Under the pieces are notes generated by a model. It ran no database searches and had not been told where the DNA came from. It saw only the letters and a program-made list of their open reading frames with translations. The position numbers were made by a program, and so were the translations under genes. Below, in pieces: positions 1-64,000 of a DNA stretch of 64,000 nucleotides (position 1 is the first letter of the stretch; each line of letters opens with the position of its first letter). Origin of the DNA: Thiohalomonas denitrificans (GTDB lineage Bacteria; Pseudomonadota; Gammaproteobacteria; Thiohalomonadales; Thiohalomonadaceae); assembly GCF_016841685.1 (NCBI RefSeq), contig NZ_JAENYR010000006.1, positions 22,108 through 86,107 on the forward strand. Reading direction: 5' to 3'.

Positions 1-94
1 CCACCGAGAGCAGCACGGTAAGGAGAACCAGGCCCACAATCCTCCATGTCGAAGTCGTTTTGACCCGGGTGGGTTCCTGGTTGTCGGTGGCCAT
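1..94 (-). CDS. N-terminus of a membrane-anchored protein (cut by window edge)
   Basis: The reverse strand opens at ATG (94) and stays open to the window edge for 31 codons, too short for the ORF track. An AGAGGA ribosome site lies 7 bases upstream. The reading begins MATDNQEPTRVKTT, a short polar cytoplasmic-type head, followed by WRIVGLVLLTVLLSV, the start of a transmembrane segment or uncleaved anchor. The gene runs divergently from the His-rich gene at 379. Only the head is visible, so the family cannot be named; an adaptor-type or single-pass inner-membrane protein would fit. The overlapping plus-strand ORF 60..281 has no ribosome site and is taken as a shadow. Confidence 0.5.
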   Translation of the reverse strand, partial: MATDNQEPTRVKTTSTWRIVGLVLLTVLLSV

Positions 95-378
95 GATTTT
101 TTCCTCTGGATTCCTCGGTGATTCCATATTGACGACCAACGCGGTTCATCCATGTTCCGGAACACCGAAGGCGCGACCCCTATGGCCGACGCTCAACAAA
201 CTGGTCCCCTTTACTGTACCCATCAGCACTGTAATCCGTCCACGGTTTCCGTTCAGCTGCCGTTCAGGCTCCCTCGCATAACCTGAACGTCAACCTGGAA
301 AGAACGACAAGCGTGAGTGCTTTTGTTCTGACAGGGCAACCGGGGCAAACACCCCATAGCCTGAGAAGGAGACTGACC

Positions 379-828
379 ATGAACAACAAGACCTGGATTT
401 CCGCCCTTGCTATCGGCGTCGTTCTCAGTACCTCCCTGGTCCTGCCCGCCACCGCTTCGGCGCGCGAGATGGGCAAAGAGACATCAGCGAAGGTCGTCAA
501 GATCGCCGGGCGCCATGGTGATATGGACCGCGGCCAAGTAGAGCGCCGCAAGGTGGACAGCCGCTGGGCTCCACTGCGCCACACGTCCAAGCATCGTTCC
601 AAACACAACAAACGCGATAACGATTACAGGAGTCACCACCGCAAACACCGCCAGGAGGGCCGGGACCACCGCCAGGTGAAACAACACCGCGGTTACGGTC
701 ACACGAAGGGGCACCACAAACATCGTTACGAGCGCCGCGATTACCGTCCGGTGAAACAGCACCGCGATTACCGCCACCGCCGTGACGATGGCGTACGAGT
801 GCATATCGATTACGACTTCCGGTTATAA
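379..828 (+). CDS. His/Arg-rich small exported protein
   Basis: The protein has 149 residues from an ATG preceded by GAGAAGGAGAC; the ORF track starts 22 codons too early. Residues 1-28 form a signal peptide ending near TASA-RE. The mature part is extremely basic and rich in His, Arg, Tyr and Asp, with near-repeats around HRKHR, QVKQHRGY, PVKQHRDY and ending HIDYDFRL. The composition suggests a periplasmic metal- or polyanion-binding protein, loosely like RcnB-type proteins, but no catalytic motif is visible. It lies upstream of a PepSY protein and a PhoP/PhoQ-like pair, which fits a metal- or envelope-stress role. Function is inferred from composition and context only. Confidence 0.6.
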   Translation: MNNKTWISALAIGVVLSTSLVLPATASAREMGKETSAKVVKIAGRHGDMDRGQVERRKVDSRWAPLRHTSKHRSKHNKRDNDYRSHHRKHRQEGRDHRQVKQHRGYGHTKGHHKHRYERRDYRPVKQHRDYRHRRDDGVRVHIDYDFRL

Positions 829-934
829 GTCGTACGGCGCCGGGAGCCTGACTCCCGGCCCATTCGCATCCGCTGGATAAGGCCCGGCCACTACCGTATT
901 CTCATTTCCTGTGTTAAACCCGGTAAACCTTGCG

Positions 935-1210
935 ATGAAACGACTCACTGCCGCACTGCTTCTGTTCCTTGCCCTCGGCGCCCATACCTCGCTGGCGGCG
1001 CCCAGCGGGTATAACCAGAGCAACCTCACCATGGCCCAGGCCTCGGGCATGGCGCTCGACCAGGCAGCGGCACAGGTGCGCAGGGAGACCGGGGGGCGCA
1101 TCCTCTCCGCCGAAACGGTGCGCGAGAAGGGCCGCAAGGTCCACCGCATCAAGGTGCTGACCCCGGACCGCAAAGTGCGCATCGTCCGTATCGAGGCCAA
1201 CGGAAGATAA
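935..1210 (+). CDS. PepSY-domain exported protein
   Basis: The ATG at 935 gives MKRLTAALLLFLALGAHTSLAA, a clean signal peptide; the GTG at 911 would add eight residues with no better ribosome site. The mature 65-70 residues match a single PepSY domain: a helix with MALDQAAAQVRRETGG followed by strands ILSAETV, KVHRIKVLT and KVRIVRIEA. PepSY domains are small inhibitory or sensory modules common in the periplasm. The gene ends 7 bases before the response regulator, so the three form an operon. Single PepSY proteins often precede PhoP/PhoQ-like pairs and may modulate the kinase sensor domain; that role is inferred. Confidence 0.8.
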   Translation: MKRLTAALLLFLALGAHTSLAAPSGYNQSNLTMAQASGMALDQAAAQVRRETGGRILSAETVREKGRKVHRIKVLTPDRKVRIVRIEANGR

Positions 1211-1217
1211 AACTGCC

Positions 1218-1895
1218 ATGCGCATCCTGGTAATCGAGGACGAGATGACGCTGCTGGAGCAAATCCGTCAGCGGCTGGAGGCAGCTGGCCATGCCGTGGA
1301 CACCAGCAGCGATGGCAAGGAGGGACTGTTCCTTGCCAGCGAGTACCCGGTGGATCTCGCAGTAGTAGACCTGGGCCTGCCCGGCATGCCGGGGCTGGAG
1401 ATCATCCGCGCCCTGCGCGCCCGCGGCTACGACCTGCCCATCCTCATTCTCACCGCCCGCGCAAAATGGGAGGAGAAGGTCACCGGCCTGGAGGCCGGGG
1501 CCGATGACTACCTCGTCAAACCCTTTCACATGGAAGAGCTGCTGGCACGCGTCAAGGCGCTGCTGCGCCGCGCCACCGGCTCCGGTCGGGACGAACTGGC
1601 CTTCGGTCCGCTGCGGCTGGACACCAGCGGCCAGAGTGTCAGCCTCGGTACTGCACCGTTGGAGCTGACCGCCTACGAATACCGCCTGCTGGAGTACCTG
1701 GCACGGCACTACGGCAAGGTGATCCCCAAGGCGGAACTGGCCGACTACCTTTACCCCCACGACGATGACCGCGACAGCAATGTGATTGAGGTATTGATCG
1801 GCCGGCTGCGACGCAAGATCGACCCGGATAGCCGCACAAAGCCCATTGAAACCCTGCGTGGGCGCGGTTACCGCTTCAACCTGGAACCGGCGTGA
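1218..1895 (+). CDS. OmpR/PhoP-family response regulator
   Basis: This 225-residue regulator has an N-terminal receiver domain (about 1-115) with the acidic pocket E7/D8, the phosphoacceptor Asp51 in VVDLGLPG, the conserved Thr in LTARA and Lys in YLVKPF. It is followed by a winged-helix DNA-binding domain (about 125-222) ending with GRLRRKIDP and LRGRGYRFN. Length and layout are typical of PhoP/QseB/TctD regulators. It overlaps the kinase gene by four bases (GTGA), indicating translational coupling and making that kinase its partner. The input signal is not evident; the upstream PepSY and His-rich proteins point to cations or envelope stress. Confidence 0.93.
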   Translation: MRILVIEDEMTLLEQIRQRLEAAGHAVDTSSDGKEGLFLASEYPVDLAVVDLGLPGMPGLEIIRALRARGYDLPILILTARAKWEEKVTGLEAGADDYLVKPFHMEELLARVKALLRRATGSGRDELAFGPLRLDTSGQSVSLGTAPLELTAYEYRLLEYLARHYGKVIPKAELADYLYPHDDDRDSNVIEVLIGRLRRKIDPDSRTKPIETLRGRGYRFNLEPA

Positions 1896-3220
1896 TCTCC
1901 CTCTCGAACCGCGTAAGCCTGAGTGCCGCCGTTGTGCTGGCAGTCTTTATCGCCGCCACCGCCGTGGCGCTGGAGCGCGCCTTCGAGGACAGCGCCCGCT
2001 CGGCGACGCGTGAACGGCTTTTGGCACGGCTTTATCTGATCATGGCCGCCACCGAGGTAGACAACGAAGGGAAGTTGCAAATGCCCGAGCGGCTGGGTGA
2101 ACCGCGCCTCAACCTGCCCGGTTCCGGCCTCTATGCCCGGATCGACCGGACTGAGGGAGAGGTATTGTGGCACTCCGTTTCCGCCCTGGGACTGGAGCTG
2201 CCCGCCCCGCCCGCCACAGTGAAGGGCGCCGACCAGTTCTCCCATCGGTCTCGCAATGGTGAAGAGTATTTCCTCGCTACGCTGAATATCGAATGGGAGG
2301 CCAAGGTCGGCAGCATACCGTTGACTTTCAGCGTGCTGGAGGACCCTGACGCCTTTAACCAGCAGATGACTCGCTATCGCCACAGCCTTTGGGGCTGGTT
2401 GGGGGCAATGGCGTTTCTGCTGTTGCTGGCACTGGCCGGTGCGCTGGTCTGGGGGTTGCGGCCACTGCGTACCGTCGCCGGCGAGGTGCGGGCTATCGAA
2501 TCGGGGAAACAGCGGAGCCTGCAGCGGGATTACCCAAAGGAGATCCGTCGTCTCACCGACAACATCAACGCCCTGCTCCACCACGAACGGGCGCAGCAAT
2601 CACGCCACAAAAACGCCTTGGCTGACCTCGCCCACAGCCTCAAGACCCCGCTCGCGGTACTACGCGGCCTGGGCGGAAATGAGCGTTCACCGGTGATCGA
2701 CGAGCAGATCGCGAGCATGGACAACATCGTCCAGTATCAGCTGCAGCGCGCTGCCACCGCCGGCCGTTCGGCACTGGCGACACCCGTTGCCGTGGCGCCG
2801 CTGGCCGAACGGCTGCTGGCCAGTCTCCAGAAGGTCTATCGCGACAAGGCTATCGAGGTGGAAAAACAACTCGATAGCGAGTGTCGCTTTCGCGGTGACG
2901 AGGGCGATCTGATGGAGCTGCTGGGAAACCTGCTGGATAACGCCTGGAAGTGGGCCCGGCGAGGGATCTGGCTACGGGTGGATGGAGGTAGCGAGCACGA
3001 TTCGCTGCTCACCATGACCGTGGAGGATGACGGCCCCGGCATCGACGTAAACCGTGCCGAACAGGTGCTGGCTCGCGGCATGCGCCTGGACGAGGCCACG
3101 CCCGGGCATGGCATCGGCCTGCCGATGGTGTGGGATATCGTCGAGGCCTATGAGGGAACACTGGCCATTGAACGCTCCAGCCACGGCGGAGCACGCATCG
3201 TGGTCCGGCTGCCGCAGTAG
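1892..3220 (+). CDS. PhoQ-like sensor histidine kinase
   Basis: The GTG start overlaps the regulator stop. The 442-residue protein has a first membrane segment at about 8-28, a periplasmic sensor of roughly 130 residues (including DRTEGEVLWHS), a second membrane segment near 165-190 and a HAMP-like linker. A dimerisation helix carries the phosphorylated His near residue 247 (LADLAHSLKTPLAVL), and an ATPase domain shows N-box NLLDNAWKWA, G1 VEDDGPGI and G2 PGHGIGLPM. The sequence is closest to the PhoQ group, whose sensors answer to divalent cations or cationic peptides. A 48-bp stretch of the ATPase-region DNA (2870-2917) recurs, split by a mobile element, at 3863-4083. Confidence 0.92.
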   Translation: MISLSNRVSLSAAVVLAVFIAATAVALERAFEDSARSATRERLLARLYLIMAATEVDNEGKLQMPERLGEPRLNLPGSGLYARIDRTEGEVLWHSVSALGLELPAPPATVKGADQFSHRSRNGEEYFLATLNIEWEAKVGSIPLTFSVLEDPDAFNQQMTRYRHSLWGWLGAMAFLLLLALAGALVWGLRPLRTVAGEVRAIESGKQRSLQRDYPKEIRRLTDNINALLHHERAQQSRHKNALADLAHSLKTPLAVLRGLGGNERSPVIDEQIASMDNIVQYQLQRAATAGRSALATPVAVAPLAERLLASLQKVYRDKAIEVEKQLDSECRFRGDEGDLMELLGNLLDNAWKWARRGIWLRVDGGSEHDSLLTMTVEDDGPGIDVNRAEQVLARGMRLDEATPGHGIGLPMVWDIVEAYEGTLAIERSSHGGARIVVRLPQ

Positions 3221-3226
3221 GCAGAC

Positions 3227-3655
3227 TTAGCGTTCCGCTTCCCCTTTCTGCCGCGCCGCGGCGAGCTCCTTGAAAGTCACCGGCCGGGCGTCATTATCCC
3301 ACGCGGTGCGTGTGTAGTTGATCAAATCGAGCAATTCGCTGTCATTGACACGCCCTATATAGCCGATGGGCGGCATTCTGCCCGAATACACCTGGCGGTC
3401 GACTATCAGACCACCGTGATAGCCGAAGATGACCCGACTTAGATAGACCTGTACCTTCTCCGGGTCATCACTATTGACAAGCGGGTGGCCCGCCACAGGT
3501 GGAATGATCCCCGGAATGCCCTTGCCATCAGGCTGGTGACATACCGCGCAATGCTCAAAATAGAGCGCTTCGCCCGACTCGTTGGCGGCCATCGCTGCCG
3601 TCACCCCCAACAGGAGCCCTAACCCGACCAACCAGGCATGAGCCAATCGTGCCAT
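3227..3655 (-). CDS. Periplasmic monoheme cytochrome c (class I)
   Basis: This 142-residue protein has a signal peptide (1-23, ending AMA-AN) and one heme c site CAVCH at residues 36-40 preceded by LYFEH. A downstream SGRMPP supplies the likely sixth-ligand Met. The insertion around GIIPPVAGHPLV and FGYHGGL is typical of small diheme-oxidase-like or alcohol-dehydrogenase-associated cytochromes c. A GAGGGATG ribosome site precedes the ATG. It is convergent with the kinase and stands alone, so its redox partner is unknown; it could shuttle electrons to a terminal oxidase or to the Mtr-type conduit further along. Confidence 0.88.
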   Translation of the reverse strand: MARLAHAWLVGLGLLLGVTAAMAANESGEALYFEHCAVCHQPDGKGIPGIIPPVAGHPLVNSDDPEKVQVYLSRVIFGYHGGLIVDRQVYSGRMPPIGYIGRVNDSELLDLINYTRTAWDNDARPVTFKELAAARQKGEAER

Positions 3656-3862
3656 TTAACATCCCTCGCAAACCTGATTCAGCAGCCATTCTGCATCTAC
3701 ATACTAGCAGAACCAAAGAGAACACCACCCTTGCGCACAGGAGTTGGCGTCACCCGCCATTTAGCGTTGGACTGATCATCTCAAGGTACTGAGTACAAGC
3801 CGCAAAGGTGGATGGGAAGGAGATTCTTGAACGGATAGCGCGGTACAAAAATGATAACGGCT

Positions 3863-4083
3863 CTCGATAGCGAATGTCGCTTTCGCGGTGACGAGGGCCA
3901 GGGCAACCGCATACTTTGAAGCGAGCGGTGTAAGTCCTTGATAGCAGGTCGTCGGCAGCAGGGATGCTGCCGTCGAGCGTACACGGATGTATTTACAGCG
4001 TACCTGCTATCAAGGACTTATATCGCTCGCCGACATCAAAAGTGAGTATGCGTTTACCCTGTGACGAGGGCGATCTGATGGAG
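3863..4083. repeat. Copy of a kinase-gene fragment split by a mobile element
   Basis: Bases 3863-3898 match kinase positions 2870-2905, and 4061-4083 match 2895-2917. Together they rebuild a 48-bp stretch with one mismatch. The element at 3900-4060 sits between them, and the 11 bases GTGACGAGGGC occur on both sides as the target duplication. Outside these limits the similarity fades. The rest of the interval 3656-3862 holds no convincing gene. Confidence 0.85.
3900..4060. mobile_element. Family-1 MITE-like element, copy A
   Basis: This 161-bp imperfect palindrome has terminal inverted repeats AGGGCAACCGCATACT (left) and AGTGAGTATGCGTTTACCCT (right). It carries an internal arm AAGTCCTTGATAGCAGGT that recurs inverted as ACCTGCTATCAAGGACTT. 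It is flanked by GTGACGAGGGC on both sides (3888-3898 and 4061-4071). It has no coding capacity, so it must be moved by a transposase elsewhere. Orientation is opposite to copies B, C and D. Confidence 0.85.
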
Positions 4084-4121
4084 TCACTTTTCATGTTAGT
4101 CTTTCCGACTTTGTCGCCAAC

Positions 4122-4928
4122 ATGCAAACCATAATGCCAAATCACAGGCGATCTGTTCAGATTATTCTCTTCTGTTTTGCCCTGGCTGCTCTGCTGCTCG
4201 GCAACGGCTGTGCCATGGCTCCTGGCCGCGATGACACCGTAACGGCTAATGGCCCGCCCAACCAGTCCAACCCTTTCTTGCGCGCCGCAAAATCGGCCTT
4301 TTACGATTACGGCACTTGGCCGCTGCTGCTCGGTGCGGCCCTTTTCGGTGTCAGCGATTACGATACCGAGGTTGCCGACTACGCAATGGAACACAGGCCG
4401 CTATTCTCGACCAATGACAGTGCGGAACGAACCACCGACACGTTGAGGCGTCTTAGTTACGTCTTCACCTACGGTACCGCACTGGCCGTCGACGAGGGAT
4501 GGAGAAATAAGGGCGAAAGGGTGTTGACGGAGAGTACGGCGCTTTTCACAACACGCCTTGTCACGAAGCAAATGAACCTGCAGGTCGACCGCGAATATCC
4601 AAATGGAAGCGGCAATGATTCCTTTGGCTCTCACCATGCTGCAAGCCCCTTCGCCGCCGCAGCACTTACGCGCAGGAACATCACCAATATCGATATGCCA
4701 CGCTGGTCGGCAATCAGCATTAACGCCAGCGCCTATACCGCTGCCACCGTCAGTGCCTGGGGGCGTATCGAGATGGGACTCCACTATCCATCCGATCAGC
4801 TGGCCAGCGCAGCCGTCGGCAATTTCGTCGCCATCTTCTTCCACGATGCCTTTCTCTCGCAGAAGACAATGGTCGATCTCTCATTGCTGCCCGGTGGGGG
4901 TTATCTCGCTCTGCACGTCCCCTTTTAG
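4122..4928 (+). CDS. PAP2-superfamily phosphatase-like lipoprotein
   Basis: This 268-residue protein has an N-terminal signal peptide ending in a lipobox (LLLGNGC, about residues 24-30). The PAP2 signature is spread over the C-terminal half: VDREYPNGSG, SFGSHHA in place of PSGH, and a last motif with R-x5-H-x3-D spacing (RIEMGLHYPSDQLASA). These supply the histidines and arginine used by PAP2 acid phosphatases on lipid phosphates or similar substrates. The first motif is poorly conserved. Starts at 4122 or 4134 are both possible and neither has a good ribosome site. The element at 3900-4060 ends 61 bp upstream and may affect transcription. Confidence 0.75.
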   Translation: MQTIMPNHRRSVQIILFCFALAALLLGNGCAMAPGRDDTVTANGPPNQSNPFLRAAKSAFYDYGTWPLLLGAALFGVSDYDTEVADYAMEHRPLFSTNDSAERTTDTLRRLSYVFTYGTALAVDEGWRNKGERVLTESTALFTTRLVTKQMNLQVDREYPNGSGNDSFGSHHAASPFAAAALTRRNITNIDMPRWSAISINASAYTAATVSAWGRIEMGLHYPSDQLASAAVGNFVAIFFHDAFLSQKTMVDLSLLPGGGYLALHVPF

Positions 4929-5235
4929 CCTGCTGAGCAAGTTTGTTGGTACAGACAAAAAGATCATGCCGACAGGTTCATTCTCACCAGTAATCCATGT
5001 CAGTCAGGCCGTTATTGCCGCCGCATCCATGTCCGCCGCTTCCGTGCATGTACCGGACTTTGAAGATATTGGCGCCGGTAGAGGACTGCACCTCCAAATC
5101 ATCCCGCCATCACCGCAGCAACCGGAACAGCGCCAGTTACGGCACTACGCCTGGTGCACAAAGAAAAAACGGGATTAATGTCGGCCATTTTTTGGCGTAC
5201 TACGGTCTGGCGGGTCTCTTCGCCAAAGATTCGAT
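4929..5235. other. No gene seen
   Basis: The interval between the PAP2 gene and the IS66-type element has short ORFs on both strands but none with a ribosome site, signal peptide or family resemblance. Confidence 0.6.
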
Positions 5236-5342
5236 GTAACTGCTCGCCCGGGTGATCGCGCACGGCCCAGGAAGTCCGTCATCCCCTGTCACCTCCGCGT
5301 AGGCGGGGGTGACAGGGAATGACGGAGGGGGTGAGTAGCTAC
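5236..5342. mobile_element. Family-2 MITE (IS66-like ends), copy 1
   Basis: A 107-bp element runs from GTAACTGCTCGCC to GGTGAGTAGCTAC, with ends that are inverted repeats and an internal hairpin around CCGCGTAGGCGGGGGTGACAG. The flanks GATTCGAT and GATTCAAT are an 8-bp target duplication with one change. Ends beginning GTAA and 8-bp duplications are the hallmark of the IS66 family, so a related transposase probably mobilises it. It lies between the PAP2 and hemerythrin genes. Confidence 0.8.
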
Positions 5343-5448
5343 GATTCAATTCGCCTGCTCGCCTACGCGAGAGGCACAAACAGTGCGCCGCCTTGAACTC
5401 CGATAATCGGCCATCGAGATGTCTGCTAACGATTCCAGGCGGATCGCT

Positions 5449-5961
5449 TCAATAGGTAGGGAGGTAGAGCGGGTAGAGGGTTGCCTCCTCCCGTTCGATC
5501 CGATCCACCAGCACCTTGCCGATTGCCTCGAAGTCTCGGATGAAAGCCGTGGCAATGTCGATATCGACACCGATGGTCTCGTACTTTTTGAGAAAGTTCA
5601 TTACGTCTTTTCCGATGCCGTCCATTTCCCGGCGGAAACCATGGATCAGGTCGGAATTGGTGTCATCACCGGCGAGTTGGCGGTCGAGGTAGATATAGAG
5701 CCGGACGTTTTCAGTCAATAGATGGCCCTGCAATACGGCGCGAAACTCGTTCAGGCGCGCCGATACGGTCTCATAATCGCCAGCATCAAACGCCTCCTTG
5801 ATCGCAGTGTAGATCCTCAACAGTTTCTGATGGTCCTGCTCGAGACTGTTTACCAGCGCCGGATCGTAACGGATCTGGGTTCCGGGTGCCGGTGCATACT
5901 CCTGCCTACCAGCTAAGGTGGTGTCATTGTCTTTCGCTTTTCCTTTAAACAGGCCAAACAT
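5449..5961 (-). CDS. Hemerythrin-like domain protein
   Basis: This 170-residue cytoplasmic protein starts at an ATG preceded by AGGAGAAGG. Residues about 35-165 form a four-helix hemerythrin/HHE-type bundle: LEQDHQKLLRIY gives the first helix, LQGHLLTENVRLYIYL the second with H-x3-E, LIHGFRREMDGIG the third, and REEATLYPLY the last. The set His, His-x3-Glu and His fits a di-iron site, though the last helix has Glu/Tyr where classical hemerythrins have H-x4-D. Such proteins bind oxygen or nitric oxide or sense iron. It stands alone; the downstream element at 5236 separates it from other genes. Confidence 0.8.
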   Translation of the reverse strand: MFGLFKGKAKDNDTTLAGRQEYAPAPGTQIRYDPALVNSLEQDHQKLLRIYTAIKEAFDAGDYETVSARLNEFRAVLQGHLLTENVRLYIYLDRQLAGDDTNSDLIHGFRREMDGIGKDVMNFLKKYETIGVDIDIATAFIRDFEAIGKVLVDRIEREEATLYPLYLPTY

Positions 5962-6134
5962 CGGACCTTCTCCTTATATTTTCCCTTCGAGAGATAAATG
6001 TTATACACCCTTATTAATCAACGATGCAAAATCCCTCGCGATGGTTCCCATCGGCGAAGGTATGGCAGGACACGCCGGCAGATACATTCTTGGCCTTCAA
6101 GATATAACAATAGCGTGACGAATCCTGCAGGCTC

Positions 6135-6269
6135 TTAGCGGATCAGCCCAATCAGCCCGACGGCAATCAGGTAGGCTGCGACGACGAATCTGAACAGGCG
6201 CGGGACAACCAGACTGAGGATGCCAGCGACAAGCGCCAAAACGGGAAGAAGCTGAAGGTGAATGGTCAT
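6135..6269 (-). CDS. DUF3096 small membrane protein
   Basis: A 44-residue ORF below the track's length cutoff starts MTIHLQLLPVLALVAGILSL and ends IAVGLIGLIR. It has two hydrophobic segments joined by VPRLFRFVV, which matches the DUF3096 family of tiny two-helix membrane proteins in proteobacteria. An AAGGAA ribosome site lies 9 bases upstream of the ATG. Function is unknown; relatives are often found near stress or envelope genes. The ORF track shows only a shadow (6097..6363) here. Confidence 0.75.
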   Translation of the reverse strand: MTIHLQLLPVLALVAGILSLVVPRLFRFVVAAYLIAVGLIGLIR

Positions 6270-6483
6270 GAAGCATTTTCCTTGTTATCAGTGTGCCGAA
6301 CCATATGCCCGCTGAGGTCGACCTCGGCGGCAGCGCATTACAGTACACCACGTATCCCTCCACGTTTGCCGTGAAGATCCTCTCGAAATTGCGCTCCTGA
6401 ATGTAGTTAGGAGGCGCAACACTCCCTCATGGACACCCATTTCATGAGCACCAGGCGGCTCGGGCCTCGGCCGCGCAAGCACG

Positions 6484-7047
6484 TCAGAAAAAGAATTGCA
6501 TGCCGATGTGGGAATGACTGTCCAGCTCATAGTCGAACGAGTTTTCGAGACGAATTTCGACATGTCGGTATCCGGCGTAGACAAACGCGTGGGGGAGCAG
6601 CTGGTAATCGACACGAAGCGCGTACTCGTGCATCCGTTCACCATCCATGAAGGTGGTGATATCCGGTGCGTACCAGATGTCGGCGCCGAGCCCGACACGC
6701 GTGAGGGGCGAGAAGCGCATCCTGCCACCGAATGCGAATGCCCCCGCCTCGTGGGAATCCATGTCGGCCAGGATCAGCCGGGAGCCCAGTCCGATACGAA
6801 AAGTCTGATGGCCATTCCGGCTCTGACCGGAGACCAGAAAGCCTGCATGCGCGAGGAGGTCGGAGTTCTCCGAGTTCTCTGTATAGAGAACGCCGAGTTC
6901 CCCATCCATTCCCCGAGCCTCGTCTCCAATAGGCGAGCCATAGACCACTCGAACAGCATCGTCATGGAAGTTGAGATCTAGCGAGTCGGCGTATGTCGCT
7001 GTACCTGCCAACAGTAGCAGCATGGCGGTGAGGGCTATTTTTATCAT
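6484..7047 (-). CDS. YfaZ-family outer-membrane barrel protein
   Basis: This 187-residue protein has a signal peptide (about 1-20, ending TYA-DS) followed by alternating amphipathic strands: DLNFHDDAVRVVYG, GELGVLYT, HQTFRIGLGSRLI, GAFAFGGRMRFSP and EYALRVDYQLLP. It ends with the aromatic residue pattern GMQFFF used for barrel insertion. Strand spacing and the final Phe suggest an eight-strand barrel like YfaZ. The ribosome site is weak. No partner genes are evident; the 300 bp upstream are empty, so it is probably transcribed alone. Confidence 0.8.
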   Translation of the reverse strand: MIKIALTAMLLLLAGTATYADSLDLNFHDDAVRVVYGSPIGDEARGMDGELGVLYTENSENSDLLAHAGFLVSGQSRNGHQTFRIGLGSRLILADMDSHEAGAFAFGGRMRFSPLTRVGLGADIWYAPDITTFMDGERMHEYALRVDYQLLPHAFVYAGYRHVEIRLENSFDYELDSHSHIGMQFFF

Positions 7048-7384
7048 GATTGCATTTGTTTCTGGTTAAAAAATGTGAGCGGAAATAGTACCGGTAAACT
7101 GCGAAAATTTCCCGGACTCACTGCCTGTATGTGGTCATTTTTTGACAGGCGCCTTCCAAATTCTGCACTCTTGCAGGGGAGCTTCGAAGCGCGCTTCCCT
7201 CCTCCCATCCCCATGGCGGGTCGGCATAGCCTTCCGCGATTAGCCTTCGTTGCCTGGATCAGCTAGCGGCAAGTGCCAATCACCCCTCATGATCAATGGG
7301 TTGCCGCGTCAGGATAAGTAACTCACAAGAACGCTTTCCGTACCGTACAGATTGTTGGCGCCTTTATTGCTTCCAGATTGATCC
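7048..7384. other. No gene seen
   Basis: Between the barrel gene and the inverted-repeat element no reading frame with a start signal or family resemblance was found. The promoter of the barrel gene is probably here but no clear -35/-10 pair stands out. Confidence 0.6.
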
Positions 7385-7633
7385 AGGAGCCTGTCCGAGA
7401 ATAGCGGCCGTCACAGGGCGAGACGGATTGAGTTAGATTTCGGTCATTTGAGGCGAATACGACTGCATGGATGCAGTCGTCAGAGCGACGCATGCCGCCA
7501 TGGATGGCGGTAGTAGAGAAGGTCTGGAACCTATTCTCGAGGATGCCCAAGCCGACGAGTGCAGGGAAGCACTCGGTAGAGCGAAGCAGGATGCCCGAGC
7601 CGAGTAGGTCGGCCTATTCGCGGACAGGCTCCT
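7385..7633. mobile_element. Inverted-repeat (MITE-like) element before the regulator gene
   Basis: The ends AGGAGCCTGTCCGAGAATAG and CTATTCGCGGACAGGCTCCT are inverted repeats with 19 of 20 bases matching, 249 bp apart. Inside are several short hairpins (GACTGCATGGATGCAGTC, GCCGCCATGGATGGCGG, GAGTGCAGGGAAGCACTC). No target duplication is obvious. There is no coding capacity. It lies about 110 bp upstream of the sigma-54 regulator start, so it may influence that gene's expression. Confidence 0.7.
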
Positions 7634-7742
7634 AGGCCAAGCCTGAAACAAACGAAAGTTGAACACACCGCCCACGCGAGAGGCAGCGCATGGTCTCATG
7701 CTCGGATCCCAGGTATCGAGCCAATTCATTGGAGGGGGCAGA

Positions 7743-9107
7743 GTGAGTAATATGAAACAGCGGATCCTGGTGATTGACGATAACATCGAACTGATCTATG
7801 CCCTGCGGCGTACTCTGGAGCAGGAGGGCTATCTTGTCAGCACCATCACCGAGCCCACAGCCAGCATTGAACCGGAAGTAGAGGCCACCGACCTGCTGAT
7901 TGTGGATATCAACCTGGGAAAGGCCTCAGGGCTGGACATGCTAATCTCCCTGCGAGAGCAGGGCTATGAACAACCCGTCATCATCATCACTGCACATGCC
8001 ACGCCCCACAACGTTATTACCGCCACCCGCCACGGTGCCATCGATGTACTGCAGAAGCCGTTCGAAGTGGAACAGCTGGTCGATGCGGTGAAACGTTCCT
8101 TTCCGTCCAGCGAAGGCAACAGCCTCAATCTGGCGGTGGATGGTCAGCCGGTAATCGGTACCTCAGCCAGCATGCTGAAAGTGTGCAAGACCGCCGGACT
8201 GGCCTCGTCGAACAACCTGAATGTTCTGTTAACCGGTGAAACCGGCGTCGGCAAAGAAGTGATCGCCAAGGCCATCCACCAGTATTCGGACCGGGCCAAG
8301 CAGCGCATGGTGGCCATCAACTGCAGCGCTATCCCCGAGTCCCTGCTGGAGGCAGAGCTTTTCGGGTATGCCCGTGGTGCCTTCACCGGCGCGGCGCGGG
8401 AGACACCGGGCAAGATCGAGGCGGCAGAAGGAGGCACCCTGTTTCTCGACGAAATCGGCGACATTCCGCCACCCTTTCAGGCTAAACTGCTGCGCTTTCT
8501 CGAGGACCAAACCTTCTACCGCCTCGGTGAGACACGCCTGAAGCAGGCCGATGTGCGGGTGGTCTGCGCGACCAATCGCAACCTGGACGAAATGGTGTTG
8601 AATGGCAGTTTCCGCGATGATCTCTATTTTCGCCTGTCGCAACTGACCATCGCTATTCCGCCGGTACGTGAGCGAAAAGAAGATATCAAACCGCTGATCG
8701 AGCTCTTCATCCACCAGGCCAATAGCGAACTGGGCTGCCGCGTACATCGCATCGATGCTGAAGTGCTCAAAGCCGCACAGGTTCACCACTGGCCGGGCAA
8801 CATCCGGGAGTTGAAGAACGTCGTATTTCGCGCTGCCCTCAGCGCCAGCAACGGCGTATTGAGCACCCTGCCCTACAACAGTGCCCAGCAGGCCAGTGCC
8901 AATGCCGGCATCAAGGAGTGCGTAGACCGCTATCTGGAAAAAGAGGGCACCGGGTCGGCAACGGAACTCGCACGGATCTTTGAAGCTGCCCTGCTGAGTG
9001 CCCTGGCCAGAGATCTCAACGGCAACAAGACCTACATGTGCGAAGCGCTCAACATCTCCCGCAATACCCTCAAGGTGCGCCTCAAGGAGCATGGTCTGGA
9101 TTTCTGA
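7743..9107 (+). CDS. Sigma-54-dependent response regulator, probable activator of the Mtr-type operon
   Basis: The GTG at 7743 follows GGAGGGGG by 5 bases; the ORF track begins 28 codons early and the ATG at 7752 is the alternative. The 454 residues comprise a receiver domain (1-120, phosphoacceptor Asp55 in IVDINLG), an AAA+ ATPase with Walker A GETGVGKE near 165, the sigma-54 contact loop GAFTGA near 212 and Walker B GGTLFLDEIGD, and a Fis-type helix-turn-helix at the end (NISRNTLKVRL). This is the AioR/NtrC class. It faces the cytochrome operon tail to tail, while the kinase and binding-protein genes lie on the operon's other side, so the three regulator genes probably form one signalling system split around its target. 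Confidence 0.92.
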   Translation: MSNMKQRILVIDDNIELIYALRRTLEQEGYLVSTITEPTASIEPEVEATDLLIVDINLGKASGLDMLISLREQGYEQPVIIITAHATPHNVITATRHGAIDVLQKPFEVEQLVDAVKRSFPSSEGNSLNLAVDGQPVIGTSASMLKVCKTAGLASSNNLNVLLTGETGVGKEVIAKAIHQYSDRAKQRMVAINCSAIPESLLEAELFGYARGAFTGAARETPGKIEAAEGGTLFLDEIGDIPPPFQAKLLRFLEDQTFYRLGETRLKQADVRVVCATNRNLDEMVLNGSFRDDLYFRLSQLTIAIPPVRERKEDIKPLIELFIHQANSELGCRVHRIDAEVLKAAQVHHWPGNIRELKNVVFRAALSASNGVLSTLPYNSAQQASANAGIKECVDRYLEKEGTGSATELARIFEAALLSALARDLNGNKTYMCEALNISRNTLKVRLKEHGLDF

Positions 9108-9161
9108 CAGCCAGGAACAATCTCCAGCAGAGCCTGCACTATTCACTACAAGACGTTAACC

Positions 9162-9411
9162 ACAGAGGGCACCGGGAAGACAAAGTAAAAAACCTTTCGT
9201 TTTCTCTGTCCCTCCGTGTCCCTGTGGCTATTGGGTATATCCATCACATCACTGCACGGCACGCCCCATCTCCAACCGACAGTAACACGCAGCTGTAGGT
9301 CGGCCTTCAGCCATCCAGAATCAGCCACTGAAAGCACAACGATTACCGGGATAGAGGGGCACGACTTACGCAATCCTCCCTCAGTGTTCTCTGTGTCCCT
9401 CTGTGGTGGTC
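9162..9411. repeat. Inverted repeats bounding the regulator/operon intergenic gap
   Basis: CCACAGAGGGCAC near the left end and GTGTCCCTCTGTGG near the right end are inverted copies. A further internal copy CCTCCGTGTCCCTGTGG lies at about 9211-9228. This type of CACAGAG repeat is common in proteobacterial intergenic DNA and folds into large hairpins. The interval 9108-9426 has no credible gene. Confidence 0.6.
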
Positions 9412-9426
9412 TTTTGTCTGTTGCAT

Positions 9427-9451
9427 AAAAAAACCCGCCAGAGCGGCGGGT
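9427..9451 (-). terminator. Intrinsic terminator of the Mtr-type operon
   Basis: Read on the minus strand, ACCCGCC-GCTCT-GGCGGGT is followed directly by a run of seven T. It sits 84 bp past the stop of the last operon gene (9535). The plus-strand reading also has A/T flanks, so some bidirectional action on the convergent regulator is possible. Confidence 0.9.
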
Positions 9452-9534
9452 CAAAAATGGTACAGGGAGGATAATGAAATAATGATTGTAAGCTGCCGGA
9501 AGAGGGAGGGGACACCCTCCCTCTCACGCAGCCT

Positions 9535-11007
9535 TTAGTTTAGCTTGGCCTCGATATCGGCCCCGCTGCCTTCCATGCCCAGAGTGACGGGGAAGGTCAC
9601 GTGGTGCCAGCGATGGACGGTGTTTTCCTGATGGGCGGCGAATGCGAAGCTGTAGCTCTCTGCACCAGGATTCAAAACATGATCATCAGGGTTGCCAGTG
9701 TCGCGGGCACGTTCGAAGATCACGGTCCAGGTGCCGTCCTCCCATGCACTATAGGCATTGACGTCGGTTCGGCTGTTGTCTTGCGGCGTCAGTATGCGGC
9801 GCGGGATGATGTCGCCTTCGTTGACCTCTGCGGCATCGAACGCCACGGCATTCGCGTTGGGACCTTCGAGGACCAGTGTCGGGGCGTTTTGCTCCAGGGC
9901 CTCCCACAGATCGTCGGAGATGGCACTGACGTTCGTTTCACCCTCATAGTCCGGGGCGTGCTCCGCAATGAAGTCGGCCATCCAGGCAGGATCGTACATC
10001 CACTCCAGTTCGCCTGTAACTTCATCAGGGTCTTGCGTAGCGTAAAAATTGCTCCCGTCGTCGTTGGCTCGACTATCCATGACGTAACCATCGGTGACCG
10101 TGTTGATGATCGCCGAGCGGGCGCCGCGGAAGTGCCACATATCCGGGAAGCTGGCCGTAGTGCCGGCCAGTACATCAGCATTGCTCTCGCTGGAGGTGTC
10201 GTAGGTACCATTGGCGGACGTGCCACTCAGCAAGTACTTTGCGGTAGCCGGCTCATCCACAGGCCATTCGGGCATGTCGTCCATGTCTTCATGGCAAGTG
10301 GCGAAGCAGCCGGCTTCATGGAACGAGGCGCCCACGGAAACATCCTGGGACGCGGGCATGAACATGGCGGCAAAACGGTCCTCGGCACTGAAACGTTCGC
10401 CGGCCGCCTCATCGGGCTCATTTCCCGGCTCGTTGTAGACCGAGACCTTATTCCAGGCTGCGCCGTCGTACCTCCAGATGTCATGGGTGATACCGGGGCG
10501 CTCCGTCTCCCAGGAGGCCTTGAGATAGAAGTTATCCGCATCGTAGGCCGCCTGCACCGTAATGGGGACCGTTTCCTTCGACGGGGTCAGCTCCTCCTCG
10601 TCACGCTCGGCACCCACCTGCGAGGGGTTGTTGGCATTGGTATCATGACAATCACCACATGAACCAAATCCTGCAAATGCGCCGGCCCCTGTGTGGGTGT
10701 CGGAATCAGCCAGGTACTCGTAGCTCGCCTGCGCGGGACGAAAGGCGGTGATGGTTTCGACCTCACCCCAGGTCACGGTGGGGGCGCCCGCCATGAAGTC
10801 GACCTTGAAGCTGCTCTCGACAACCGGATCGTCAACCGGGTCGTCAACCGGATCCGCAATCGTGTCATCGGAACTCCCGGATGACAGACAGCCTGCGGTG
10901 AGGAATGTAGACGCGATCAGTGCGGCCAGCAGCGGCAGCCGCCGCTGAAAGTTGAAGGTTTCGGTTTCAGGCCCCTGTTCGTAGTCGGGTTTTTTATTGA
11001 CCATCAT
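9535..11007 (-). CDS. EB_dh-type heme lipoprotein with CX2CH and CX3CH sites
   Basis: The start is set at 11007, where GAGAGAGGACAAC precedes ATGATG; the track's extra 19 residues lack a ribosome site. The 490-residue protein has a lipobox (FLTAGC, Cys40), so it is a lipoprotein. An acidic linker with DDPVDDPV follows, then a heme c site CGDCH at 117-121. A large beta-sandwich then resembles the heme-binding gamma subunit of ethylbenzene/dimethylsulfide dehydrogenases (EB_dh family). A second Cys pair-His occurs as CFATCH at 234-239, an unusual CX3CH. As the last gene of the porin-cytochrome operon it may be the surface-exposed terminal carrier in place of MtrC/OmcA; that placement is inference from the lipid anchor and context. 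Confidence 0.82.
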   Translation of the reverse strand: MMVNKKPDYEQGPETETFNFQRRLPLLAALIASTFLTAGCLSSGSSDDTIADPVDDPVDDPVVESSFKVDFMAGAPTVTWGEVETITAFRPAQASYEYLADSDTHTGAGAFAGFGSCGDCHDTNANNPSQVGAERDEEELTPSKETVPITVQAAYDADNFYLKASWETERPGITHDIWRYDGAAWNKVSVYNEPGNEPDEAAGERFSAEDRFAAMFMPASQDVSVGASFHEAGCFATCHEDMDDMPEWPVDEPATAKYLLSGTSANGTYDTSSESNADVLAGTTASFPDMWHFRGARSAIINTVTDGYVMDSRANDDGSNFYATQDPDEVTGELEWMYDPAWMADFIAEHAPDYEGETNVSAISDDLWEALEQNAPTLVLEGPNANAVAFDAAEVNEGDIIPRRILTPQDNSRTDVNAYSAWEDGTWTVIFERARDTGNPDDHVLNPGAESYSFAFAAHQENTVHRWHHVTFPVTLGMEGSGADIEAKLN

Positions 11008-11081
11008 GTTGTCCTCTCTCTCCTCTGGATTCGTATGGCATCGGCGAAGAATCGCCTGTACCACTTCACTGCCCCTGGTCG

Positions 11082-13085
11082 TCAGAAACGATACGCAAGG
11101 GAAAGTCCGATCGACTGCGCCTGGTATTCGGTATCGTCCTGTCCCAGGGTGATGATGTTGCCTCCTGCGGTGACAATGTTTCCTGTGGTCGACCAGTCGT
11201 CCGAGTCGTAGTCCTCGAACCGGTAGCGCAAGCGCAGACCAAGCTCCCGGTTGACCTGGTAGCCGGCGTAAAGGTCGATACGCTTGACACGGGTGGTGAC
11301 GTCCGGAAGGCGTCCGTCGCTGTCCACATCCAACTCCGCCAGTGATTCGACCCAGCTGAAGTCACCGCCCAGTTCAAGCTGCTCGTTCATCCTCTGCGTC
11401 TTGCCCCCCACTCCCACGGCCAGCACCTGTTCACGACGGTCGCCGACCCAGGTCTCTCCGGCCTGTGTGCTGTCCGACTCTTCATAACTGACGAAACCGT
11501 GCAGACTGCTCAAGGCACTGATCGCCAGATAGCTGTCGAGGGAGGTGATGTGACGATCGGCCTCGGTCAGTCCCAGGTCGGATTCATCGTATCGATCGCG
11601 CAGCAGATCACTGGTCAGGCTCAGGCTCAGGATCTCGGTAGGAAAGTACTGGGCGAATACACCCCCACGAGTACGGTCCCGGTCTGCCCAGGCGTAGTTG
11701 CGCAATTCGTCAGGCCCCGTCTCCCGCGTGTAGGTGGAGCCGCGGCGGTTCTCCTGCCCCAGACTCAGACCACCCGACAGCCGTGGTCCGATACCGGTAC
11801 GAAGGCGCGCCCGCACGCTGTTTTCCTCGGAGCTCTCACTGTGGGCGGGATCACGCTCGGTGTCGGTATACCGGTAATCCAGATTGAGCCGGGTGGCTGA
11901 AGCCAGGCGGTAGTTGCCCCCCAGGTCGAAGCGGTGGCGGGTGTAGTTGTAGGAAGGGTCGATCACCAGGGTGTTATCGCGCACCACCTGGCCGGTATCG
12001 TTGTCGCGCCGATCCATCTGGTAGCCCGACGTCAGGCGCAGTTTGGCGGTTGGCCTGCCGGTAATCTGGAGCCCCAGGCTGGAGGTGTCCACTGCCGCAT
12101 CGAGGGAATCGCGCGACATTGCGGCAACGCCGACGAACCGCGCATCCTGCAGACTGCGTCCGACACTGGCACTGGCCGACAGATGGGTCTGTTCGCCGAG
12201 ACGGTGGTTACCCGAGGCGTACACCTCGTGATGCTCGTTGTCTGGCGCCCGGGCTTTCTCCTCCCCCTCACCTGCCCAGTCGACATCATGGGCATTATCC
12301 CAGCGCAGGACGTCGTACTCATTGTTGAACTGGACAGTACGGTAGCCGAACGCCAGGTGGCTGTCCTCGCCTCGCCAGGCTGCGGCGATGTCGTAGCGTT
12401 TGGTGGTCTCATCGACCGGCAACGGAGCGATAATCGACTCTCCCACCGCCCAGTGACTGCCCAGGCCGATGGTCCCGGTCCCTTCACGGGTTGTCTGGGA
12501 GAAGGAGCTTCGCAGGCTCCAGCTGGACGACAGATGAACCTCGCCCCCCAGTTCCGCCTGCTGCCGGTCCAGACCGATCTCCACCGGACGCAGATGCTCC
12601 TCGATGGTTGCCTGGCTACCCTCCTCCGGAAGGCGCAGATTACCGCCCGTCTCCCGAAACGGGGTCAGGGTATCATCGGCCTTGCGGGTGGGAATCTCCG
12701 TATAATCGAAGAAGATCCGGTAGCGGCCCTGCTCGCCATACTCGGTTTCCAGCTGACGGGAACGCAACCCGAGGTTGCGGGCTCGCAGTGACCAGTGGCG
12801 TGCGCGATCACTATCGTGAGGATCACGATGCCGCAGGTCGGCATCCAGGATGAGGTAGGCGCCGCTGTCGTCCAGGCCCGTGAAGTGACCAAAGCGGTAG
12901 GCATTGCCGTCCATCTCATCGACATAGCCAAGACCGACCTCAACCTCACTGCTGATTTCAGTCAGCTCGGCCCACTTTTCCTCGTCCCGCTCGACTGTCT
13001 CGCCGAGGTCCATATCAAATGCATGGGCCGTACCGGCACACAGGCCAGTGGCAATCATCGCCGCCATGAGTTTGTTGTATCGCAT
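11082..13085 (-). CDS. MtrB/PioB-family outer-membrane barrel for a decaheme cytochrome
   Basis: This 667-residue protein starts at an ATG preceded by GGAGG, with a signal peptide (1-22, THA-FD). The rest is a long series of alternating strands with acidic loops, such as WSLRARNLGLRSRQLETEY, RIFFDYTEIPTRK and LRLRYRFEDY, and it ends in LSLAYRF, the barrel C-terminal Phe. Length and strand count fit the 26-strand MtrB/PioB sheath that holds an MtrA/DmsE-type decaheme across the outer membrane. The N-terminal CXXC of Shewanella MtrB is absent. It sits directly after the decaheme gene with 25 bp between, as in mtrA-mtrB and pioA-pioB. Confidence 0.92.
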   Translation of the reverse strand: MRYNKLMAAMIATGLCAGTAHAFDMDLGETVERDEEKWAELTEISSEVEVGLGYVDEMDGNAYRFGHFTGLDDSGAYLILDADLRHRDPHDSDRARHWSLRARNLGLRSRQLETEYGEQGRYRIFFDYTEIPTRKADDTLTPFRETGGNLRLPEEGSQATIEEHLRPVEIGLDRQQAELGGEVHLSSSWSLRSSFSQTTREGTGTIGLGSHWAVGESIIAPLPVDETTKRYDIAAAWRGEDSHLAFGYRTVQFNNEYDVLRWDNAHDVDWAGEGEEKARAPDNEHHEVYASGNHRLGEQTHLSASASVGRSLQDARFVGVAAMSRDSLDAAVDTSSLGLQITGRPTAKLRLTSGYQMDRRDNDTGQVVRDNTLVIDPSYNYTRHRFDLGGNYRLASATRLNLDYRYTDTERDPAHSESSEENSVRARLRTGIGPRLSGGLSLGQENRRGSTYTRETGPDELRNYAWADRDRTRGGVFAQYFPTEILSLSLTSDLLRDRYDESDLGLTEADRHITSLDSYLAISALSSLHGFVSYEESDSTQAGETWVGDRREQVLAVGVGGKTQRMNEQLELGGDFSWVESLAELDVDSDGRLPDVTTRVKRIDLYAGYQVNRELGLRLRYRFEDYDSDDWSTTGNIVTAGGNIITLGQDDTEYQAQSIGLSLAYRF

Positions 13086-13110
13086 ATCACGCCTCCATCG
13101 TTCGCGCAGG

Positions 13111-14016
13111 TCAGCGCGTCAGTCTCTGGCCCTGTGGATGATTGCTGCCATGTACCTGCACGTGGCAGTTCAGACAGTTCTTGCCGGCCATGAAGGGGGT
13201 ATCGAGACTGTCACCCCCAAAGGCGGCACTGGAATGAGTGCCGAGGTGGCACTGCTGGCAGAGCTGCGGTCCGCGTACTTTCAGCATGGGCTGATGGATC
13301 GAACCGTGTGGCTGATGGCAGGTGGTGCACTCCTCTGTCACCGGGGCGTGCTCCCACAGTACCGGGCCCCGTTTTTCCGCGTGACAGTCGTAGCAGGTCT
13401 CATTGACGTTGCTGCGACGCAGCAGCGATTCATTCAATGTGCCATGGGGATTGTGACAATCACTGCACGACATGGCCCCATCCTGCACAGGGTGTGCCGA
13501 TGGCCGAAGGGCCTCACTCTTCTGACGCGCATGGCAGCTGGTGCACACCTCGGTCTGCTTCCGCTCGTCGAGGATCGGGTCGCGAGGAACATGCACCGTG
13601 TGACAGGAGACGCAGGCCAACTCTTCGAAGTTATGCATACTCCCGCGCCAGTGCATCCGCGCCCCACTGTCATGACAGCCAAGGCAGGTCTCGTTCTGCT
13701 TCGCCACACTGGTGTGTTCCTCACCAAAGGTTACCGGCGGAGGTGTCCTTTCCTCGTCGTCGGCAGGCGCCTTCATGTGCTCGCCACCATCACCATGACA
13801 CCCCTCACAGGCATTGGGCGCGAAAGGGGTACGCTCGTCGGCCATGACGGCATGCGGCGTTTGCAGGATGTTCAGTACCGGAGACTCCCACGTCTCATCG
13901 TGACAACGGGTGCAGCTCTCCATGTCGCGCGCCAGCACGCCGCCTGCGGAGATCAGCAGGAGCAGTAAGGCCACGAGGAAAGCACTGCAAAGGGATCGCT
14001 GTCTGGTGGCGTTCAT
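13111..14016 (-). CDS. DmsE/MtrA-family decaheme cytochrome c
   Basis: The start is set at 14016 (AGAGGT ribosome site; 7 bases after the upstream stop); the track adds 15 residues in front. The 301-residue protein has a signal peptide (VLA-RD) and exactly ten CXXCH sites in regular spacing: CTRCH, CEGCH, CLGCH, CVSCH, CTSCH, CSDCH, CYDCH, CTTCH, CQQCH and CLNCH. This is the periplasmic/transmembrane electron wire of Mtr- and Dms-type systems; the size is close to MtrA (about 330). No DmsAB-type reductase genes accompany it, so a DMSO role is not supported by context. It probably threads the barrel encoded next and receives electrons from the tetraheme protein at 15044. Confidence 0.95.
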   Translation of the reverse strand: MNATRQRSLCSAFLVALLLLLISAGGVLARDMESCTRCHDETWESPVLNILQTPHAVMADERTPFAPNACEGCHGDGGEHMKAPADDEERTPPPVTFGEEHTSVAKQNETCLGCHDSGARMHWRGSMHNFEELACVSCHTVHVPRDPILDERKQTEVCTSCHARQKSEALRPSAHPVQDGAMSCSDCHNPHGTLNESLLRRSNVNETCYDCHAEKRGPVLWEHAPVTEECTTCHQPHGSIHQPMLKVRGPQLCQQCHLGTHSSAAFGGDSLDTPFMAGKNCLNCHVQVHGSNHPQGQRLTR

Positions 14017-14023
14017 GATTGGT

Positions 14024-15010
14024 CTACCTCTTGCTGGCCTGCAGATCAGCGTCGCCGCCATTCAGTGATACGCTGTGGTCCAGTGAGACGTAGTGAGCGC
14101 GGCCCGTTGCATGGCCATCGTGCAGGGCGAAACCCACCATCAGCTTTTTGGCCTCGCTGAGGGTTTTGTAACCGTCACCGGGTGCCGTCAGGTCACGGCT
14201 CAGTACAACTACCCAGCGATCCTCCTCCCGGCTGACGTCGACATCGACTTTGCTGTCAAACGTCTCGTGGCGTTCATCGAGGATGTAGCCATGCACGGAT
14301 TTGGCTTCGCCATCGACACCCACACGGGCCTGCCAGTACTCCATGAAGTGATTGCCGGCCAGCAGCTTGGCGATTTCGTCATCGGTCTTGACGTTGTCAC
14401 CGCCGCCGCTTCGCGACATCTTGTTGCGTGAGGCAGAAAGATACTTGACACGCTCTTCACCGTTGGCGCTCGCCATGCGGTTGGCGTCATCGTGACAGGT
14501 ACCCCAACAGCCGGCTCTGGTGGCCTCCCCGACACCACCGTTATCGAGCATCATGGTGACGCGCAGGGCATTGTCCTTGTCCATTGGCTCAACAGGCTTG
14601 TAACCGGTGTCCGGCCACGCGAGGCGCACATGGAGGCGTTCGCCGTCGTTGACCATCTTCACGTCCAGTTTCACACTGCCCGGCTTGCCATCAATCGGCG
14701 TCGGTTCAAGTTTCTCCCCGGCTACGATGAGCTTGCCGATATCCCCCTCTTCGCCTTTATGACAGTAGGAACAATTACGTCCCTGGCGGAAACGCTCGTT
14801 ACCGCTGTGATCGCTTTGTGTCAGTGCCCACTCCCAGGAGGCCTGCCCGGGGTAGAACAGTGTGACCTCGTTTCCTTCCACACCGTCCCAGTCAACGGCT
14901 TCGGCACTGACATACACCGGCGCCACGAGCAGGGCAGCGGCGAGCATTGCCGGCCGAAGCGTCAAAGGTGAATGCAAGGTTTCTTTCTTTGTAACTCGAT
15001 TTTTCAGCAT
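14024..15010 (-). CDS. Periplasmic EB_dh-type heme protein (CX2CH + CX3CH)
   Basis: The 328-residue protein starts at an ATG with AGGAGAAGACCC. It has a long signal peptide (about 1-36, VSA-EA) and no lipobox. CSYCH at 80-84 is a heme c site, and AGCWGTCHDD puts an unusual CX3CH at 168-173. The fold-typical stretches RLHVRLAWPDTG, LRVTMMLDNG, WVVVLSRDL and LMVGFALHDG match the EB_dh/cytochrome c-552 heme-binding domain, where WPD and the final FALHDG segments recur. It is a shorter paralogue of the lipoprotein at 9535, sharing both Cys motifs. Soluble periplasmic location and position between tetraheme and decaheme genes suggest it shuttles electrons or binds a redox-active ligand. Confidence 0.82.
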   Translation of the reverse strand: MLKNRVTKKETLHSPLTLRPAMLAAALLVAPVYVSAEAVDWDGVEGNEVTLFYPGQASWEWALTQSDHSGNERFRQGRNCSYCHKGEEGDIGKLIVAGEKLEPTPIDGKPGSVKLDVKMVNDGERLHVRLAWPDTGYKPVEPMDKDNALRVTMMLDNGGVGEATRAGCWGTCHDDANRMASANGEERVKYLSASRNKMSRSGGGDNVKTDDEIAKLLAGNHFMEYWQARVGVDGEAKSVHGYILDERHETFDSKVDVDVSREEDRWVVVLSRDLTAPGDGYKTLSEAKKLMVGFALHDGHATGRAHYVSLDHSVSLNGGDADLQASKR

Positions 15011-15043
15011 GGGTCTTCTCCTGCCAGTCGCTGGTATTTGGAA

Positions 15044-15649
15044 CTAGAATGCCAAGTCGAAATCTGCGTTTTCTGTTTCGTCAGACTCGGGCACAGGTTC
15101 TGTGTGCGTAATGCCCTTGTGGCAATCGATGCACGTCTCACCTTGTTCCTGCGCCTCCTGGTGCTGCCGGCGCGCGCGCAAGGCCTGAACCTCGTAATTC
15201 ATCGAACCCCAGGCATGGCAACTCCGACAGGTGGCGGAGTCAGACTGCTTCATGCTGTGCCATACCCGCTCCGCCATTTGCAGTCGTCTCTCTTTGAACT
15301 TTTCCTCGCTGTCTATCGTCCCCAGCATCTCGTGCCAAACGTCCTTGGCCGCCATAACCTTGGCGCGCATCTTTGGCCAGAAGGACTTGGGCACATGACA
15401 GTCCGGGCAACCTGCAGAGACACCACTGCGATTCTTGAGGTGACCGCTCGCGGTATATTCCTGATAGGGGACATCCTTCATGCTGTGACAGGAGATACAG
15501 AATTCCGTGGTGTTGGTTGAGTCCACGGCGACGGTAAAGGCAGAAGTAGCCAGTACGCCTGCCACCAGGCCCACCGCCACCAGCGTGCCAACGGCGAAGC
15601 GGCGGCTGGGTCTGCCAAGTTTTGAGATGAATGCCTTGATAAAGCCCAC
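15044..15649 (-). CDS. NapC/NirT-family tetraheme quinol-linked cytochrome c
   Basis: I choose the GTG at 15649 because GAGG lies 8 bases upstream and the product then begins MGFIKAFISKLGRPSRRF, the usual NapC/NirT head; the track's GTG at 15664 adds five residues. One membrane helix (about 18-38) anchors the 201-residue protein. Four heme sites follow: CISCH, CPDCH, CRSCH and CIDCH, in NirT-like spacing, with a C-terminal acidic tail. These proteins move electrons between the quinone pool and periplasmic multiheme partners, the role of CymA for Shewanella MtrCAB. As first gene of the operon it should link the membrane pool to the decaheme conduit. Confidence 0.93.
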   Translation of the reverse strand: MGFIKAFISKLGRPSRRFAVGTLVAVGLVAGVLATSAFTVAVDSTNTTEFCISCHSMKDVPYQEYTASGHLKNRSGVSAGCPDCHVPKSFWPKMRAKVMAAKDVWHEMLGTIDSEEKFKERRLQMAERVWHSMKQSDSATCRSCHAWGSMNYEVQALRARRQHQEAQEQGETCIDCHKGITHTEPVPESDETENADFDLAF

Positions 15650-15672
15650 GTCTCGAATCCTCACGATAATTG

Positions 15673-15687
15673 GTTAGCGTCGCTAAC
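15673..15687. promoter_or_regulatory. 15-bp perfect palindrome at the start of the operon leader
   Basis: GTTAGCG-T-CGCTAAC lies 10-15 bases downstream of the -12 element and about 24 bases before the GTG of the tetraheme gene. It could be an operator for a second regulator at the transcription start, or a leader hairpin. No other copy was noticed in the window. Confidence 0.5.
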
Positions 15688-15696
15688 AGAGACCAT

Positions 15697-15712
15697 CGCA
15701 AGTTCCGGGCCA
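15697..15712 (-). promoter_or_regulatory. Sigma-54 promoter of the Mtr-type operon
   Basis: On the minus strand TGGCCCGGAACTTGCG gives GG and GC separated by exactly ten bases, matching the -24/-12 consensus TGGCAC-N5-TTGC at all but one position. It lies about 48 bp before the first operon gene. The flanking gene at 7743 encodes a sigma-54 activator, so sequence and context agree. Confidence 0.78.
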
Positions 15713-15808
15713 TGTTCTTTTAAACCGCCAAGTCAAGGAATTTGTTGGGTATTTGATAAAAAAGAGAGACTAAAAGCGGTCAAGGCCTATCAAGAGTTGA
15801 TTGCAAGG

Positions 15809-15823
15809 GGTCGGTTTTTGACC
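15809..15823. promoter_or_regulatory. Candidate activator-binding dyad upstream of the sigma-54 promoter
   Basis: GGTC-N7-GACC lies about 100 bp upstream of the -24 box, the usual distance for an enhancer site. A distal half-site GCGGTCAA (15776-15783) is inverted relative to TTGACCG (15818-15824). The sequence lies in the 228-bp gap between divergent genes and might serve both. This is a pattern call only. Confidence 0.35.
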
Positions 15824-15877
15824 GTTTGCCGCGGTTTCAGATCGGTGTATAACCGTTGATGGAGAAAGGGGGGAAGT

Positions 15878-16741
15878 ATGCGAATACTCATACGCTGCCT
15901 TGGCGCATGGCTCTTCTTGGTACTATCAACCACAGCGCCAGCCTTGCATCTATCGGACAACAGCGTACGTTTTGGTTTTACCGCGGTAGTATCGCGCTCG
16001 GACATCGACACTATCACTCAACTGCTGGGTTACATTTCCCAACGCCTGGACAGGGATATCTGGCCGGTGTTCACCAGCTCGCAGGATGAAATGAATCGCC
16101 TGGTCCTCAGTGGCGCAGTGGATTTGGCCTGGATTGACCCGGCGGGGTTTGCCACTGAAAGACCGATGCCGATTGTGGCGGTGCCCAGTCGAAAGGAAGG
16201 TCCGTTCTACTATTCCTATATTATCGTGCGCAGCGATCGTGACTTCACGGGGCTGGCTGACCTGCAAGGCAGGCCTTTTGCATTTTCAAACCTGCAATCA
16301 TTTTCCGGCGCACTGGCACCCTCCTATGAAATGGCACTCAACGGGCAGTTGGCAAACCGTTTTTTTCGCCCACTCATCTACACGGATGATCATGACAATA
16401 CCATCAAGGCGGTGACCGGTGGTTTCGTCGACGGAGGCAGCATCAGCAGTCTGGTATTCCATCAACTGGAGTCCAGGGCCAGCGGTCTATTGGAGAGACT
16501 TCGCGTCTTGAAACGGTTCGGTCCCTATCCTGCCCCACCCATTGTCGCCTCTCCCGGTCTTCAGAAAGATGTCCTCAGCGCGATGCGGCTTATCCTGCTA
16601 TCGATGCACGATGACGACGAAGGGCGCGCCATTCTGAATCGGCTCGCCATACGTCATTTCGAATCGGTCGATCGGGATCATTACACCTCGATAAAAGATA
16701 TCCTTGATACGTCAGCAGCCCATGAAAATAAAGCCAGGTAG
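15878..16741 (+). CDS. PhnD-like periplasmic binding protein of a sensor system (AioX-like)
   Basis: This 287-residue protein has a signal peptide (about 1-22, APA-LH) and a strong ribosome site GGAGAAAGGGGGG. It carries the PhnD/SsuA-type oxyanion-binding fold: VRFGFTAVVSR start, LVLSGAVDLAWIDPAGF in the first lobe, YYSYIIVRSDRDF and DLQGRPFAFSN at the hinge, and VTGGFVDGGSISSLVF in the second lobe. No ABC transporter genes accompany it; instead the kinase gene overlaps its end. That is the AioX/ArxX and TtrS-type arrangement, where a PhnD-like domain presents an oxyanion to the kinase. The mature protein has no cysteine, which argues against arsenite binding through the AioX thiol. Confidence 0.85.
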   Translation: MRILIRCLGAWLFLVLSTTAPALHLSDNSVRFGFTAVVSRSDIDTITQLLGYISQRLDRDIWPVFTSSQDEMNRLVLSGAVDLAWIDPAGFATERPMPIVAVPSRKEGPFYYSYIIVRSDRDFTGLADLQGRPFAFSNLQSFSGALAPSYEMALNGQLANRFFRPLIYTDDHDNTIKAVTGGFVDGGSISSLVFHQLESRASGLLERLRVLKRFGPYPAPPIVASPGLQKDVLSAMRLILLSMHDDDEGRAILNRLAIRHFESVDRDHYTSIKDILDTSAAHENKAR

Positions 16742-18449
16742 CTCCCGGTCCCTGCGGCTCGGGCATAAACTTATTCTCGTTATCGTGTTTGTCGTTGCCT
16801 TGTCATCCATGGCGACCACGGTGCTTTTTTTCATGTATGGCCAGGACGTTGTCAGAGAAAGCATCTGGACGGACATGAAGAAATTGCTGCTTAACAAGGA
16901 TGAGCAACTCCTCTCCCATGTCACTCGCCGGGACTACTGGTCGCTTTTTCGAATTGTGCAAGGTTTATCATCAAGTCACATTGTTGACTCGGCCTGGATC
17001 ATGGACAAGGACGGATACATGCTGGCGCACTCGGATCCCGGCACCTACCCCGTGCTGAGCAAATCCACGGAAGCGTTGCACGCGGATATCTCACACCAGA
17101 TAAGTGGCGTTTCCGGCTCCCTTGGAACCCTGTATATGGAAGTCAACGGTGCAGCCATCGCTTCGAGTTTGGCACCACTGAAAAAACTCGTTTACCTGGG
17201 CAATTTTCTCGTACTGACTATCAGCGTCGGGTTCGCCTGTTTTTTTTCACGCCATATCACCCGACGCTTTAATCGCATTTTTCATGAAGTTCAGAAGGCG
17301 GCACGTGGTCACCCCGGGGACGTGGATGAAGTGCGATTTTCGGAAAAAGACGAGATACAAACGCTGGCCAGTGAACTGAGACATGCCTTCCATGGCCTGG
17401 CCGACTCATTGGAAAACACGCGCTTTGCACAGGAGTTCTATAATTCCGTGTTGAGCACGGTACCGGATATCGTCCTGGTCGTGGAAGCCGATGGCACGAT
17501 CATCTACGCCAATGCACAGCACGAGCAACTGGGCTATCAACTTCATCAGTTGCTGGGTATCCGCTGGCAAAGCCTTTTCAAGCAGACACCAACGCTGCAG
17601 CCCCATGGGGACACCTCATCGGGATGGTTGACGGGTGAGGGCGTCATATTGGTGAATGGGAGAAAGTTTCCCGCCCTTATTACCCTCTCCACCCTATCCA
17701 GCTACGACATCGTTGCGATCCAGAACATCGAGACGGTAAAGGCGCTGGAGCGACAGATACACTACGCCAACACCTTCTCTGCGCTAGGGAAACTCAGTGC
17801 CAACTTCGCGCATGAGATCAAGAACACCATTTCACCGATACGACTGCTCTATCGCATCAATCATCACACTGAACAGGACATCGCCATCATGGAACAATCC
17901 ATCAAACAGGTTGATGCGTTGGTCACCAAATATCTCAACTTTGCACGTACCGATGCGGCCATATCGGACTTTTCAGTACGCATGGATCGCATCGCCATGG
18001 AGCTTCTCGCCCTGCACGACTGTCAGGTACAGGAAAAACAACTCACCATCAAGACACAACTCGAACCCGCCCCTCTGTACTACAACGAAGAGGCACTGCG
18101 CAGCATCATCAAGAACCTGCTGCTCAACGCGATCGATGCCTCACCACATGGCGCCTGTATCTGGCTGACACTGCATACGAGGGATGAGCAGGTAGTACTT
18201 ACCATGGCCGATATGGGAGAGGGGATCTCCGATGATGACAAAGAGCGGATCTTCGAGCCTTTTTTTACCACGAAGCCCAGCGGTTCGGGAATCGGACTGG
18301 CCACCGTCAATCATCATGTCCAATCCATGTCCGGGCACATGATCGTTCGGAACCGTCCCGATGGCGGTGCATTCTTTACCGTGATTTTGCCCAAAAATCG
18401 ACAGCACACATTCAACACGGAAAAACTGCAACCACTCCCCGAAAGCTGA
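16722..18449 (+). CDS. PAS-containing sensor histidine kinase, partner of the PhnD-like protein
   Basis: I use the ATG at 16722, inside the upstream gene's end; the track's TTG is six codons earlier. The 575 residues show a membrane segment (about 18-38), a periplasmic region of about 115 residues, a second segment near 155-178, HAMP, a PAS domain (FYNSVLSTVPDIVLVVEADG), and a dimerisation helix with the phosphorylated His near 364 (FAHEIKNTISPI). The ATPase domain has NLLLNAIDAS, GEGISDDD and GSGIGLATV. HEIKN-type kinases normally pair with NtrC-class regulators, so the regulator at 7743 is the obvious partner although it lies beyond the operon. The small periplasmic region could dock the PhnD-like protein. 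Confidence 0.9.
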   Translation: MKIKPGSSRSLRLGHKLILVIVFVVALSSMATTVLFFMYGQDVVRESIWTDMKKLLLNKDEQLLSHVTRRDYWSLFRIVQGLSSSHIVDSAWIMDKDGYMLAHSDPGTYPVLSKSTEALHADISHQISGVSGSLGTLYMEVNGAAIASSLAPLKKLVYLGNFLVLTISVGFACFFSRHITRRFNRIFHEVQKAARGHPGDVDEVRFSEKDEIQTLASELRHAFHGLADSLENTRFAQEFYNSVLSTVPDIVLVVEADGTIIYANAQHEQLGYQLHQLLGIRWQSLFKQTPTLQPHGDTSSGWLTGEGVILVNGRKFPALITLSTLSSYDIVAIQNIETVKALERQIHYANTFSALGKLSANFAHEIKNTISPIRLLYRINHHTEQDIAIMEQSIKQVDALVTKYLNFARTDAAISDFSVRMDRIAMELLALHDCQVQEKQLTIKTQLEPAPLYYNEEALRSIIKNLLLNAIDASPHGACIWLTLHTRDEQVVLTMADMGEGISDDDKERIFEPFFTTKPSGSGIGLATVNHHVQSMSGHMIVRNRPDGGAFFTVILPKNRQHTFNTEKLQPLPES

Positions 18450-18470
18450 AATTCCAGCCCCCGTTCCCGG

Positions 18471-18857
18471 TCATTGCTTAGCCGATGTGTAATGGATGCG
18501 CACGCGCGCTATCTCCGACGAGCGGCTCTGCAAGGGCAGGCGGAAGGTAAGTCGTTGGCGGTTGGGACTGTGGTGAAGAATGCGGCGTGGCGTGTAGATT
18601 GCCTCATGGCGCTCCAGTACTGCTCCACCAGCATCAAGGATATCGATGTGAACCGGCACGCGGGCGTTGGCATAGGCCGGATGGTGGTGGATCCATTCAG
18701 CGCGCAATTCGAATCCTTCGTCACGCTCGACCAGCTGGACGCAACTGACACCGATAGGGGGACGGCCCTGCTCTTCAAGAACCAGCGCTGCCGCCGGAGC
18801 GATGCCGGTCAACCAGAAACCGATCGCGATCAGTCTGCCCCTCATTGAAGCGCGCAT
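18471..18857 (-). CDS. Hypothetical exported protein
   Basis: This 128-residue protein has a signal peptide (1-24, APAAA-LV) and a beta-rich mature part (IGVSCVQLVER, FELRAEWIHHHPAYANARVPVHIDILD, LTFRLPLQS, IARVRIHYTS). It looks like a small fibronectin-like or copper-chaperone-like sandwich, but no family can be named. The ATG has GGAGGAAC as ribosome site, and that site lies inside the 12-bp target duplication of the element at 18873, so its original upstream region has been pushed 175 bp away. It converges with the kinase gene, leaving 21 bp. Confidence 0.6.
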   Translation of the reverse strand: MRASMRGRLIAIGFWLTGIAPAAALVLEEQGRPPIGVSCVQLVERDEGFELRAEWIHHHPAYANARVPVHIDILDAGGAVLERHEAIYTPRRILHHSPNRQRLTFRLPLQSRSSEIARVRIHYTSAKQ

Positions 18858-18872
18858 CCTGTTCCTCCTGCC

Positions 18873-19035
18873 AGGGTAAACGCATACTCACATTTTTGAT
18901 GCCTGCAAGCGATATAAGTCCTTGATAGCAGGTACGCTGTGAATACATCCGTGTACGCTCGACGGCAGCATCCCTGCTGCCGACGACCTGCTATCAAGGA
19001 CTTACACCGCTCGCTTTGAAGTATGCGGTTGCCCT
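18873..19035. mobile_element. Family-1 MITE-like element, copy B
   Basis: A 163-bp element with ends AGGGTAAACGCATACT and AGTATGCGGTTGCCCT and internal arms ATAAGTCCTTGATAGCAGG and CCTGCTATCAAGGACTTA. It is bounded by a perfect 12-bp target duplication GTTCCTCCTGCC (18861-18872 and 19036-19047). The duplication contains the ribosome site of the gene at 18857, so insertion copied the Shine-Dalgarno and spared translation. Confidence 0.92.
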
Positions 19036-19187
19036 GTTCCTCCTGCCCGATCCCTTCAGTCACAGGATAGATCGTGCCAGGGGGCTCCGTTGCCGAATAA
19101 GAAGCCCATACGGCAGCCCTTTCCCATCACCCCTAAACAGGGGCAGGCAGTCGGGTATTACCGGTTTCCCGGGATCGCAGGCGCGAT

Positions 19188-20087
19188 TCAGCCCTTTTTA
19201 GCAGCCGCGGTGGTTCGGCGCCTGGCCGGCGCCTTCCTGGCAGCCGTCGGTGCAGCCGGGGCGCCGGCTTTGTCAGCGCTAATGTGTACCGTCCGCTGCG
19301 GGAAAGGAATCGTGAAGCCGTTGACCTCCAGTGCCTTCTTTCCCTCTCGGTGGAGGAAGAAGAATACCGCCCAGTAATCATCCTTATCGACCCAGCAGCG
19401 CATATTGACGTTGACCGAGCTGTCGGCCAGCGCATTGATCATGGTTTCGGCCGGCGCGTCGGTCAGGATCCGCGGGTCGCTCTTCAGTAGATCGAGCAAA
19501 ACAGCCATCGCTTTTTCCAGGTCATCTTCATAGGCGATGCCAATAGCCACATCGATGCGCCGGGTCGGGTTGCGCGAGTAGTTGAGAATGGAGCGATTCC
19601 AGATATTGGAATTCGGTACCGATCGATAAACCCCGTCAAAGGTCTTCAACTCGGTGGTGAACAGGCCGATCTCCAGGACGGTGCCCGCAAGTCCCTCGGC
19701 ATCGATATACTCGCCCACCCTGATAGGCCGTAGGATCAACAACATCATTCCGGCGGCGATGTTCGACAATGTGCCCTGCAAGGCCAGACCGATGGCCAGG
19801 CCAGCGGCACCCAAAACGGCAATCAGCGAGGCCGTTTGGATCCCGAATTGCGCCAGCACCATGATGCCGAGGAAAACATACAGGGTATAACCGATCGCGG
19901 CGGCGAATACCGGACGCAAGGTGTCATCCATCCACTCAAACCGCATCAAGGCTCCCGGCAGCATTTTGGACACCCATTTAATGAGCACGACCCCGACCAC
20001 CAACAGAATAATGGCACCGGCGAAACTCACCACATAAGGCCACACACTGCCCCCGACCGCAGCCGTGCCAGTACCGAAATCTTCCAT
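19188..20087 (-). CDS. mscS: MscS-family small mechanosensitive channel
   Basis: This 299-residue protein starts at an ATG with AGGAGAGG. Three membrane helices lie in the first 130 residues; the third, LGAAGLAIGLALQGTLSNIAAG, has the Gly/Ala packing of the MscS pore helix and is followed by the MscS beta domain (RPIRVGEYIDAEG, GTVLEIGLFTTEL, VPNSNIWNRSILNYSR). The C-terminal alpha/beta domain ends at about 275, and an Ala/Arg/Lys-rich tail (TAARKAPARRRTTAAAKKG) extends it. The channel vents solutes on hypo-osmotic shock, which suits the salt-handling operon at 25 kb. Two family-1 elements flank it. Confidence 0.93.
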   Translation of the reverse strand: MEDFGTGTAAVGGSVWPYVVSFAGAIILLVVGVVLIKWVSKMLPGALMRFEWMDDTLRPVFAAAIGYTLYVFLGIMVLAQFGIQTASLIAVLGAAGLAIGLALQGTLSNIAAGMMLLILRPIRVGEYIDAEGLAGTVLEIGLFTTELKTFDGVYRSVPNSNIWNRSILNYSRNPTRRIDVAIGIAYEDDLEKAMAVLLDLLKSDPRILTDAPAETMINALADSSVNVNMRCWVDKDDYWAVFFFLHREGKKALEVNGFTIPFPQRTVHISADKAGAPAAPTAARKAPARRRTTAAAKKG

Positions 20088-20170
20088 TGCGCCTCTCCTT
20101 TAGTACGGATTGAGATGAAACCAGTATACGGAAAATAGACGGCCGGTTCTTTCACATCCGGTCACTGCCC

Positions 20171-20331
20171 AAGGTAAATGCATATTCCCATTTTTGATGC
20201 CGGCGAGCAAACTAAGTCCTTGATAGCAGGTACGCTGTGAATACGACCTACAGGGATGTAGGAAGTGAAGATTTGCCGACGACCCGCTATCAAGGAGTGA
20301 CACCGCTCGCTTCAAAGTAGCCGGTTGCCCT
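20171..20331. mobile_element. Family-1 MITE-like element, copy C (degenerate)
   Basis: The 161-bp copy runs from AAGGTAAATGCATATTCCC to TAGCCGGTTGCCCT and keeps the arms TAAGTCCTTGATAGCAGG and CCCGCTATCAAGGAGTGA. The centre differs from copies A and B (CGACCTACAGGGATGTAGG). No target duplication is recognisable, so it is older or rearranged. It lies between the MscS and DUF2254 genes. Confidence 0.8.
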
Positions 20332-20357
20332 CCCGGTGCCACCGGTCAGGCTGGGGA

Positions 20358-21725
20358 CTACGCCCGTTCCGAGACGGTCGATCCGGAATCTTCTCCCTCG
20401 CCTCCTCCATCCGCCAAGGTACGGACCACGTGGGCGTAGAGCGTTTCGACGGTTTGCAGATCACGCTCCTGGTGACCGGCCCGTCGGGTCTGTTCCGCAA
20501 TCCATCCGGCATGATGGGCCAAGGCCGCGCCGTCCTCCGGGCGACGGACGCGTCGGCCGTTGGTTTCGATACTCTCCAGCAGACGCAGCATGACCGACAG
20601 ATGCCCGGCACCCAGTTGCCGGATCTGGTTGAAGGCGACGTCAGCCAGTTCGGCAAAGCTCAGGGCGGGGGCGATAACCCTTAGCCTGCCTGTTTGATCG
20701 AGGCGAAAGGGAGAAGGGATTTTCCTTTCGGCCAACCGCCCCAGGCCGTTTCCAATCCAATCGATGCAGGTAACCGCCGTCAACGGGTCGTTGATGCCCG
20801 GCGAAAGCGCCCGCACGGCGATAGACACCAGCTGTTGCATCGGATACTTCACGTCCTGGGTCGGTGTGCGCTGCCGTCCGATGATGAACATCGCGGCGAT
20901 CGCCTCGGCCACCTCCTCGCTACAGCGTTCGGCCGGCCAGGCGGCCAGCAGCACAGTGCCGTCCCTGGCGAAGTCCCCCGGTGTACAGTGCACACAGAGG
21001 ATGAGATCGTATCGTTCGGCGGTCGCCATCAGATTTTCATTTTCGATCGCCTGCAGATAGCCGCTATGCCTTGTTACTACCGCCTTCAGCTCATCGCCAG
21101 CAGCCTCCGGGACCGAAAATTCGCTATGCGTGTCCGGTTCAAGAGCTGTTCCCAGTCTCTCGGGGAACAGGTTATCGATCCCCTCGGCAAGCTCGGTGGC
21201 TATACCGGAGGCGAGGTTTTCCACTTGCAGTGACATCGATACGTGGTGGATGAAGTAGATGAGAACAGCGAGACTTGCGACGGCAAGGGCAACCGCCACG
21301 GTCACCGAGAAGTGCGGAATAAAGACCGTGTCGTTGGCTCCACCAACCGCGCGAAGCACCAGCAGGCAGTAAAGGAAAGTGGCGATGAAGGTGCCGAGAA
21401 CGACCTGATTGCCCGGGTCACGCATGAAATTACGTAACAGCCGCGGCCCGAACTGGTTGGCCGCCAGCGTAAGTGCAACCACGGTAATCGAGAACACCAT
21501 CCCTGCGACCGTAATCATGGAGGCGGCAATGGTGGTGAGCATGTCACGTGCGCCCTGGGGCTCCCCCGACCAGAACCAGCTGGTTTCCTGTGGCAACAAG
21601 CCGGGCGCTGCATCGAGCGTCAGGGTCACCAACGAGAGCAAGGCGGCAAGCAGCGCCATCAGTACCGGCACGAACCAGAAGCTGGCCCGAAGCTCCTGCC
21701 AAGCGTTGGCTATACGGCTTTTCAC
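20358..21725 (-). CDS. DUF2254 membrane protein
   Basis: The GTG start follows GGGAGCTAC. The 455-residue protein has an N-terminal pair of membrane helices (SFWFVPVLMALLAALLSLVTL), a periplasmic loop (ETSWFWSGEPQGARDML) that is characteristic of DUF2254, and two more helices (MITVAGMVFSITVVALTLAANQFGP and VVLGTFIATFLYCLLVLRAVG). A large cytoplasmic part contains ALSPGINDPLTAVTCIDWIG, the best-conserved DUF2254 stretch. Function is unknown. It is monocistronic between the MscS channel and the divergent DUF4242 gene. Confidence 0.88.
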   Translation of the reverse strand: MKSRIANAWQELRASFWFVPVLMALLAALLSLVTLTLDAAPGLLPQETSWFWSGEPQGARDMLTTIAASMITVAGMVFSITVVALTLAANQFGPRLLRNFMRDPGNQVVLGTFIATFLYCLLVLRAVGGANDTVFIPHFSVTVAVALAVASLAVLIYFIHHVSMSLQVENLASGIATELAEGIDNLFPERLGTALEPDTHSEFSVPEAAGDELKAVVTRHSGYLQAIENENLMATAERYDLILCVHCTPGDFARDGTVLLAAWPAERCSEEVAEAIAAMFIIGRQRTPTQDVKYPMQQLVSIAVRALSPGINDPLTAVTCIDWIGNGLGRLAERKIPSPFRLDQTGRLRVIAPALSFAELADVAFNQIRQLGAGHLSVMLRLLESIETNGRRVRRPEDGAALAHHAGWIAEQTRRAGHQERDLQTVETLYAHVVRTLADGGGEGEDSGSTVSERA

Positions 21726-21936
21726 GTAGCTCCCGGCATCGAGCGCTGATAAATGGAATTACTAGCAAATATAGGGGACTTATCTATTAATCCAACATGG
21801 ATTCTGTTGGGTTCAGGGCCATTTTGAAGGATGGTCCCTGGCACTGGCTCCGTTCATCCTCCGGAAAACTACCAGAGGAAAATCCCTTCGAGTTTTCTAG
21901 TCTCATGGCAGGAAGTTCACGAAAAGGAGCACCGCT

Positions 21937-22245
21937 ATGGGCATGCAACTTTATGCGATTCGCCGCCGAAACGTCTCTTCGGACCCGAACGAGATGAAGC
22001 AGGTGGGAAAGCGTTCATCGGAAGTCGGAGAGGAGATGACGGGCCGTATCCGCTGGATACGGTCCTACGTGGTCAAAGAAGAAAACGGCAGATTGGGCAC
22101 CATCTGTATCTATCAAGCCGTGGATGAGGAAGCGATTCGGGAACATGCCAGTCGGGCGGGAATGCCGGCGGATGAGATCAATCCGGTGCTCGATACGCTG
22201 GTGATGCGTGACGACCCGAAGTCGGCGAGCGAAGCGGCTTCATAA
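21937..22245 (+). CDS. DUF4242 / SCO4226-like small protein
   Basis: This 102-residue cytoplasmic protein has a ferredoxin-like pattern: MQLYAIRRRNVSS, IRWIRSYVVKEENGRLGTICIYQA, EEAIREHASRAGMPADEINPV. DUF4242 proteins, one of which (SCO4226) binds nickel, have this fold and the HASRAG(M/L)P signature. The ribosome site AAAAGGAGC is strong. No operon partner; the sigma-54 regulator converges on it 58 bp downstream. The reaction, if any, is unknown. Confidence 0.8.
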   Translation: MGMQLYAIRRRNVSSDPNEMKQVGKRSSEVGEEMTGRIRWIRSYVVKEENGRLGTICIYQAVDEEAIREHASRAGMPADEINPVLDTLVMRDDPKSASEAAS

Positions 22246-22302
22246 GGACAACAACCGCCAAGCGCAGCCCCCGAGCTCTTGATCGATCAGAGGGTGCGGT
22301 AC

Positions 22303-23673
22303 TCAAGACTCATCCGCATTAATCCCGTGACGCTTGATCTTGCGCCACAGGGAAACCCTATCGATTCCGAGGATCCGGGCGGCCTGGGTCCGATTGCCAA
22401 CGGTTTTTTCAAGCACCAGTCGGATGTACTGTGCTTCCCGCTCCTCCAGGGTCAGAGGGGGAGCCGAAGGCGTCCGGAAAAAAGCGGCATGGGTTTCCCG
22501 CAGGTTCCCCGGCAGGTGGTCCGCCCTCAGTTCGTCGCCGTTGGTCATGGCAACGCCAAATTCGATCGCATTTTCAAGCTCCCGAATGTTACCGGGATAG
22601 CCGTAACCGGTCAGTAAGGTCATCGCCTCCGGCGTAATGTCTCGCACGGATTTTTCGGCGATCGCGGCATGTTTTTTGAGAAAGTGGTAAGCCAACAGCG
22701 GCACATCACCGGAACGATGCGCCAGCGCCGGCAACTGCAACCGGACCACATTCAACCGGTAATACAGATCCTGGCGAAAGCTGCCTTCTGCCACGGCCGC
22801 CTCCAGATCGCGGTTGGTGGCCGCAATGTAACGAACATCGGTCTTGATCGGGCGAACCCCACCCAGGCGAAGCAGTTCCCGCTCCTGGATCACCCGCAAC
22901 AGCTTCACCTGCATCGAGGGGGTCATCTCGGCAATTTCATCCAGCAACAGGGTACCGCCCTCGGCCGTCTCGATCAGACCCCGCTTGACCGTGTCCGCTC
23001 CGGTAAACGCCCCCTTCTCGTGACCGAACAGTTCGTTCGCCAGCAACTCCTCCTGAAAAGCGCCGCAGTTGACCGCCACAAACGGTGCTTCGACACGGGG
23101 ACTGTGGGCGTGCAAGTAGCGCGCCAGCAATTCCTTGCCGGTCCCGCTTTCGCCGGTAACCAGGACGCTGCAGCCGCTGTCTGCGATCTGGTGGGCGGTC
23201 TCAAGCACCCTTAGCACCGCCTGGTCCTGGGTAATGAATTTGACCTGGCCCTGGTAGCTGTCCACCTGCCGCCGCAAGTTCCTGTTCTCATGCCGCAGAC
23301 GCACCATTTCGACAGCGCCCCGGACCACTTCCCGGACCTCGTCCAGGCGGAAGGGCTTGGCGATGTAATGAAAGGCGCCCTCACGCAGCGCAGTGACCGC
23401 AGAGCTGAGCGTGGCATATCCGGTGATGACGATCACCGCGCTGTCGGGGTGGAGTTCCCTGCAGCGGTGCAGAATCTCCATTCCATCCACCTCCTCCATT
23501 CGCAGATCCGTCAACACGATGTCAAAGGGCCGTTCCTCTATCGCCCGAAGTCCACCCGGTCCGCTCTGCCGGGTGGTAATCGCGTAGCCCGCCTTCTTGA
23601 AGACGTGGGCGAGATTCTTCACCGCAATCGGTTCGTCGTCGATAATCAACAGAGAGATATCGGACTGATTCAT
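22303..23673 (-). CDS. NtrC-family sigma-54 response regulator for the salt/stress operon
   Basis: The ATG at 23673 overlaps the kinase stop as ATGA; the track's start 14 codons earlier lies inside the kinase gene. The 456 residues consist of a receiver domain with Asp56 (VLTDLRM), an AAA+ domain with GESGTGKE, the GAFTGA loop, GGTLLLDEIAE and the R-finger region, and a C-terminal Fis-type helix-turn-helix (RTQAARILGIDRVSLWRKI). It is paired with the membrane kinase encoded just upstream. The divergent operon has a sigma-54 promoter and two identical-type palindromes, so it is the likely target. Confidence 0.94.
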   Translation of the reverse strand: MNQSDISLLIIDDEPIAVKNLAHVFKKAGYAITTRQSGPGGLRAIEERPFDIVLTDLRMEEVDGMEILHRCRELHPDSAVIVITGYATLSSAVTALREGAFHYIAKPFRLDEVREVVRGAVEMVRLRHENRNLRRQVDSYQGQVKFITQDQAVLRVLETAHQIADSGCSVLVTGESGTGKELLARYLHAHSPRVEAPFVAVNCGAFQEELLANELFGHEKGAFTGADTVKRGLIETAEGGTLLLDEIAEMTPSMQVKLLRVIQERELLRLGGVRPIKTDVRYIAATNRDLEAAVAEGSFRQDLYYRLNVVRLQLPALAHRSGDVPLLAYHFLKKHAAIAEKSVRDITPEAMTLLTGYGYPGNIRELENAIEFGVAMTNGDELRADHLPGNLRETHAAFFRTPSAPPLTLEEREAQYIRLVLEKTVGNRTQAARILGIDRVSLWRKIKRHGINADES

Positions 23674-25124
23674 CGGTTGGATTCCACTGCCGGTAATCGG
23701 ATACTGAAGGTGCAACCCACTCCTTCTCGGCTACGTATCGCTATGCAGCCGTCGTGTTCACGGATAATTTCCTCGACGATGTAAAGCCCGAGCCCCATGC
23801 CGTGGCCCGTCTCCCGGGTGGTAAAGAAGGGGTCAAAGACCTTCGGAAGAATCGCCGCCTCGATACCGGGTCCATCGTCCTCGACCCGGATGATTGCCAC
23901 CTTTTCGTCACCGCCGGGGCAGAGATCATTGCCGAAGACATACGCATCCTCTGCCGGAGCCGCCTCCCGCCCGGTGCGATACTCGGCACGGACACGCACC
24001 CGGGTGCCGGGACCTCCGGCGTCGGTGGCGTTCTTGATCAGGTTAATGAAGACCTGCTGCATGCGCTGCGAATCGACCCGAATCAGGAACTCTGGCGGGA
24101 CGTCCGTATCCACCACCACATTCTTCAACTCCTTATGCAGCAGCAGCAGGACCTTCTCCAGTAGCGGCGACAGCAGCACCGGCTCCGTCGCAAACGGGCG
24201 ATTTCGGGAGAAATCGAGCAGCGCGAGCACTATGCCGCGCGCCCGTTGTGTCTGCTCGTCGATCTGCTCCAGCCACTCCTGCATCAGCTCCCGGTCGCCG
24301 TCCTTTTGCTCTTCCAGCAACAACTGGCAGGAAGAGGAGATATTCGAGAGCGGGTTGTTCAGTTCATGCGCCACCCCCGAGACCAATACCCCCAACGAGG
24401 CGAGCTTCTCGGAGTGCAACAGTTGACGCCGTCGCGCCTCCAGTTCTCCCAGCATGCGGTTGAAGGCCCGGGTAAAAGAGACGATCTCGCGATCATCCGA
24501 GTGGGCGGTGAGGGCCCGGAAACGGCCCCGGGCGATCGGCTCCAGATTCGACTCCAACTGGCGTAGCGACCGGACTACCGCCTGCGACAGCAGCCGTCCG
24601 ATCAGGACCCCGACCGCCCCCACCACCAGAACCGAGATCACCACAGCGATGCGTGAGTTGCGCAGGTATTGCAGCACCGTCGCACGTTCGCGCTCCGAGA
24701 TGACGTCGGCGGCAATGGAAATGTCCCGCCCCACCTCACGAATGGGCGGTACCGGCTGACCATCCCGATTGTCGGAATAGATCTCGAGCAGGGCCCGGTA
24801 GCGTTCCAGGCGACGATCCAGCGTCACCAGCTCCTCCTGCGGTGCGAGCCCGGCAAACAGCTCGTCGTGGGTCACCAGGATCTCGCCGGCAGCCCCGTTG
24901 TGCTCGAACGCGGCCGAAAGGTCATCATTGCTGTGGTAGAGCAGATAGTTTTTCTCGAAACGCCGCATCTCCAATACGTGTTCGCTGAAGCGCGACACGG
25001 CTACCCCACTCTCCACCTGGTCTTCAAGGAAACGCAGGTCGAGATAGACCACGGCGGAGAGCGCCGCTACTACCGTAGCGAGGGCATAGGAACCCAGACG
25101 AATCTTGCCTTGCAGGCTGGCCAT
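23670..25124 (-). CDS. NtrB-like membrane sensor histidine kinase
   Basis: I prefer the ATG at 25124 (MASLQGKIRLGSYAL); the track's start at 25172 would run through a regulatory palindrome. No start has a good ribosome site. The 484 residues include a membrane helix at about 8-28, a helical periplasmic domain of about 140 residues with the LEMRRFEKNYLLY pattern of four-helix-bundle sensors, a second helix near 168-190, HAMP, a dimerisation helix with His near 253 (GVAHELNNPLSNI), and an ATPase domain (NLIKNATDAG, EDDGPGIEA, GHGMGLGLYIV). The HELNNPL form is typical of kinases for sigma-54 regulators. The signal may be salt, pH or membrane stress. Confidence 0.9.
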   Translation of the reverse strand: MASLQGKIRLGSYALATVVAALSAVVYLDLRFLEDQVESGVAVSRFSEHVLEMRRFEKNYLLYHSNDDLSAAFEHNGAAGEILVTHDELFAGLAPQEELVTLDRRLERYRALLEIYSDNRDGQPVPPIREVGRDISIAADVISERERATVLQYLRNSRIAVVISVLVVGAVGVLIGRLLSQAVVRSLRQLESNLEPIARGRFRALTAHSDDREIVSFTRAFNRMLGELEARRRQLLHSEKLASLGVLVSGVAHELNNPLSNISSSCQLLLEEQKDGDRELMQEWLEQIDEQTQRARGIVLALLDFSRNRPFATEPVLLSPLLEKVLLLLHKELKNVVVDTDVPPEFLIRVDSQRMQQVFINLIKNATDAGGPGTRVRVRAEYRTGREAAPAEDAYVFGNDLCPGGDEKVAIIRVEDDGPGIEAAILPKVFDPFFTTRETGHGMGLGLYIVEEIIREHDGCIAIRSREGVGCTFSIRLPAVESNR

Positions 25125-25147
25125 ATACGTTTCAGTGTGAAACAGGG

Positions 25148-25164
25148 TGTTGCTATTTGTAACA
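25148..25164. promoter_or_regulatory. Activator site 1 (TGTTGC-N5-GTAACA)
   Basis: TGTTGCTATTTGTAACA is a 17-bp dyad with the same half-site and spacing as the perfect palindrome at 25219. It lies about 134 bp upstream of the -24 box of the Usp/NhaD operon and just ahead of the kinase gene, so it may also serve autoregulation. Confidence 0.75.
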
Positions 25165-25218
25165 CCCACCATTTATCCAAGGCAAGTGGGGCGTGATGCA
25201 GCCAATGCTTCCTACAGC

Positions 25219-25235
25219 TGTTGCGAATCGCAACA
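25219..25235. promoter_or_regulatory. Activator site 2 (perfect TGTTGC-N5-GCAACA palindrome)
   Basis: TGTTGCGAATCGCAACA is a perfect 17-bp palindrome. It lies about 63 bp upstream of the -24 box and 71 bp (about seven helical turns) from site 1, centre to centre, as expected for cooperative NtrC-class binding. Confidence 0.8.
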
Positions 25236-25297
25236 CAAACGCCATTCCCGGCTCCGCACCTTTCAAACAACTCAACGACTTAGAACAGGAAGCAGGT

Positions 25298-25313
25298 TGG
25301 CACGAGGAGTGCA
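25298..25313 (+). promoter_or_regulatory. Sigma-54 promoter of the Usp-SLC13-NhaD-Usp operon
   Basis: TGGCACGAGGAGTGCA matches the -24 consensus TGGCACG completely and the -12 TTGCA at four of five bases, with GG-N10-GC spacing. Predicted transcription would start about 20 bases before the ATG at 25346. The longer ORF from 25193 would have to cross this promoter, which is why the later start is chosen. Confidence 0.88.
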
Positions 25314-25345
25314 CTACACAGGGCTTACTCCACGACTTTCACGCT

Positions 25346-25867
25346 ATGAAACGGATTACGGAAGACCTTCGGCGCGCATTGGAGGCAATGGCCTGCTCCG
25401 ACGCGGGGGAATTCCTCTCGCCTCGACAGAAGAGAAAAGTGCTCGATTCGCGCAAGCGTTCACCGGCCGCTGCGACCGTTGACCGGTCGCACGTGGGCGG
25501 GCGTCGGCTTGCCCTGGCCACTGGCGCAACCGGATCCCGCCGCGCCTTCGATTATGCGCTGCAGTGCTGTTGTCAGCTGGAGGCGGCCCTCGACGTCATC
25601 TCGCTCAAAGGTTTCATCTATGAGATGGACCCGGGCCGGAGCGCAGAGCTGCAGGCGCATGGGATCCGCTGGCGCAGCCTGGCACTCGAAGGAGAGCCTC
25701 TCACCGCCCTGGCGGGATATCTGCGAACCAATACCCAGCCGCTTTTTCTGGTCGCCGACGAAACCGGATTCCCGGCAACGGAGCTGTTGACCGGAACAGT
25801 GAAAAAGGCCCTTTGGCCATCTCACATACCGCTGGTCGTCATCGCCGCCGGAGCACCGAATCCGTAA
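25346..25867 (+). CDS. Universal-stress-protein-like first gene of the sigma-54 operon
   Basis: The protein has 173 residues from the ATG at 25346, the first start after the sigma-54 promoter; no strong ribosome site is present and an ATG at 25388 after GGAGG is an alternative. After a basic N-terminal region (LSPRQKRKVLDSRKR), residues 50-170 show a Usp-type alpha/beta pattern: GRRLALATGATGSRRAFDYALQCC, LDVISLKGF, IRWRSLALEGEPLTALAGYLRTN, PLFLVADE and IPLVVIAAG. The typical Usp ATP loop is not clear, so nucleotide binding is doubtful. A second Usp protein closes the operon (29326). It may tune the two transporters between them. Confidence 0.65.
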   Translation: MKRITEDLRRALEAMACSDAGEFLSPRQKRKVLDSRKRSPAAATVDRSHVGGRRLALATGATGSRRAFDYALQCCCQLEAALDVISLKGFIYEMDPGRSAELQAHGIRWRSLALEGEPLTALAGYLRTNTQPLFLVADETGFPATELLTGTVKKALWPSHIPLVVIAAGAPNP

Positions 25868-25907
25868 CAACCCGGTTTAACAGAACAAAAAGGAGAACAG
25901 CACTACC

Positions 25908-27905
25908 ATGTCCACCATTCCATCCCATGCAGACCCGGCCGAGCAGGAAGACACTGTCGAACCGGAGTCTAAGACATCGAAGAAAAAAGCAATTGCCGCA
26001 GCGGTGTTCGCCGCCGTCGCATTCGGCCTCAGCAGCATCGTCCCCAGCGTGGAAATCGCCTGGGTAACGGCCATTCTGCTGCTGACCATCTATCTGTTTG
26101 CCTTCGAGGTGGTGGAGGTGGACGTGGCCGCCATCACCATCATGGTCCTGCTTGGCGTAACCTCGCTGCTGGCACCGCTGATGGGCATCGAACAGGGGCT
26201 GGTGTCGACGCAGCAGCTTTTTGACGGCTTCTCGAGCAACGCGGTGATATCCATCATCGCCGTGATGATCATTGGGGCCGGACTGGACAAGACGGGACTG
26301 ATGACCCGCGTGGCGGGCGTGATTCTCAAGGTCGGCGGTTCCACCGAGACCCGCATCATCCCCATCATCTCCGGAACCGCCGGCATCATCTCGAGCTTCA
26401 TGCAAAATGTCGGCGCCGCCGCCCTGTTCCTGCCGGTGGTCAGCCGTATCTCGGCGCGGACCGGACTTCCCATGTCCCGCCTGCTGATGCCCATGGGCTT
26501 TTGCGCTATTCTCGGTGGCACGGTGACGATGGTCGGCTCCAGCCCACTGATCCTGCTGAATGACCTGATCCTGACCTCCAACCAGGCGCTACCTGAAACC
26601 CAACAGATGGGGACCTTCGGCCTGTTTGACGTCACCCCGATCGGGCTTGTCCTGATGGCCGCAGGTATCGTTTACTTCATCATTGCCGGTCGTTTCGTGC
26701 TGCCCGTCAACAAGTCCGAGGGGATCAGTGCCACCAGCACCATGGACTTCTTCCGCCAGACCTACGGCATCGACTACGAACTTTGGGAAGTGGTGGTGCC
26801 GCAAGGTAGCCCGCTGGTAGGCAAACTGCTCGATGATGTCGAGCACCGGTTTCGCATCCGCGTCATCGCAGCGCAGCGCGGCAACGATGTCCGGATAGGC
26901 CCCGGCGGACTGGCGCGCGATGTAGGCATCGAGGCGGGGAGTGTACTGGGGGTACTGGCCTCGCCCGAACATCTGCACGGGTTTACCTCGCATTTCCAGC
27001 TGGAGGAACGCGACGACCTGGAGACCTTTACCGACGCCCTGGCTTCGAACAGGGCCGGAATCGCCGAGTTGGTCATCCCACCGGGCTCCAACCTGGTGGG
27101 CAAGAGCGCCCGTGACGTCTGGATGCGCAAGACCTACGGCCTCTCCATGGTGGCGTTGAACCGGGGCGGCGAGACCTTGCGGGAAGGGGACGGCATCCGC
27201 GACAAGCCGCTGCAGCCGGGCGATACCCTGGTAGTGCACACCCCCTGGGACGCTTTGGCCCGTCTGGAGAAGGACCACAATTTCGTCGTAGTCACCTCCG
27301 AATACCCGCGCGAAGAGATGCGCCCCCAGAAGGTGGGCTTTGCCCTTTTGTTCTTCGGCATCGCCCTTGCGCTGGTGCTGTTCTCGGACCTGCGCCTGTC
27401 CGTCGCGCTACTGACCGGCGCACTCGGCATGATCCTCTCCGGCGTGCTCAATATCGACGAGGCCTACGAGGCGGTGAGCTGGAAGACCGTGTTCCTGCTG
27501 GCCAGCCTCATACCGCTCGGACTCGCCGTCGAGACCTCGGGCACGGCGAAGTGGATTGCCGAGCAGACCCTGGTACTGATGGGCGATGCCCCCATCTGGG
27601 TCATCCAGGCTGCCATCGCCGTGCTCGCCACCTTCTTCACCCTGGTGATGTCCAATGTCGGCGCCACGGTTCTCCTGGTCCCGCTGGCGGTAAACATAGC
27701 GCTTGGTGTCGGCGCCAATCCCGCTGTGTTTGCCCTAACTGTGGCCATTGCCACCTCGAACTCCTTCCTAATCCCGACCCACCAGGTCAACGCACTGATC
27801 ATGGGACCGGGCGGCTACCGCGTGCCGGACTACATTCGGGCAGGCGGCGTCATGACCGTACTGTTCCTGGTCGTAATGCTGCTGATGATGAACCTGATTT
27901 TCTGA
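25908..27905 (+). CDS. SLC13/DASS-type transporter with two TrkA-C domains
   Basis: This 665-residue protein starts at an ATG with AAAAAGGAGAACAG. Four or more membrane helices precede and follow a central cytoplasmic insert of about 190 residues holding two RCK/TrkA-C domains (LWEVVVPQGSPLVGKLLDD and IAELVIPPGSNLVGKSARD). The membrane part carries the DASS hallmarks SFMQNVGAAALFLPV and, near the end, VMSNVGATVLLVPLAVN and NSFLIPTHQVNALIMGPGGY. Such SLC13 proteins with TrkA-C inserts move sulfate, dicarboxylates or similar anions with Na+. Its pairing with NhaD suggests a Na+-coupled uptake and Na+ extrusion loop; the substrate cannot be read from sequence. Confidence 0.88.
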   Translation: MSTIPSHADPAEQEDTVEPESKTSKKKAIAAAVFAAVAFGLSSIVPSVEIAWVTAILLLTIYLFAFEVVEVDVAAITIMVLLGVTSLLAPLMGIEQGLVSTQQLFDGFSSNAVISIIAVMIIGAGLDKTGLMTRVAGVILKVGGSTETRIIPIISGTAGIISSFMQNVGAAALFLPVVSRISARTGLPMSRLLMPMGFCAILGGTVTMVGSSPLILLNDLILTSNQALPETQQMGTFGLFDVTPIGLVLMAAGIVYFIIAGRFVLPVNKSEGISATSTMDFFRQTYGIDYELWEVVVPQGSPLVGKLLDDVEHRFRIRVIAAQRGNDVRIGPGGLARDVGIEAGSVLGVLASPEHLHGFTSHFQLEERDDLETFTDALASNRAGIAELVIPPGSNLVGKSARDVWMRKTYGLSMVALNRGGETLREGDGIRDKPLQPGDTLVVHTPWDALARLEKDHNFVVVTSEYPREEMRPQKVGFALLFFGIALALVLFSDLRLSVALLTGALGMILSGVLNIDEAYEAVSWKTVFLLASLIPLGLAVETSGTAKWIAEQTLVLMGDAPIWVIQAAIAVLATFFTLVMSNVGATVLLVPLAVNIALGVGANPAVFALTVAIATSNSFLIPTHQVNALIMGPGGYRVPDYIRAGGVMTVLFLVVMLLMMNLIF

Positions 27906-27919
27906 GAGAAATGCGCAAT

Positions 27920-29326
27920 ATGAAAGCGATTTTGAGATTGGCCGGGGGCGTCCTGCTCCCGGCCCTGCTGGCCCCCGGGCTGGCGTTTGCTGAAAACGGT
28001 GCCGATCGACTGGACCTCACCCAGCACTGGGTGGGCTTCACAGCTCTCGGGATATTCGCCGTCGCCTATCTGTTCGTAATGGCCGAGGAGTTTACCCACC
28101 TCCGCAAGTCCAAGCCGGTAATCCTGGCAGCGGGCATCATCTGGGGCCTGATCGCCGCGGTCTACGTCGCAAAGGGCGGCGTGAGTCACGATGTGGAGCA
28201 GGCGGTCCGTCACAACCTGCTGGAATATGCGGAACTGATGCTGTTCCTGCTGGTGGCGATGACCTACATCAATGCCATGGACGAGCGACTGGTATTCGAC
28301 GCCCTGCGCTCCTGGTTGATCCGGAAGGGTTTCAGCCTCCGTCAGCTATTCTGGCTCACCGGTATTCTCGCCTTCTTCATCTCGCCGGTGGCAGACAACC
28401 TGACCACGGCGCTGCTAATGTGCGCGGTGGTCCTGGCCGTCGGCGGCGACAACGGCCGTTTCGTCTCCATCGCCTGCGTCAACATTGTGGTTGCGGCAAA
28501 CGCCGGCGGTGCCTTCAGTCCGTTCGGCGACATCACTACGCTGATGGTCTGGCAGAAGGGAATCGTGGAGTTCTGGTCGTTTTTCGGACTGTTCATTCCG
28601 GCAGCGGTGAACTTTCTGGTTCCGGCGGCACTGATGCACTTCGCCATTCCTGACGAACAGCCCACCGTTTCGGATGAGCGGGTCGACACCAAGCGGGGGG
28701 CCAAGCGGATCATCGTCCTGTTCCTGCTCACCATCACCACCGCAGTCGGTTTCCACAACTTCCTGCACCTGCCGCCGGTGGTGGGCATGCTGACCGGCCT
28801 CGCCTACCTCCAGCTGTTCGGCTTCTTCCTGAAAAAGACCGCGCATCTGGATGCCGAGCGTGAAGGACAGATCGGCGACGTGGTGCCGTTCGATATCTTC
28901 AGCAGAGTCGCCCGTGCCGAGTGGGACACCCTGTTCTTCTTCTATGGGGTGGTGCTGTGCGTGGGCGGACTCGGCTTCATCGGCTATCTCGCCCTGACTT
29001 CCGAGGTGATGTACCTGCAATGGGGTGCAACATCGGCCAACGTCACGGTCGGCGTGCTATCCGCCATCGTCGACAACATCCCGGTAATGTTCGCCGTGCT
29101 GAGCATGGAACCCGACATGTCCCTCGGCCAGTGGCTGCTGGTCACACTGACCGCCGGCGTCGGCGGCAGTCTGCTGTCCATCGGCTCGGCCGCCGGAGTT
29201 GCGCTGATGGGACAGGCGCGCGGCTACTACACCTTCTTCTCTCATCTCAAATGGACGCCGGCCATCGCCGCCGGTTACGGCGCCAGCATCCTGGTCCATT
29301 TCTGGATCAACGCGAGGCTTTTCTGA
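27920..29326 (+). CDS. nhaD: NhaD-type Na+/H+ antiporter
   Basis: The ATG at 27920 gives MKAILRLAGGVLLPALLAPGLAFA; an ATG at 27911 adds three residues. The track's ORF starts far upstream inside the previous gene. The 468 residues have a signal-like first segment and about a dozen membrane helices with NhaD/ArsB-superfamily motifs: FISPVADNLTTALLMCAVV, NAGGAFSPFGDITTLMVW, and IVDNIPVMFAVLSM near the end. NhaD exchanges Na+ or Li+ for H+, typically in halophiles and marine bacteria at high pH. It is cotranscribed with the SLC13 gene 14 bases upstream and overlaps the next Usp gene (TGATG). Confidence 0.93.
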   Translation: MKAILRLAGGVLLPALLAPGLAFAENGADRLDLTQHWVGFTALGIFAVAYLFVMAEEFTHLRKSKPVILAAGIIWGLIAAVYVAKGGVSHDVEQAVRHNLLEYAELMLFLLVAMTYINAMDERLVFDALRSWLIRKGFSLRQLFWLTGILAFFISPVADNLTTALLMCAVVLAVGGDNGRFVSIACVNIVVAANAGGAFSPFGDITTLMVWQKGIVEFWSFFGLFIPAAVNFLVPAALMHFAIPDEQPTVSDERVDTKRGAKRIIVLFLLTITTAVGFHNFLHLPPVVGMLTGLAYLQLFGFFLKKTAHLDAEREGQIGDVVPFDIFSRVARAEWDTLFFFYGVVLCVGGLGFIGYLALTSEVMYLQWGATSANVTVGVLSAIVDNIPVMFAVLSMEPDMSLGQWLLVTLTAGVGGSLLSIGSAAGVALMGQARGYYTFFSHLKWTPAIAAGYGASILVHFWINARLF

Positions 29327-29805
29327 TGAGCCAGCACAGATTCCTGACGCGGGCCCGATCGATCCTGGCGCGCATGGGCAAAGGTCTCGAGCATGCCCAT
29401 TACGGCGAACTCCGGCCGCACCACGAAAAGCTGGAACAGCTCTATGGCTATCGCGGCGAGTCGCGGGTGGTGGTCGCTCTGGACGCGTCGCCCCGGCGCG
29501 AAGCGCTCGAGTACGCCGTCGACCTGGCGCGCCGCGAGGGGATGCTGTTGGATGTGCTCCACGTCAGCGCCTCGGCAGGGCTTGAGTTACCCCCAAAGGG
29601 ATTGATCCCGGCCCTGCTCGCCGCCGGCATCGACTTCCGGCTAACCCGTCGGGAGGGAGAACTCGCCAGCGTCCTGCTGGACTACTCCCGGTTCCGCCCC
29701 GATATCTTCTGTATCGTCTCCGCAACCCGCACCGAGTTTGTCGGCAGACTGCAGCGGCAGGGAATACCACAAGTGGTCACCGTCAACGATCACCTCAAGG
29801 CCTGA
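29326..29805 (+). CDS. Universal stress protein (UspA family)
   Basis: The ATG at 29326 shares one base with the NhaD stop; the track's longer frame is a shadow. The 159 residues have a basic N-terminal extension of about 45 residues, then a Usp alpha/beta domain: SRVVVALDASPRREALEYAVDLA, MLLDVLHVSA, DFRLTRREGELASVLLDYS, DIFCIVSATRTEF and PQVVTVNDHL. The conserved VALDxS strand is present, while the G-x2-G-x9-G-S/T ATP loop is not. With the first gene it brackets the two transporters. A regulatory role at the membrane through the basic extension is possible but inferred. Confidence 0.82.
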   Translation: MSQHRFLTRARSILARMGKGLEHAHYGELRPHHEKLEQLYGYRGESRVVVALDASPRREALEYAVDLARREGMLLDVLHVSASAGLELPPKGLIPALLAAGIDFRLTRREGELASVLLDYSRFRPDIFCIVSATRTEFVGRLQRQGIPQVVTVNDHLKA

Positions 29806-29908
29806 GCGCTGAGGTTCATCTATCCGGGATTCGATCTATCGGGAATGGCAACAGTCGGGGTGTGGGAGTGGCGATTGCAATGAATCGAAATCCCCTTGTC
29901 CCTGCGTT

Positions 29909-30289
29909 TTATTTCTTTGGTGTGGTGTAGAAAATCCCGGGCAGAATCCGCTTCATGATCACGGTCTCATTTAGCTCCCCCTGGGCGTTTTTGAAGAACC
30001 GGAAGAAGGTCCGGCCGATCCGGATCGTGTCACCTTCCACCAGGAGGTGCGCACTGACGCGTTCACCATTGACGAAGGTGCCGTTGGTGCTGGAGCAATC
30101 CCTCAGGACGTATTCCGTGCTCCCGCTCTGTTCGCCGGTAACCTTTTCGACAATGGCATGTTCACGGCTTGCCAGGTCGTCATCGAGGCTTAGCTCATTC
30201 ATGTCCCCGCGGCCGATACAAAACGGCATCGGGTCCATGTTGATCTTCACGCTCGGGCTGTTGTTCTTGTAGTGAACTAAAATGCCCAT
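29909..30289 (-). CDS. FHA-domain protein
   Basis: This 126-residue protein is almost entirely one forkhead-associated domain: PFCIGRGDMNEL, SREHAIVEK with the conserved S-R-x2-H, SSTNGTFVNGERV, and LVEGDTIRIGRTFFRF. FHA domains bind phosphothreonine, so a Ser/Thr kinase somewhere in the genome is implied. The ATG has GGAG about 10 bases upstream. There is no kinase or secretion gene alongside; the M48 peptidase upstream is in the same direction but 197 bp away. Confidence 0.9.
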   Translation of the reverse strand: MGILVHYKNNSPSVKINMDPMPFCIGRGDMNELSLDDDLASREHAIVEKVTGEQSGSTEYVLRDCSSTNGTFVNGERVSAHLLVEGDTIRIGRTFFRFFKNAQGELNETVIMKRILPGIFYTTPKK

Positions 30290-30486
30290 TTCTGTGATCT
30301 CCGTTGCCTTTTCAGGCTAACGTAAAATATACGGAAAATTCCCACTCGGCGCGCCAAACCGGGAACTCCGTCACAGAACCTCCCCGAATCCCGCAGAAAA
30401 AACCCAAGTCCGACCTGATGGCAGCCTACCTCGGTGCCGGGGCTGGAGCGATTTGAGGGATGGCATTTGTCGCCGGGCCTTTTCAA

Positions 30487-31524
30487 TCACTTCACGGCCC
30501 TGCGGATCCAGGCGACCCGCTGATCGGTCAAGGGATGGGTAGAGAGATAACCCTGCCACTCGGCGGCCTCGCAGGTGCTGCCGGTCTCCCGACAGGCACC
30601 CTGCTCCAGACGGTTCAGGATGGCGACGAAGTATTCGTGGGAGACGCCCTCGCGCTCGAGGGAGCGAATGGCGTAGGCGTCGGCCTCGCGTTCGAACGAT
30701 CGGGAGTAGCCGAGCTCGGTCAGTACCAGCGGCAGGGAACCAACCAGCGACGACACCGCCGAGATATCCCCCAGGATCGACACCGCCATTAGTGTGAGCC
30801 CCGAGACCTGAAGCCCGCGGCGCAGGCCGTGCCGGCGCACCACGTGTCCCAGTTCATGGACGAAGATGCCAATCAGTTGTTCATCGTTGTCGGCCAACTC
30901 CACCAATTGGTCAGTGAAAATGATGGTGCCCGATGGCAGCGCGAGCGCATTGGGACCGATCGAGTGCTCTGCATCCCGGAAAACAATACGCACGGGTGTC
31001 TCGGGGGCCAGCCGGGTGGCACTGAGCTGGAAGCGCACCTTCAACCGCTCTCGGACCTCTGCCCCCAAACGACTCGGGTGGAAAAACTGCTCGTCCAGGA
31101 CCGTCCATACTCCGCGGTCGATCTCCCGACTAACCGAGGACGGCAGCGCAAAGGCCACCTCCTCTGCCAGTGCCGGAATGCCGTAGCGAACCACACCAAA
31201 AACCATGGTGACCACCATCACCAGAGAGAGAGCGATGGCCCGCCAGTGGCTCTCGAGCCCATGGAGAAGAGCTACGGCTGCATTGGGTAACAGCGCGTCG
31301 ATGGCGGCGTTTTCGTCGGTTTCGAATTTGGCCCCGGAGGGGAAGGTGAGGAACCGAGGCGTATTGCCGAGCCGATCGGAGACTTGCACGCGGGCGGCAG
31401 GGAGCAGCGGCTCCCGCTGCTCCCCACTGGTCCGGACCGAAACGGCCCCACCTGCGCCGTGCAGCTCGGCCGGCTCCCGCCGCGAACTGCCGGCGGGGTA
31501 ATACCAGCCGCTAACGACGGTCAC
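30487..31524 (-). CDS. M48-family membrane metallopeptidase
   Basis: This 345-residue protein has a cytoplasmic head of about 85 residues, one membrane segment (AIALSLVMVVTMVFGVV), and an M48 peptidase domain with the zinc site FVHELGHVVRRHG (HExxH) and the third ligand Glu in FEREADAYAIRSL. A hydrophobic stretch after the active site (GLTLMAVSILGDISAVSSLV) may be a second membrane segment, as in HtpX/BepA relatives. The ATG overlaps the stop of the YjgN gene (ATGA), so the two are coupled. The unusual head contains short beta strands and may be a regulatory or docking region. Confidence 0.9.
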   Translation of the reverse strand: MTVVSGWYYPAGSSRREPAELHGAGGAVSVRTSGEQREPLLPAARVQVSDRLGNTPRFLTFPSGAKFETDENAAIDALLPNAAVALLHGLESHWRAIALSLVMVVTMVFGVVRYGIPALAEEVAFALPSSVSREIDRGVWTVLDEQFFHPSRLGAEVRERLKVRFQLSATRLAPETPVRIVFRDAEHSIGPNALALPSGTIIFTDQLVELADNDEQLIGIFVHELGHVVRRHGLRRGLQVSGLTLMAVSILGDISAVSSLVGSLPLVLTELGYSRSFEREADAYAIRSLEREGVSHEYFVAILNRLEQGACRETGSTCEAAEWQGYLSTHPLTDQRVAWIRRAVK

Positions 31525-32813
31525 AGGCCGAGTTCGACGTCGAACAGGTCACCCACCTCCTGTCCGATGGCGCTCACCTGTTCGCTCTGCTGATCCACGA
31601 AACCGTCCAGGTCACCAACGCCGACCAACTCCGTGTGCTCCGCGGCGTATCGGGCCGTGCGCACCTTGGCCCAGGGATAGAACAGCCCCAGGGTCAAGAC
31701 CATGCCGAGCGTGTTCAGCGCTACCAGTTTCATGTAGGAGCCGAGCGCATAGCTGGCGGCGAAACCGTGGTCGTCGAGCCGCGTGTTGTTGTATTTCAGA
31801 TTAACACTCCTGACCGTAAACCAGGCGAACAGTACCAGGTATACGGGTAGCAACAGCAGGGCGGGCAGAATGGGAGACACCGAGCCCATGGGGACAGAGA
31901 CGACCATTGCGGCCACGACGACCCCGACCAGGGTCACAAACAGCATGTAATAAGGCCGCGGCCCGAGCTCCAGCCGGAAGGCGGTCGCCCCGAAGCGGTG
32001 ATGGTCGACGATGAATCGCTGCTGCTTGAAAAACGCCAACGGCATCAGCAGCCCCAAGGTAATCCCCCCCAGCATTGGCCAGCCCACGAATGCGGCCAGT
32101 GCCCCTTTCACACTGCCGTCGAAGCCGAAACGGACATTGCGCCACGCACTGTTTCGTGCCCGAAAACGCAGCGACTGCACCACGATCCACGGCATCAAAA
32201 CGAACAGCAGCAGAGTACCGATCACCCCGACAACGGGCGCGACTTCACCCCCCACTGCAATGAGCGCGAACAGCGCCAGGCCGATCAGCCGGCCCTTGAG
32301 GATCTGCAGCGGTTCGGCCAGGTATTCAAAGCTGCTGCCGTGCAGGCGGGTGTTGCCGTAGAAATAGCGCTGCGTCCGCACCTTCGCCCAAGCGGAATAG
32401 ATGCCGATGGTGACAATCGTCAGGGCGATGTTGACGATCCAGATGCGGAAGAATTCGGCGCCGGTACCGGCGAAGGTGAAAGGTTCATTAGACGATTCCC
32501 GGTCGACCACGACATCTCGCTCCGGCGAGACGGGCTCAGCTGGCACAGCCCCGACGGACGAGGCAGCGGGCGCCGGCGCCGAACGCCGCACGTTCGTCTT
32601 GAGGCCAGCATTCTCGAGCAGCACCCGGTACTCCTCTGCCTTGTCGGCGTTGAGGTTGCGGCGAAGAACGACCTGGGGATGGGAGAACAGGGCTTCAAGC
32701 TTTTCGCCCGTGAGATCAAATATTGCGGCGATCCGCTCCTTGACGCTTTGCGCCTCGAAGCCATCCAGAATCTCACCGCTGAAGACGATTTCGTAGTTCT
32801 GTGCGTCAGTCAT
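31521..32813 (-). CDS. YjgN-family (DUF898) membrane protein
   Basis: This 430-residue protein has an N-terminal soluble part of about 110 residues (EIVFSGEILDGFEAQSVKERIAA and VLLENAGLKTNVR resemble small regulatory folds) and a C-terminal DUF898 domain with repeated motifs: IYSAWAKVRTQRYFYGNTRLHGSSF and, in the second half, LFYPWAKVRTARYAAEHTELV. Six or more membrane helices lie between. YjgN proteins have no known reaction. Translational coupling to the M48 peptidase is a recurrent arrangement in proteobacteria, suggesting a shared membrane quality role; this is inference. Confidence 0.88.
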   Translation of the reverse strand: MTDAQNYEIVFSGEILDGFEAQSVKERIAAIFDLTGEKLEALFSHPQVVLRRNLNADKAEEYRVLLENAGLKTNVRRSAPAPAASSVGAVPAEPVSPERDVVVDRESSNEPFTFAGTGAEFFRIWIVNIALTIVTIGIYSAWAKVRTQRYFYGNTRLHGSSFEYLAEPLQILKGRLIGLALFALIAVGGEVAPVVGVIGTLLLFVLMPWIVVQSLRFRARNSAWRNVRFGFDGSVKGALAAFVGWPMLGGITLGLLMPLAFFKQQRFIVDHHRFGATAFRLELGPRPYYMLFVTLVGVVVAAMVVSVPMGSVSPILPALLLLPVYLVLFAWFTVRSVNLKYNNTRLDDHGFAASYALGSYMKLVALNTLGMVLTLGLFYPWAKVRTARYAAEHTELVGVGDLDGFVDQQSEQVSAIGQEVGDLFDVELGL

Positions 32814-33080
32814 AATTTAAAATCCCTTAGTTGATGCGAGGCTCCCCCCGCAAGTTCCGTCAATCATCACGGACCTAACATTACGGGAGCCTTCACCAGG
32901 CTGCAAGAACGGGTGCGGAAGATGAAAACAGAGGAAAAGGCCGGTCCGTTTCCGGCTGGACCGCATCTGCTTGAGTAGGCAGGCGGGTGCAGATCCCAAA
33001 GGAGAAGCTCGCAGACCGCAGTTTGCCGATGCCGGAGTGCGCTTGACGCTATGCGCTGCTCCAGGAATATCGCCGCGTGA

Positions 33081-34466
33081 TCAGGGTTCTTCCACAGCCG
33101 GGTCGGATGTACCCGGTTCATGGGTGCCCGCCGGGTATTCGGCAAGGGGTGCCCGCCCCGCCTCCCAGGCGCGGATAATCGGCTCGACGATGCGCCAGGC
33201 CTCTTCCGCTTCGTCGCCGCGGATGGCAAGGGTGCAGTCCCCTTGCAGGGCATCGAGCAGCAGCCGACTGTAGGCGTCCGATGCCGGTGCGTTGAGCGGA
33301 CTGTCCAGCACAGTCTCGCGCAGCTCGAATCGTTCGCCAGGGCCGGTGATATTGAGCGCCAGTGCAATCCGTTCCGGTTCGAAATTCAGACGCAAAACGT
33401 TCGGGACAGCGGCGTTCTCCTCGAAGGCGAGGTGCGGGACCGGCCGGAAGTGGATGGCGATCTCACAGCGGTCGCGGGCCAGGGCCTTGCCGCTACGCAG
33501 GACGAACGGTACCCCGGCCCAGCGCCAGTTATCGACGAACAGCGTCACCTCCGCAAAGGTCTCCGTGCCGCGTTGTGGGTCCACTCCGGGCTCGTGGGTG
33601 TAGGCCCCTACGGGACGTCCCCCTATTTCCCCGGCCCCGTAGCGGGCACGCCGGGTGTAGTAGTCCACTTCATTGGGTCCGAATCGGCGTACCGCCCGCA
33701 GCACATCCACTTTGCGGTCGCGCAAGTCCCGCGCGTTCAGGCTCTGAGGCGGCTCCATGGCTACCAGGCCGAGCAACTGCAGCAGATGATTCTGTATCAT
33801 GTCGAGTAGCGCGCCGGTGGCGTCGTAATAGCCGGCACGTCCTTCCAGGGCGAGGGTCTCGTCCCAGACGATCTCGACCCGCTCCACGTGGACCGCATTC
33901 CACAACGTTTCGAACACCCGGTTGGCGAAGCGCAGGCCGAGTATGTTCTGTACCGTCTGCATTCCCAGAAAATGATCGATACGGAACACCGTCTGCTCGC
34001 CAAGGCGCTCGGCAATCAAATGGTTGAGAGCTTGGGCGGATTCGAGGTCCCGGCCGAAAGGCTTCTCGATCACCAGTCGGCTGCCCGGGGCGAGCCCCGC
34101 ATCGCATAGTGCCTCGATGGTCGGTGCATAAATGGCGGGAGGCAGGGCCAGGTAGGCCAGCAGGGATTCATCCGCCGATCGCAGCAGCCGCGCCATCTGC
34201 TTCGCATCGGTCACATCGGCTTGACCATAGACCAGGCGCGCCACGAGCTGATTTCGGGTCGATGGACTCACATCCGGGGCATGGCGGACGAGCCGTTCAG
34301 TCATCCGGGTGCGGAAATCCTCATTACCAGCCGGTTCGCGGCCGACCCCAAGAACCGAAAAGCCGGGTGGCAGACGTTCTGCTTCAAGCAGGCGGGCAAG
34401 CGCCGGCAACAGATAGCGCGCCGTCAGGTCGCCCCCGGCACCCAGTATCACCAGCTTCTCAATCAT
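33081..34466 (-). CDS. zwf: Glucose-6-phosphate dehydrogenase family protein
   Basis: The ATG at 34466 follows AGGGGAAC and overlaps the GH15 gene by eight bases; the track's extra 81 residues are in the wrong frame of that gene. The 461-residue protein has the dinucleotide site LGAGGDLTARYLLPAL, the substrate region RIDHFLGMQTVQNIL and the catalytic GYYDATGALLDMIQNHLLQ with the base His. In typical enzymes the substrate motif reads RIDHYLGKE, whose Lys contacts the sugar phosphate; here it is Met and the next residue Gln. The family is clear but the preferred substrate may not be glucose 6-phosphate. Otherwise it would feed the oxidative pentose phosphate or Entner-Doudoroff route. Confidence 0.88.
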   Translation of the reverse strand: MIEKLVILGAGGDLTARYLLPALARLLEAERLPPGFSVLGVGREPAGNEDFRTRMTERLVRHAPDVSPSTRNQLVARLVYGQADVTDAKQMARLLRSADESLLAYLALPPAIYAPTIEALCDAGLAPGSRLVIEKPFGRDLESAQALNHLIAERLGEQTVFRIDHFLGMQTVQNILGLRFANRVFETLWNAVHVERVEIVWDETLALEGRAGYYDATGALLDMIQNHLLQLLGLVAMEPPQSLNARDLRDRKVDVLRAVRRFGPNEVDYYTRRARYGAGEIGGRPVGAYTHEPGVDPQRGTETFAEVTLFVDNWRWAGVPFVLRSGKALARDRCEIAIHFRPVPHLAFEENAAVPNVLRLNFEPERIALALNITGPGERFELRETVLDSPLNAPASDAYSRLLLDALQGDCTLAIRGDEAEEAWRIVEPIIRAWEAGRAPLAEYPAGTHEPGTSDPAVEEP

Positions 34467-36300
34467 CTCTGTTCCCCTGGAGAGCCCGCGCCAGATTGCG
34501 GCCGCTGGCGATGAGGCCCACATGACTGAAGGCCTGGGGAAAATTGCCCAGGAAGGCACCGGTCGCCGGGTCGATCTGCTCCGGCAGCAGACCCAGATCA
34601 TTCGTGCGATTGCACAGGGCATCGTAAAGGGCTGTCGCCTCGTCCAGGCGACCCTGGCCGGTGAGGTTGTTGAGCAGCCAGAAACTGCACAGAAGGAACG
34701 CCCCCTCATGACCGGGCAGTCCGTCCGGCGATTCCTCGGGAATGTAACGGTAGAGCAGGCCGTCCCCGGCCCCGAGTCGCTGCCGAACCGCTTCCACGGT
34801 GGCTATCATCCGGGGGTGATCGAACGGCACCACCCGCCTCAGCGGCAGGGTCAACAGGCTCGCGTCGAGCCAGCCGCCGCCCAGATGCTCCGTCAGGGTG
34901 TTTCGCTTCGAATTCCAGGCCTCGTTCAGAATGGTTTCCCGAATAACCGCGGCGTCTGCACGCCAGCCCCTGATATCGCCGGGAAGGCCCAGTCGCTCGG
35001 CGATGCGGGCGCCGCGATCCAGGGCCACTTGGCACAGCGCGGCGGAATAGGTGAACGGGTGGCCAGAGGTGCGCACTTCCCAGATACCGTGATCGGGTTT
35101 CCGCCATTCCACGCGGGCCTGCTCGACAAATGTGTGCAGACATGACCAGAGGTGAGGGGTTACCCGACCGCCCCGATTGGCCCACTGATAGGCACTGTCA
35201 AGTATTTCACCGAAGACATCGTGCTGACGCTGTTCCACTGCGGCGTTACCCCACCGCACCGGCGCTGAACCGCGATATCCCTCCAGCTCCCCATCTTCCC
35301 ACTCCTGCGGCGGCACACCTCCGTCCAGGTCATAGAGAACCCGCGGGCGGCCGGGGTTTTCTACGTCGTCCAGCACCCAGGCGAGGAACGCCTGCGCTTC
35401 TACGGTGAGACTGACCCCGCGGAGGGCGTACACGGAGAAGGCGGCATCGCGCACCCAGGTGTAGCGATAATCCCAGTTGCGCGGACCACCAACGGCCTCG
35501 GGCAACGACGATGTGGGAGCAGCGATGATGGCTCCGTTTTCAAAGTGGTCCAGCAGCTTGAGGGTAATGGCGGAGCGTCGCACCAACGCCGCTTGAGGAC
35601 CTCCGTATTCGAAGCCGCTGATCCAGCGCCGCCACGAGGCGATAGTGGCCTCCAGGACCTCTTGGTGGGCGATGGGATCATAGCGGTAGGAGCCGGACGC
35701 CCAGCGCAGTACGAGGTGGAAACACTCACCCGCACGCGCGTAATAGATGCTGCGCAGTCCCTGCAGTGCGATGGTGGCGTTGTAACGCAGCTCCAGCCCG
35801 TCCCGGGTGCGAATCCGCCAGCCGTCACCATGAGGCTCGGCATCCACCGTACCCCGGAGTGCCATATCGATACGCAGCGGCACATCTCCCTCGAGGACTT
35901 CGACCTGCCTCAGCAACTCGCCCCGGGCCGCTCGCACCCCCTCGTTCAGATTGGCGCCGGTGCGAAAGGTGAGCGCATCGGTGATCCGCACGACCCCGTC
36001 GGGCCCGCGCAGTTCGGTCGCCAGGACACCGGTGTCCGGCAGATAGTAGTGGCGGGACTCATCCAGTCGCTCCGGGGCGATGGTGAAGGCACCTCCACGT
36101 TGCGCATCCAGCAGACCGCAAAATAGCGGTGGCGAATCGAAGCGGGGCGCGCACAGCCACGGGATTGCTCCGTCGCGACCTACCAGGGCGGCACCGGCAC
36201 CGTCGCCGATGAGCCCGTATTCCTCGATGGCGAGGTAGCCTTCCGACGTGTAGTGCAGCGGTCCAAAACGCGCCTGCCGACTGTTCGTGTACGCATCCAT
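34459..36300 (-). CDS. Glycoside hydrolase family 15 protein (glucoamylase/trehalase-like)
   Basis: This 613-residue cytoplasmic protein has an N-terminal beta-sandwich (EYGLIGDGAGAALVGRDGAIPWLC, FDSPPLFCGLLD, TDALTFRTG) and a catalytic (alpha/alpha)6 barrel with GGPRNWDYRYTWVRDAAFSVYAL and, near the end, SPDGLPGHEGAFLLCSFWLLNNL carrying the catalytic Glu. This is the GH15 subgroup of intracellular glucoamylases and trehalases. Its product, free glucose, fits the overlapping dehydrogenase gene. The ATG has AAGGA nine bases upstream. Together they may mobilise a storage or compatible-solute glucan such as trehalose. Confidence 0.9.
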   Translation of the reverse strand: MDAYTNSRQARFGPLHYTSEGYLAIEEYGLIGDGAGAALVGRDGAIPWLCAPRFDSPPLFCGLLDAQRGGAFTIAPERLDESRHYYLPDTGVLATELRGPDGVVRITDALTFRTGANLNEGVRAARGELLRQVEVLEGDVPLRIDMALRGTVDAEPHGDGWRIRTRDGLELRYNATIALQGLRSIYYARAGECFHLVLRWASGSYRYDPIAHQEVLEATIASWRRWISGFEYGGPQAALVRRSAITLKLLDHFENGAIIAAPTSSLPEAVGGPRNWDYRYTWVRDAAFSVYALRGVSLTVEAQAFLAWVLDDVENPGRPRVLYDLDGGVPPQEWEDGELEGYRGSAPVRWGNAAVEQRQHDVFGEILDSAYQWANRGGRVTPHLWSCLHTFVEQARVEWRKPDHGIWEVRTSGHPFTYSAALCQVALDRGARIAERLGLPGDIRGWRADAAVIRETILNEAWNSKRNTLTEHLGGGWLDASLLTLPLRRVVPFDHPRMIATVEAVRQRLGAGDGLLYRYIPEESPDGLPGHEGAFLLCSFWLLNNLTGQGRLDEATALYDALCNRTNDLGLLPEQIDPATGAFLGNFPQAFSHVGLIASGRNLARALQGNRDD

Positions 36301-36427
36301 TCACGAGCATCCTTGTTACCAGGCCGGGCCCGGTAGTGCTCAGCCCCTCGAGGACCATGCGATCAGTAAAGTAGACCAGCAGCCCGGCGGCATCCACGGT
36401 CCCATCGACTCGGGAATATCGATTGGC

Positions 36428-37549
36428 TCAGGCGGATTGGGCCTGCTCCCCTCGATATAGAACAGTGAGAAGTGCGCCGAGGCCGAACAGTGTGACCGCC
36501 AAGCCGATGAGGAAGCCCAGTACAGGAATAAGCTGCAGCAGGCAAAGCACCAGGATTGCCAAAACCAGGGCGACCACATGCAACACCTTAGGGGCCCCCT
36601 CACGCTTGCCCAACCCCAGAAGACCCAACTCACCCACGAAAAAACTGCCCACGATCCACGCCACCGGCACCGCGGCCAAATACAGGGCCACAAGGATCAG
36701 CGCCAGCAGAGAGCCTACAGTCGTGATGAATAGGAACACGATAGCAACCGGGGTCAGGACAAGGCCCAGGAACCCCAGGCCGAACGAGCTGGCAGGATTG
36801 CCTTTCGCCACGTCCACCGCCCGGCCGAAAAGGCCGGGAGCAAGCAGATAGAGCACAACGCCTGCAGCGATAAGGCTGGCGGCGAGGAACAGTTGAAAAG
36901 CAGCAGCGGGAGCCTCGGGTCTCACCAGCATGGGCAGCTCCACCACACGCCCGCCAATCTGAGCCTCTCCACTGATCTCGGGAGGCGTTTCGCTGCGCCA
37001 GATAAGGTCCCCCTGAATTCTCGCCCCGGGACGGATCTCTATCGCTTCGGCAGTGATTTCCGCATCTTCGCCTACGGTGCCGCTGATGATGACCCGTTGG
37101 CCAACCGCTTTCAGCTCCTGACCCACATTGCCCTCAAGGCGCAGGGTTGACCCGGCAAGCCAGGCGAAGCCGCCCAGTTCGACGCCCGGGTCGATAGTGA
37201 CGGTCTCACCCGCAGCCACCATATGGTCGCCGATATCTGCCGCGATACGCACCCGCCGGCCTGCCACTCGTATATCATCTTGAACAGGCCCCCGGAGCAG
37301 AATGCGTTCACCCGCCGCATTGACATCGCCCTGAATGGCCTCCTCCACGATAACCTCCCTGCCGGCTACCGTGAGGTCTCCCGCCACCGGGGCCCATACC
37401 TCCACGAGGCCTCCCGCAGCGTAAAGGTCCTGAGCTACCGGATCACGGATGATCACCGATTCACCCAGGCGTTGGGCCAAAACCGAATCAGTCAGCAGCA
37501 TCCCGATAATCAGGAAAACGAGCGTCCCGGCGGCAATTGATCGGCTCAT
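36428..37549 (-). CDS. Bactofilin-like polymer-forming membrane protein
   Basis: This 373-residue protein has a signal peptide (1-25, VLA-QR), then about 150 residues of short hydrophobic repeats with the bactofilin pattern (VAGDLTVAGREVIVEEAIQGDVNAAGER and VGEDAEITAEAIEIRPGARIQGDL). Four C-terminal membrane helices follow (FLAASLIAAGVVLYLLAPGLF, GLGFLGLVLTPVAIVFLFI, LILVALYLAAVPVAWIVGSF, VLAILVLCLLQLIPVLGF). The repeats should form a right-handed beta-helix outside the membrane, tethered by the helices. The ATG has TAGGAGCGC. It is downstream of the DUF4824 gene in the same direction with a 200-bp gap, so it may have its own promoter. Confidence 0.85.
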   Translation of the reverse strand: MSRSIAAGTLVFLIIGMLLTDSVLAQRLGESVIIRDPVAQDLYAAGGLVEVWAPVAGDLTVAGREVIVEEAIQGDVNAAGERILLRGPVQDDIRVAGRRVRIAADIGDHMVAAGETVTIDPGVELGGFAWLAGSTLRLEGNVGQELKAVGQRVIISGTVGEDAEITAEAIEIRPGARIQGDLIWRSETPPEISGEAQIGGRVVELPMLVRPEAPAAAFQLFLAASLIAAGVVLYLLAPGLFGRAVDVAKGNPASSFGLGFLGLVLTPVAIVFLFITTVGSLLALILVALYLAAVPVAWIVGSFFVGELGLLGLGKREGAPKVLHVVALVLAILVLCLLQLIPVLGFLIGLAVTLFGLGALLTVLYRGEQAQSA

Positions 37550-37748
37550 TAGCGCTCCTACCAGTCCGTGGCGATGGCATATCCTGTCGGACCGACTCCA
37601 TTACACCTGAACCATAGCAACTCTCTTCGTTACCAAGAAGTCTACGCACATTTGGGCCATCGCCACCGCGAATCGCACACATGGGCATCGATAAAATCCG
37701 CGAACAAGCCGCTTGGGGTCGGATTGGGTTTTTGGCGACCGGGTCTGG

Positions 37749-38561
37749 TCAGGAGTGCGCCGACCCTTCCGATTCCGGGAACAGCGGCGCAATCGCGCCG
37801 ATCCAGGGTTCGTGACGTCGGCCGAAGTGTAGCGTCACCTGATAGCGGGGTGGATGAATACCACTGCTGTTACCCCCGGCAGCAACGGCCTCCAGTTCCT
37901 GATGAAAGCGGATGGGCACGTGAACCGAACGGGGAAACAGGCTGCGGATATATCCCTGGACGCCGTCATCATTGCGCCGCATACCGACCCGACCAGCGAC
38001 GATGATATGAGTCTCGGTGTCAGGATAACGGCTGCGCAATCGAACAGCATCGCGATCGGCATCCACGGGTACCAGACGCGAGTCGGCGGTTTGCATCTGT
38101 TCCAGACGCTGGCGGGCCTGTTCCTGCTCCCTTACCGATCTTTCATCAGCTTGGGGCTCCGATTCGAGCTTGGCCAGCTCACCTTCGCTTTCGGCCAACG
38201 CCTGCGCCCAGGTGCGGCCGTCATACTCCAGCACCACGTAAGCGCGACGGGTCTGCGGCCGTTTGTAACTTTTCTCACCCCAGGCCTGGAATTCGCGGGA
38301 TTCAAACCCGAGTGTCTGCAGCTTTTCCTTGTCGAACCACTCCAACAGCCTTGCGTTTCGATTGTGCCGCAACCGCAATGCCATACCGCTGTTTTCTTCC
38401 GACGCCGATGACCGGGAATAGGGAAGCACCAGCTCCCGCTCCGTCAGTACTACGCTTGTCCCGGGCTCACCGCTACGGTTCCAGGCCACACCCGCCAGTA
38501 TTACACTATTGACGACAACCACGAGGCCCAGTACCGCCAACAGTACATATTCTCTTTTCAT
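37749..38561 (-). CDS. DUF4824 (GDYXXLXY-like) membrane-anchored protein
   Basis: This 270-residue protein has one N-terminal membrane helix (VLLAVLGLVVVVNSVILAGVAW) and a periplasmic domain with LTERELVLPYSRSSASEENSGMALRL, YVVLEYDGRTWAQAL and, at the end, RYQVTLHFGRRHEPWIGAI. It matches the DUF4824 family of unknown function, which is usually encoded beside a DUF2157 membrane protein, as here (ATGA overlap). The ribosome site GGGAGGTAAC is strong. The pair may form one membrane complex; nothing in the sequence shows an enzymatic activity. Confidence 0.8.
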   Translation of the reverse strand: MKREYVLLAVLGLVVVVNSVILAGVAWNRSGEPGTSVVLTERELVLPYSRSSASEENSGMALRLRHNRNARLLEWFDKEKLQTLGFESREFQAWGEKSYKRPQTRRAYVVLEYDGRTWAQALAESEGELAKLESEPQADERSVREQEQARQRLEQMQTADSRLVPVDADRDAVRLRSRYPDTETHIIVAGRVGMRRNDDGVQGYIRSLFPRSVHVPIRFHQELEAVAAGGNSSGIHPPRYQVTLHFGRRHEPWIGAIAPLFPESEGSAHS

Positions 38562-39625
38562 GCCGTTACCTCCCCGCGATGCATCTTATGCAGCCGCCGC
38601 ATTACCAGCAGCAACACGACGGCAATCAGGCCCACCAACAGGAAGAACAGGTACTTGGGCAGCCAATCCCACCACCAGTCAAAAAACTTGGTGTAGAGAT
38701 AGATAACAAAAAACGTGCTGCCGGTGTTCACCACTCCTGGCCAGTGGCGCCGGATCCCGAACCAGATGGTCAGCCCGGCGAGCACGAAGCCCGCCGTCTG
38801 GTACAGGTATTCGATAGTGACATTGGCAAGCGGCAGGTAACTGACACTTCCCTGATTGGAGAGAACAAGGATGGTGATGAACAGCACCAGCAGTCCGTAT
38901 ACCCGGTAAATATCGGCGAACTCCCGCTGCATTGGCAGGCGCGCGGCGCCTACCATGCACATCAAGACACCGGCGAGCAGAAAGTTCTCCGGTCGTTCAC
39001 CAAAAGAGAGCCAATAGGCCCCACTCCAGGTACCGACCGTCGCTGACAGATAACCGACCAAAAACGTCAGCGCCGCGACCAGCATCAGCCGCAGCCCATA
39101 ACCATAGGCGAGCAACAGGGTGAACACTCCCCAGACAAGAAAGGCGTTGGGAGTCGGGACGATGTTGAAGATTTGGCCGAGCATGGAGAGATTCAGCACG
39201 AACGCGGCCACCGCAACAAGCGCGATCAGAGAGGCGAAATAGAAGGTACGCTCCCGCCGAGCGGCAAACTCCACGCCCAGCGTCGCCAGCAAAGGTGCCG
39301 CGACAAGGATGACCACCTGTCCCAGGGTCGTCAGGGAACCCCAGAAACGATAGAAAAAGAAGAACACGGCCGCGGAGAGGGCCAATGCCCCGAGGAAGGA
39401 GGCGATGCGCATCCCCCAGGACAACTGCTTCTGACTGCTGCTGGTGTCCACGTCGAAGTCGGCGGCCATCCGCCGCTGCAGTGTGGAGTGGTATATTTCC
39501 ACCTCCCGGCGCTGCGAGACCGGCAACGCCAGGACACCCTCGCGCTCAAGCTCAATCAGTTCGGCCGTAAAGGCATCGATGCGGTCGACCCGCCGTTGGG
39601 CCTGCTCCCTGTTCATTGTTGTCAT
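38558..39625 (-). CDS. DUF2157 multi-pass membrane protein
   Basis: This 355-residue protein has a DUF2157 N-terminal helical part (RVDRIDAFTAELIELEREGVL, AADFDVDTSSSQKQLSWGMR) followed by about ten membrane helices arranged in pairs, with aromatic loops such as WSGAYWLSFGERPENFLL and TKFFDWWWDWLPKYLFFLLVG. DUF2157 proteins have no assigned role. Coupling to the DUF4824 gene supports a joint function. The region upstream (39626-39924) shows no gene or clear promoter before the element at 39925. Confidence 0.85.
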   Translation of the reverse strand: MTTMNREQAQRRVDRIDAFTAELIELEREGVLALPVSQRREVEIYHSTLQRRMAADFDVDTSSSQKQLSWGMRIASFLGALALSAAVFFFFYRFWGSLTTLGQVVILVAAPLLATLGVEFAARRERTFYFASLIALVAVAAFVLNLSMLGQIFNIVPTPNAFLVWGVFTLLLAYGYGLRLMLVAALTFLVGYLSATVGTWSGAYWLSFGERPENFLLAGVLMCMVGAARLPMQREFADIYRVYGLLVLFITILVLSNQGSVSYLPLANVTIEYLYQTAGFVLAGLTIWFGIRRHWPGVVNTGSTFFVIYLYTKFFDWWWDWLPKYLFFLLVGLIAVVLLLVMRRLHKMHRGEVTA

Positions 39626-39924
39626 TCCCTATCATAGGTACCGTTCTATTCTGCCACGGCCCTAACCATTAATAAAAGAGAACCAAAGACCAGCGCGCCT
39701 ATGCCTCGACGTTGAAGGGCAACTCGATTTGAACGACTCGCACTGGAGTCAAGCCATTGTTCAGCGGTCTCTAAACGCTCTCGGGCAAGCTGCCGGACGT
39801 GGCAAATGGGGGCCCCCATGTTCCCAAGGCTTCCTCGATACCGTGTCCGAAAATGATGGTTTACCAGTTAGCCAGGTAATCGCCCAATGGGCTCTGATTT
39901 TTTCGTCTTTTTCAAAAAAGGCAC

Positions 39925-40069
39925 GTAACTGCTCGCCCGGTGATCGCACACGGCCCAGGAAATCCGTCATCCCCGCGTAGGCGGGGATCCATTCGAGCCA
40001 TGCTTCTGTTCTCTGGATTCTCGCCTACGCGGGGGTGACAGGGAATGACGGGAGGGGGTGAATAGTCAC
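39925..40069. mobile_element. Family-2 MITE (IS66-like ends), copy 2
   Basis: A 145-bp element from GTAACTGCTCGCC to GGTGAATAGTCAC with flanks AAAGGCAC and AAAGACAC (8 bp, one change). Compared with copy 1 it carries extra internal DNA including CCATTCGAGCCATGCTTC. It keeps the central CCCGCGTAGGCGGGG hairpin. Confidence 0.8.
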
Positions 40070-40217
40070 AAAGACACAATCTAAATTCAGGACGCCAACT
40101 TCCGGGTTTGACGTCTCCATTCAAGAGGAAGAACACAAAGTTTTTGCCGTTCCGCACCAGGAAGCGCCTGGTCGTGAGAACGGCTCCGGCACGCCGGGCA
40201 CTCCTGGCACTCCTGGC

Positions 40218-40428
40218 AGGGTAAACGCATACTCCCATTTTTGATGCCGGCGAGCGAACCAAGTCCTTGATAGCCGATACGCTGTGAATACGACCTACAG
40301 GGATGTAGGAAGTGAAGATGATGCAGGAGCAATCATCTTTCATCCGTGTACGCTCGACGGCAGCATCCCTCGACAAGTGTGCTCCTGCATGGTCTAACAC
40401 CGCTCGCTTCAAAGTAGGCGGTTGCCCT
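40218..40428. mobile_element. Family-1 MITE-like element, copy D (expanded)
   Basis: The longest copy, 211 bp, with ends AGGGTAAACGCATACT and AGTAGGCGGTTGCCCT and a perfect 12-bp target duplication GGCACTCCTGGC (40206-40217 and 40429-40440). The centre holds an extra hairpin ATGCAGGAGCA ... TGCTCCTGCAT in place of the second long arm. It lies upstream of the DUF1611 gene. Confidence 0.9.
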
Positions 40429-40585
40429 GGCACTCCTGGCTATTGTCTCAAGGGAGAGGGTATATGTGTGTTAAGGTGCTCTCTTCCCCATCGCTTATGA
40501 GGGGGCCTCTTGTTGATATCTGGCTAAATCAGATTGGCGCGATTGTATTGTCCCCTCTGAGCCGGGCAAAACCAGAGGCTTCACC

Positions 40586-41911
40586 ATGTCTAATCCTTCC
40601 GGCTCGACGCCACTATCCCTCTATTCGCCGCAAGGTCCGCCCGCGGCAGCGGATCTCCCCCCTGTCTGCGCTTCAGTCCCTCCCTCTGCTTCTGCAGTAT
40701 CCACCACTACCGCATCACCGACGCCTTTCTCCAAGCCTCCCAATTCCGTTGTCACCCCTGCTGACACTAGCGCCAACAACGGCTTGGCCGGACAGTTACA
40801 GGCACGTCCTGATGGTGAATCCGAACGGATTGCGACAGCCATCGTCTATTGTGAGGCAAACTTTGCCGGCATCGATGGCAAGACTGCCAACGGGCTCGTC
40901 CGGCATTCGGAAAAGTACAAAATCCTTTCGGTCATCGATAGTGAAAAGGCCGGCCTTGATACCGGCATGGTGCTGGACGATAAACCCAACGGTATCCCCA
41001 TTCATGCCACTCTGGCCGATTCACTGCTGAAAGCGGGCGCGATACCGGACTACTTTATCTTCGGAATGGCACCTTCAACGGGCATGCTGTCCGCTAGCGA
41101 GCGCGGCATCGTACTCCAGGCTATAGGGCTGGGGATGAGCGTCGTCAATGGCCTCCATGAGTTCCTCAATGACGATCCGGAATTTGTCGCCGCAAGCATA
41201 ACCAACGATGTCAAAATCATCGATGTGCGCAGGCCTCGCCCCACCAAAGCGCTGCGGATGTTCAGCGGCCGCATCAGCGACGTGACCTGTCCGCGTATTG
41301 CCGTTCTGGGTACCGATTGCGCCATTGGCAAGCGCACCACGGCCACAGCACTGGTCGGCGCACTGACCGACATCGGCTTGAAAGCGGTGATGATCGGCAC
41401 GGGCCAGACTGGATTAATCCAGGGTGCCCGCTACGGCATCGCACTCGATGCGGTCCCCTCGCAATTCTGTGCCGGCGAGCTGGAAGCCACCATTATCGAG
41501 GCCTTTGAGACCGAACAACCGGACGTCATCGTCATCGAAGGCCAGGGTGCGCTGAGTCACCCTGCGTTTTCGACCTCATCATTCATCCTGCGCGGAAGCT
41601 GCCCCGACGCAGTGGTCTTGCAGCATGCGCCCGGCCGTGTCTTTCGTTGCGACTTCGACGGGATGGCGATGCCCTCTCCGGCAACCGAGATCAATCTCAT
41701 CGAGACCTTCGCCGACACCAAGGTAATCGGGCTTACCCTTAACCACGAGCAGATGAATTTCAGCGAAGTGAGTTCGGCAATCGCATCCTATGAGGGGGAA
41801 CTGGGTATTCCCACCACCGATGTGTTGACCCGGCCCGCTGAACACCTGGTGCAAATGATACTCACCGCATTTCCCTCACTGGAGCCCCCGCACCGTGCGG
41901 AACGGCAATGA
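40586..41911 (+). CDS. DUF1611 P-loop protein (DgcN-like)
   Basis: This 441-residue protein starts at an ATG with AGAGG. The first 75 residues are a Pro/Ser/Thr-rich, low-complexity extension not usual for the family. Residues about 80-230 form the DUF1611 N-terminal domain (IVYCEANFAGIDGKTANGLVRHS) and 235-430 the P-loop domain: GTDCAIGKRTTATALVGAL near 242, IGTGQTGLIQGARYGIALDAV and IVIEGQGALSHPAFS. DgcN, a DUF1611 member, acts with an epimerase in D-glutamate handling. The stop overlaps the racemase start (ATGA), so the two probably act on the same amino acid or peptide. Confidence 0.85.
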   Translation: MSNPSGSTPLSLYSPQGPPAAADLPPVCASVPPSASAVSTTTASPTPFSKPPNSVVTPADTSANNGLAGQLQARPDGESERIATAIVYCEANFAGIDGKTANGLVRHSEKYKILSVIDSEKAGLDTGMVLDDKPNGIPIHATLADSLLKAGAIPDYFIFGMAPSTGMLSASERGIVLQAIGLGMSVVNGLHEFLNDDPEFVAASITNDVKIIDVRRPRPTKALRMFSGRISDVTCPRIAVLGTDCAIGKRTTATALVGALTDIGLKAVMIGTGQTGLIQGARYGIALDAVPSQFCAGELEATIIEAFETEQPDVIVIEGQGALSHPAFSTSSFILRGSCPDAVVLQHAPGRVFRCDFDGMAMPSPATEINLIETFADTKVIGLTLNHEQMNFSEVSSAIASYEGELGIPTTDVLTRPAEHLVQMILTAFPSLEPPHRAERQ

Positions 41912-42999
41912 CCGCACCGCGATTGGAGATCGATCTCGACAAGATCTATCACAACGCGAACACTCTGGTAGCAAGGCTGGCAACCCGTGGCATATCGGTC
42001 ACCGGGGTGACCAAAGCCAGCCTCGGTTCAGCCGATATCGCCAACGCGCTGCTGCGTGCCGGGGTAACCAACCTGGGCGACTCCCGAATCGACAATATCG
42101 AGGCCATGCGGGGTGATCACATTACCGCGCCGGTGATGCTGATTCGCTCGCCGATGCTCAGCCAGGTGGCACGGGTGGTACGGCACACGGAGGTGAGCTT
42201 CAATACTGAACTAACGGTAATCCGTGCGCTTTCTGCCGCCGCCGGGGATGCCGGACGCACCCATGGCGTGGTGCTTATGGTCGAGCTTGGCGACCTTCGC
42301 GAAGGTATCCTGCCAGCCGACCTTGAGCATACCGCACGCGAAGTGGTGCGCCTGCCACACCTGCGCCTGTGCGGGATCGGCACCAACCTGGCCTGCCAAA
42401 GCGGCGTCATACCGGATTCCGGCAATATGGACGAACTATCCGGCCTTGCCGACGCCATCGAGGCTGCTCTGGGTGTCAGCCTCGCCATCGTATCCGGCGG
42501 CAACTCAGCCAACCTTGATTGGGCACTCGGTCCATCTGTCACTGGCAGGATCAACAACCTCCGTCTGGGGGAATCCATCCTACTCGGCTGCGAGCCGCTC
42601 CACCGCGTCCCGATCGATGGCCTGTATACCGATGCAATCACCTTCGTTGCCGAAGTCATCGAGCTGAAACTCAAACCGTCTCAAGCCCGGGGCCGCATCG
42701 CTCAAACGGCCTTCGGGGACAGCACGATCTTCGGCAATCGCGGCAGCATTGTCCGGGCGATTCTGGCGACGGGACATCAGGATGTCGATCCGAGCGGCCT
42801 ATCGGCACCGGCCGGCATGGCGATACTGGGGGCCAGCAGTGACCATGTTGTAATGGAGTCCGGCGATAATGCCCTGTCGGTGGGTACCGAGGTCCGGTTC
42901 GGAGTCAACTACAGCGCACTGCTGCGTTCGATGACCTCACGCTTTGTAATCAAGGCGGCGGGCAGCGGAGGAAAAAGGGACGGAGGGATTAAGTTTTAA
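41908..42999 (+). CDS. Alanine/ornithine-racemase-family PLP enzyme
   Basis: This 363-residue protein is a fold-type III PLP enzyme: N-terminal barrel with LEIDLDKIYHNANTLVARL, PLP lysine Lys36 in GVTKASLG, VMLVELGDLREGI, and SGGNSANLDWAL for phosphate binding. A C-terminal beta domain holds RFGVNYSALLRSM. This is the Orr/YhfX type of amino-acid racemase rather than Alr. The last 14 residues (AAGSGGKRDGGIKF) lie in an intergenic repeat (core 42977-42992), so the native C-terminus seems to have been replaced. It is coupled to the DUF1611 gene. Confidence 0.85.
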   Translation: MTAPRLEIDLDKIYHNANTLVARLATRGISVTGVTKASLGSADIANALLRAGVTNLGDSRIDNIEAMRGDHITAPVMLIRSPMLSQVARVVRHTEVSFNTELTVIRALSAAAGDAGRTHGVVLMVELGDLREGILPADLEHTAREVVRLPHLRLCGIGTNLACQSGVIPDSGNMDELSGLADAIEAALGVSLAIVSGGNSANLDWALGPSVTGRINNLRLGESILLGCEPLHRVPIDGLYTDAITFVAEVIELKLKPSQARGRIAQTAFGDSTIFGNRGSIVRAILATGHQDVDPSGLSAPAGMAILGASSDHVVMESGDNALSVGTEVRFGVNYSALLRSMTSRFVIKAAGSGGKRDGGIKF

Positions 43000-43215
43000 C
43001 CAGTAAGGTAACTACTCACCCCCTCCGTCATCCCCGCGTCATTCCCGGGCCGTGCGTGATCACCCGGGCGAGCAGTTACCCAGTAAGACGTGACTCGCAA
43101 CTCCTTCGCGCTCCTCGAATACTCGTTCCTTACTACAGCAAGGGGAGTGCGCTAATCAAACTCCCGGCCGCTTCGCCCCGAAGGCCGGATTGTTAACATT
43201 TAATCCCTCCGTCCC
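42977..43215. repeat. Inverted repeats around the racemase 3' end
   Basis: GGGACGGAGGGATTAA at 42977-42992 recurs inverted at 43200-43215; extended to 24 bp the two copies match at 22 positions. A third copy of the 16-bp core lies inverted at 58700-58715. The left copy encodes the last codons of the racemase. Between the two copies lies the element at 43008-43079; the remaining bases up to 43311 hold no gene. Confidence 0.75.
43008..43079. mobile_element. Family-2 MITE (IS66-like ends), copy 3
   Basis: The shortest copy, 72 bp, inverted relative to the others: GTAACTACTCACCCCC ... GGGCGAGCAGTTAC. It has a perfect 8-bp target duplication CCAGTAAG (43000-43007 and 43080-43087). The internal hairpin is largely deleted. 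Confidence 0.88.
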
Positions 43216-43311
43216 CATTATCGCTCTGTCACAGAGGCTTCTGTGGGCCGGATCACGTTTCCCCGACTTCATGCGTCCGAACGGAGCAAGCTCAGCTAAC
43301 ATTGAAGTCGA

Positions 43312-44031
43312 ATGAAGAATCCCATGTCCAAGTTCATGCGACGAACCGTAACGTGGTTGGTCTTGCTTCCGGTGCTGCTGGCTGCGGGCCTTTATTGGTT
43401 TGCGCTGCCGACAGCAAAGCTCTGGCTAACGACGGCCGGCGGCTATGCATCCGGCGTCGACCTCAGCATCGACCACATCGAGCTGGAATACCGTCCCTGG
43501 CCGCTCCTCGCCTCGGCTCCAGCCGTGCTTTACCTCTCCGGTGTCGACATCGCCAACCCACCCGGCTTCGAAGCCCCCAAGTTCATGGCGATCCGCCGCA
43601 TCGACGTGCATTTCACCCCTGCCTCCCTGGGGGACGACCCGATCGTACTCTCCGAGGTCACGCTGCATGGCGTCTCTCTCAACCTTGAACGCCGGGAACT
43701 GGTCAGCAACGCCGGCATTATTTTCACCCGCCTGGACGAGTTCGAAGCCCGAAATACCCTATTCGGCTTCGGCAGGCAGTTCGTCATCGAAAGCCTGGTG
43801 CTACAGGACGGAGCGGCGCAGATAACCCATACACGGACCCTGGGCTCCCGCGGACAACTTGCCGTCAATTTCCGTGACCGGCCCCATTACCGCATCGCCG
43901 CAGCCGAAAATGGCGTTGGGCCAACCAGACTGCTGTACGAAGTCATCGACCGGGTGGTGAGCGATGCACTGGTGCGAGTGGCGCGCGAGGGAGAGGCCCG
44001 AAGAGAACTGGAGGCGGGTCTTTCGGATTGA
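43312..44031 (+). CDS. AsmA-like membrane-anchored protein
   Basis: This 239-residue protein starts at an ATG at 43312 (or 43324), with one membrane helix (TVTWLVLLPVLLAAGLYWF) and a periplasmic part: SGVDLSIDHIELEYRPWPLLASAPAVLYLSGVDIANPPGF, FMAIRRIDVHFTPASL, VLSEVTLHGVSLNLER. This resembles the N-terminal beta groove of AsmA/DUF748 proteins, which help lipid transport or outer-membrane biogenesis. It is far shorter than full AsmA and may be a minimal member. Neighbours give no further clue. Confidence 0.7.
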   Translation: MKNPMSKFMRRTVTWLVLLPVLLAAGLYWFALPTAKLWLTTAGGYASGVDLSIDHIELEYRPWPLLASAPAVLYLSGVDIANPPGFEAPKFMAIRRIDVHFTPASLGDDPIVLSEVTLHGVSLNLERRELVSNAGIIFTRLDEFEARNTLFGFGRQFVIESLVLQDGAAQITHTRTLGSRGQLAVNFRDRPHYRIAAAENGVGPTRLLYEVIDRVVSDALVRVAREGEARRELEAGLSD

Positions 44032-44130
44032 CACGGCCGCAAGGATTGAGCCGGGGGGTCGAGCTTTACCTGATGGCGAACATCCCTGCCTGAATCTGTT
44101 TGGAGCGACACCCTATTCAGGGGGTAGCCC

Positions 44131-44634
44131 TCAGCCTTCGTCCCCTTTGTGCTCCCGTGACAAAGTCACAATCCTTGCAGTGATGTACATCGTTAATACC
44201 ACCGCCGCTGCGAAAGAATACAACCCGAACCGCACTTCCACATTCGCTATCGCACCGAACTTCACGCTAACCACCAATACAGCTACTACGAAGACATCCA
44301 GCATCGACCATTTACCGTACAGATGCATCAAATGCAGGTAGGTTCGCAGTCGTTCTTCACTGTTCTCTTTTCTACGGAGCAGCCTATACAGCACATTTAT
44401 TTTCATCAGTGGCAGCAAAACGCTGAACCCCGTAATGACCAGGAACAGGAAGAGTTTTCCTTCGCTCAACAGCTCTACGACGCCACCGATAACGGAAAAA
44501 GTGTTTTCAATCAACATGAACTTGTTCAAGGTAATAATCGGCGCGCCTAAACCCACTCCCAACAAAAATACCGTGACCAACAGAAAAACTCGTAACCGTT
44601 TGGCCTCAGCCGGATAAGTCTTCGCTATGTTCAC
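44131..44634 (-). CDS. PqiA-family integral membrane protein
   Basis: I start at the GTG at 44634, preceded by AGGAAGGAAG; the track adds 45 residues that run through upstream non-coding DNA. The 167-residue product has four membrane helices and the PqiA-domain features: FLLVTVFLLGVGLGAPIITLNKFMLIENTFSVIGG, FLFLVITGFSVLLPLMKI and the signature HLYGKWSMLDVFVVAVLV. It represents one PqiA domain, half of a full PqiA. Full PqiA works with PqiBC in lipid transport between membranes; no pqiB is nearby, so this is a stand-alone version of unknown substrate. Confidence 0.85.
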   Translation of the reverse strand: MNIAKTYPAEAKRLRVFLLVTVFLLGVGLGAPIITLNKFMLIENTFSVIGGVVELLSEGKLFLFLVITGFSVLLPLMKINVLYRLLRRKENSEERLRTYLHLMHLYGKWSMLDVFVVAVLVVSVKFGAIANVEVRFGLYSFAAAVVLTMYITARIVTLSREHKGDEG

Positions 44635-44800
44635 AGAAATGTTTCTTCCTTCCTCTAAGCTCCCCCGGAAATCCCAAAAAGGCTTGCGTAACGTGTGCCC
44701 TCTGAAACAGGAATGACAGCGCGTCCCTCCACAAGATGAAAGACGTGTCTCCGCACCCTGGTAACTCACTATTTCCCACCCCGGAAAGTATCGAATAGTT

Positions 44801-44897
44801 GTAACTGCTCGCCCGGGTGATCGCGCACGGCCCAGGAAATCCGTGATCCCCGCGTAGGCGGGGGTGATAGGGAATGACGGAGGGGGTGAGTAGTTAC
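44801..44897. mobile_element. Family-2 MITE (IS66-like ends), copy 4
   Basis: A 97-bp element from GTAACTGCTCGCC to GGTGAGTAGTTAC with AATAGTT on both sides (44794-44800 and 44898-44904). Close to copy 1 in sequence. It sits 43 bp beyond the stop of nifJ, in the gap to the PqiA-like gene. Confidence 0.85.
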
Positions 44898-44939
44898 AAT
44901 AGTTAACGAATCGGAAGCGATTGGCTTCAGGTCCATCGT

Positions 44940-47900
44940 TTAATCCTTGTCATCCTCCGTCCTGGGCTGCTGATAATCCATCGCCGCCAGCTGTTCGTAG
45001 TGGCGGTAGCGGGCCACGGCCTCAACCTGCGACTCGTGCAGGAACCGCTCGGCATTATCCGGGTGGCTATGCCAGAGCATACTGAAGCGGGTCTCATTGG
45101 AGACGAAGTCACGATACCCGATGGAGGGTTTCTTCGAATCGAGCTGCAGCGGGTTTTGGCCCTGGTCGATGCGCCGCGGGTCGTAACGCAACAAGGGCCA
45201 GTGGCCGCTGCGCACGGCCAGGTCCTGCATCTCATGGTTGTGGACCATGTCATTTCCCCAGGCGATGCAGGGGGCGTAGGCGATGATAATCGACGGGCCG
45301 TCATAGGACTCGGCCTCGAGAAAGGCACGCAGGGTCTGGGTATCCTTGCCGGCGTAGGCGACCTGGGCGACATAGACGTTCTCGTAGCTCATGGCCACCA
45401 TCGCCAGATCCTTCTTCGCCCCCGGTTTACCCCCGGCGGAAAACTTGGCCACGGCACCGCGCGGGGTCGCCTTGGAGGTCTGTCCACCGGTGTTGGAGTA
45501 GACCTCGGTGTCCAGCACCAGGATGTTGACGTTGCGCCCGGAGGCAAGCACGTGATCCAGGCCGCCGAAACCGATGTCGTAGGCCCAGCCGTCGCCGCCA
45601 ACGATCCAGACGCTCTTTTTTACCAGATAGCCAGCAATGCTTTCGAGCCGCCGGGCCTCCGGCTTATCGATGCCATTGAGTATCTCCAGCAGTTCGGTGA
45701 CCCGTTCACGCTGGTCATGAATGCCGCTTTCACTGCTCTGGTCCGAGTCGAGCAGTGCCTCGACTCGCTCCTCGCCGATATCAGCTTTTAGCGACTCGAG
45801 CAGCTCACAGGCGAACTCCGCCTGCTTGTCGACTGCCACGCGCATACCCAGACCGAATTCGGCATTATCCTCGAACAGCGAGTTGTTCCAGGCGGGACCG
45901 CGGCCCTCGGGATTCTTTGCCCACGGAGTGGTAGGCAGATTGCCACCGTAGATGGATGAGCAGCCGGTGGCGTTGGCCACCATCATGCGATCACCGAACA
46001 GCTGACTGGCGAGCTTGAGATAGGGAGTCTCGCCGCAGCCCGAGCAGGCGCCGGAAAACTCGAACAGCGGCTGCGTCAGCATCGCATCCTTGATGACATT
46101 GCGACGCAGCTTGCGCCGGTCGTATTCGGGCAGGCTGAGGAAAAAATTCCAATTCTCCCGCTCCTGCTCCCGCCGTGGCGGTTGCGGCACCATATTGAGG
46201 GCGCGGCGCCCCGGAATTTTCTTGTCCTTGACCGGACAGATGTCGACACAGAGGCCGCAACCTGTGCAATCCTCGGGCGCTACCTGATAACTGATGTGCC
46301 AGCCCTCGGGAAACTCCTTGCCCTTGATCGGTACGTGTTTGAAGGTTTTCGGTGCCTCCCTTGCCAGCTCCGGGTCGAACACCTTGCTGCGAATGACGCC
46401 GTGCGGACAGACGAAGGGGCACTTGCCGCAATGGATGCAGAGCTCTTCGTCCCACTCCGGGATCTCCAGCGCGATATTGCGTTTTTCCCACCTGGCGGTG
46501 CCGGTGGGATAGGTGCCGTCGTCGGGCAGAAGGCCCACCGGCAGGGCATCGCCACGCCCGGCGATAATCTCGGCTGTGACCTTCTGCACGAACTCCGGCG
46601 CCGTGGCCGGGACCACCGGCGGCCTTTCAAAGTCGCTGCTGACCGTGCCCGGAATGGTGACCTGATGGAAGTTGACAAGGGCTTCGTCGATGGCGCGAAA
46701 ATTAATCTCCACCAACTTTCTACCCTTTTTGCCGTAGCTCCTCTCCACCGCATCCTTGATAGACTGGATCGCCTGCTGCCGCGGCAGAATGTCGGAGATG
46801 GCGAAAAAGCAGGTCTGCATAATCGTATTGATGCGCCGGCCCATGCCGCTATTTTCGGCAACCCGGTAGGCATCGATGACATAAAACTTCAGTTGTTTCT
46901 CAATAATCTGCTGCTGCATCCGACGCGGCAGGATATCCCAGGCCTGATTCGCGGGCGCCGTGGTGTTGAGCAGGAAAACGCCCTCTTCGGCTGCCTTGTC
47001 GAGCATGTCGTAGCGTTCGAGAAAGACGCTCTGATGACAGCCGACAAAATGCGCCTGGTCATCGTCGATAAGGTAGGTCGAGTGGATCGGCTCGGGGCCA
47101 AAGCGAAGGTGCGAGACGGTAACGGCGCCGGACTTTTTCGAGTCGTAGACAAAATAGCCCTGGGCGTGCAGCTCGGTGCACTCACCGATGATCTTGATCG
47201 AATTCTTGTTGGCGCTGACGGTGCCGTCGGAGCCCAAACCGTAAAAGAGGGCGCTGACGGCTTTTGTCGAGGCATCGGTGCGGAAGGAGGCGTCCCACTC
47301 CAGACTGCTGTCACTCAGATCATCGTGGATGCCGATGGTGAAGCTGTTTTTCGGGTGCTCGGTCCCGAGTTCGTCAAATACCGCCTTGACCATCCCCGGC
47401 GTGAACTCCTTGGAGGAGAGGCCATAGCGGCCGCCGATAATGCGGGGCATGGATTTAAACGATGCAGCACCATTGGCTACCCCCTGCGCCAAGGCACCGA
47501 GTACATCCTTGTAGAGCGGCTCGCCGTCGCTACCCGGCTCCTTGGTGCGGTCCAGCACGGCCACGGAACCGACCGAGGCAGGCAACGCCGCGATAAAGTC
47601 CGCGGCATCGAAGGGACGGTATAGGCGCACCTTCAGCAATCCAACTTTCTCACCGCGGGCATTGAGGTGCCCAACCGTCTCCTCGACGGTTTCGGCTCCA
47701 GAGCCCATGAGGACTATCACCCGTTCGGCATCTTCAGCGCCGCGGTAGTCATAGAGGCGATACTGTCGCCCGGTTAGCCCAGCGAATCGGTCCATGCAGG
47801 CCTGGACGATAGCAGGCATCTTTTCGTAGTAGGGAGTGACACTCTCCCGCGCCTGGAAATAGACGTCGGGATTCTGGGAGGTGCCGCGTATCACCGGATG

Positions 47901-48533
47901 CTCCGGGTTGAGGGCGCGCCGGCGGTGGGCAGCGACCAGCTCATCATCGATCATGGCACGCACAGTCGCCTCATCCACCTCTTCAATCTTGCCGATCTCG
48001 TGGGAGGTGCGAAAGCCATCGAAAAAGTGGAGGATGGGGATGCGACTCTCCAGCGTCGCTGCCTGGGCAATGAGTGCCATATCCATGACCTCCTGCACCG
48101 AGTTGGAGGCGAGCATGGCAAATCCGGTACCGCGGGCCGCCATCACATCGCTGTGATCACCGAAGATCGAGAGCGCCTGGACAGCCAGCGAGCGGGCGGC
48201 GATGTGAAAGACCGTGGGACTTAACTCACCGGCGATTTTGTACATATTGGGCAGCATCAGCAGCAGCCCCTGGGACGCAGTGAAGGTGGTGGTCATGGCG
48301 CCGCTTTGCAGCGCGCCATGAATCGCCCCGGCGGCGCCCCCCTCGCTCTGCATCTCCACGATGTGTGGCACCGAACCCCAGAGATTTTTTCTGCCCCGCG
48401 CGGACCAGGCATCGGCATGCTCGCCCATGGGCGAGGCGGGGGTTATAGGGTAGATGGCGACCACTTCGTTGGTCAGGTAGGCAACATGGGCGGCTGCTTC
48501 ATTGCCGTCCAAGGTAATCATGCGACGAGTCAT
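44940..48533 (-). CDS. nifJ: Pyruvate:ferredoxin (flavodoxin) oxidoreductase
   Basis: This 1197-residue single-chain enzyme starts at an ATG with GGGAG. Domains in order: the pyruvate-binding domain I (NEVVAIYPITPASPMGEHADAW), the CoA-binding and linker domains, a two-cluster ferredoxin domain with CIHCGKCPFVCP near residue 699 and CTGCGLCVDICP near 755, then the thiamine diphosphate domain with CSGCGETPYLKLASQLFGDR, GGDGWAYDIGFGGLDH and NTGGQTSKATPRGAV. It converts pyruvate and CoA to acetyl-CoA and CO2, reducing ferredoxin or flavodoxin, or runs in reverse for carbon fixation. The length is typical of NifJ. It is monocistronic; the 300 bp upstream have no clear nif-type promoter. Confidence 0.97.
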   Translation of the reverse strand: MTRRMITLDGNEAAAHVAYLTNEVVAIYPITPASPMGEHADAWSARGRKNLWGSVPHIVEMQSEGGAAGAIHGALQSGAMTTTFTASQGLLLMLPNMYKIAGELSPTVFHIAARSLAVQALSIFGDHSDVMAARGTGFAMLASNSVQEVMDMALIAQAATLESRIPILHFFDGFRTSHEIGKIEEVDEATVRAMIDDELVAAHRRRALNPEHPVIRGTSQNPDVYFQARESVTPYYEKMPAIVQACMDRFAGLTGRQYRLYDYRGAEDAERVIVLMGSGAETVEETVGHLNARGEKVGLLKVRLYRPFDAADFIAALPASVGSVAVLDRTKEPGSDGEPLYKDVLGALAQGVANGAASFKSMPRIIGGRYGLSSKEFTPGMVKAVFDELGTEHPKNSFTIGIHDDLSDSSLEWDASFRTDASTKAVSALFYGLGSDGTVSANKNSIKIIGECTELHAQGYFVYDSKKSGAVTVSHLRFGPEPIHSTYLIDDDQAHFVGCHQSVFLERYDMLDKAAEEGVFLLNTTAPANQAWDILPRRMQQQIIEKQLKFYVIDAYRVAENSGMGRRINTIMQTCFFAISDILPRQQAIQSIKDAVERSYGKKGRKLVEINFRAIDEALVNFHQVTIPGTVSSDFERPPVVPATAPEFVQKVTAEIIAGRGDALPVGLLPDDGTYPTGTARWEKRNIALEIPEWDEELCIHCGKCPFVCPHGVIRSKVFDPELAREAPKTFKHVPIKGKEFPEGWHISYQVAPEDCTGCGLCVDICPVKDKKIPGRRALNMVPQPPRREQERENWNFFLSLPEYDRRKLRRNVIKDAMLTQPLFEFSGACSGCGETPYLKLASQLFGDRMMVANATGCSSIYGGNLPTTPWAKNPEGRGPAWNNSLFEDNAEFGLGMRVAVDKQAEFACELLESLKADIGEERVEALLDSDQSSESGIHDQRERVTELLEILNGIDKPEARRLESIAGYLVKKSVWIVGGDGWAYDIGFGGLDHVLASGRNVNILVLDTEVYSNTGGQTSKATPRGAVAKFSAGGKPGAKKDLAMVAMSYENVYVAQVAYAGKDTQTLRAFLEAESYDGPSIIIAYAPCIAWGNDMVHNHEMQDLAVRSGHWPLLRYDPRRIDQGQNPLQLDSKKPSIGYRDFVSNETRFSMLWHSHPDNAERFLHESQVEAVARYRHYEQLAAMDYQQPRTEDDKD

Positions 48534-48828
48534 GCGGTCTCCCGTGATGCTGGATTACTGGGCTTCCAACCACAAACAGCAGCATAACGCGATGTGCCAA
48601 TAGTGCCGCTAGTGGAACCTGGAATCATCTACAATGCAGATGGGAGAGCGGTCCATTTCCTCCGATTTTTCATTACGCAGACCCTATTATACTCTTCGAA
48701 ATCGCGAAAAAAACCGGATCTCTCTCCCACATGCCCGCGGAAACCCCGGTCAGACAGGCCGCTCCGACGAATTACACCCGCGCCCGAGCAGAGCAAAAGT
48801 GAACGAGTCGTATCAAGCGGGCCAAATG

Positions 48829-48858
48829 AAAAACGGCGCCCGCCCCCGGAAGCGCCGT
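48829..48858 (-). terminator. Hairpin terminator, also present at 62579
   Basis: ACGGCGC-N12-GCGCCGT followed on the minus strand by TTTTT. The hairpin and the next 20 bases (CTCCCGCGCCCATTCC type) are nearly the same as at 62579-62605, so it is a copied terminator unit. It lies just beyond the 3' end of the intron remnant. Confidence 0.75.
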
Positions 48859-48974
48859 TCGTTTCTCCCGCGCCCATTCCATGCCGGAGCTATTGGGGCC
48901 TGGATGGGGGCGGGTGGCCCAGGCCGGTTGCCCAGCCCGGGCTCCCACAGATCCGTACGTGCGCGCATAGCGCA

Positions 48975-49600
48975 TACAGCTCCTCGGATAAATGCTTCGC
49001 TACGCTCGGCATACCGAGTGGATTGCTGTGGCCGGTCGGATTGGATAGCGCTCCAGCATTCGCTTCAAGCGCGCCCAGGTCATCACCCGCTTGCGATTAC
49101 GCCGCGATAGCCAATAGCGCCACACGCAGTGCAACCGATGGCGCAGCGCGTTGAGGCTGCGGCTATTTCCCGTAATGCCGAAATAACCGCAGTGACCTTA
49201 CAGTTTGCGGTTCAGTGCCTGGTGGGCACTGCGCCCGACGCGAAAGCCGTAGGAGTCGTCCGAGAAGTCCTGCTCGTAAATCCCCTCCAACAGCATGGCC
49301 ACGGCGCGCTGCAGTACTTTGTCCTCCAGGGTGGGGATCCACAGGGGGGGGCGCGTTTCCCCCGGCCTGCCGGCTTGGGAATATGCTTGCGGCGCACCGC
49401 TGGCGCCCGGTAACGCTGGGTCTTCAGGCGCTCCAGCAATGAGCACAGGTTGACCTCCAGGTATTGCCCGTATTCCGCCCAGGTCTGGCCATCCACCCCG
49501 GGTGCGACGTCCTTGCGTGTGCGTAGGCTTCGCACAGCCAGTCCCGATCCAGGTGGTGGATCAATGAGGTGAACTCCATCTCGGAGGATTTGCGATGTAA
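48975..49600 (-). pseudogene. Group II intron reverse transcriptase/maturase, frameshifted and internally deleted
   Basis: Three frames are needed. The first gives [19 protein letters not shown]. The second gives [20 protein letters not shown] up to HIPKP. The third gives [19 protein letters not shown] and ends [15 protein letters not shown] with a stop. After that the whole catalytic YADD part is missing, and the C-terminal maturase segment YFGITGNSRSLNALRHRLH continues at about 49190-48985. The enzyme is therefore dead. A run of G/C bases near 49341 marks one frameshift. Confidence 0.8.
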
Positions 49601-49619
49601 ATTTCGAAGTTCAATAGCA

Positions 49620-49792
49620 CGGCTTCGCCGTGAGGGTTGCCCCGACCCGACGCAAGACTCGCTTATGGCTGCTGGTTAGCTCTGCCATGCGGGATTCGCA
49701 CCCGCTGGGTTGCTAAAGAAGGTTTCCGCTGATGAAGTCGTTTCGTTCGCTTCCTCCTTCTACACGCTTGCTTGGCGCAAACCCCATTAAAT
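49620..49792. repeat. 165-170 bp repeat, copy 1 (probable intron 5' region)
   Basis: This segment is nearly the same as 58733-58898, in the same orientation, including GACCCGACGCAAGACTCGC, TTATGGCTGCTGGTTA and CGGGATTCGCACCCGCTGGG. Its position directly 5' of the broken reverse transcriptase suggests it is intron domain I/II RNA. It has no coding sense. Confidence 0.8.
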
Positions 49793-49821
49793 TCCTTGCG
49801 GTATCCTCAATTTTCGGAATC

Positions 49822-49857
49822 AAAAAAAAGAGCGGGGCTCACGACCCGCTCTTTTTT
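49822..49857. terminator. Bidirectional-looking terminator after the surface lipoprotein gene
   Basis: AGAGCGGG-N8-CCCGCTCT is flanked by A8 on the left and T6 on the right, so it can end transcription on both strands. On the minus strand it terminates the gene whose stop is at 49875. Confidence 0.92.
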
Positions 49858-49874
49858 GAAAGCTCTAGCCAGGC

Positions 49875-52800
49875 TTACGGCGTAGGCGCCGTAAACTTGA
49901 ACCAGTCCACGTCACCGTCGGTCAGATAACGCTCAACCGGAGCATTAACAGTCAGACTGGTTGCGCTGGTTGCGTCACCATCCGGTTCGCCTGCATCCTC
50001 TGCCGCATCACCGAAGCCATCCAGGCTGGCTGCGGCATCGGTCACCTGAACCGTGTAAAACCCGGGTTCATAGCGTTCGACCACTCTCAGGTAGTAGTCC
50101 TCTCCGGCAACCAAATCCCAAATCAAAGATCGGCTGCCGCCTGTGGAATACTTTGAAGCAAGCGAGTAACCGTCAGGATCACTATACAGGTAGAAGATGA
50201 AGCTGCTGGACGACTCTGCGTACGCCTCGAACGTGTGGGTATAGACCGGATCCGTTACGGAGAGAGTGAACTCCGCACCGTTCTCGGTACCGGATCCGTC
50301 GATGTAAACATTGATAATCCCGTCCGACGGCGTGGTGAACTGGCAGGACTCCGGTTCCTTGGCTCCGGTGTTTGCACTCGAGCACAACAAGGTTGCCCCG
50401 CTGTCCTGCACCTCCAGTGCAAGGTCGTCAGTGACACTGCCGGCGGTCAGCGTGTACGTCCACCCCGAGGCGAGTCCTGAAACGGTATAGGTGCTGGTGC
50501 TCAACGGTGCCACCTGACCTGTGTGGGGCAACTGGGCCAGCGTCAGAGACATCGTCTCGGACTCCCCGACTTCATTGTCGCTATTGGTCACCGTCACTGT
50601 GTCATCCAGATAGGAACTGGAGTACGCACTGTCGGTGGTAACCATGCTTCCCACGTCCACCAGATACTCGATGGGACCGTCCAGCTCGGAATCGTCCTGG
50701 CCGTGCACGGAGATAGTCTGCGCCGAACTCCAATTGGCAGTTGTGAATTCCAGTGTGACCGACGTAACCGGAGTTTCGGGGCTGTCTCCGCCGGAGACCA
50801 GACCTTCGGTGGTGTCCTGAGGGCTCACGGTCACGAAGACATTAGCGGTTGGCTCGGACTCCAGTGCAACCGTAAAATCGCTCGATACATTCGGCTCCGA
50901 GGTGCTGACGTCCGTAGTATTGATCACCAGGCCCGCAGAATCATTGTCGCGCGCATAGACCGTCTTGGTCTCTGCCGGCAAAGCATCGTAGTGGCTGTCT
51001 GCGCTACTTGCGGGGCCTACCTCGATATCGACGGATGCCGTGCCGTCGTCGACGAAATCGTCTACCGCCTGCACGGTGATCGTTTTTTCGGTATTCCACT
51101 CCGCGATCGCGAAAGTGAGGTTGAGTGTGCTGACGAACACAGTTGGCGAATCCCCGCCCTGGATCAGCACCTGATCCGGCTCGTCCACCGTGACGGGAAG
51201 TATCACCTCGGCAACCGGCTTGGTGTTCAACTTGACGGTGAAGGTGTCGGTGGCTCCACCTTCGTAGGTATAGACAGACCCGCTAAAGGTGATCCCCGCC
51301 TGATCGGTATCGGCATTGGTAACCGAGACCGCCTGTGTCGAAAGTGTCGAGTAGTCGGGATCCGCCGTGGAGACGTCGTCGACCGCCACATTGACCGAGT
51401 AGGACTGACTGCCATCGATCTCTACGTCGTCTTGTCCGACGACGGTTACCGTCTGTGCCGTCTTCCAATCAGCGGTGGTAAAGGTCAGGCTGATGCTGTC
51501 CATGGCCGTGGTGGGCGAACTGCCGCCCTTGACGAACCCCTCCGTGGTGTCTTGCGAGGTCACATTGATCACCACATCGCCGGTCGGCTCCTTGGCAAGC
51601 GAGACGACAAACGCATCGGTACCACCGTCCTCGTCGGTCTGCAGGTCCGCGCCCTGGATGTTCACCCGGGCAGTATCGTCATCGACATTTTCTACCGCCA
51701 CGGTCTGGGCACCCAGGCTCGTGTATTCGGATGCTCCAGTCGGAGCGCCGACAGTGAGGTTGTAGTCGATGTCCCCATCCAGCTCGGCTTCGTCTACCGG
51801 GTTGACCGTCACTGTCTGAGCGATATCCCAGTTCTCCGGGGTGAAGGTCACATCGAGTGTTTCGCTGGGGGTGCTCCCATTGAGGGACACAAGCCCCTCG
51901 CTCGCATCCGGACTGCTGACCGGGATGATGACATTCTCGGTGGGCTCGGTGTTCAGGACCACGGTGAAACCGGCCGTCTGCCCCCACTCGGTGGTCCGCA
52001 GCGGATCGTTCGCAGCGCTTACGGTAAACGCGGCGGTATCATTATCATTGTTGGTCACCGATATCGCGTCGCTGGTGAGGCCGGAGTAGCTTGTATCGGT
52101 GCTGCTGGCGGGGCCTACGCTAAGCTCATAGGTCGGATTGCCGTCGGCAATGTCATCATCGACACCGTAGACGTACACGGTTTTAGAGTAATCCCAGTCA
52201 GATTGGTCGAAAGTAAGGGTTTTTGTCGTTACCGAATCGCTGTAATAGTCAAACGTCCCTTCGGTCGGATCACCGATCTCAAACGGAATTTCGACAGGTG
52301 CGGAGGGCTCAAGGTTGAGCTTGACGGTAAATGCTTCCGATGATCCGTTTTCAGCCGTAGTGAGGCTGGTTTTTGAAACTGTGATCCCCGGAGCGTCCGT
52401 GTCGATGTTGGTCACCGAAACAGAGGGTTTGGCCACGTTGAGATAGGCCAGGTCCATCGACCAGATATAGGTTGCCGACACACCGTAGGTCTGATTGCCA
52501 TCGAGTACTGAATCGTCCAGTCCTTTCACGTCGATGGCCTGGGGGACGTTCCAATTAGTCGGCGTAAAGGTCAAATCGACCGATTTCTCGAAAGAATACG
52601 CATCGTAGTACCAATATCCATCGGTATCGGAATCAGAAGCTATCTCTCCTTCGGTGGTATCGCGCGACTCGAAAGTCATCTCGACATCACTGGCAGGCTG
52701 AGTTGCCAGCATGACGGAAAAAGTTTCCACCGTCCCGTCTTCCGACGTAGTCAACGCTGTCTTGGAGAGAACGACGCCAGGCACCGAAGACGTACCCCCA

Positions 52801-52889
52801 TCATCTCCTCCTCCCCCATCACCGCATGCGGCTAGTGTTAAACCAAGCACAGCGACTAGTGATGCTGGCAGTAATCCGGTAATTTCCAT
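49875..52889 (-). CDS. Large surface lipoprotein with six tandem beta-sandwich repeats
   Basis: The ATG at 52889 follows AAGGAG; the track's 34 extra residues are non-coding. The 1004-residue protein has a lipobox LTLAAC (Cys22), a Gly/Asp linker, then six repeats of about 110 residues. Each starts like LTTAENGSSEAFTVKLNLEP and ends with a Ser-Val-Thr-Asn strand (AISVTNNDND, AVSVTNADTD), the pattern of extracellular Calx-beta or cadherin-like sandwiches with Asp-rich calcium sites. A region from about 680 resembles a pre-peptidase C-terminal (PPC) domain. The protein stops at WFKFTAPTP, where a second PPC domain would just begin, so the end may be truncated. Role is probably adhesion or matrix. 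Confidence 0.85.
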   Translation of the reverse strand: MEITGLLPASLVAVLGLTLAACGDGGGGDDGGTSSVPGVVLSKTALTTSEDGTVETFSVMLATQPASDVEMTFESRDTTEGEIASDSDTDGYWYYDAYSFEKSVDLTFTPTNWNVPQAIDVKGLDDSVLDGNQTYGVSATYIWSMDLAYLNVAKPSVSVTNIDTDAPGITVSKTSLTTAENGSSEAFTVKLNLEPSAPVEIPFEIGDPTEGTFDYYSDSVTTKTLTFDQSDWDYSKTVYVYGVDDDIADGNPTYELSVGPASSTDTSYSGLTSDAISVTNNDNDTAAFTVSAANDPLRTTEWGQTAGFTVVLNTEPTENVIIPVSSPDASEGLVSLNGSTPSETLDVTFTPENWDIAQTVTVNPVDEAELDGDIDYNLTVGAPTGASEYTSLGAQTVAVENVDDDTARVNIQGADLQTDEDGGTDAFVVSLAKEPTGDVVINVTSQDTTEGFVKGGSSPTTAMDSISLTFTTADWKTAQTVTVVGQDDVEIDGSQSYSVNVAVDDVSTADPDYSTLSTQAVSVTNADTDQAGITFSGSVYTYEGGATDTFTVKLNTKPVAEVILPVTVDEPDQVLIQGGDSPTVFVSTLNLTFAIAEWNTEKTITVQAVDDFVDDGTASVDIEVGPASSADSHYDALPAETKTVYARDNDSAGLVINTTDVSTSEPNVSSDFTVALESEPTANVFVTVSPQDTTEGLVSGGDSPETPVTSVTLEFTTANWSSAQTISVHGQDDSELDGPIEYLVDVGSMVTTDSAYSSSYLDDTVTVTNSDNEVGESETMSLTLAQLPHTGQVAPLSTSTYTVSGLASGWTYTLTAGSVTDDLALEVQDSGATLLCSSANTGAKEPESCQFTTPSDGIINVYIDGSGTENGAEFTLSVTDPVYTHTFEAYAESSSSFIFYLYSDPDGYSLASKYSTGGSRSLIWDLVAGEDYYLRVVERYEPGFYTVQVTDAAASLDGFGDAAEDAGEPDGDATSATSLTVNAPVERYLTDGDVDWFKFTAPTP

Positions 52890-53078
52890 TTTTTTCTCCT
52901 TATCAGAACGACAGCGCCGGGCACGGCAATCCGTAGGAGGGGACTCTAAGGAATGCAAAGACACACAAATGTGACAGTGTTCACATAACATGTTAGATGT
53001 TAGGCAAAAAACAGAGAGGCTGCGGCTAATCGCGTGCTATTTTTGGCGGATAACTGGGATAACTCGGGTGAGAGTAAC

Positions 53079-53660
53079 TTATTCCGCCTGTATAGGCCTG
53101 CCGCGCCTTCCGGGCGTCACCTGGCATCCAGTCAACTGCCCTGGCAAACCGTTAGTGGCCCAAGCCAGTCCCTTGTTGACACTTTGTCGGATTTCATCCA
53201 GCAGTATCCCTTCCACATGGGCCGCAAACAACGCCCGGTAGTTTTCGGGCCGTTCTTCCTTGTCCTTCCCGAGAGCGAGGTACAGCGTGTGAGGGGTGTG
53301 CAGCTTGCTCTCTTTTCCGAATCCATTGCAAAGATGGCTGGACCACATGTACTCGTCCGGCTTCGCCATCATATCGGCCCGCATGGGATTGAGCTCAATG
53401 TATCGTATAGATGAAGCAAATAGGATTCACTTTCGACCAGGCACGACTTATAACGGCCCTCCCAGGGTCCCGGTACGCTGATACGTCTAATTGAAATACC
53501 TCACGTACATCCGGCTGATAGCCTGCTTCATTCTCGACACGGCTTCGGGAGCGCGAGGCGTAAAGAGCAGGTGCACATGGTGCTCATCAATACCCAGGCA
53601 TGCACTTGGACCTTGAGTTTGCCGGCGTACTCTTTGAGCCAGTGCAGATAAGCCCGCAAC
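53079..53660 (-). pseudogene. REP-associated tyrosine transposase, truncated and frameshifted
   Basis: The DNA is about 85-90 percent identical by eye to the intact gene at 58979-59623 as far as 53660, beyond which it diverges. The C-terminal half is open (MAKPDEYMWSSHLCNGFGKE ... TPGRRGRPIQAE); the N-terminal half, including the HUH motif region, is shifted by small deletions near 53470 and 53582. Its stop codon lies in AGAGTAACTTATTC, the same REP-like context as in the intact copy. Confidence 0.85.
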
Positions 53661-53944
53661 CCTACCGGGCTGCTCTTGGCCTTTTTGCCATTACTCAGCC
53701 CGCCATTCTACCCCACCGGTCGAGCTTACCCGATTAGTTTTCCTCTGACCCTGAGGAATCCTGATTAGCAGCCTCTTCCGAAAAAAGGTCAAAACTGTTC
53801 GTGTTCGGACGGTGGATAGCACGGCTGCGGAAACCATACGCCTGAAGAGCTGAAGCGCAAGTTGACCGAGCGCAAAAGGGCCAGAAAAACGGTCGCTCAT
53901 ATCGTCGCTCAGGTGGTCCCCAAAATCGCTCATAAGAACGACAT
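53661..53944. other. No intact gene; possible remnant
   Basis: A plus-strand frame reads PEELKRKLTERKRARKTVAH around 53850-53920, which looks protein-like, but it has no start and no partner sequence, so it is left unassigned. Nothing else is visible. Confidence 0.4.
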
Positions 53945-54589
53945 CTATCCTGACCGAGGGGGTATGGGCTTGACGATTGCCTTTCGCAGTTTGTACTTTC
54001 CGCCGAACCGCGTGCGGAATTGCCTAACAGCACTCTTGTACTCATCAGTAAGCTTGACGCCCGTGATGGAGTTAAAGTCGTCGCGGGTGTACTTTAAGTT
54101 ACCAATGTACACCGCTTTATCTCCTGGGCGAGCATCAATTTTCAGTCCGGTGGGCAGCAGTATCTCGCTGACAGCACCACGCCGGCCCAATTCGACGATG
54201 ACTCTTCCATCGACAACGTATTTCAGATCCGCCGGTATTTTGAAGAAGAACATTTCGTCCAGTTTTGGGTTGATCAGAAATTTGTAGTTGCTGGCCTCCG
54301 GCTGGTTATTGAACTGAATCATCGCCCGATTTCTGTTCATGCCGCCGTAGCCAGCCAAATCGATGACCCCCGACGGGCTGAGTTCCTGTTCCTCCTTACC
54401 CAGCGCAGGGATAAGTTCGATCGTGCCCACTACGATAATTTCGTTGTCGGCGATGATACTGGAGGAATCCGCTTCTTTGAGCATTTGGCCGCCCATGGTG
54501 CAGGCCTGTAGCAGCAGCACGGCCATAACCAGGAATGCGGCGCGGTGGCCGGTGGTAGCATGTTGGAATGAATTCATAACCCTGTTCAC
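53945..54589 (-). CDS. Hypothetical lipoprotein (second of a pair)
   Basis: This 214-residue protein has a signal sequence ending in a lipobox (LLLQAC, about residues 25-30). The mature part includes ADNEIIVVGTIELIPALGKEEQEL, RNRAMIQFNNQPEASNYKFL, EMFFFKIPADLKYVVDG and a basic C-terminus (KYKLRKAIVKPIPPRSG). The strands suggest a small beta-sandwich. No family was recognised. Its ATG overlaps the upstream stop (ATGA), so it is translated with the lipoprotein at 54586. Base composition looks more AT-rich than the core genes, in line with a transferred segment. Confidence 0.75.
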   Translation of the reverse strand: MNRVMNSFQHATTGHRAAFLVMAVLLLQACTMGGQMLKEADSSSIIADNEIIVVGTIELIPALGKEEQELSPSGVIDLAGYGGMNRNRAMIQFNNQPEASNYKFLINPKLDEMFFFKIPADLKYVVDGRVIVELGRRGAVSEILLPTGLKIDARPGDKAVYIGNLKYTRDDFNSITGVKLTDEYKSAVRQFRTRFGGKYKLRKAIVKPIPPRSG

Positions 54590-55194
54590 TTCAGTTCCCT
54601 GAGACGCTTTTCAATCATTGCGATCTGGTGGTTGTAGACGGCCAAATCGCTATCCTCTTGCATGATCACCAACAGCTTGGTCAGTAGCTCTTTTTCAGAT
54701 GGTGCCACTGCTGGCACCATGTCGAAGGAATCCTGCCTGAACATCGAACCCGAATCGATATTCTTGAATTTGTAGGAGCCAAGAAAATGCACACCTGGCT
54801 TCTTGATGACCCTAGCGGTCTCGTTCCTTCCCTTTCCACCAAAGTTGTAGGTATAGGTCGCGTTACTGTACCAGCGGGTATTCCTGCCGAACTCCTCCAC
54901 CTGGATAGAAGCACTCTTATCTACGCCGATATGGAAAAAGAGGCCCTCCTCGACGCCACAGGAGTAGTAAGCCACCTCCGGCTTATACTGCTTTATGGAA
55001 ACCCAATCGATGCCGCCCCAGGAAGGTGCATCCTCCATATCGAAATACCCGTAAACAACTGACAAGGTCTGGTCATTCTTATCGATCGGCGTTTTGGTCG
55101 AAAACAGCGAGCATCCACTGGATAGCAGGATTGCAGGGACTAAGAGGCAGATCCCGAGCAGATATCCAAGGTTCCGCGAATTGTTTTTTGACAT
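54586..55194 (-). CDS. Hypothetical lipoprotein (first of a pair)
   Basis: This 202-residue protein has a GGAGGG ribosome site, signal and lipobox (AILLSSGC, Cys28), a beta-rich domain (LSVVYGYFDMEDAPSWGGIDWVSI, YYSCGVEEGLFFHIGVD, VHFLGSYKFKN) and a C-terminal helix (LAVYNHQIAMIEKRLREL). It shares the general style of its neighbour, and the two likely act together on the inner face of the outer membrane. The family is not recognised. The upstream 190 bp contain a plain promoter region shared with the divergent gene at 55386. Confidence 0.75.
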   Translation of the reverse strand: MSKNNSRNLGYLLGICLLVPAILLSSGCSLFSTKTPIDKNDQTLSVVYGYFDMEDAPSWGGIDWVSIKQYKPEVAYYSCGVEEGLFFHIGVDKSASIQVEEFGRNTRWYSNATYTYNFGGKGRNETARVIKKPGVHFLGSYKFKNIDSGSMFRQDSFDMVPAVAPSEKELLTKLLVIMQEDSDLAVYNHQIAMIEKRLRELK

Positions 55195-55385
55195 GAGTGG
55201 GCCCTCCAGGCTCTCTTAATGGGTTCGTTTCTGGTTGTTTTCTCTTGAACCGCAAGGTTTTCGAGTATATCGAAAAAGCGAAGGGGATCGTATCTTCTAT
55301 CGAGTGTTAGGCATATAGCCTCGCCTCATGGAGCCCAAGGAGACGGCATGCCCACCAACCCCTGTTACTGATAAGGAGCAACAAA

Positions 55386-55733
55386 TTGTCCTTCCACAAG
55401 GTGCTCAGAAAATTGGTTTTGTTATTGGCTTTTTTGCCCGTTGCCAGCTTCGCAGCAGATGGTGAAGCCGTGGTACTTAGCTTCAGCAGCACCGATGTCC
55501 AAGCTGTCGCAGAGCGAGATGGTTCGTTCTGCCTCCAACTCAATCCCACAGCAGCCGCTCGTCTCCAACAAGTTACCGAGAACTCTTACGGGAAGCGCCT
55601 TGAGGTCTATATAGAGGGCATTCCTGTCTTAAGTGCTTATGTGAATACCGCAATCGACTCGGGCGTTATTGAGGTTCCCAATCCGCCGCCCGGTGTCCGC
55701 AGACGCCTGGAGCCCTTGCAACCGATGCAGTAA
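55386..55733 (+). CDS. Exported protein resembling the SecD P1-head fold
   Basis: The start is TTG at 55386 with AAGGAG 8 bases upstream. The 115 residues comprise a signal peptide (1-24, SFA-AD) and a single domain: AVVLSFSSTDVQAVAERDGSFCLQLNPTAAARLQQVTE, KRLEVYIEGIPVLSAYVNTAIDSGVIEV. The run lets-the-chain-pair pattern of T-x-A-A-x-x-L and IDG-x-P-x-x-S-A-x-I matches the SecDF P1 head subdomain, which also occurs in small periplasmic proteins. Function unknown. It is followed by a gap to 55983 with no gene. Confidence 0.65.
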   Translation: MSFHKVLRKLVLLLAFLPVASFAADGEAVVLSFSSTDVQAVAERDGSFCLQLNPTAAARLQQVTENSYGKRLEVYIEGIPVLSAYVNTAIDSGVIEVPNPPPGVRRRLEPLQPMQ

Positions 55734-55991
55734 AGGCCAAGCAAAAGCCCGGCGAAAGTTGGGCTTTTCCGCAGCCAGGTTCGCCTTCCGCGCTTTGGGA
55801 GTTTTGGGTGACCCCATCATGGAACCGCTACATTATTCCCATGCCCCATGAAATTGCTTTTTCTATCAGTCTCTGCCGGGCCAAGAGAAAGGGGGGAGAC
55901 CATGCTTGCGAGGGGTAAGTCGCGTTTCTTCTGCGAGGAATAGGACTACCGTGCGAACCGGCCGCCATATCCTGGACGAAAGGTGCGTGAA

Positions 55992-56432
55992 ATGAGACTG
56001 AAAGAGAAGATTCAGAGTCTCCTGGGTTCCCAGAAGCTGGCGGTCCTTGCGACCAAGCGGGATGGTTGGCCGTACAACAATCTCATGGCCTTCGCCGCAA
56101 GCTCGGATCTGACCCGCTTCTATTTCGTAACGAATCGTTCAACCAGGAAGTTCAAGAACCTCAGTGAAGATGACCGGGCTTCCCTCCTGGTGGATGACAG
56201 GGAGAATACTCCCTCCGATTTCCACCGGGCCTGTGCGGTGACCGTGTTGGGCCGCACTCACGCCCTGGACGGTAAAAACCTGTCGGTCGCCAGGAGGCAA
56301 TTGGTTGCCCGTCATCCTTATCTGAAGAACTTCGTGGATGCTCCCACGTGCCAGGTTTTCTGTTTCGAAGTTGAGGTCTATTATCTCGTCGAAGCCTTTG
56401 GCAACGTCAGCGAATACCGGCCCGAACCATGA
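55992..56432 (+). CDS. FMN-binding split-barrel (pyridoxamine oxidase-like) protein
   Basis: The ATG at 55992 has AAAGG 8 bases upstream. The 146 residues form the PNPOx-like barrel: KIQSLLGSQKLAVLATKRDGWPYNNLMAF, FYFVTNRSTRKFKNLSEDDRASLLVDDR, ACAVTVLGRTHAL and CQVFCFEVEVYYLVEAFG. Such proteins bind FMN, heme or F420 and reduce small substrates. The stop overlaps the next start (ATGA), so it probably works with the PEP-synthase-like enzyme, for instance in a coupled modification of a shared substrate. Confidence 0.82.
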   Translation: MRLKEKIQSLLGSQKLAVLATKRDGWPYNNLMAFAASSDLTRFYFVTNRSTRKFKNLSEDDRASLLVDDRENTPSDFHRACAVTVLGRTHALDGKNLSVARRQLVARHPYLKNFVDAPTCQVFCFEVEVYYLVEAFGNVSEYRPEP

Positions 56433-58612
56433 GCGGGGTTGCGATTCTTGGTCAAGCCACCGAGTCTCCAGAATGGGGAGGCAAGGCTTTGGCTCTGGAC
56501 CGGATGATGCGTGTGGGACTTCCCGTTCCCCGGGCGCTCTGTCTGACTGCTTCCTGTTACCGCCGTTTCCTGCTTAGCGATGGCCTCCAGGAACAAATCG
56601 GCATGGAGCTTTCCCGCAAACCGCTGGACGAGATGCGGTGGGAAGAGATGTGGGACGCTTCGCTACGACTCCGTACCGCTTTCTCGCGCGCTCCTTTCCC
56701 CGAGGAACTTCAGGCCGAACTGGAGCAGGCTATCCGCTCGGAGGGCCTGGACCAAATACCTGTGTCCGTACGATCATCTTCGCTGGCTGAGGACTCGACG
56801 CAGACGTCTTTTGCCGGCCTTCATGAGTCCTTCCTGAACCTGGTCGGGCTGGAAGAGATTCTCAACCATGTTCGACTGGTCTGGGCCTCGCTATGGTCCG
56901 ATAGCGCGCTTCTCTATCGGAAAGAGCTCAAGCTGGAGGTGGAGAATAGCGCTATGGCAGTGGTCGTCCAGGAGATGGTGGCAGGAGAGGTTTCCGGGAT
57001 TGGCTTCTCGCGTGCGCCGTCGGATCCGGAACTCGCAGTTGTCGAAGCGGTTCATGGCTTGAACGAAGGGTTGGTTTCGGGTGCGATTGAACCGGATCGA
57101 TGGTTTCTCAGGAGAAAGGATGGGTATCTGGTTCGGAACCAGCCGGCTGCCCGCGAGGACTATTTCGTATCGCAGACCGGCTCGGGGGTGGCCCGGGTAC
57201 CACTGCCTGAAGAACTGAAGAGCCGCACCCCTTGCGATGATGAGCTACTGCAAAGGGTGTTTGGGCTGATCATGGAATGCGAAAGGGAACAAGGTGATGC
57301 GCAAGACGTGGAGTGGACATCGCGTGACCGTACACTCTATCTCTTGCAGGCTCGGCCGATTACCACGGGCAAAGCACTTTCGGATTCGGAAGAAAAGGGC
57401 GATAAGAGAGCGTGGTATCTCAGCCTTAAGAAGAGTCTGGCTAGTCTGAAGGAGTTGAGGTCACGGATCGAAGAAGAGAGACTTCCGGCCATGACGCGCG
57501 AGGCGGATAAATTGGAGCAAGTCTCGCTTCCTGATTATCAAGATGGTCTGGCCGAGGTGTTGGCGCTTCGCCTGGAGGCGGAAGAACGATGGACCGCCAT
57601 CTACTGGAATGAATACATTCCGTTCGCTCACGGAATCAGGTTGTTCGGAATGGTGTATAACGACCAGGTGAAGCCCGAGGATCCCTACGAGTTTGTGGGG
57701 CTTTTGGCAGGGCAGCGGCTATTGTCGCTCGATCGCAACCAAAAACTGATGCAACTTGCAGAATCTTTGAAGACGGAGCCCGGCTTGCTCGGCAGTCTTC
57801 GACAGGGAACGATTCCACCGGACAGCCCGCAGTCGAACGACATCCAGAATTTCCTGGAAGAGTTTGCGGTTCGGCTTGGAGGAAGAGAATCGGATTCAGA
57901 GACGTGTCGTCGTTTCGTTGGTTTTCTGCTCGAAATGAATACGGGAGAAGCTGTCCGGGCGCCCTCCCGGCAGGAGATCTCCGAAGAAAGCTTCCTGCTG
58001 GCCTTTCCTGAAGAACGCCGGGACTTCGCCCGTGAGATCCTGGACCTGGGCCGGGCCAGTTATCGCTTGAGAGACGACGATAACCTTTACCTGGAGCGAT
58101 TTCGGCGCCTGGTCAAGGAGATCGTCGCGGAGGCGGTGAATCGCTACCTGGCGGATGAAACTTCGGCCTCCGACTGGACTGGGCAGCAGGTATTGGAATG
58201 GCTGAGAACCGGGAAGTCTCCAGACCGGGATACCGGTTCAAACCAGCCTTCCGGCGAATCGGCTGCGTCGGGCCCGTCGGAAAAGGTGCGGCAGCAGTAT
58301 GGACAACCCGCCGGGCCGGGCTATGTCGAAGGACCGGCCCGCGTGGTACGGCACCGGGAGGATTTACTGGCTTTCCGGAAAGGTGAAGTCCTGGTCTGTG
58401 ATGCGATCGATCCGAGTATGACTTTCGTCGTCCCTCTGGCCGCGGGGATCGTTGAAAGGCGGGGCGGCATGCTTATCCACGGGGCCATCATTGCAAGGGA
58501 ATATGGCATTCCCTGTGTTACGGGTGTGCCCAACGCGGACCGATTAGTAGAGACCGGGGAACGGGTGTGCGTGGACGGGTTCCTGGGCCTGGTCACGTTC
58601 GGGGAGCCTTGA
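56429..58612 (+). CDS. PEP synthase/rifampin-phosphotransferase-like three-domain enzyme
   Basis: This 727-residue protein has an ATP-grasp PEP/pyruvate-binding domain (residues 1-310: GGKALALDRMMRVGLPVPRALCL, VSVRSSSLAEDSTQTSFAGLHES, VVVQEMVAGEVSGIGFSR, DVEWTSRDRTLYLLQARPI). A variable middle domain (about 320-600) follows, then a Ser/Pro-rich linker, and a swivelling His domain with GGMLIHGAIIAREYGIP (catalytic His684). The TIM barrel of PEP synthase is absent. This is the layout of rifampin phosphotransferase and related dikinases, which are a little longer. The middle domain sets substrate choice and gives no clear hint here. Confidence 0.83.
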   Translation: MSGVAILGQATESPEWGGKALALDRMMRVGLPVPRALCLTASCYRRFLLSDGLQEQIGMELSRKPLDEMRWEEMWDASLRLRTAFSRAPFPEELQAELEQAIRSEGLDQIPVSVRSSSLAEDSTQTSFAGLHESFLNLVGLEEILNHVRLVWASLWSDSALLYRKELKLEVENSAMAVVVQEMVAGEVSGIGFSRAPSDPELAVVEAVHGLNEGLVSGAIEPDRWFLRRKDGYLVRNQPAAREDYFVSQTGSGVARVPLPEELKSRTPCDDELLQRVFGLIMECEREQGDAQDVEWTSRDRTLYLLQARPITTGKALSDSEEKGDKRAWYLSLKKSLASLKELRSRIEEERLPAMTREADKLEQVSLPDYQDGLAEVLALRLEAEERWTAIYWNEYIPFAHGIRLFGMVYNDQVKPEDPYEFVGLLAGQRLLSLDRNQKLMQLAESLKTEPGLLGSLRQGTIPPDSPQSNDIQNFLEEFAVRLGGRESDSETCRRFVGFLLEMNTGEAVRAPSRQEISEESFLLAFPEERRDFAREILDLGRASYRLRDDDNLYLERFRRLVKEIVAEAVNRYLADETSASDWTGQQVLEWLRTGKSPDRDTGSNQPSGESAASGPSEKVRQQYGQPAGPGYVEGPARVVRHREDLLAFRKGEVLVCDAIDPSMTFVVPLAAGIVERRGGMLIHGAIIAREYGIPCVTGVPNADRLVETGERVCVDGFLGLVTFGEP

Positions 58613-58732
58613 CCTTGCCCATCCGACGCCTCGGCTATCCTTGCGATTCGCTAGGTTAGACAAGGATTCCTACCGCAAGAGCGGCGGAGTGCTCAAGCTT
58701 TAATCCCTCCGTCCCCTTTAACTATGGTCTAC

Positions 58733-58898
58733 GCTTCGCCGTGTGGGTTGCTCCGACCCGACGCAAGACTCGCTTATGGCTGCTGGTTAGGCTCTGCCAT
58801 GCGGGATTCGCACCCGCTGGGTTGCTAAAGAAGGTTTCCGCTGATGAAGTCATTTCGTCGGCTTCCTCCTTCTACAGGTGCTTGGCGCAAATCCCATT
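58733..58898. repeat. 165-170 bp repeat, copy 2 (solo intron 5' fragment)
   Basis: Nearly the same as 49620-49792, but with no reverse transcriptase after it. It may be a remnant of a second group II intron or a separate short repeat. It ends 3 bp before the REP array. Confidence 0.75.
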
Positions 58899-58900
58899 TA

Positions 58901-58984
58901 TCATAATTGGGGTCAGAGTAACTTATTCTATCATAATTGGGGTTAGAGTATCATAATCATAATTGGGGTCAGAGTAACTTATTC
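58901..58984. repeat. Three tandem REP-like units at the 3' end of the transposase gene
   Basis: TCATAATTGGGGTCAGAGTA occurs at 58901, 58931 (with one change) and 58957; the first and third continue as ACTTATTC. The last unit contains the stop codon of the transposase gene. A related AATTAGGGTCAGAGTAACTA lies at 61899-61918 and a partial copy at 53070-53084. Confidence 0.85.
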
Positions 58985-59623
58985 TGTCTTTTTCGGCCTG
59001 CCGCGCTTCCCGGGCGTCACCTGACAGCCAGTCAACTGCTCGATCTGCCTGGCGAAGCGTTCGTGCCCCAAGGCCAGTCCCTTGTTGATGCTTTGCCGAA
59101 TTTCATCCAGCAATATCCCCTCCACATGGGCCGCAAACAACGCCCGGTAGTTTTCCAGCCGTTCCCCCTTGTCCTTCCCGAGCGCCAGGTACAGCGCGTG
59201 AGGGGTATGCAGCTTGCTCTCTTTTCCGAACGCGTTACAGGGATAACTGGACCACGTGTACTCGTCCGGCTGCGTCACCATGTCTGCTCGCACGGGATTA
59301 AGCTCAATGTATCGGTACAGATGAAGCAAATAGGATTCGCTTTCGACCAGACACGACTTATAACGCCCCTCCCACAGAGTCCCGGTACGCTGATACGTGT
59401 AGTTGAAATACCTCACGTACATCCGGCCGAGGGCCTGCATCATTCGCGACATGGCTTCGGGAGCACGAGGCGTACAGAGCAGGTGAACATGGTTGCTCAT
59501 CAATACCCAGGCATGCACTTCGACTCTGAATTTGCCGGCGTACTCCCTGAGCCAGTGCAGATAAGCCCGCATGTCCTCTTCTGAGGCGAAACAGACCTGC
59601 CGGTTGTTGCCCCGCTGGATCAC
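58979..59623 (-). CDS. REP-associated tyrosine transposase (RAYT)
   Basis: The open frame from GTG 59623 gives 214 residues. It has the HUH motif in VLMSNHVHLLCTP, the catalytic Tyr region RYFNYTYQRTGTLWEGRYKS, and LHLYRYIELNPVRADMV, the Y1_Tnp/RAYT signature. The frame stays open upstream without a better start (PIGVPQHVIQRGNN would be native), so the true N-terminus may be slightly longer or lost. These single-copy-type transposases process REP hairpins, which fits the array at its 3' end. It may be active, unlike the copy at 53079. Confidence 0.88.
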   Translation of the reverse strand: MIQRGNNRQVCFASEEDMRAYLHWLREYAGKFRVEVHAWVLMSNHVHLLCTPRAPEAMSRMMQALGRMYVRYFNYTYQRTGTLWEGRYKSCLVESESYLLHLYRYIELNPVRADMVTQPDEYTWSSYPCNAFGKESKLHTPHALYLALGKDKGERLENYRALFAAHVEGILLDEIRQSINKGLALGHERFARQIEQLTGCQVTPGKRGRPKKTE

Positions 59624-59721
59624 ATGCTGCGGAACGCCTATTGGCGCTGCTTCAACCGGCCAAAATAGTTGTCGCCTACCGGTCGAAGTAATTGTCGTTC
59701 AACACCCGACGCCATTCCAGT

Positions 59722-59940
59722 CTATCGCTCCTCCCTGAATAGCTCACTCACATCCACTTCAAGCGCCTTCGCTAGCAAAGCAACCTCGGCATCTGTGATT
59801 CTTCGAACTCTCGCTTCGATCTTTCCAAGGGTCCCGCGGCTGATGCTCCAACCAAGCAGATTGCAGCGAGTTGCCAACTCATCCTGCGTCCAGCCCTTGG
59901 ATTCTCGAATTTCCCGCACACGGGGGCCAATCAAATTCAT
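59722..59940 (-). CDS. XRE-family helix-turn-helix regulator
   Basis: The ATG at 59940 has GGAG 7 bases upstream; the track's 59 extra residues cross the operators. The 72-residue protein is one Cro/C1-type domain: VREIRESKGWTQDELATRCNLL, the recognition helix region WSISRGTLGKIEAR, and AEVALLAKALEVDVSELF. The upstream DNA holds two equal palindromes, one covering the ribosome site, so autorepression is likely. It is divergent from the small coiled-coil gene at 60104, which may be its co-regulated partner. Confidence 0.88.
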   Translation of the reverse strand: MNLIGPRVREIRESKGWTQDELATRCNLLGWSISRGTLGKIEARVRRITDAEVALLAKALEVDVSELFREER

Positions 59941-59945
59941 TATTT

Positions 59946-59961
59946 GCTCCGCCATCGGAGC
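59946..59961. promoter_or_regulatory. XRE operator 1 (GCTCCG-N4-CGGAGC)
   Basis: GCTCCGCCATCGGAGC is a perfect dyad just 5 bases before the regulator ATG and covers its GGAG ribosome site. It has the same half-sites and spacing as operator 2. Confidence 0.8.
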
Positions 59962-59991
59962 TTGATTCTGGCAAATAGCCGTGCGAATATT

Positions 59992-60007
59992 GCTCCGCTT
60001 TCGGAGC
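59992..60007. promoter_or_regulatory. XRE operator 2 (GCTCCG-N4-CGGAGC)
   Basis: GCTCCGCTTTCGGAGC repeats operator 1 with a different 4-base centre, 46 bp away. Between them lies the likely promoter, so binding at both could shut both divergent genes. Confidence 0.8.
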
Positions 60008-60103
60008 ACCCAAGACAATTTATAGCTCAGGGACGGCGAACGCCTGCGTAATCGGGGTGTGGAACGGCTGAAACTGGAAAGTCCGAACGGAAGGGGAAAA
60101 GAA

Positions 60104-60304
60104 GTGAGGGAGTACAAACCAGGTGAGATTCAACGGCTGAAGGCCAAGATCGCGTCTTTAGAAGACCTCATCACCAAATGGCAACACGCGAACGATCCCG
60201 AATCCAAGTGGATGCTTTATCTGTTAAACGAGGTTTTGGAAATGGGCTACGCAAAATTGAAATATTTGCGACGGCGGGGACAACCCGATGAGCCCAACCG
60301 TTAA
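60104..60304 (+). CDS. Small coiled-coil hypothetical protein
   Basis: The GTG at 60104 follows GGAAGGGG by about 6 bases and is preferred to the GTG at 60059. The 66 residues are mostly helical: REYKPGEIQRLKAKIASLEDLITKW, ESKWMLYLLNEVLEMGYAKLKYLRRRG. The leucine pattern suggests a short coiled coil. No family recognised. It is divergent from the XRE regulator and shares its operator region; it could be a toxin or antitoxin partner, but this is only context. Confidence 0.6.
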   Translation: MREYKPGEIQRLKAKIASLEDLITKWQHANDPESKWMLYLLNEVLEMGYAKLKYLRRRGQPDEPNR

Positions 60305-60489
60305 TAGAGGGGCACCGCCAGCTGTGACCGAGGCCAAGTCAACGGCTGTCGAAACGACTGTGGGAGCTTCCGAAGGAATGTGCCTATTTTACCAGAAACA
60401 CTGGAATTGTCAGCACTTTCGGGCAAACAACTCAGGCGTTGGGACGTGGTTAACTTGGTGCTTACTTTGATTTAGCTTGATGTTTCGTG

Positions 60490-60575
60490 GGGATTCCTCA
60501 GGGTCTGTCTCCTATTGTCCCCTATTATTCTAACCTATGAATTTTGTCGGGATCCCTCAGGGGCTGTCCCCTATT
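60490..60575. repeat. Two direct 27-bp repeats in a gene-free gap
   Basis: GGGATTCCTCAGGGTCTGTC (60490) and GGGATCCCTCAGGGGCTGTC (60549) are direct copies continuing into (T/C)CCTATT. The gap 60305-60593 between the coiled-coil gene and the chaperone has no other feature. Confidence 0.7.
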
Positions 60576-60593
60576 ACTAAGCTGATTCTCCCT

Positions 60594-61049
60594 CTATCTG
60601 GTAGCTTTTAACGACCAGATGAGTTCCATCCCGCGAAGTCCCATTTTTTGGAAGCACAGCATTATAAATTCCCGATTAGCAGTGAAAATTTCATCCATGT
60701 AGTCTGTCACTAGCGCAGCATGTTCATCTTTATCAAAATCCTTTTCTAGCTTGTAAGCAGCACGAAACAGGAAATTAGCTATGAACACAGGCTCATCATC
60801 CTCTTCACTGCCCTCAGCTTTGGAAGCTGCTGCGATTGGCCTCCCTGTAAATTTGAGATCCAAATCTATCAAAAACGGAAAGCCTTCCCAGCTAATATCT
60901 TTTTCCTCAGGCAATAACAGTCCACCGCTTACTTCCAAACTGTAAGCCCCTTTTTCGTTTACTGCATTCTCGTCCTTGAGAATGCATTCGCTTTTTAGCA
61001 TGCGTACAAGGCTTAATGTTGCATGCGGGTTTCCGGAATCATTTCCCAT
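60594..61049 (-). CDS. SecB-like chaperone of a toxin-antitoxin-chaperone module
   Basis: This 151-residue acidic protein starts at an ATG with GGGGAAGAG, overlapping the HicB gene by 37 bases. The N-terminal half has strands EKGAYSLEVSGGLLLPEEKD and FPFLIDLDLKFTG. The C-terminal half reads VFIANFLFRAAYKLEKDF, then IFTANREFIMLCFQKMGLRGMEL (residues 121-143). The REF ... MGL spacing is that of SecB-like chaperones of TAC systems (wREF-x-n-RMGLP), while the rest differs strongly from export SecB. It should hold the unstable antitoxin until HicA is bound. The assignment rests on this pattern and on gene order. Confidence 0.75.
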   Translation of the reverse strand: MGNDSGNPHATLSLVRMLKSECILKDENAVNEKGAYSLEVSGGLLLPEEKDISWEGFPFLIDLDLKFTGRPIAAASKAEGSEEDDEPVFIANFLFRAAYKLEKDFDKDEHAALVTDYMDEIFTANREFIMLCFQKMGLRGMELIWSLKATR

Positions 61050-61492
61050 GTTTTCTCTTCCCCAAAGACATTTTCACCAAATTTATCTTCCTCGGGACTA
61101 CGATATTCGTGAACATTTGTGATGTAGACTCTGCGAATGGGAGCATGCACCGGCCGACGAGCTCGAATAGCTGATTCGATCGCATTTTTCACAAAATCAT
61201 TCAGGCTTAGTCCAGACTCAGCCGCAAGCATTGCTGCTTGTCTATGAAGCTGCGTACCTATGCGGACGTTAAAGGTCCCTTTCCAAGGTTTTTCCGGTTC
61301 ATCGCCTAACTCTGCACAAGTCTGTAAATAATCATCCACAGACTCGCGAAAAGCCTCTTCAAGCTCCTGGACCGTATTAGCTTCATAGGTCACTAGGTCA
61401 TCTATAAACAGGAGCTTGCCATGCAAGTTCCCCGACGAAAGATCGACTTCGACTGAACCCAAATAACCTTTGTATCTAAGTGCTTTGCTCAT
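61013..61492 (-). CDS. hicB: HicB-family antitoxin with a C-terminal extension
   Basis: This 159-residue protein starts at an ATG that overlaps the HicA stop (ATGA). Residues 1-65 form the HicB partial RNase-H fold (YKGYLGSVEVDLSSGNLHGK, TVQELEEAFRESVDDYL). Residues 74-110 form a ribbon-helix-helix (FNVRIGTQLHRQAAMLAAESGLSLNDFV). About 49 more residues follow (111-159), ending in GEEKTWEMIPETRMQH. Ordinary HicB proteins stop near the DNA-binding part, so the tail is a candidate chaperone-addiction segment. It should neutralise HicA, repress the operon at the dyad at 61764, and depend on the SecB-like protein. Confidence 0.88.
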   Translation of the reverse strand: MSKALRYKGYLGSVEVDLSSGNLHGKLLFIDDLVTYEANTVQELEEAFRESVDDYLQTCAELGDEPEKPWKGTFNVRIGTQLHRQAAMLAAESGLSLNDFVKNAIESAIRARRPVHAPIRRVYITNVHEYRSPEEDKFGENVFGEEKTWEMIPETRMQH

Positions 61493-61737
61493 AGTAGCCC
61501 CACCTCTTCGAGGTGCTGTTTCACCTGCTTCAGGTACACCTGCTTGATCGTCTTTTCCGGATGCGGCTTATGTAGAAGAATTTTGCGACGCGTGCTTTCA
61601 TGTACGAACCTGACGCGCGAACCACTCCCTTGAACAGGCTTGTAGCCAAGGCCCGTAAGAAGAGACTCGAGCTCATTCCACTCGAAATCAGCAGGAATCT
61701 CCTTAAAGCGCTCAACCAGTTTCTCGTGTCGACTCAT
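61489..61737 (-). CDS. hicA: HicA-family mRNA interferase toxin
   Basis: I start at ATG 61737 (MSRHEKLVERF); the track's TTG adds five residues. The 82-residue protein is a double-stranded-RNA-binding-like HicA: WNELESLLTGLGYKPVQGSGSRVRFVHESTRRKILLHKPHP and a final helix VYLKQVKQHLEEVGLL. In many HicA toxins the catalytic His follows Gly-Ser; here the loop is GSGSRVRF and histidines occur at FVH and HKPHP, as in the variant group. It would cleave mRNA in the ribosome-bound state or freely when unopposed. Toxin-first order is normal for hicAB. Confidence 0.85.
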   Translation of the reverse strand: MSRHEKLVERFKEIPADFEWNELESLLTGLGYKPVQGSGSRVRFVHESTRRKILLHKPHPEKTIKQVYLKQVKQHLEEVGLL

Positions 61738-61763
61738 TCCAGTATCGACCAACTCATAGGACA

Positions 61764-61786
61764 GTGCAACTAGATTTTAGTTGCAC
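61764..61786. promoter_or_regulatory. 23-bp perfect inverted repeat: probable hicAB operator
   Basis: GTGCAACTA-N5-TAGTTGCAC lies 27 bp upstream of the hicA ATG. The size and position suit binding by the HicB ribbon-helix-helix dimer or a pair. A second motif GTTAC-TTTC-GTTAC follows upstream (minus strand). Confidence 0.75.
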
Positions 61787-61898
61787 AGTACGCGTATAGT
61801 AACGAAAGTAACCGCTACTGACTATGGCAGCATGCCCTTTCGGAGGACCTCTAAGCACAGCCCATACTCATAAGCAATTGTTTTTAATTATAAATAAT

Positions 61899-61918
61899 TA
61901 GGGTCAGAGTAACTATTC
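61899..61918. repeat. Solo REP-like unit
   Basis: AATTAGGGTCAGAGTAACTA matches the units at 58901-58984. It lies just left of the broken toxin gene and may mark the truncation point. Confidence 0.65.
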
Positions 61919-61959
61919 TACCCTTTGAGGCTTCACACGGCCCACCCAATAGTCCGGGC

Positions 61960-62145
61960 GCCGAAGTCCGATCCACGATTGACCGAATCGTCGTGCACCC
62001 TGACGCTTGGCAGATTGAGCGAGGAGAGGTGCGGCGCTGTCTGCTGCCATGCTTTCCTTATATAAGCTCCTCTATTCGATTGAAAGCGACCGTATTTTGA
62101 TTATTGCGGTGGCGCACCATTCGGGATGCCGGACAACGTGCCGGC
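61960..62145 (+). pseudogene. ParE/RelE-family toxin remnant, 5'-truncated and frameshifted
   Basis: Frame 1 reads AEVRSTIDRIVVHPDAWQIE and then GEVRRCLLPCFPY; frame 2 continues KLLYSIESDRILIIAVAHHSGCR. A TATA in place of TA at about 62060 causes the shift. The pattern (R)RFPY-x-x-x-Y-x-I-E-x-D-x-I-x-I-x-A-V-x-H-x-x-R is that of the ParE/RelE toxin C-terminus. The N-terminal 35-40 residues are missing. Its 3' end overlaps, on the opposite strand, the antitoxin gene at 62101, which is not a normal arrangement. Confidence 0.65.
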
Positions 62146-62301
62146 TCGATACGCCTGTAGACGCTTTTCCGCTTCTTCGTCCCATATGGCGTCAATCTCG
62201 GCGTCAGGCCGATCGAGGCTGCGCAGCAGACCGTCGACCATCGTGAAGCGGTCCTGGGGCTTCAGTTTGAGTGCTTCCTTGAGGAGTTCTTCAAGGCTCA
62301 T
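62101..62301 (-). CDS. Addiction-module component (antitoxin, TIGR02574-like)
   Basis: This 66-residue protein reads MSLEELLKEALKLKPQDRF, LLRSLDRPDAEIDAIWDEEA, EKRLQAYRAGTL. The L-x-L-x3-(E/D)R and W-x-(E/D)E-A-x-x-R motifs are those of the small antitoxins that normally precede a RelE/ParE toxin in the same direction. Here no toxin follows; a broken toxin lies antisense. It may be an orphan antitoxin. The C-terminus GIPNGAPPQ overlaps the toxin remnant and may be non-native. Confidence 0.75.
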   Translation of the reverse strand: MSLEELLKEALKLKPQDRFTMVDGLLRSLDRPDAEIDAIWDEEAEKRLQAYRAGTLSGIPNGAPPQ

Positions 62302-62329
62302 GGGTCCTCCGACGATAGGATTATTGGGC

Positions 62330-62527
62330 TCAGTAGGGCAGGAGCCCTCGCCATTTCCCGAATCGGGCTTCCGCCTGCTCTTGGCTCAGTGTCCCTTCAG
62401 TGGCTGCGCGTTGCTCACCTTGCTTGATCTTCTCCAATACATACAGGTGGTACTGGATATCTTCGTAGCTACTTTCGTCGGGTAGGTTCTTAAGGAGCTG
62501 TTCGACTTCATTTTTCGCTGTCTGCAT
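62330..62527 (-). CDS. Small antitoxin-like protein
   Basis: The ATG at 62527 has GAGGAAAAGGG. The 65-residue product, QTAKNEVEQLLKNLPDESSYEDIQYHLYVLEKIKQGEQ followed by TLSQEQAEARFGKW, resembles the small helical antitoxins that precede ParE/RelE toxins (LPDD-SxEDIxYHLYVxxKI...G...S/T-x-EE). It is in the same direction as the next antitoxin gene, 29 bp away, and again no toxin follows. Confidence 0.7.
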   Translation of the reverse strand: MQTAKNEVEQLLKNLPDESSYEDIQYHLYVLEKIKQGEQRAATEGTLSQEQAEARFGKWRGLLPY

Positions 62528-62578
62528 GCCCTTTTCCTCACGTCGGCCTTCCGTAACCATATCAGTTCCCAAACGAAA

Positions 62579-62605
62579 ACGGCGCCCCGTTCCCGGAAGC
62601 GCCGT
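62579..62605. terminator. Hairpin terminator unit, second copy
   Basis: ACGGCGC-N13-GCGCCGT with A-rich left flank, nearly the same as at 48833-48858 including downstream bases. Read on the minus strand it would end transcription coming from the dehydrogenase gene, before the antitoxin genes. Confidence 0.65.
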
Positions 62606-62664
62606 TCTCTTCTACCACGCCCATCCCCTAGGCATCAAATTTCGTAGGCCAGGGCTATTGATCC

Positions 62665-62731
62665 CCCCTCACCCTAACCCTCTCCCAAGGGGAGAGGGGA
62701 TTAACGAATACGGCTCCCGGAGGGAGAGGGA
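62665..62731. repeat. Palindromic CCCTCTCCC/GGGAGAGGG intergenic repeat
   Basis: CCCTCTCCC-AA-GGGGAGAGGG and a second GGAGGGAGAGGG form nested hairpins right after the stop of the dehydrogenase gene. This type of repeat is widespread in proteobacterial intergenic regions. Confidence 0.75.
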
Positions 62732-62738
62732 ACCGGCT

Positions 62739-64000
62739 TCAGGCCTTAGCCTTAGCCCTCTTCTTACCCCGAGCCAGCCGCGAATGCAGCCGTCTGGCCA
62801 AATCCCCAAACAACTCCGTCTGCGTCGGATGCGGATGAATCGCCTTACCAACCTGCTCCAGGGTCAGCTCACCGGCAACCATCATCACCGCTTCACCCAC
62901 GAGGGTGTCGGCGTGGTCGGCGAGCAGGTGGACGCCGATGATCTTCTCGGAGGCCTTGTCGGCCACGATCTTGATGAGGCCGTGCTGCTCGTTGTTGATC
63001 ATCGCCTTGGCGTCGATGCTCATGGGCACCTTGACTTCGACGGCGTCGATGCCCTTGGCCTTGGCCTGCTCGACGGAGAGGCCGACGAAGGCGGCTTCCG
63101 GGCGGGTGAAGATGACGCCGGAGTCCTTGGCCTCGTCGTAGGTCATGTCCTCGCCGAGAATGGTGTGGGCCGCGACCCGGCCCTGGGTGCCGGCGGTATG
63201 CGCCAGCATCAGGCCGCCGATGACGTCGCCCACGGCGAAGATGTGCGGCACGGAGGTGCGGCAGCGATTGTCGGCCTTGATGACACCGTCCTCCGTCACC
63301 ACGCTGGCGTTATCGAGCTTGAGCGGCTCGAGCACCGGGCGCTTGCCGGTGGCCATGATGATGTAGTCGCAATCGAAGGTGTGCTCGCCCTCTCCATCCT
63401 CGTAGACCAGCTTCATCTTGCCGGGCTTGCCTTTCATGGACTTGGTGGCGGCGCTGGTCTTGATGGTGAGGTTGGGGTCCTGCTCCAGCACGGCAGTGAG
63501 GTTCTTGGCCACTTCCGGCTCGACCTCGGCCAGGACGCGCTCCGCCCGCTCCAGCAGCAGCACTTCGGTGCCGAAGTCCTGGAAGATCTGGGCCATCTCC
63601 ATACCGATAGCGCCGCCGCCGATTACGCCCAGTTTCCTCGGCGGTTTCGGCAGGAACCAGACGGTGTCGGAGGTGAGCACGCCGCCGCTCTGCACGCCTT
63701 CGCGGGCACCCGGGACGGGCGGCACAAAGGGGGGTGCGCCGGTGGCGATGACAGCGCAGCCGAAGCTGATGTGACGGCCTTCTGAGTCGTCGCCCTTGGT
63801 GGCGCGGGCGTGCGGGTCCTTCTCCAGGTGCGACTGGTCGACGAAGACGCGGTGATCGGTCTCGAACCAGGCGTAGCCCTGGATGACGTCGATCTTCACG
63901 CCCTTGTCGGTGTTGAGCGCCATCTTGCCGCGCTCCTCCAGCACCCAGCGGCGGGTCTTCTCGAGCTGGCCCCAGTCGAGCTTGGCATCGGTGGTGTTCA
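62739..64000 (-). CDS. lpdA: Dihydrolipoyl dehydrogenase (C-terminal part; start beyond window)
   Basis: The frame is open to the right edge, past the track's start at 63944 (KLDWGQLEKTRRWVLEERG precedes it), so the gene is cut by the window. Visible are the end of the FAD domain (CAVIATGAPPFVPP), the NAD domain with LGVIGGGAIGMEMAQIFQDFG, the second FAD contact HIFAVGDVIGGLMLAH, and the dimer domain with the active-site pair in IHPHPTQTE. The redox CX4C is outside. The tail ARGKKRAKAKA is an added basic end. The enzyme reoxidises lipoamide of 2-oxoacid dehydrogenase or glycine-cleavage complexes; upstream genes are not visible. Confidence 0.92.
   Translation of the reverse strand, partial: NTTDAKLDWGQLEKTRRWVLEERGKMALNTDKGVKIDVIQGYAWFETDHRVFVDQSHLEKDPHARATKGDDSEGRHISFGCAVIATGAPPFVPPVPGAREGVQSGGVLTSDTVWFLPKPPRKLGVIGGGAIGMEMAQIFQDFGTEVLLLERAERVLAEVEPEVAKNLTAVLEQDPNLTIKTSAATKSMKGKPGKMKLVYEDGEGEHTFDCDYIIMATGKRPVLEPLKLDNASVVTEDGVIKADNRCRTSVPHIFAVGDVIGGLMLAHTAGTQGRVAAHTILGEDMTYDEAKDSGVIFTRPEAAFVGLSVEQAKAKGIDAVEVKVPMSIDAKAMINNEQHGLIKIVADKASEKIIGVHLLADHADTLVGEAVMMVAGELTLEQVGKAIHPHPTQTELFGDLARRLHSRLARGKKRAKAKA

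Follow-up and report, generated by a model that had tools for sequence, protein, structure and literature searches.

The DNA examined here, a window of 64,000 nucleotides, appears to encode a variant XSR-type circuit that controls an Mtr-type outer-membrane electron conduit. In our reading, which we hold to be probable, the sigma-54 promoter of a five-gene cytochrome operon is activated by an XSR-like system made up of a periplasmic binding protein (X), a sensor kinase (S) and an NtrC-type response regulator (R), the latter acting from upstream. The elements behind this reading can be seen directly in the DNA, namely the -24/-12 site and its conservation, the genes themselves, rpoN, the GAFTGA motif of R, and the X-divergent sigma-54 sites found again at other loci (Table 1 and below).

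The circuit would work as follows. The -24/-12 site on the minus strand would serve as the sigma-54 promoter of the NapC-EB_dh-MtrA-MtrB-EB_dh operon, which would end at the intrinsic terminator. X would bind its ligand in the periplasm and engage the kinase S, which would phosphorylate R, and R, from upstream and possibly on a GGTC-N7-GACC dyad, would then stimulate promoter opening by the RpoN-RNA polymerase. The gene of R itself is probably also under R's control, through a second -24/-12 site. Within this scheme, we infer the pairing of X with S and R, the binding of R at the dyad, the transcription start site and the dependence on RpoN.

Table 1. Features of the conduit locus, with positions in the window
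Feature	Position	Strand	Remarks
GGTCATTTTTTGACA, dyad-like sequence upstream of R's sigma-54 site	7133..7147	.	Shares 12 of 15 bases with the operon dyad
Second -24/-12 site, TTGGCGCCTTTATTGCT, ahead of R	7355..7371	+	Perfectly conserved in congener G001
R, NtrC-type response regulator (receiver, AAA+ with GAFTGA, Fis HTH)	7743..9107	+	Start GTG 7743 or ATG 7752
Intrinsic terminator closing the operon	9432..9452	-	
EB_dh-domain protein, lipobox-like N-terminus, putative outer-membrane lipoprotein	9535..11064	-	Start probably 11007
MtrB/PioB outer-membrane porin	11082..13085	-	PF11854, TIGR03509
MtrA/DmsE-family decaheme cytochrome, 10 CXXCH	13111..14061	-	Start may be 14016
EB_dh-domain cytochrome (ethylbenzene dehydrogenase gamma-like), c-type haem motif	14024..15010	-	PF09459
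NapC/NirT-type membrane tetraheme cytochrome (quinol dehydrogenase type), first gene	15044..15649	-	PF03264
Perfect 7-1-7 palindrome GTTAGCG-T-CGCTAAC	15673..15687	.	At the predicted transcription start
Predicted -24/-12 (sigma-54) promoter of the cytochrome operon	15697..15712	-	TGGCCCGGAACTTGCG, GG-N10-GC spacing
GGTC-N7-GACC dyad, candidate upstream activator site for R	15809..15823	.	
X, AioX/ArrX-like periplasmic binding protein, altered pocket	15878..16741	+	
S, AtoS/NtrB-type sensor histidine kinase	16722..18449	+	Overlaps X

The conduit operon

The combination of a NapC/NirT cytochrome, an EB_dh-domain cytochrome, an MtrA/DmsE decaheme, an MtrB/PioB porin and an EB_dh-domain protein with a lipobox-like N-terminus points to an outer-membrane electron conduit. 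Both the decaheme (293 bits against TIGR03508, cut-off 192) and the porin (370 bits against TIGR03509, cut-off 240) score well above the thresholds of their families. In the first EB_dh-domain protein there is a single CXXCH, along with an unusual motif, CXXXCH (CWGTCH). Among the five operon proteins there is no MtrC/OmcA-type surface cytochrome, and the EB_dh lipoprotein candidate might occupy the place of such a protein. The five also include no molybdoenzyme, unlike the comparison loci L104, L105 and L108. The order R - operon - X-S is retained in a second genome of the genus (G001), where the proteins are 91-98% identical, except for the second EB_dh-domain protein (EB_dh2, 68%). Paralogues of NirT and EB_dh follow a nirS-like gene in several genomes of the family (L063, L064), this genome included, the nirS naming at those loci being based on C-terminal residues only.

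The probable promoter of the conduit operon

An earlier note on this stretch had described a -24/-12 site with GG-N10-GC spacing on the correct strand, 48 bp before the first gene, together with a GTTAGCG-T-CGCTAAC palindrome at the predicted start and a GGTC-N7-GACC dyad about 100 bp further upstream. All three elements are present, the dyad lying about 98 bp from the -24 element. Read from 15712 to 15697 on the minus strand, TGGCCCGGAACTTGCG matches 10 of the 11 specified bases of TGGCACG-N4-TTGC, and the GTG start at 15649, 48 bp downstream, is accompanied by a GAGGA ribosome-binding site.

With up to two mismatches, TGGCACG-N4-TTGC was seen 24 times in the window, against 24.9 expected, and the six copies of TGGCMCGN4TTGC in the 3.79 Mb genome are close to the number predicted from composition (about 6.6). 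Because these frequencies are at chance level, the motif alone proves nothing, the genome-wide count was dropped as support for the promoter, and the case has to be carried by position, conservation and context.

With regard to position, only 0.4% of shuffles of the 500 bp in front of the divergent gene X contained a site as good as TGGCCCGGAACTTGCG (P = 0.004). With regard to conservation, all 16 bases of the site are identical in the congener G001, and in the alignment only one base differs between the -24 element and the end of the palindrome, with clusters of substitutions flanking this segment on both sides. Given a background identity of ~88% (0.88^16 about 0.13), however, conservation of 16/16 bases at this site is by itself weak evidence and could be due to chance. 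With regard to context, rpoN is present in the genome, and a consensus scan of the intergenic region upstream of the operon detected no sigma-70-like promoter. No FNR-like site was detected upstream of this operon either. Taken with the recurrent sites described below, the sequence in front of the operon is very probably a genuine sigma-54 promoter.

Sigma-54 sites at other X loci and at relatives of the operon

For comparison, we collected 18 other gammaproteobacterial loci encoding X homologues, 13 of which also encode a sigma-54 regulator, and searched the 500 bp upstream of X for a -24/-12 site in the divergent orientation with P < 0.01. An X-divergent site was found in seven of the 13 loci with X and regulator (L104, L105, L107, L108, L109, L110 and L112), mostly in front of cytochrome, iron-sulphur or molybdoenzyme genes, and in none of the four X loci without a sigma-54 regulator (L116, L119, L120 and L121). 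At one further locus, L113, which is truncated by the contig edge, the X-divergent site has P = 0.04.

The gene content of some of these loci is worth describing. In L108, L109 and L110, the XSR module is divergent from a gene for a ten-haem NapC-like cytochrome, each with a good -24/-12 site, and in L108 there is a molybdoenzyme gene downstream. In L107 and L113, which belong to another genus, an EB_dh gene runs divergently from the XSR module, and a -24/-12 site lies between the two; in L107, NapC, iron-sulphur, NrfD and molybdopterin genes come after the EB_dh gene.

The distantly related conduit operons (L002-L008, L060-L068) have no X or R nearby and no comparable -24/-12 site, and were for this reason used as a contrast and not as footprints. 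In three of them FNR-like boxes lie upstream of the NapC gene, two perfect TTGATN4ATCAA copies in L003 and copies with one mismatch in L002 and L004. This genus seems to have rewired the control of its conduit.

These data also bear on the possibility that the -24/-12 match in front of our operon is fortuitous and that transcription depends instead on a sigma-70-type promoter, perhaps with a repressor at the palindrome, or on an FNR-type activator. The chance-level motif counts, the perfect palindrome at +1, unique in the genome, and the FNR boxes ahead of the relatives' operons are all compatible with it, but neither a sigma-70-like nor an FNR-like site was found upstream here, a sigma-54 regulator system adjoins the site, X-divergent sigma-54 sites recur in distant loci, and a second, strongly conserved -24/-12 site stands ahead of R, so that we consider this explanation very unlikely. 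The promoter function that the earlier note had assigned to the site is the best reading of the region, with rpoN, the GAFTGA-containing regulator and the XSR loci in its support.

The regulator R

R is a complete sigma-54-dependent response regulator, in which both the GAFTGA motif and the receiver Asp are present. In front of its gene, TTGGCGCCTTTATTGCT belongs to a stretch of over 20 bp that does not vary between the two congeners, in an intergenic region whose sequence has otherwise strongly diverged, and when the 86-kb contig was compared with G001 the only fully conserved -24/-12 sites scoring at least 14.9 were that of the operon and that of R. Of the two, R's site provides the stronger evidence from conservation. 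Directly past the predicted start of R's sigma-54 transcript there is a MITE-like element (7384-7637), absent from this position in the congener, with inverted terminal repeats GGAGCCTGTCCG(A/C)GAATAG and 61 matches in the genome, as copies or as fragments.

In the regulator tree, R fell outside the XSR clade, with a single common clade not being rejected (p-AU 0.41). Since the genome encodes 12 strong sigma-54 activator domains, 11 of them besides R, we considered whether the promoter could be real and be activated by another NtrC-type regulator, for example the one encoded at 22303-23715, 7 kb from the promoter. That regulator adjoins a kinase of its own (23670-25172) and a conserved -24/-12 candidate of its own at 25298 on the plus strand, whereas R and X-S bracket the operon both in this genome and in G001, and R has its own conserved -24/-12 site; activation by a regulator other than R is therefore an unlikely alternative in our view. 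The site near the second regulator is a third good -24/-12 site (TGGCACGAGGAGTGCA, 25298-25313, plus strand, 15 of 16 bases identical in the congener), which is divergent from the regulator/kinase pair (22303-25172, minus strand) and precedes a small gene and a gene for a CitMHS-type transporter.

The tie between the operon and the activator encoded beyond its other end, which the earlier note had drawn from the promoter, is probably right, and we infer it from the synteny in the congener and from the XSR architecture.

The upstream dyad and the palindrome

Within the window, an exact copy of GGTC-N7-GACC occurs only at the dyad upstream of the operon, and a related sequence lies upstream of R's sigma-54 site. 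The two (GGTCAAAAACCGACC at the operon and TGTCAAAAAATGACC upstream of R) have 12 of 15 bases in common, a likeness reached by about 1% of shuffled regions. Exact matches to GTCAAAAANNGACC in the genome are limited to these two dyads, from which the pattern itself was derived. In G001, R's copy of the dyad is degraded, and an ungapped comparison of the upstream regions of the operon and of R for a common activator site performed no better than shuffles. As a binding site for R, the dyad is only suggestive on these sequence comparisons.

The dyad might instead serve the divergent X-S genes, for instance as an operator by their promoter, and not the cytochrome operon. Its distance of 55 bp from the X start codon fits this idea, as does its location upstream of a possible TTGCCG-16-TGTATAAC promoter, which is visible in the sequence and was missed by the sigma-70 consensus scan. 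Yet a similar dyad lies upstream of R's sigma-54 site, where no X gene is present, and one common dyad could serve X-S and the operon alike. We regard an exclusive role at X-S as possible, with somewhat greater weight against it than for it; it competes with the enhancer step alone, and the operon promoter could be real all the same. In the reading that we prefer, R acts from upstream of that promoter, possibly through this dyad.

A transcript from the predicted sigma-54 promoter would start about 12 nt past the GC, and this predicted start of the operon falls at the palindrome. GTTAGCG-T-CGCTAAC has its sole perfect copy in the whole genome at this position and is unchanged in G001. As RNA it would form a 6-bp stem, and the stability of the 5' hairpin is not exceptional (z about 0). 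The palindrome is a candidate operator or 5' hairpin.

The sensor X and the kinase S

The earlier note missed the sensor, which is an AioX-like protein with a rebuilt pocket. Among solved structures, X is closest to AioX (E 2.8e-36) and ArrX (4.5e-32), with PtxB further away (9e-11), and in the X tree it sits on a long branch. Four pocket residues are changed (C106->D, Y88->Q, N162->F and D210->S), with the same letters in G001, and Cys106, Tyr88, Asn162 and Asp210 are canonical in all 18 other homologues fetched. AioX binds arsenite through Cys106; because this arsenite-ligating residue is gone from X, the sequence indicates that its ligand is probably something other than arsenite. A TtrS-like fused sensor was considered for X and rejected, given that there was no match to the TtrS model. 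For S, no orthologue was detected at 1e-60 in 369 genomes of the class. The same genome carries another X-S-R module, in which the pocket is of the canonical arsenic type (L118, G000:C107).

We tentatively propose, with a confidence somewhat short of even, that X with its rebuilt pocket senses a ligand other than arsenite and induces the outer-membrane conduit via a dedicated sigma-54 regulator. If this is true, the locus would place Mtr-type extracellular electron transfer under a ligand-gated switch, and in the literature searched no such switch paired with an Mtr-type conduit was found. In most bacteria, the signals that induce Mtr-type conduits are not well characterized. General anaerobic (FNR-type) control appears to operate at some relatives of the present operon, whereas here X, S and R bracket the conduit. 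The ligand of X, once found, would tell the purpose of the conduit, the promoter being a ready readout. The circuit would also show that XSR modules, known from arsenic metabolism, have been put to use in another respiratory process once the pocket had changed.

Comparison with known systems

With the Mtr, Mto, Pio and Dms conduits the operon has in common an MtrA/DmsE-family decaheme, an MtrB/PioB porin and a NapC-type inner-membrane cytochrome, and it differs from them in having two EB_dh-domain proteins, one of them lipobox-like, in place of an MtrC/OmcA-type surface decaheme. Sigma-54 is known to influence the cytochromes of extracellular electron transfer in Geobacter sulfurreducens, with the consensus TTGGCACGGTTTTTGCT (PMC2725144). 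That case is one of a global RpoN regulon, whereas here a dedicated local circuit of sensor, kinase and regulator is predicted.

Sensing of a ligand by a protein of the PhnD superfamily also controls respiratory operons in TtrSR and ThsSR (PMC5408782). In those systems, however, the PhnD-like sensor domain is fused to the kinase (PMC5408782), whereas here the binding protein is separate, the kinase is AtoS/NtrB-like and the regulator is of the NtrC type.

In architecture, the locus resembles the AioXSR and ArxXSR systems, which regulate arsenite oxidase operons. AioX works with AioS and the RpoN-dependent AioR, which binds upstream of the RpoN promoter, and the aioBA promoter of Rhizobium NT-26 reads TGGCACAACGATTGCA (PMC5908839, PMC6011840). 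An AioX-like protein, a histidine kinase, an AAA+ regulator of the NtrC/AtoC type and an RpoN promoter, predicted in our case, before a respiratory operon are common to these systems and to our locus, and with X, S and R components and the AioXSR precedent the window has the logic of an XSR module. It departs from AioXSR and ArxXSR in that X, S and R are not contiguous, R being located past the far end of the operon with its own -24/-12 site, in that the target lacks an arsenic molybdoenzyme, and in that X lacks Cys106, Tyr88, Asn162 and Asp210. We describe the system as one that works like XSR, and do not file it as a member of that group.

Follow-up and report, generated by a model that had tools for sequence, protein, structure and literature searches.

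Within a 64,000-nucleotide stretch of a Thiohalomonas denitrificans chromosomal contig, analysed here and called the window, a hicAB pair is followed by a third small gene. This locus raises the question of whether the three genes work together as a toxin-antitoxin-chaperone (TAC) operon. The three-gene layout itself is clear: overlapping open reading frames in the order hicA, hicB, third gene had been predicted from the bare sequence and were found as described (Table 1). By their coordinates, hicA and hicB overlap by 4 nt and hicB and the third gene by 37 nt, and all three frames are intact. The locus is very probably a HicABC toxin-antitoxin-chaperone operon, in which HicB would be addicted to the chaperone through its tail and repress the operon, and loss of HicC would free HicA. 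We read the three genes as a TAC because of the profile homology of the third protein, the homology of the HicB tail and a common operator.

Table 1. Features of the hicABC locus, in positions of the window.
Feature	Position	Strand	Description
hicA	61489-61737	minus	82 aa from ATG; toxin
hicB	61013-61492	minus	159 aa; antitoxin, core approximately residues 1-110
HicB C-terminal tail	61013-61162	minus	approximately residues 111-159 and stop codon; candidate chaperone-addiction sequence
hicC	60594-61049	minus	151 aa; divergent SecB-like chaperone, by profile comparison
Palindrome TGCAACT-N7-AGTTGCA	61765-61785	no strand	upstream of hicA; probable HicB operator

Toxin and antitoxin were assigned by family. 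HicA matched PF07927 (E 2.9e-13) and the toxin family phrog_8887 (E 7.8e-27) and is 36% identical to the HicA of coliphage mEp506. HicB matched PF05534 (E 4.2e-20) and, aligned over its whole length, is 42% identical to the HicB of a viral contig (L108). In the HicA family the active-site histidine is expected in a GSH-type motif. Read by eye, the window HicA has GSGSRVRF at this site, with a conserved LHKPHP instead, and the histidine is not evident. Since related HicAs of the same clade also display GS-R at this position and have LHKPHP or FHEPHP in common, the lack of the GSH histidine would, on this reading by eye, rather be a feature of the clade than a sign of decay.

The original prediction had pointed to a 49-residue extra tail on HicB, and such a tail is indeed without counterpart in two-component relatives. 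HicB relatives were found in 1,102 plasmid records, none of which aligned across 80% of the query, the alignments ending at residue 109-125 among the matches listed. HicBs of relatives that have no third gene are 109-131 aa long, and the HicB query gave no match in the viral contigs. The tail does align with the HicB tails of other HicABC modules, including those of the coliphage mEp234/mEp506 type, and a tryptophan shortly before the end (window residue 149) and a terminal histidine are common to all tails aligned. When 61 homologous loci were parsed singly, a third ORF adjoined 22 of 24 HicBs of at least 140 aa versus 1 of 37 shorter ones, in a set that is partly selected (six loci were fetched via the third gene, others via the operator) and in which related loci are non-independent. 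For loci obtained via HicB alone the corresponding counts are 3 of 3 tailed (L017, L018 and Rahnella L080) versus 1 of 35 tail-less HicBs. The tail may plausibly serve for chaperone addiction.

One alternative is an ordinary two-component HicAB pair that could do without the tail and the third ORF, or in which both are in decay. Most of the same-class HicAB relatives sampled do have a short HicB and no third gene, and the host genome encodes a separate, canonical SecB. However, three intact and overlapping frames, the co-occurrence of tail and third gene across loci and the conservation of tail residues in distant phage modules make this alternative improbable.

The third protein had been predicted to be a chaperone too divergent for simple SecB searches, and such searches indeed did not lead to SecB. 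The 151-aa sequence matched nothing in Pfam, NCBIfam, PHROG, PADLOC or PDB sequences, there was no match to the Pfam SecB model PF02556 at E up to 1, and direct searches returned no relative in viral, genome, plasmid and phage collections, in 299 genomes of the phylum or in the order. Aligned directly with a SecB profile by hhalign, the protein gave a weak match (E 0.015). A significant link to SecB required a family of HicAB-linked third genes as an intermediate. Against a profile of 14 such genes from HicAB loci of viral contigs, here the HicC family, the window protein scored 37.3 (hhalign; E 8.2e-6, probability 84%, 120 columns), a level that neither 420 unrelated native ORFs (best 22.1) nor 120 shuffled sequences (best 18.5) reached. 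The same 14-member profile matched a canonical SecB profile at E 3.2e-9 (probability 96%, 119 columns) and, also at E 3.2e-9, a profile of SecBs from HigA-, MqsA- and CmdTAC-like modules. By profile comparison the window protein is a member of HicC, a divergent group of SecB-like chaperones linked to HicAB. The protein of L235, an intermediate, matched phrog_19522 (E 2.5e-5) and has a C-terminal stretch in common with the window protein (GLRGMELIWSLK / GMRGVQLPWSIQ). Identity between the window protein and other HicCs is about 12-21%, and the other HicAB-linked third genes are likewise without a PF02556 match. The REF...MGL pattern that had first suggested a SecB-like protein is weak when taken alone, since single-sequence searches do not lead to SecB and the direct comparison is poor, but the likeness itself stands through the HicC profile.

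Several further comparisons gave nothing. A HicC profile without its diverse members had no signal against SecB, and a profile that included the window protein retrieved nothing related from the viral contigs. The HicC profile also hit NCAM2 in the PDB (E 0.0065), which was set aside as a chance match, and a weak match in G346 was dismissed for want of a HicAB context. The SecB Pfam search of genomes of the class supplied other TACs as yardsticks and no close relative. AlphaFold models of the window protein were of too low confidence to confirm the fold, both from the single sequence (pLDDT 39) and with phage HicCs added (pLDDT 44), and Foldseek found no SecB or other meaningful match for the latter. 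A HicB partner that is not SecB-like and has another mode of action, as maybe in L017, L018 and L247, where alternative third genes do adjoin tailed HicBs, would agree with the weak direct similarity and the poor models, but is slightly less probable again than a two-component pair, as the window protein matches the HicC family over 120 columns and this family matches SecB at E 3.2e-9, whereas no match to a SecB or TAC-SecB profile was seen for the alternative third proteins.

Several of the features by which TACs are recognised are present in the proposed HicABC operon. These are a type II toxin-antitoxin pair of the HigBA, HicAB or MqsRA families, given here by PF07927 and PF05534, a C-terminal extension of the antitoxin that is missing in two-component relatives, and a SecB-homologous chaperone in the operon, found through the intermediate HicC family. 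In TACs the antitoxin also needs the chaperone in order to work and is bound by it at the tail, and both are predicted for the window module.

The palindrome upstream of hicA is an exact match and the sole such site in the 3.79-Mb genome, even when one mismatch is allowed. The same palindrome with the same spacing recurs in the HicABC loci of Rahnella, of coliphages and of viral contigs; in the Rahnella and coliphage modules, as in additional viral contigs, it precedes hicB by about 295 bases. HicAB modules have a HicB with a DNA-binding domain and an operator upstream of the operon; the counterparts here are the PF05534 match and the conserved palindrome, a probable HicB operator. A scan of viral contigs for this site alone returned at least 120 stretches, of which at least 22 encode a HicB relative; in at least 17 of these the HicB is tailed and a third gene comes after it. 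It yielded at least about a dozen further distinct HicAB loci in which a tailed HicB is overlapped or adjoined by a SecB-like third gene. As judged from the loci compared, the palindrome is a mark of the HicB clade rather than strictly of chaperone dependence, since it is also present in L013, a HicAB locus that has no third gene and was not fetched by the site.

The nearest recognisable relatives were reached stepwise, tblastn with HicB leading to Rahnella pRAHAQ01 and the third protein of that locus to coliphages mEp234, HK106 and mEp506. The coliphage modules are those of mEp506, mEp234 and HK106 (GenBank PV340542, PV340539 and EF120460), and the newest GenBank records annotate their genes as HicA toxin, HicB antitoxin and HicC chaperone. 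A literature search found no paper on the coliphage module, and the coliphage HicCs fall in phrog_19522, annotated 'unknown function'. These modules and that of pRAHAQ01 resemble the window module in gene order, overlaps, a homologous HicB tail, a third gene of the HicC family and identical operator half-sites and spacing. They differ in that their third protein is only about 20% identical to that of the window, in that the window tail is about 7-8 residues longer in its middle part, and in that the window module is located on a bacterial chromosome contig rather than within a phage immunity region.

The identification as a HicA-HicB-SecB-like module is backed by the profile path from HicC to SecB, by tail homology to phage modules annotated with HicC and by the common operator, but the novelty claimed for it was overstated, as experiments on a HicAB TAC from Methylomonas methanica in 2016 had already placed an addiction region at HicB 119-159 (PMC5105189). 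This system, Mmet-TAC of strain MC09 (HicAB-SecB, Bordes et al. 2016), has a SecB-like chaperone that controls the toxin-antitoxin pair, and HicB residues 119-159 transfer chaperone dependence to another antitoxin (PMC5105189). Compared by its published description (PMC5105189), it shares with the window module the HicAB pair, the SecB-like chaperone and the C-terminal HicB extension; this extension confers chaperone dependence experimentally, whereas the role of the window tail is predicted. A primer stretch from the 2016 study, used as a probe for the Methylomonas locus, matched nothing but an integrase-like gene in a Bacteroidales MAG, by chance. Since HicAB TACs are known and one has been tested, the window module adds a new and highly divergent member to an established kind. 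Among the three TA families that occur in TACs, HicAB was described as the rarest (PMC5105189).

Two other systems offer a comparison. The Mycobacterium tuberculosis TAC (HigB1-HigA1-SecB-TA, Rv1955-1957) has the same layout and probably the same logic, and an aromatic tail residue, W108, is central to chaperone binding there, but its toxin and antitoxin families differ from those of the window. In CmdTAC a SecB-like chaperone stabilises the antitoxin until new phage capsid protein diverts this chaperone, whereupon the antitoxin is degraded by ClpP (PMC11618068). The proposed window module would likewise rely on a SecB-like chaperone to stabilise its antitoxin, although CmdTAC has an ADP-ribosyltransferase toxin and an unrelated antitoxin.

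We infer that HicA is toxic, that HicB depends on the chaperone and binds the operator, and what triggers the module, and picture its action as follows. HicA would be the toxin, by family an mRNA interferase, and would be neutralised by the N-terminal part of HicB, whose ribbon-helix-helix domain would repress the operon at the palindrome. The 49-residue tail would render HicB unstable unless bound by the SecB-like HicC; with HicC on the tail, HicB could fold and neutralise HicA. Were HicC drawn off, be it by export clients in an unfolded state or by freshly synthesised phage proteins, to name two examples, HicB would be degraded and HicA released.

The G+C content of the module is 46% versus 58% for the window, an IS200-like transposase gene (58979-59623) and an HTH gene (59722-60117) lie near it, and an 'addiction module component' gene (PF09720; 62101-62301, minus strand) adjoins it. 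The outer flanks read as a PEP-synthase-like and a dihydrolipoamide-dehydrogenase-like gene. Horizontal acquisition of the module fits, because of the low G+C and the neighbouring genes. The PF09720 gene is a lone one, with no evident toxin partner alongside. Repeats of about 33 nt (ATCATAATTGGGGTCAGAGTAACT) are found at 58900-58988 beside the transposase gene and again at 61891-61923 just upstream of the module, and may be the repeat associated with this transposase.

Other HicAB and SecB loci showed further arrangements. At three tailed-HicB loci (L017:1092-1409, minus; the third ORF of L018; L247:889-1185, minus) a conserved protein of about 100 aa replaces HicC; these proteins are 31-56% identical to each other, have no SecB, TAC-SecB, Pfam or PHROG match, and may represent another type of third partner for HicB. 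In coliphage mEp237 (L104:2173-3414) a HicC-type gene (phrog_19522) follows an HTH-type antitoxin-like gene that takes the place of hicB, so the HicC-type family also pairs with a HigA-like antitoxin. Two CmdTAC-like loci in genomes of the class (L047, L049) combine a protein of about 180-200 aa that has no match in Pfam with a small protein and a SecB-like gene (PF02556 in L047). On the Candidatus Thiodictyon plasmid pTs485 (L078), an MqsA-SecB pair lies directly upstream of DISARM drmA, as if in a defence island.

We tentatively suggest, as a reading somewhat short of an even chance, that HicABC is a widespread and largely phage-borne class of chaperone-gated toxin-antitoxin systems, whose HicCs are not covered by the Pfam SecB model and sense infection in the way CmdC does, with the window module as a copy on the chromosome that would detect structural proteins of phages. 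As a group, HicC chaperones escape the Pfam SecB model and are exposed by the common operator, which offers a practical handle for locating HicAB TACs. The operator-only scan yielded further loci with a tailed HicB and a SecB-like gene, and HicAB TACs are therefore probably under-counted. The window module illustrates how far the chaperone can drift, to about 12-21% identity and the loss of any Pfam match, with gene order, tail and operator still recognisable, and the HicABC set would allow the joint change of chaperone and addiction tail to be studied.
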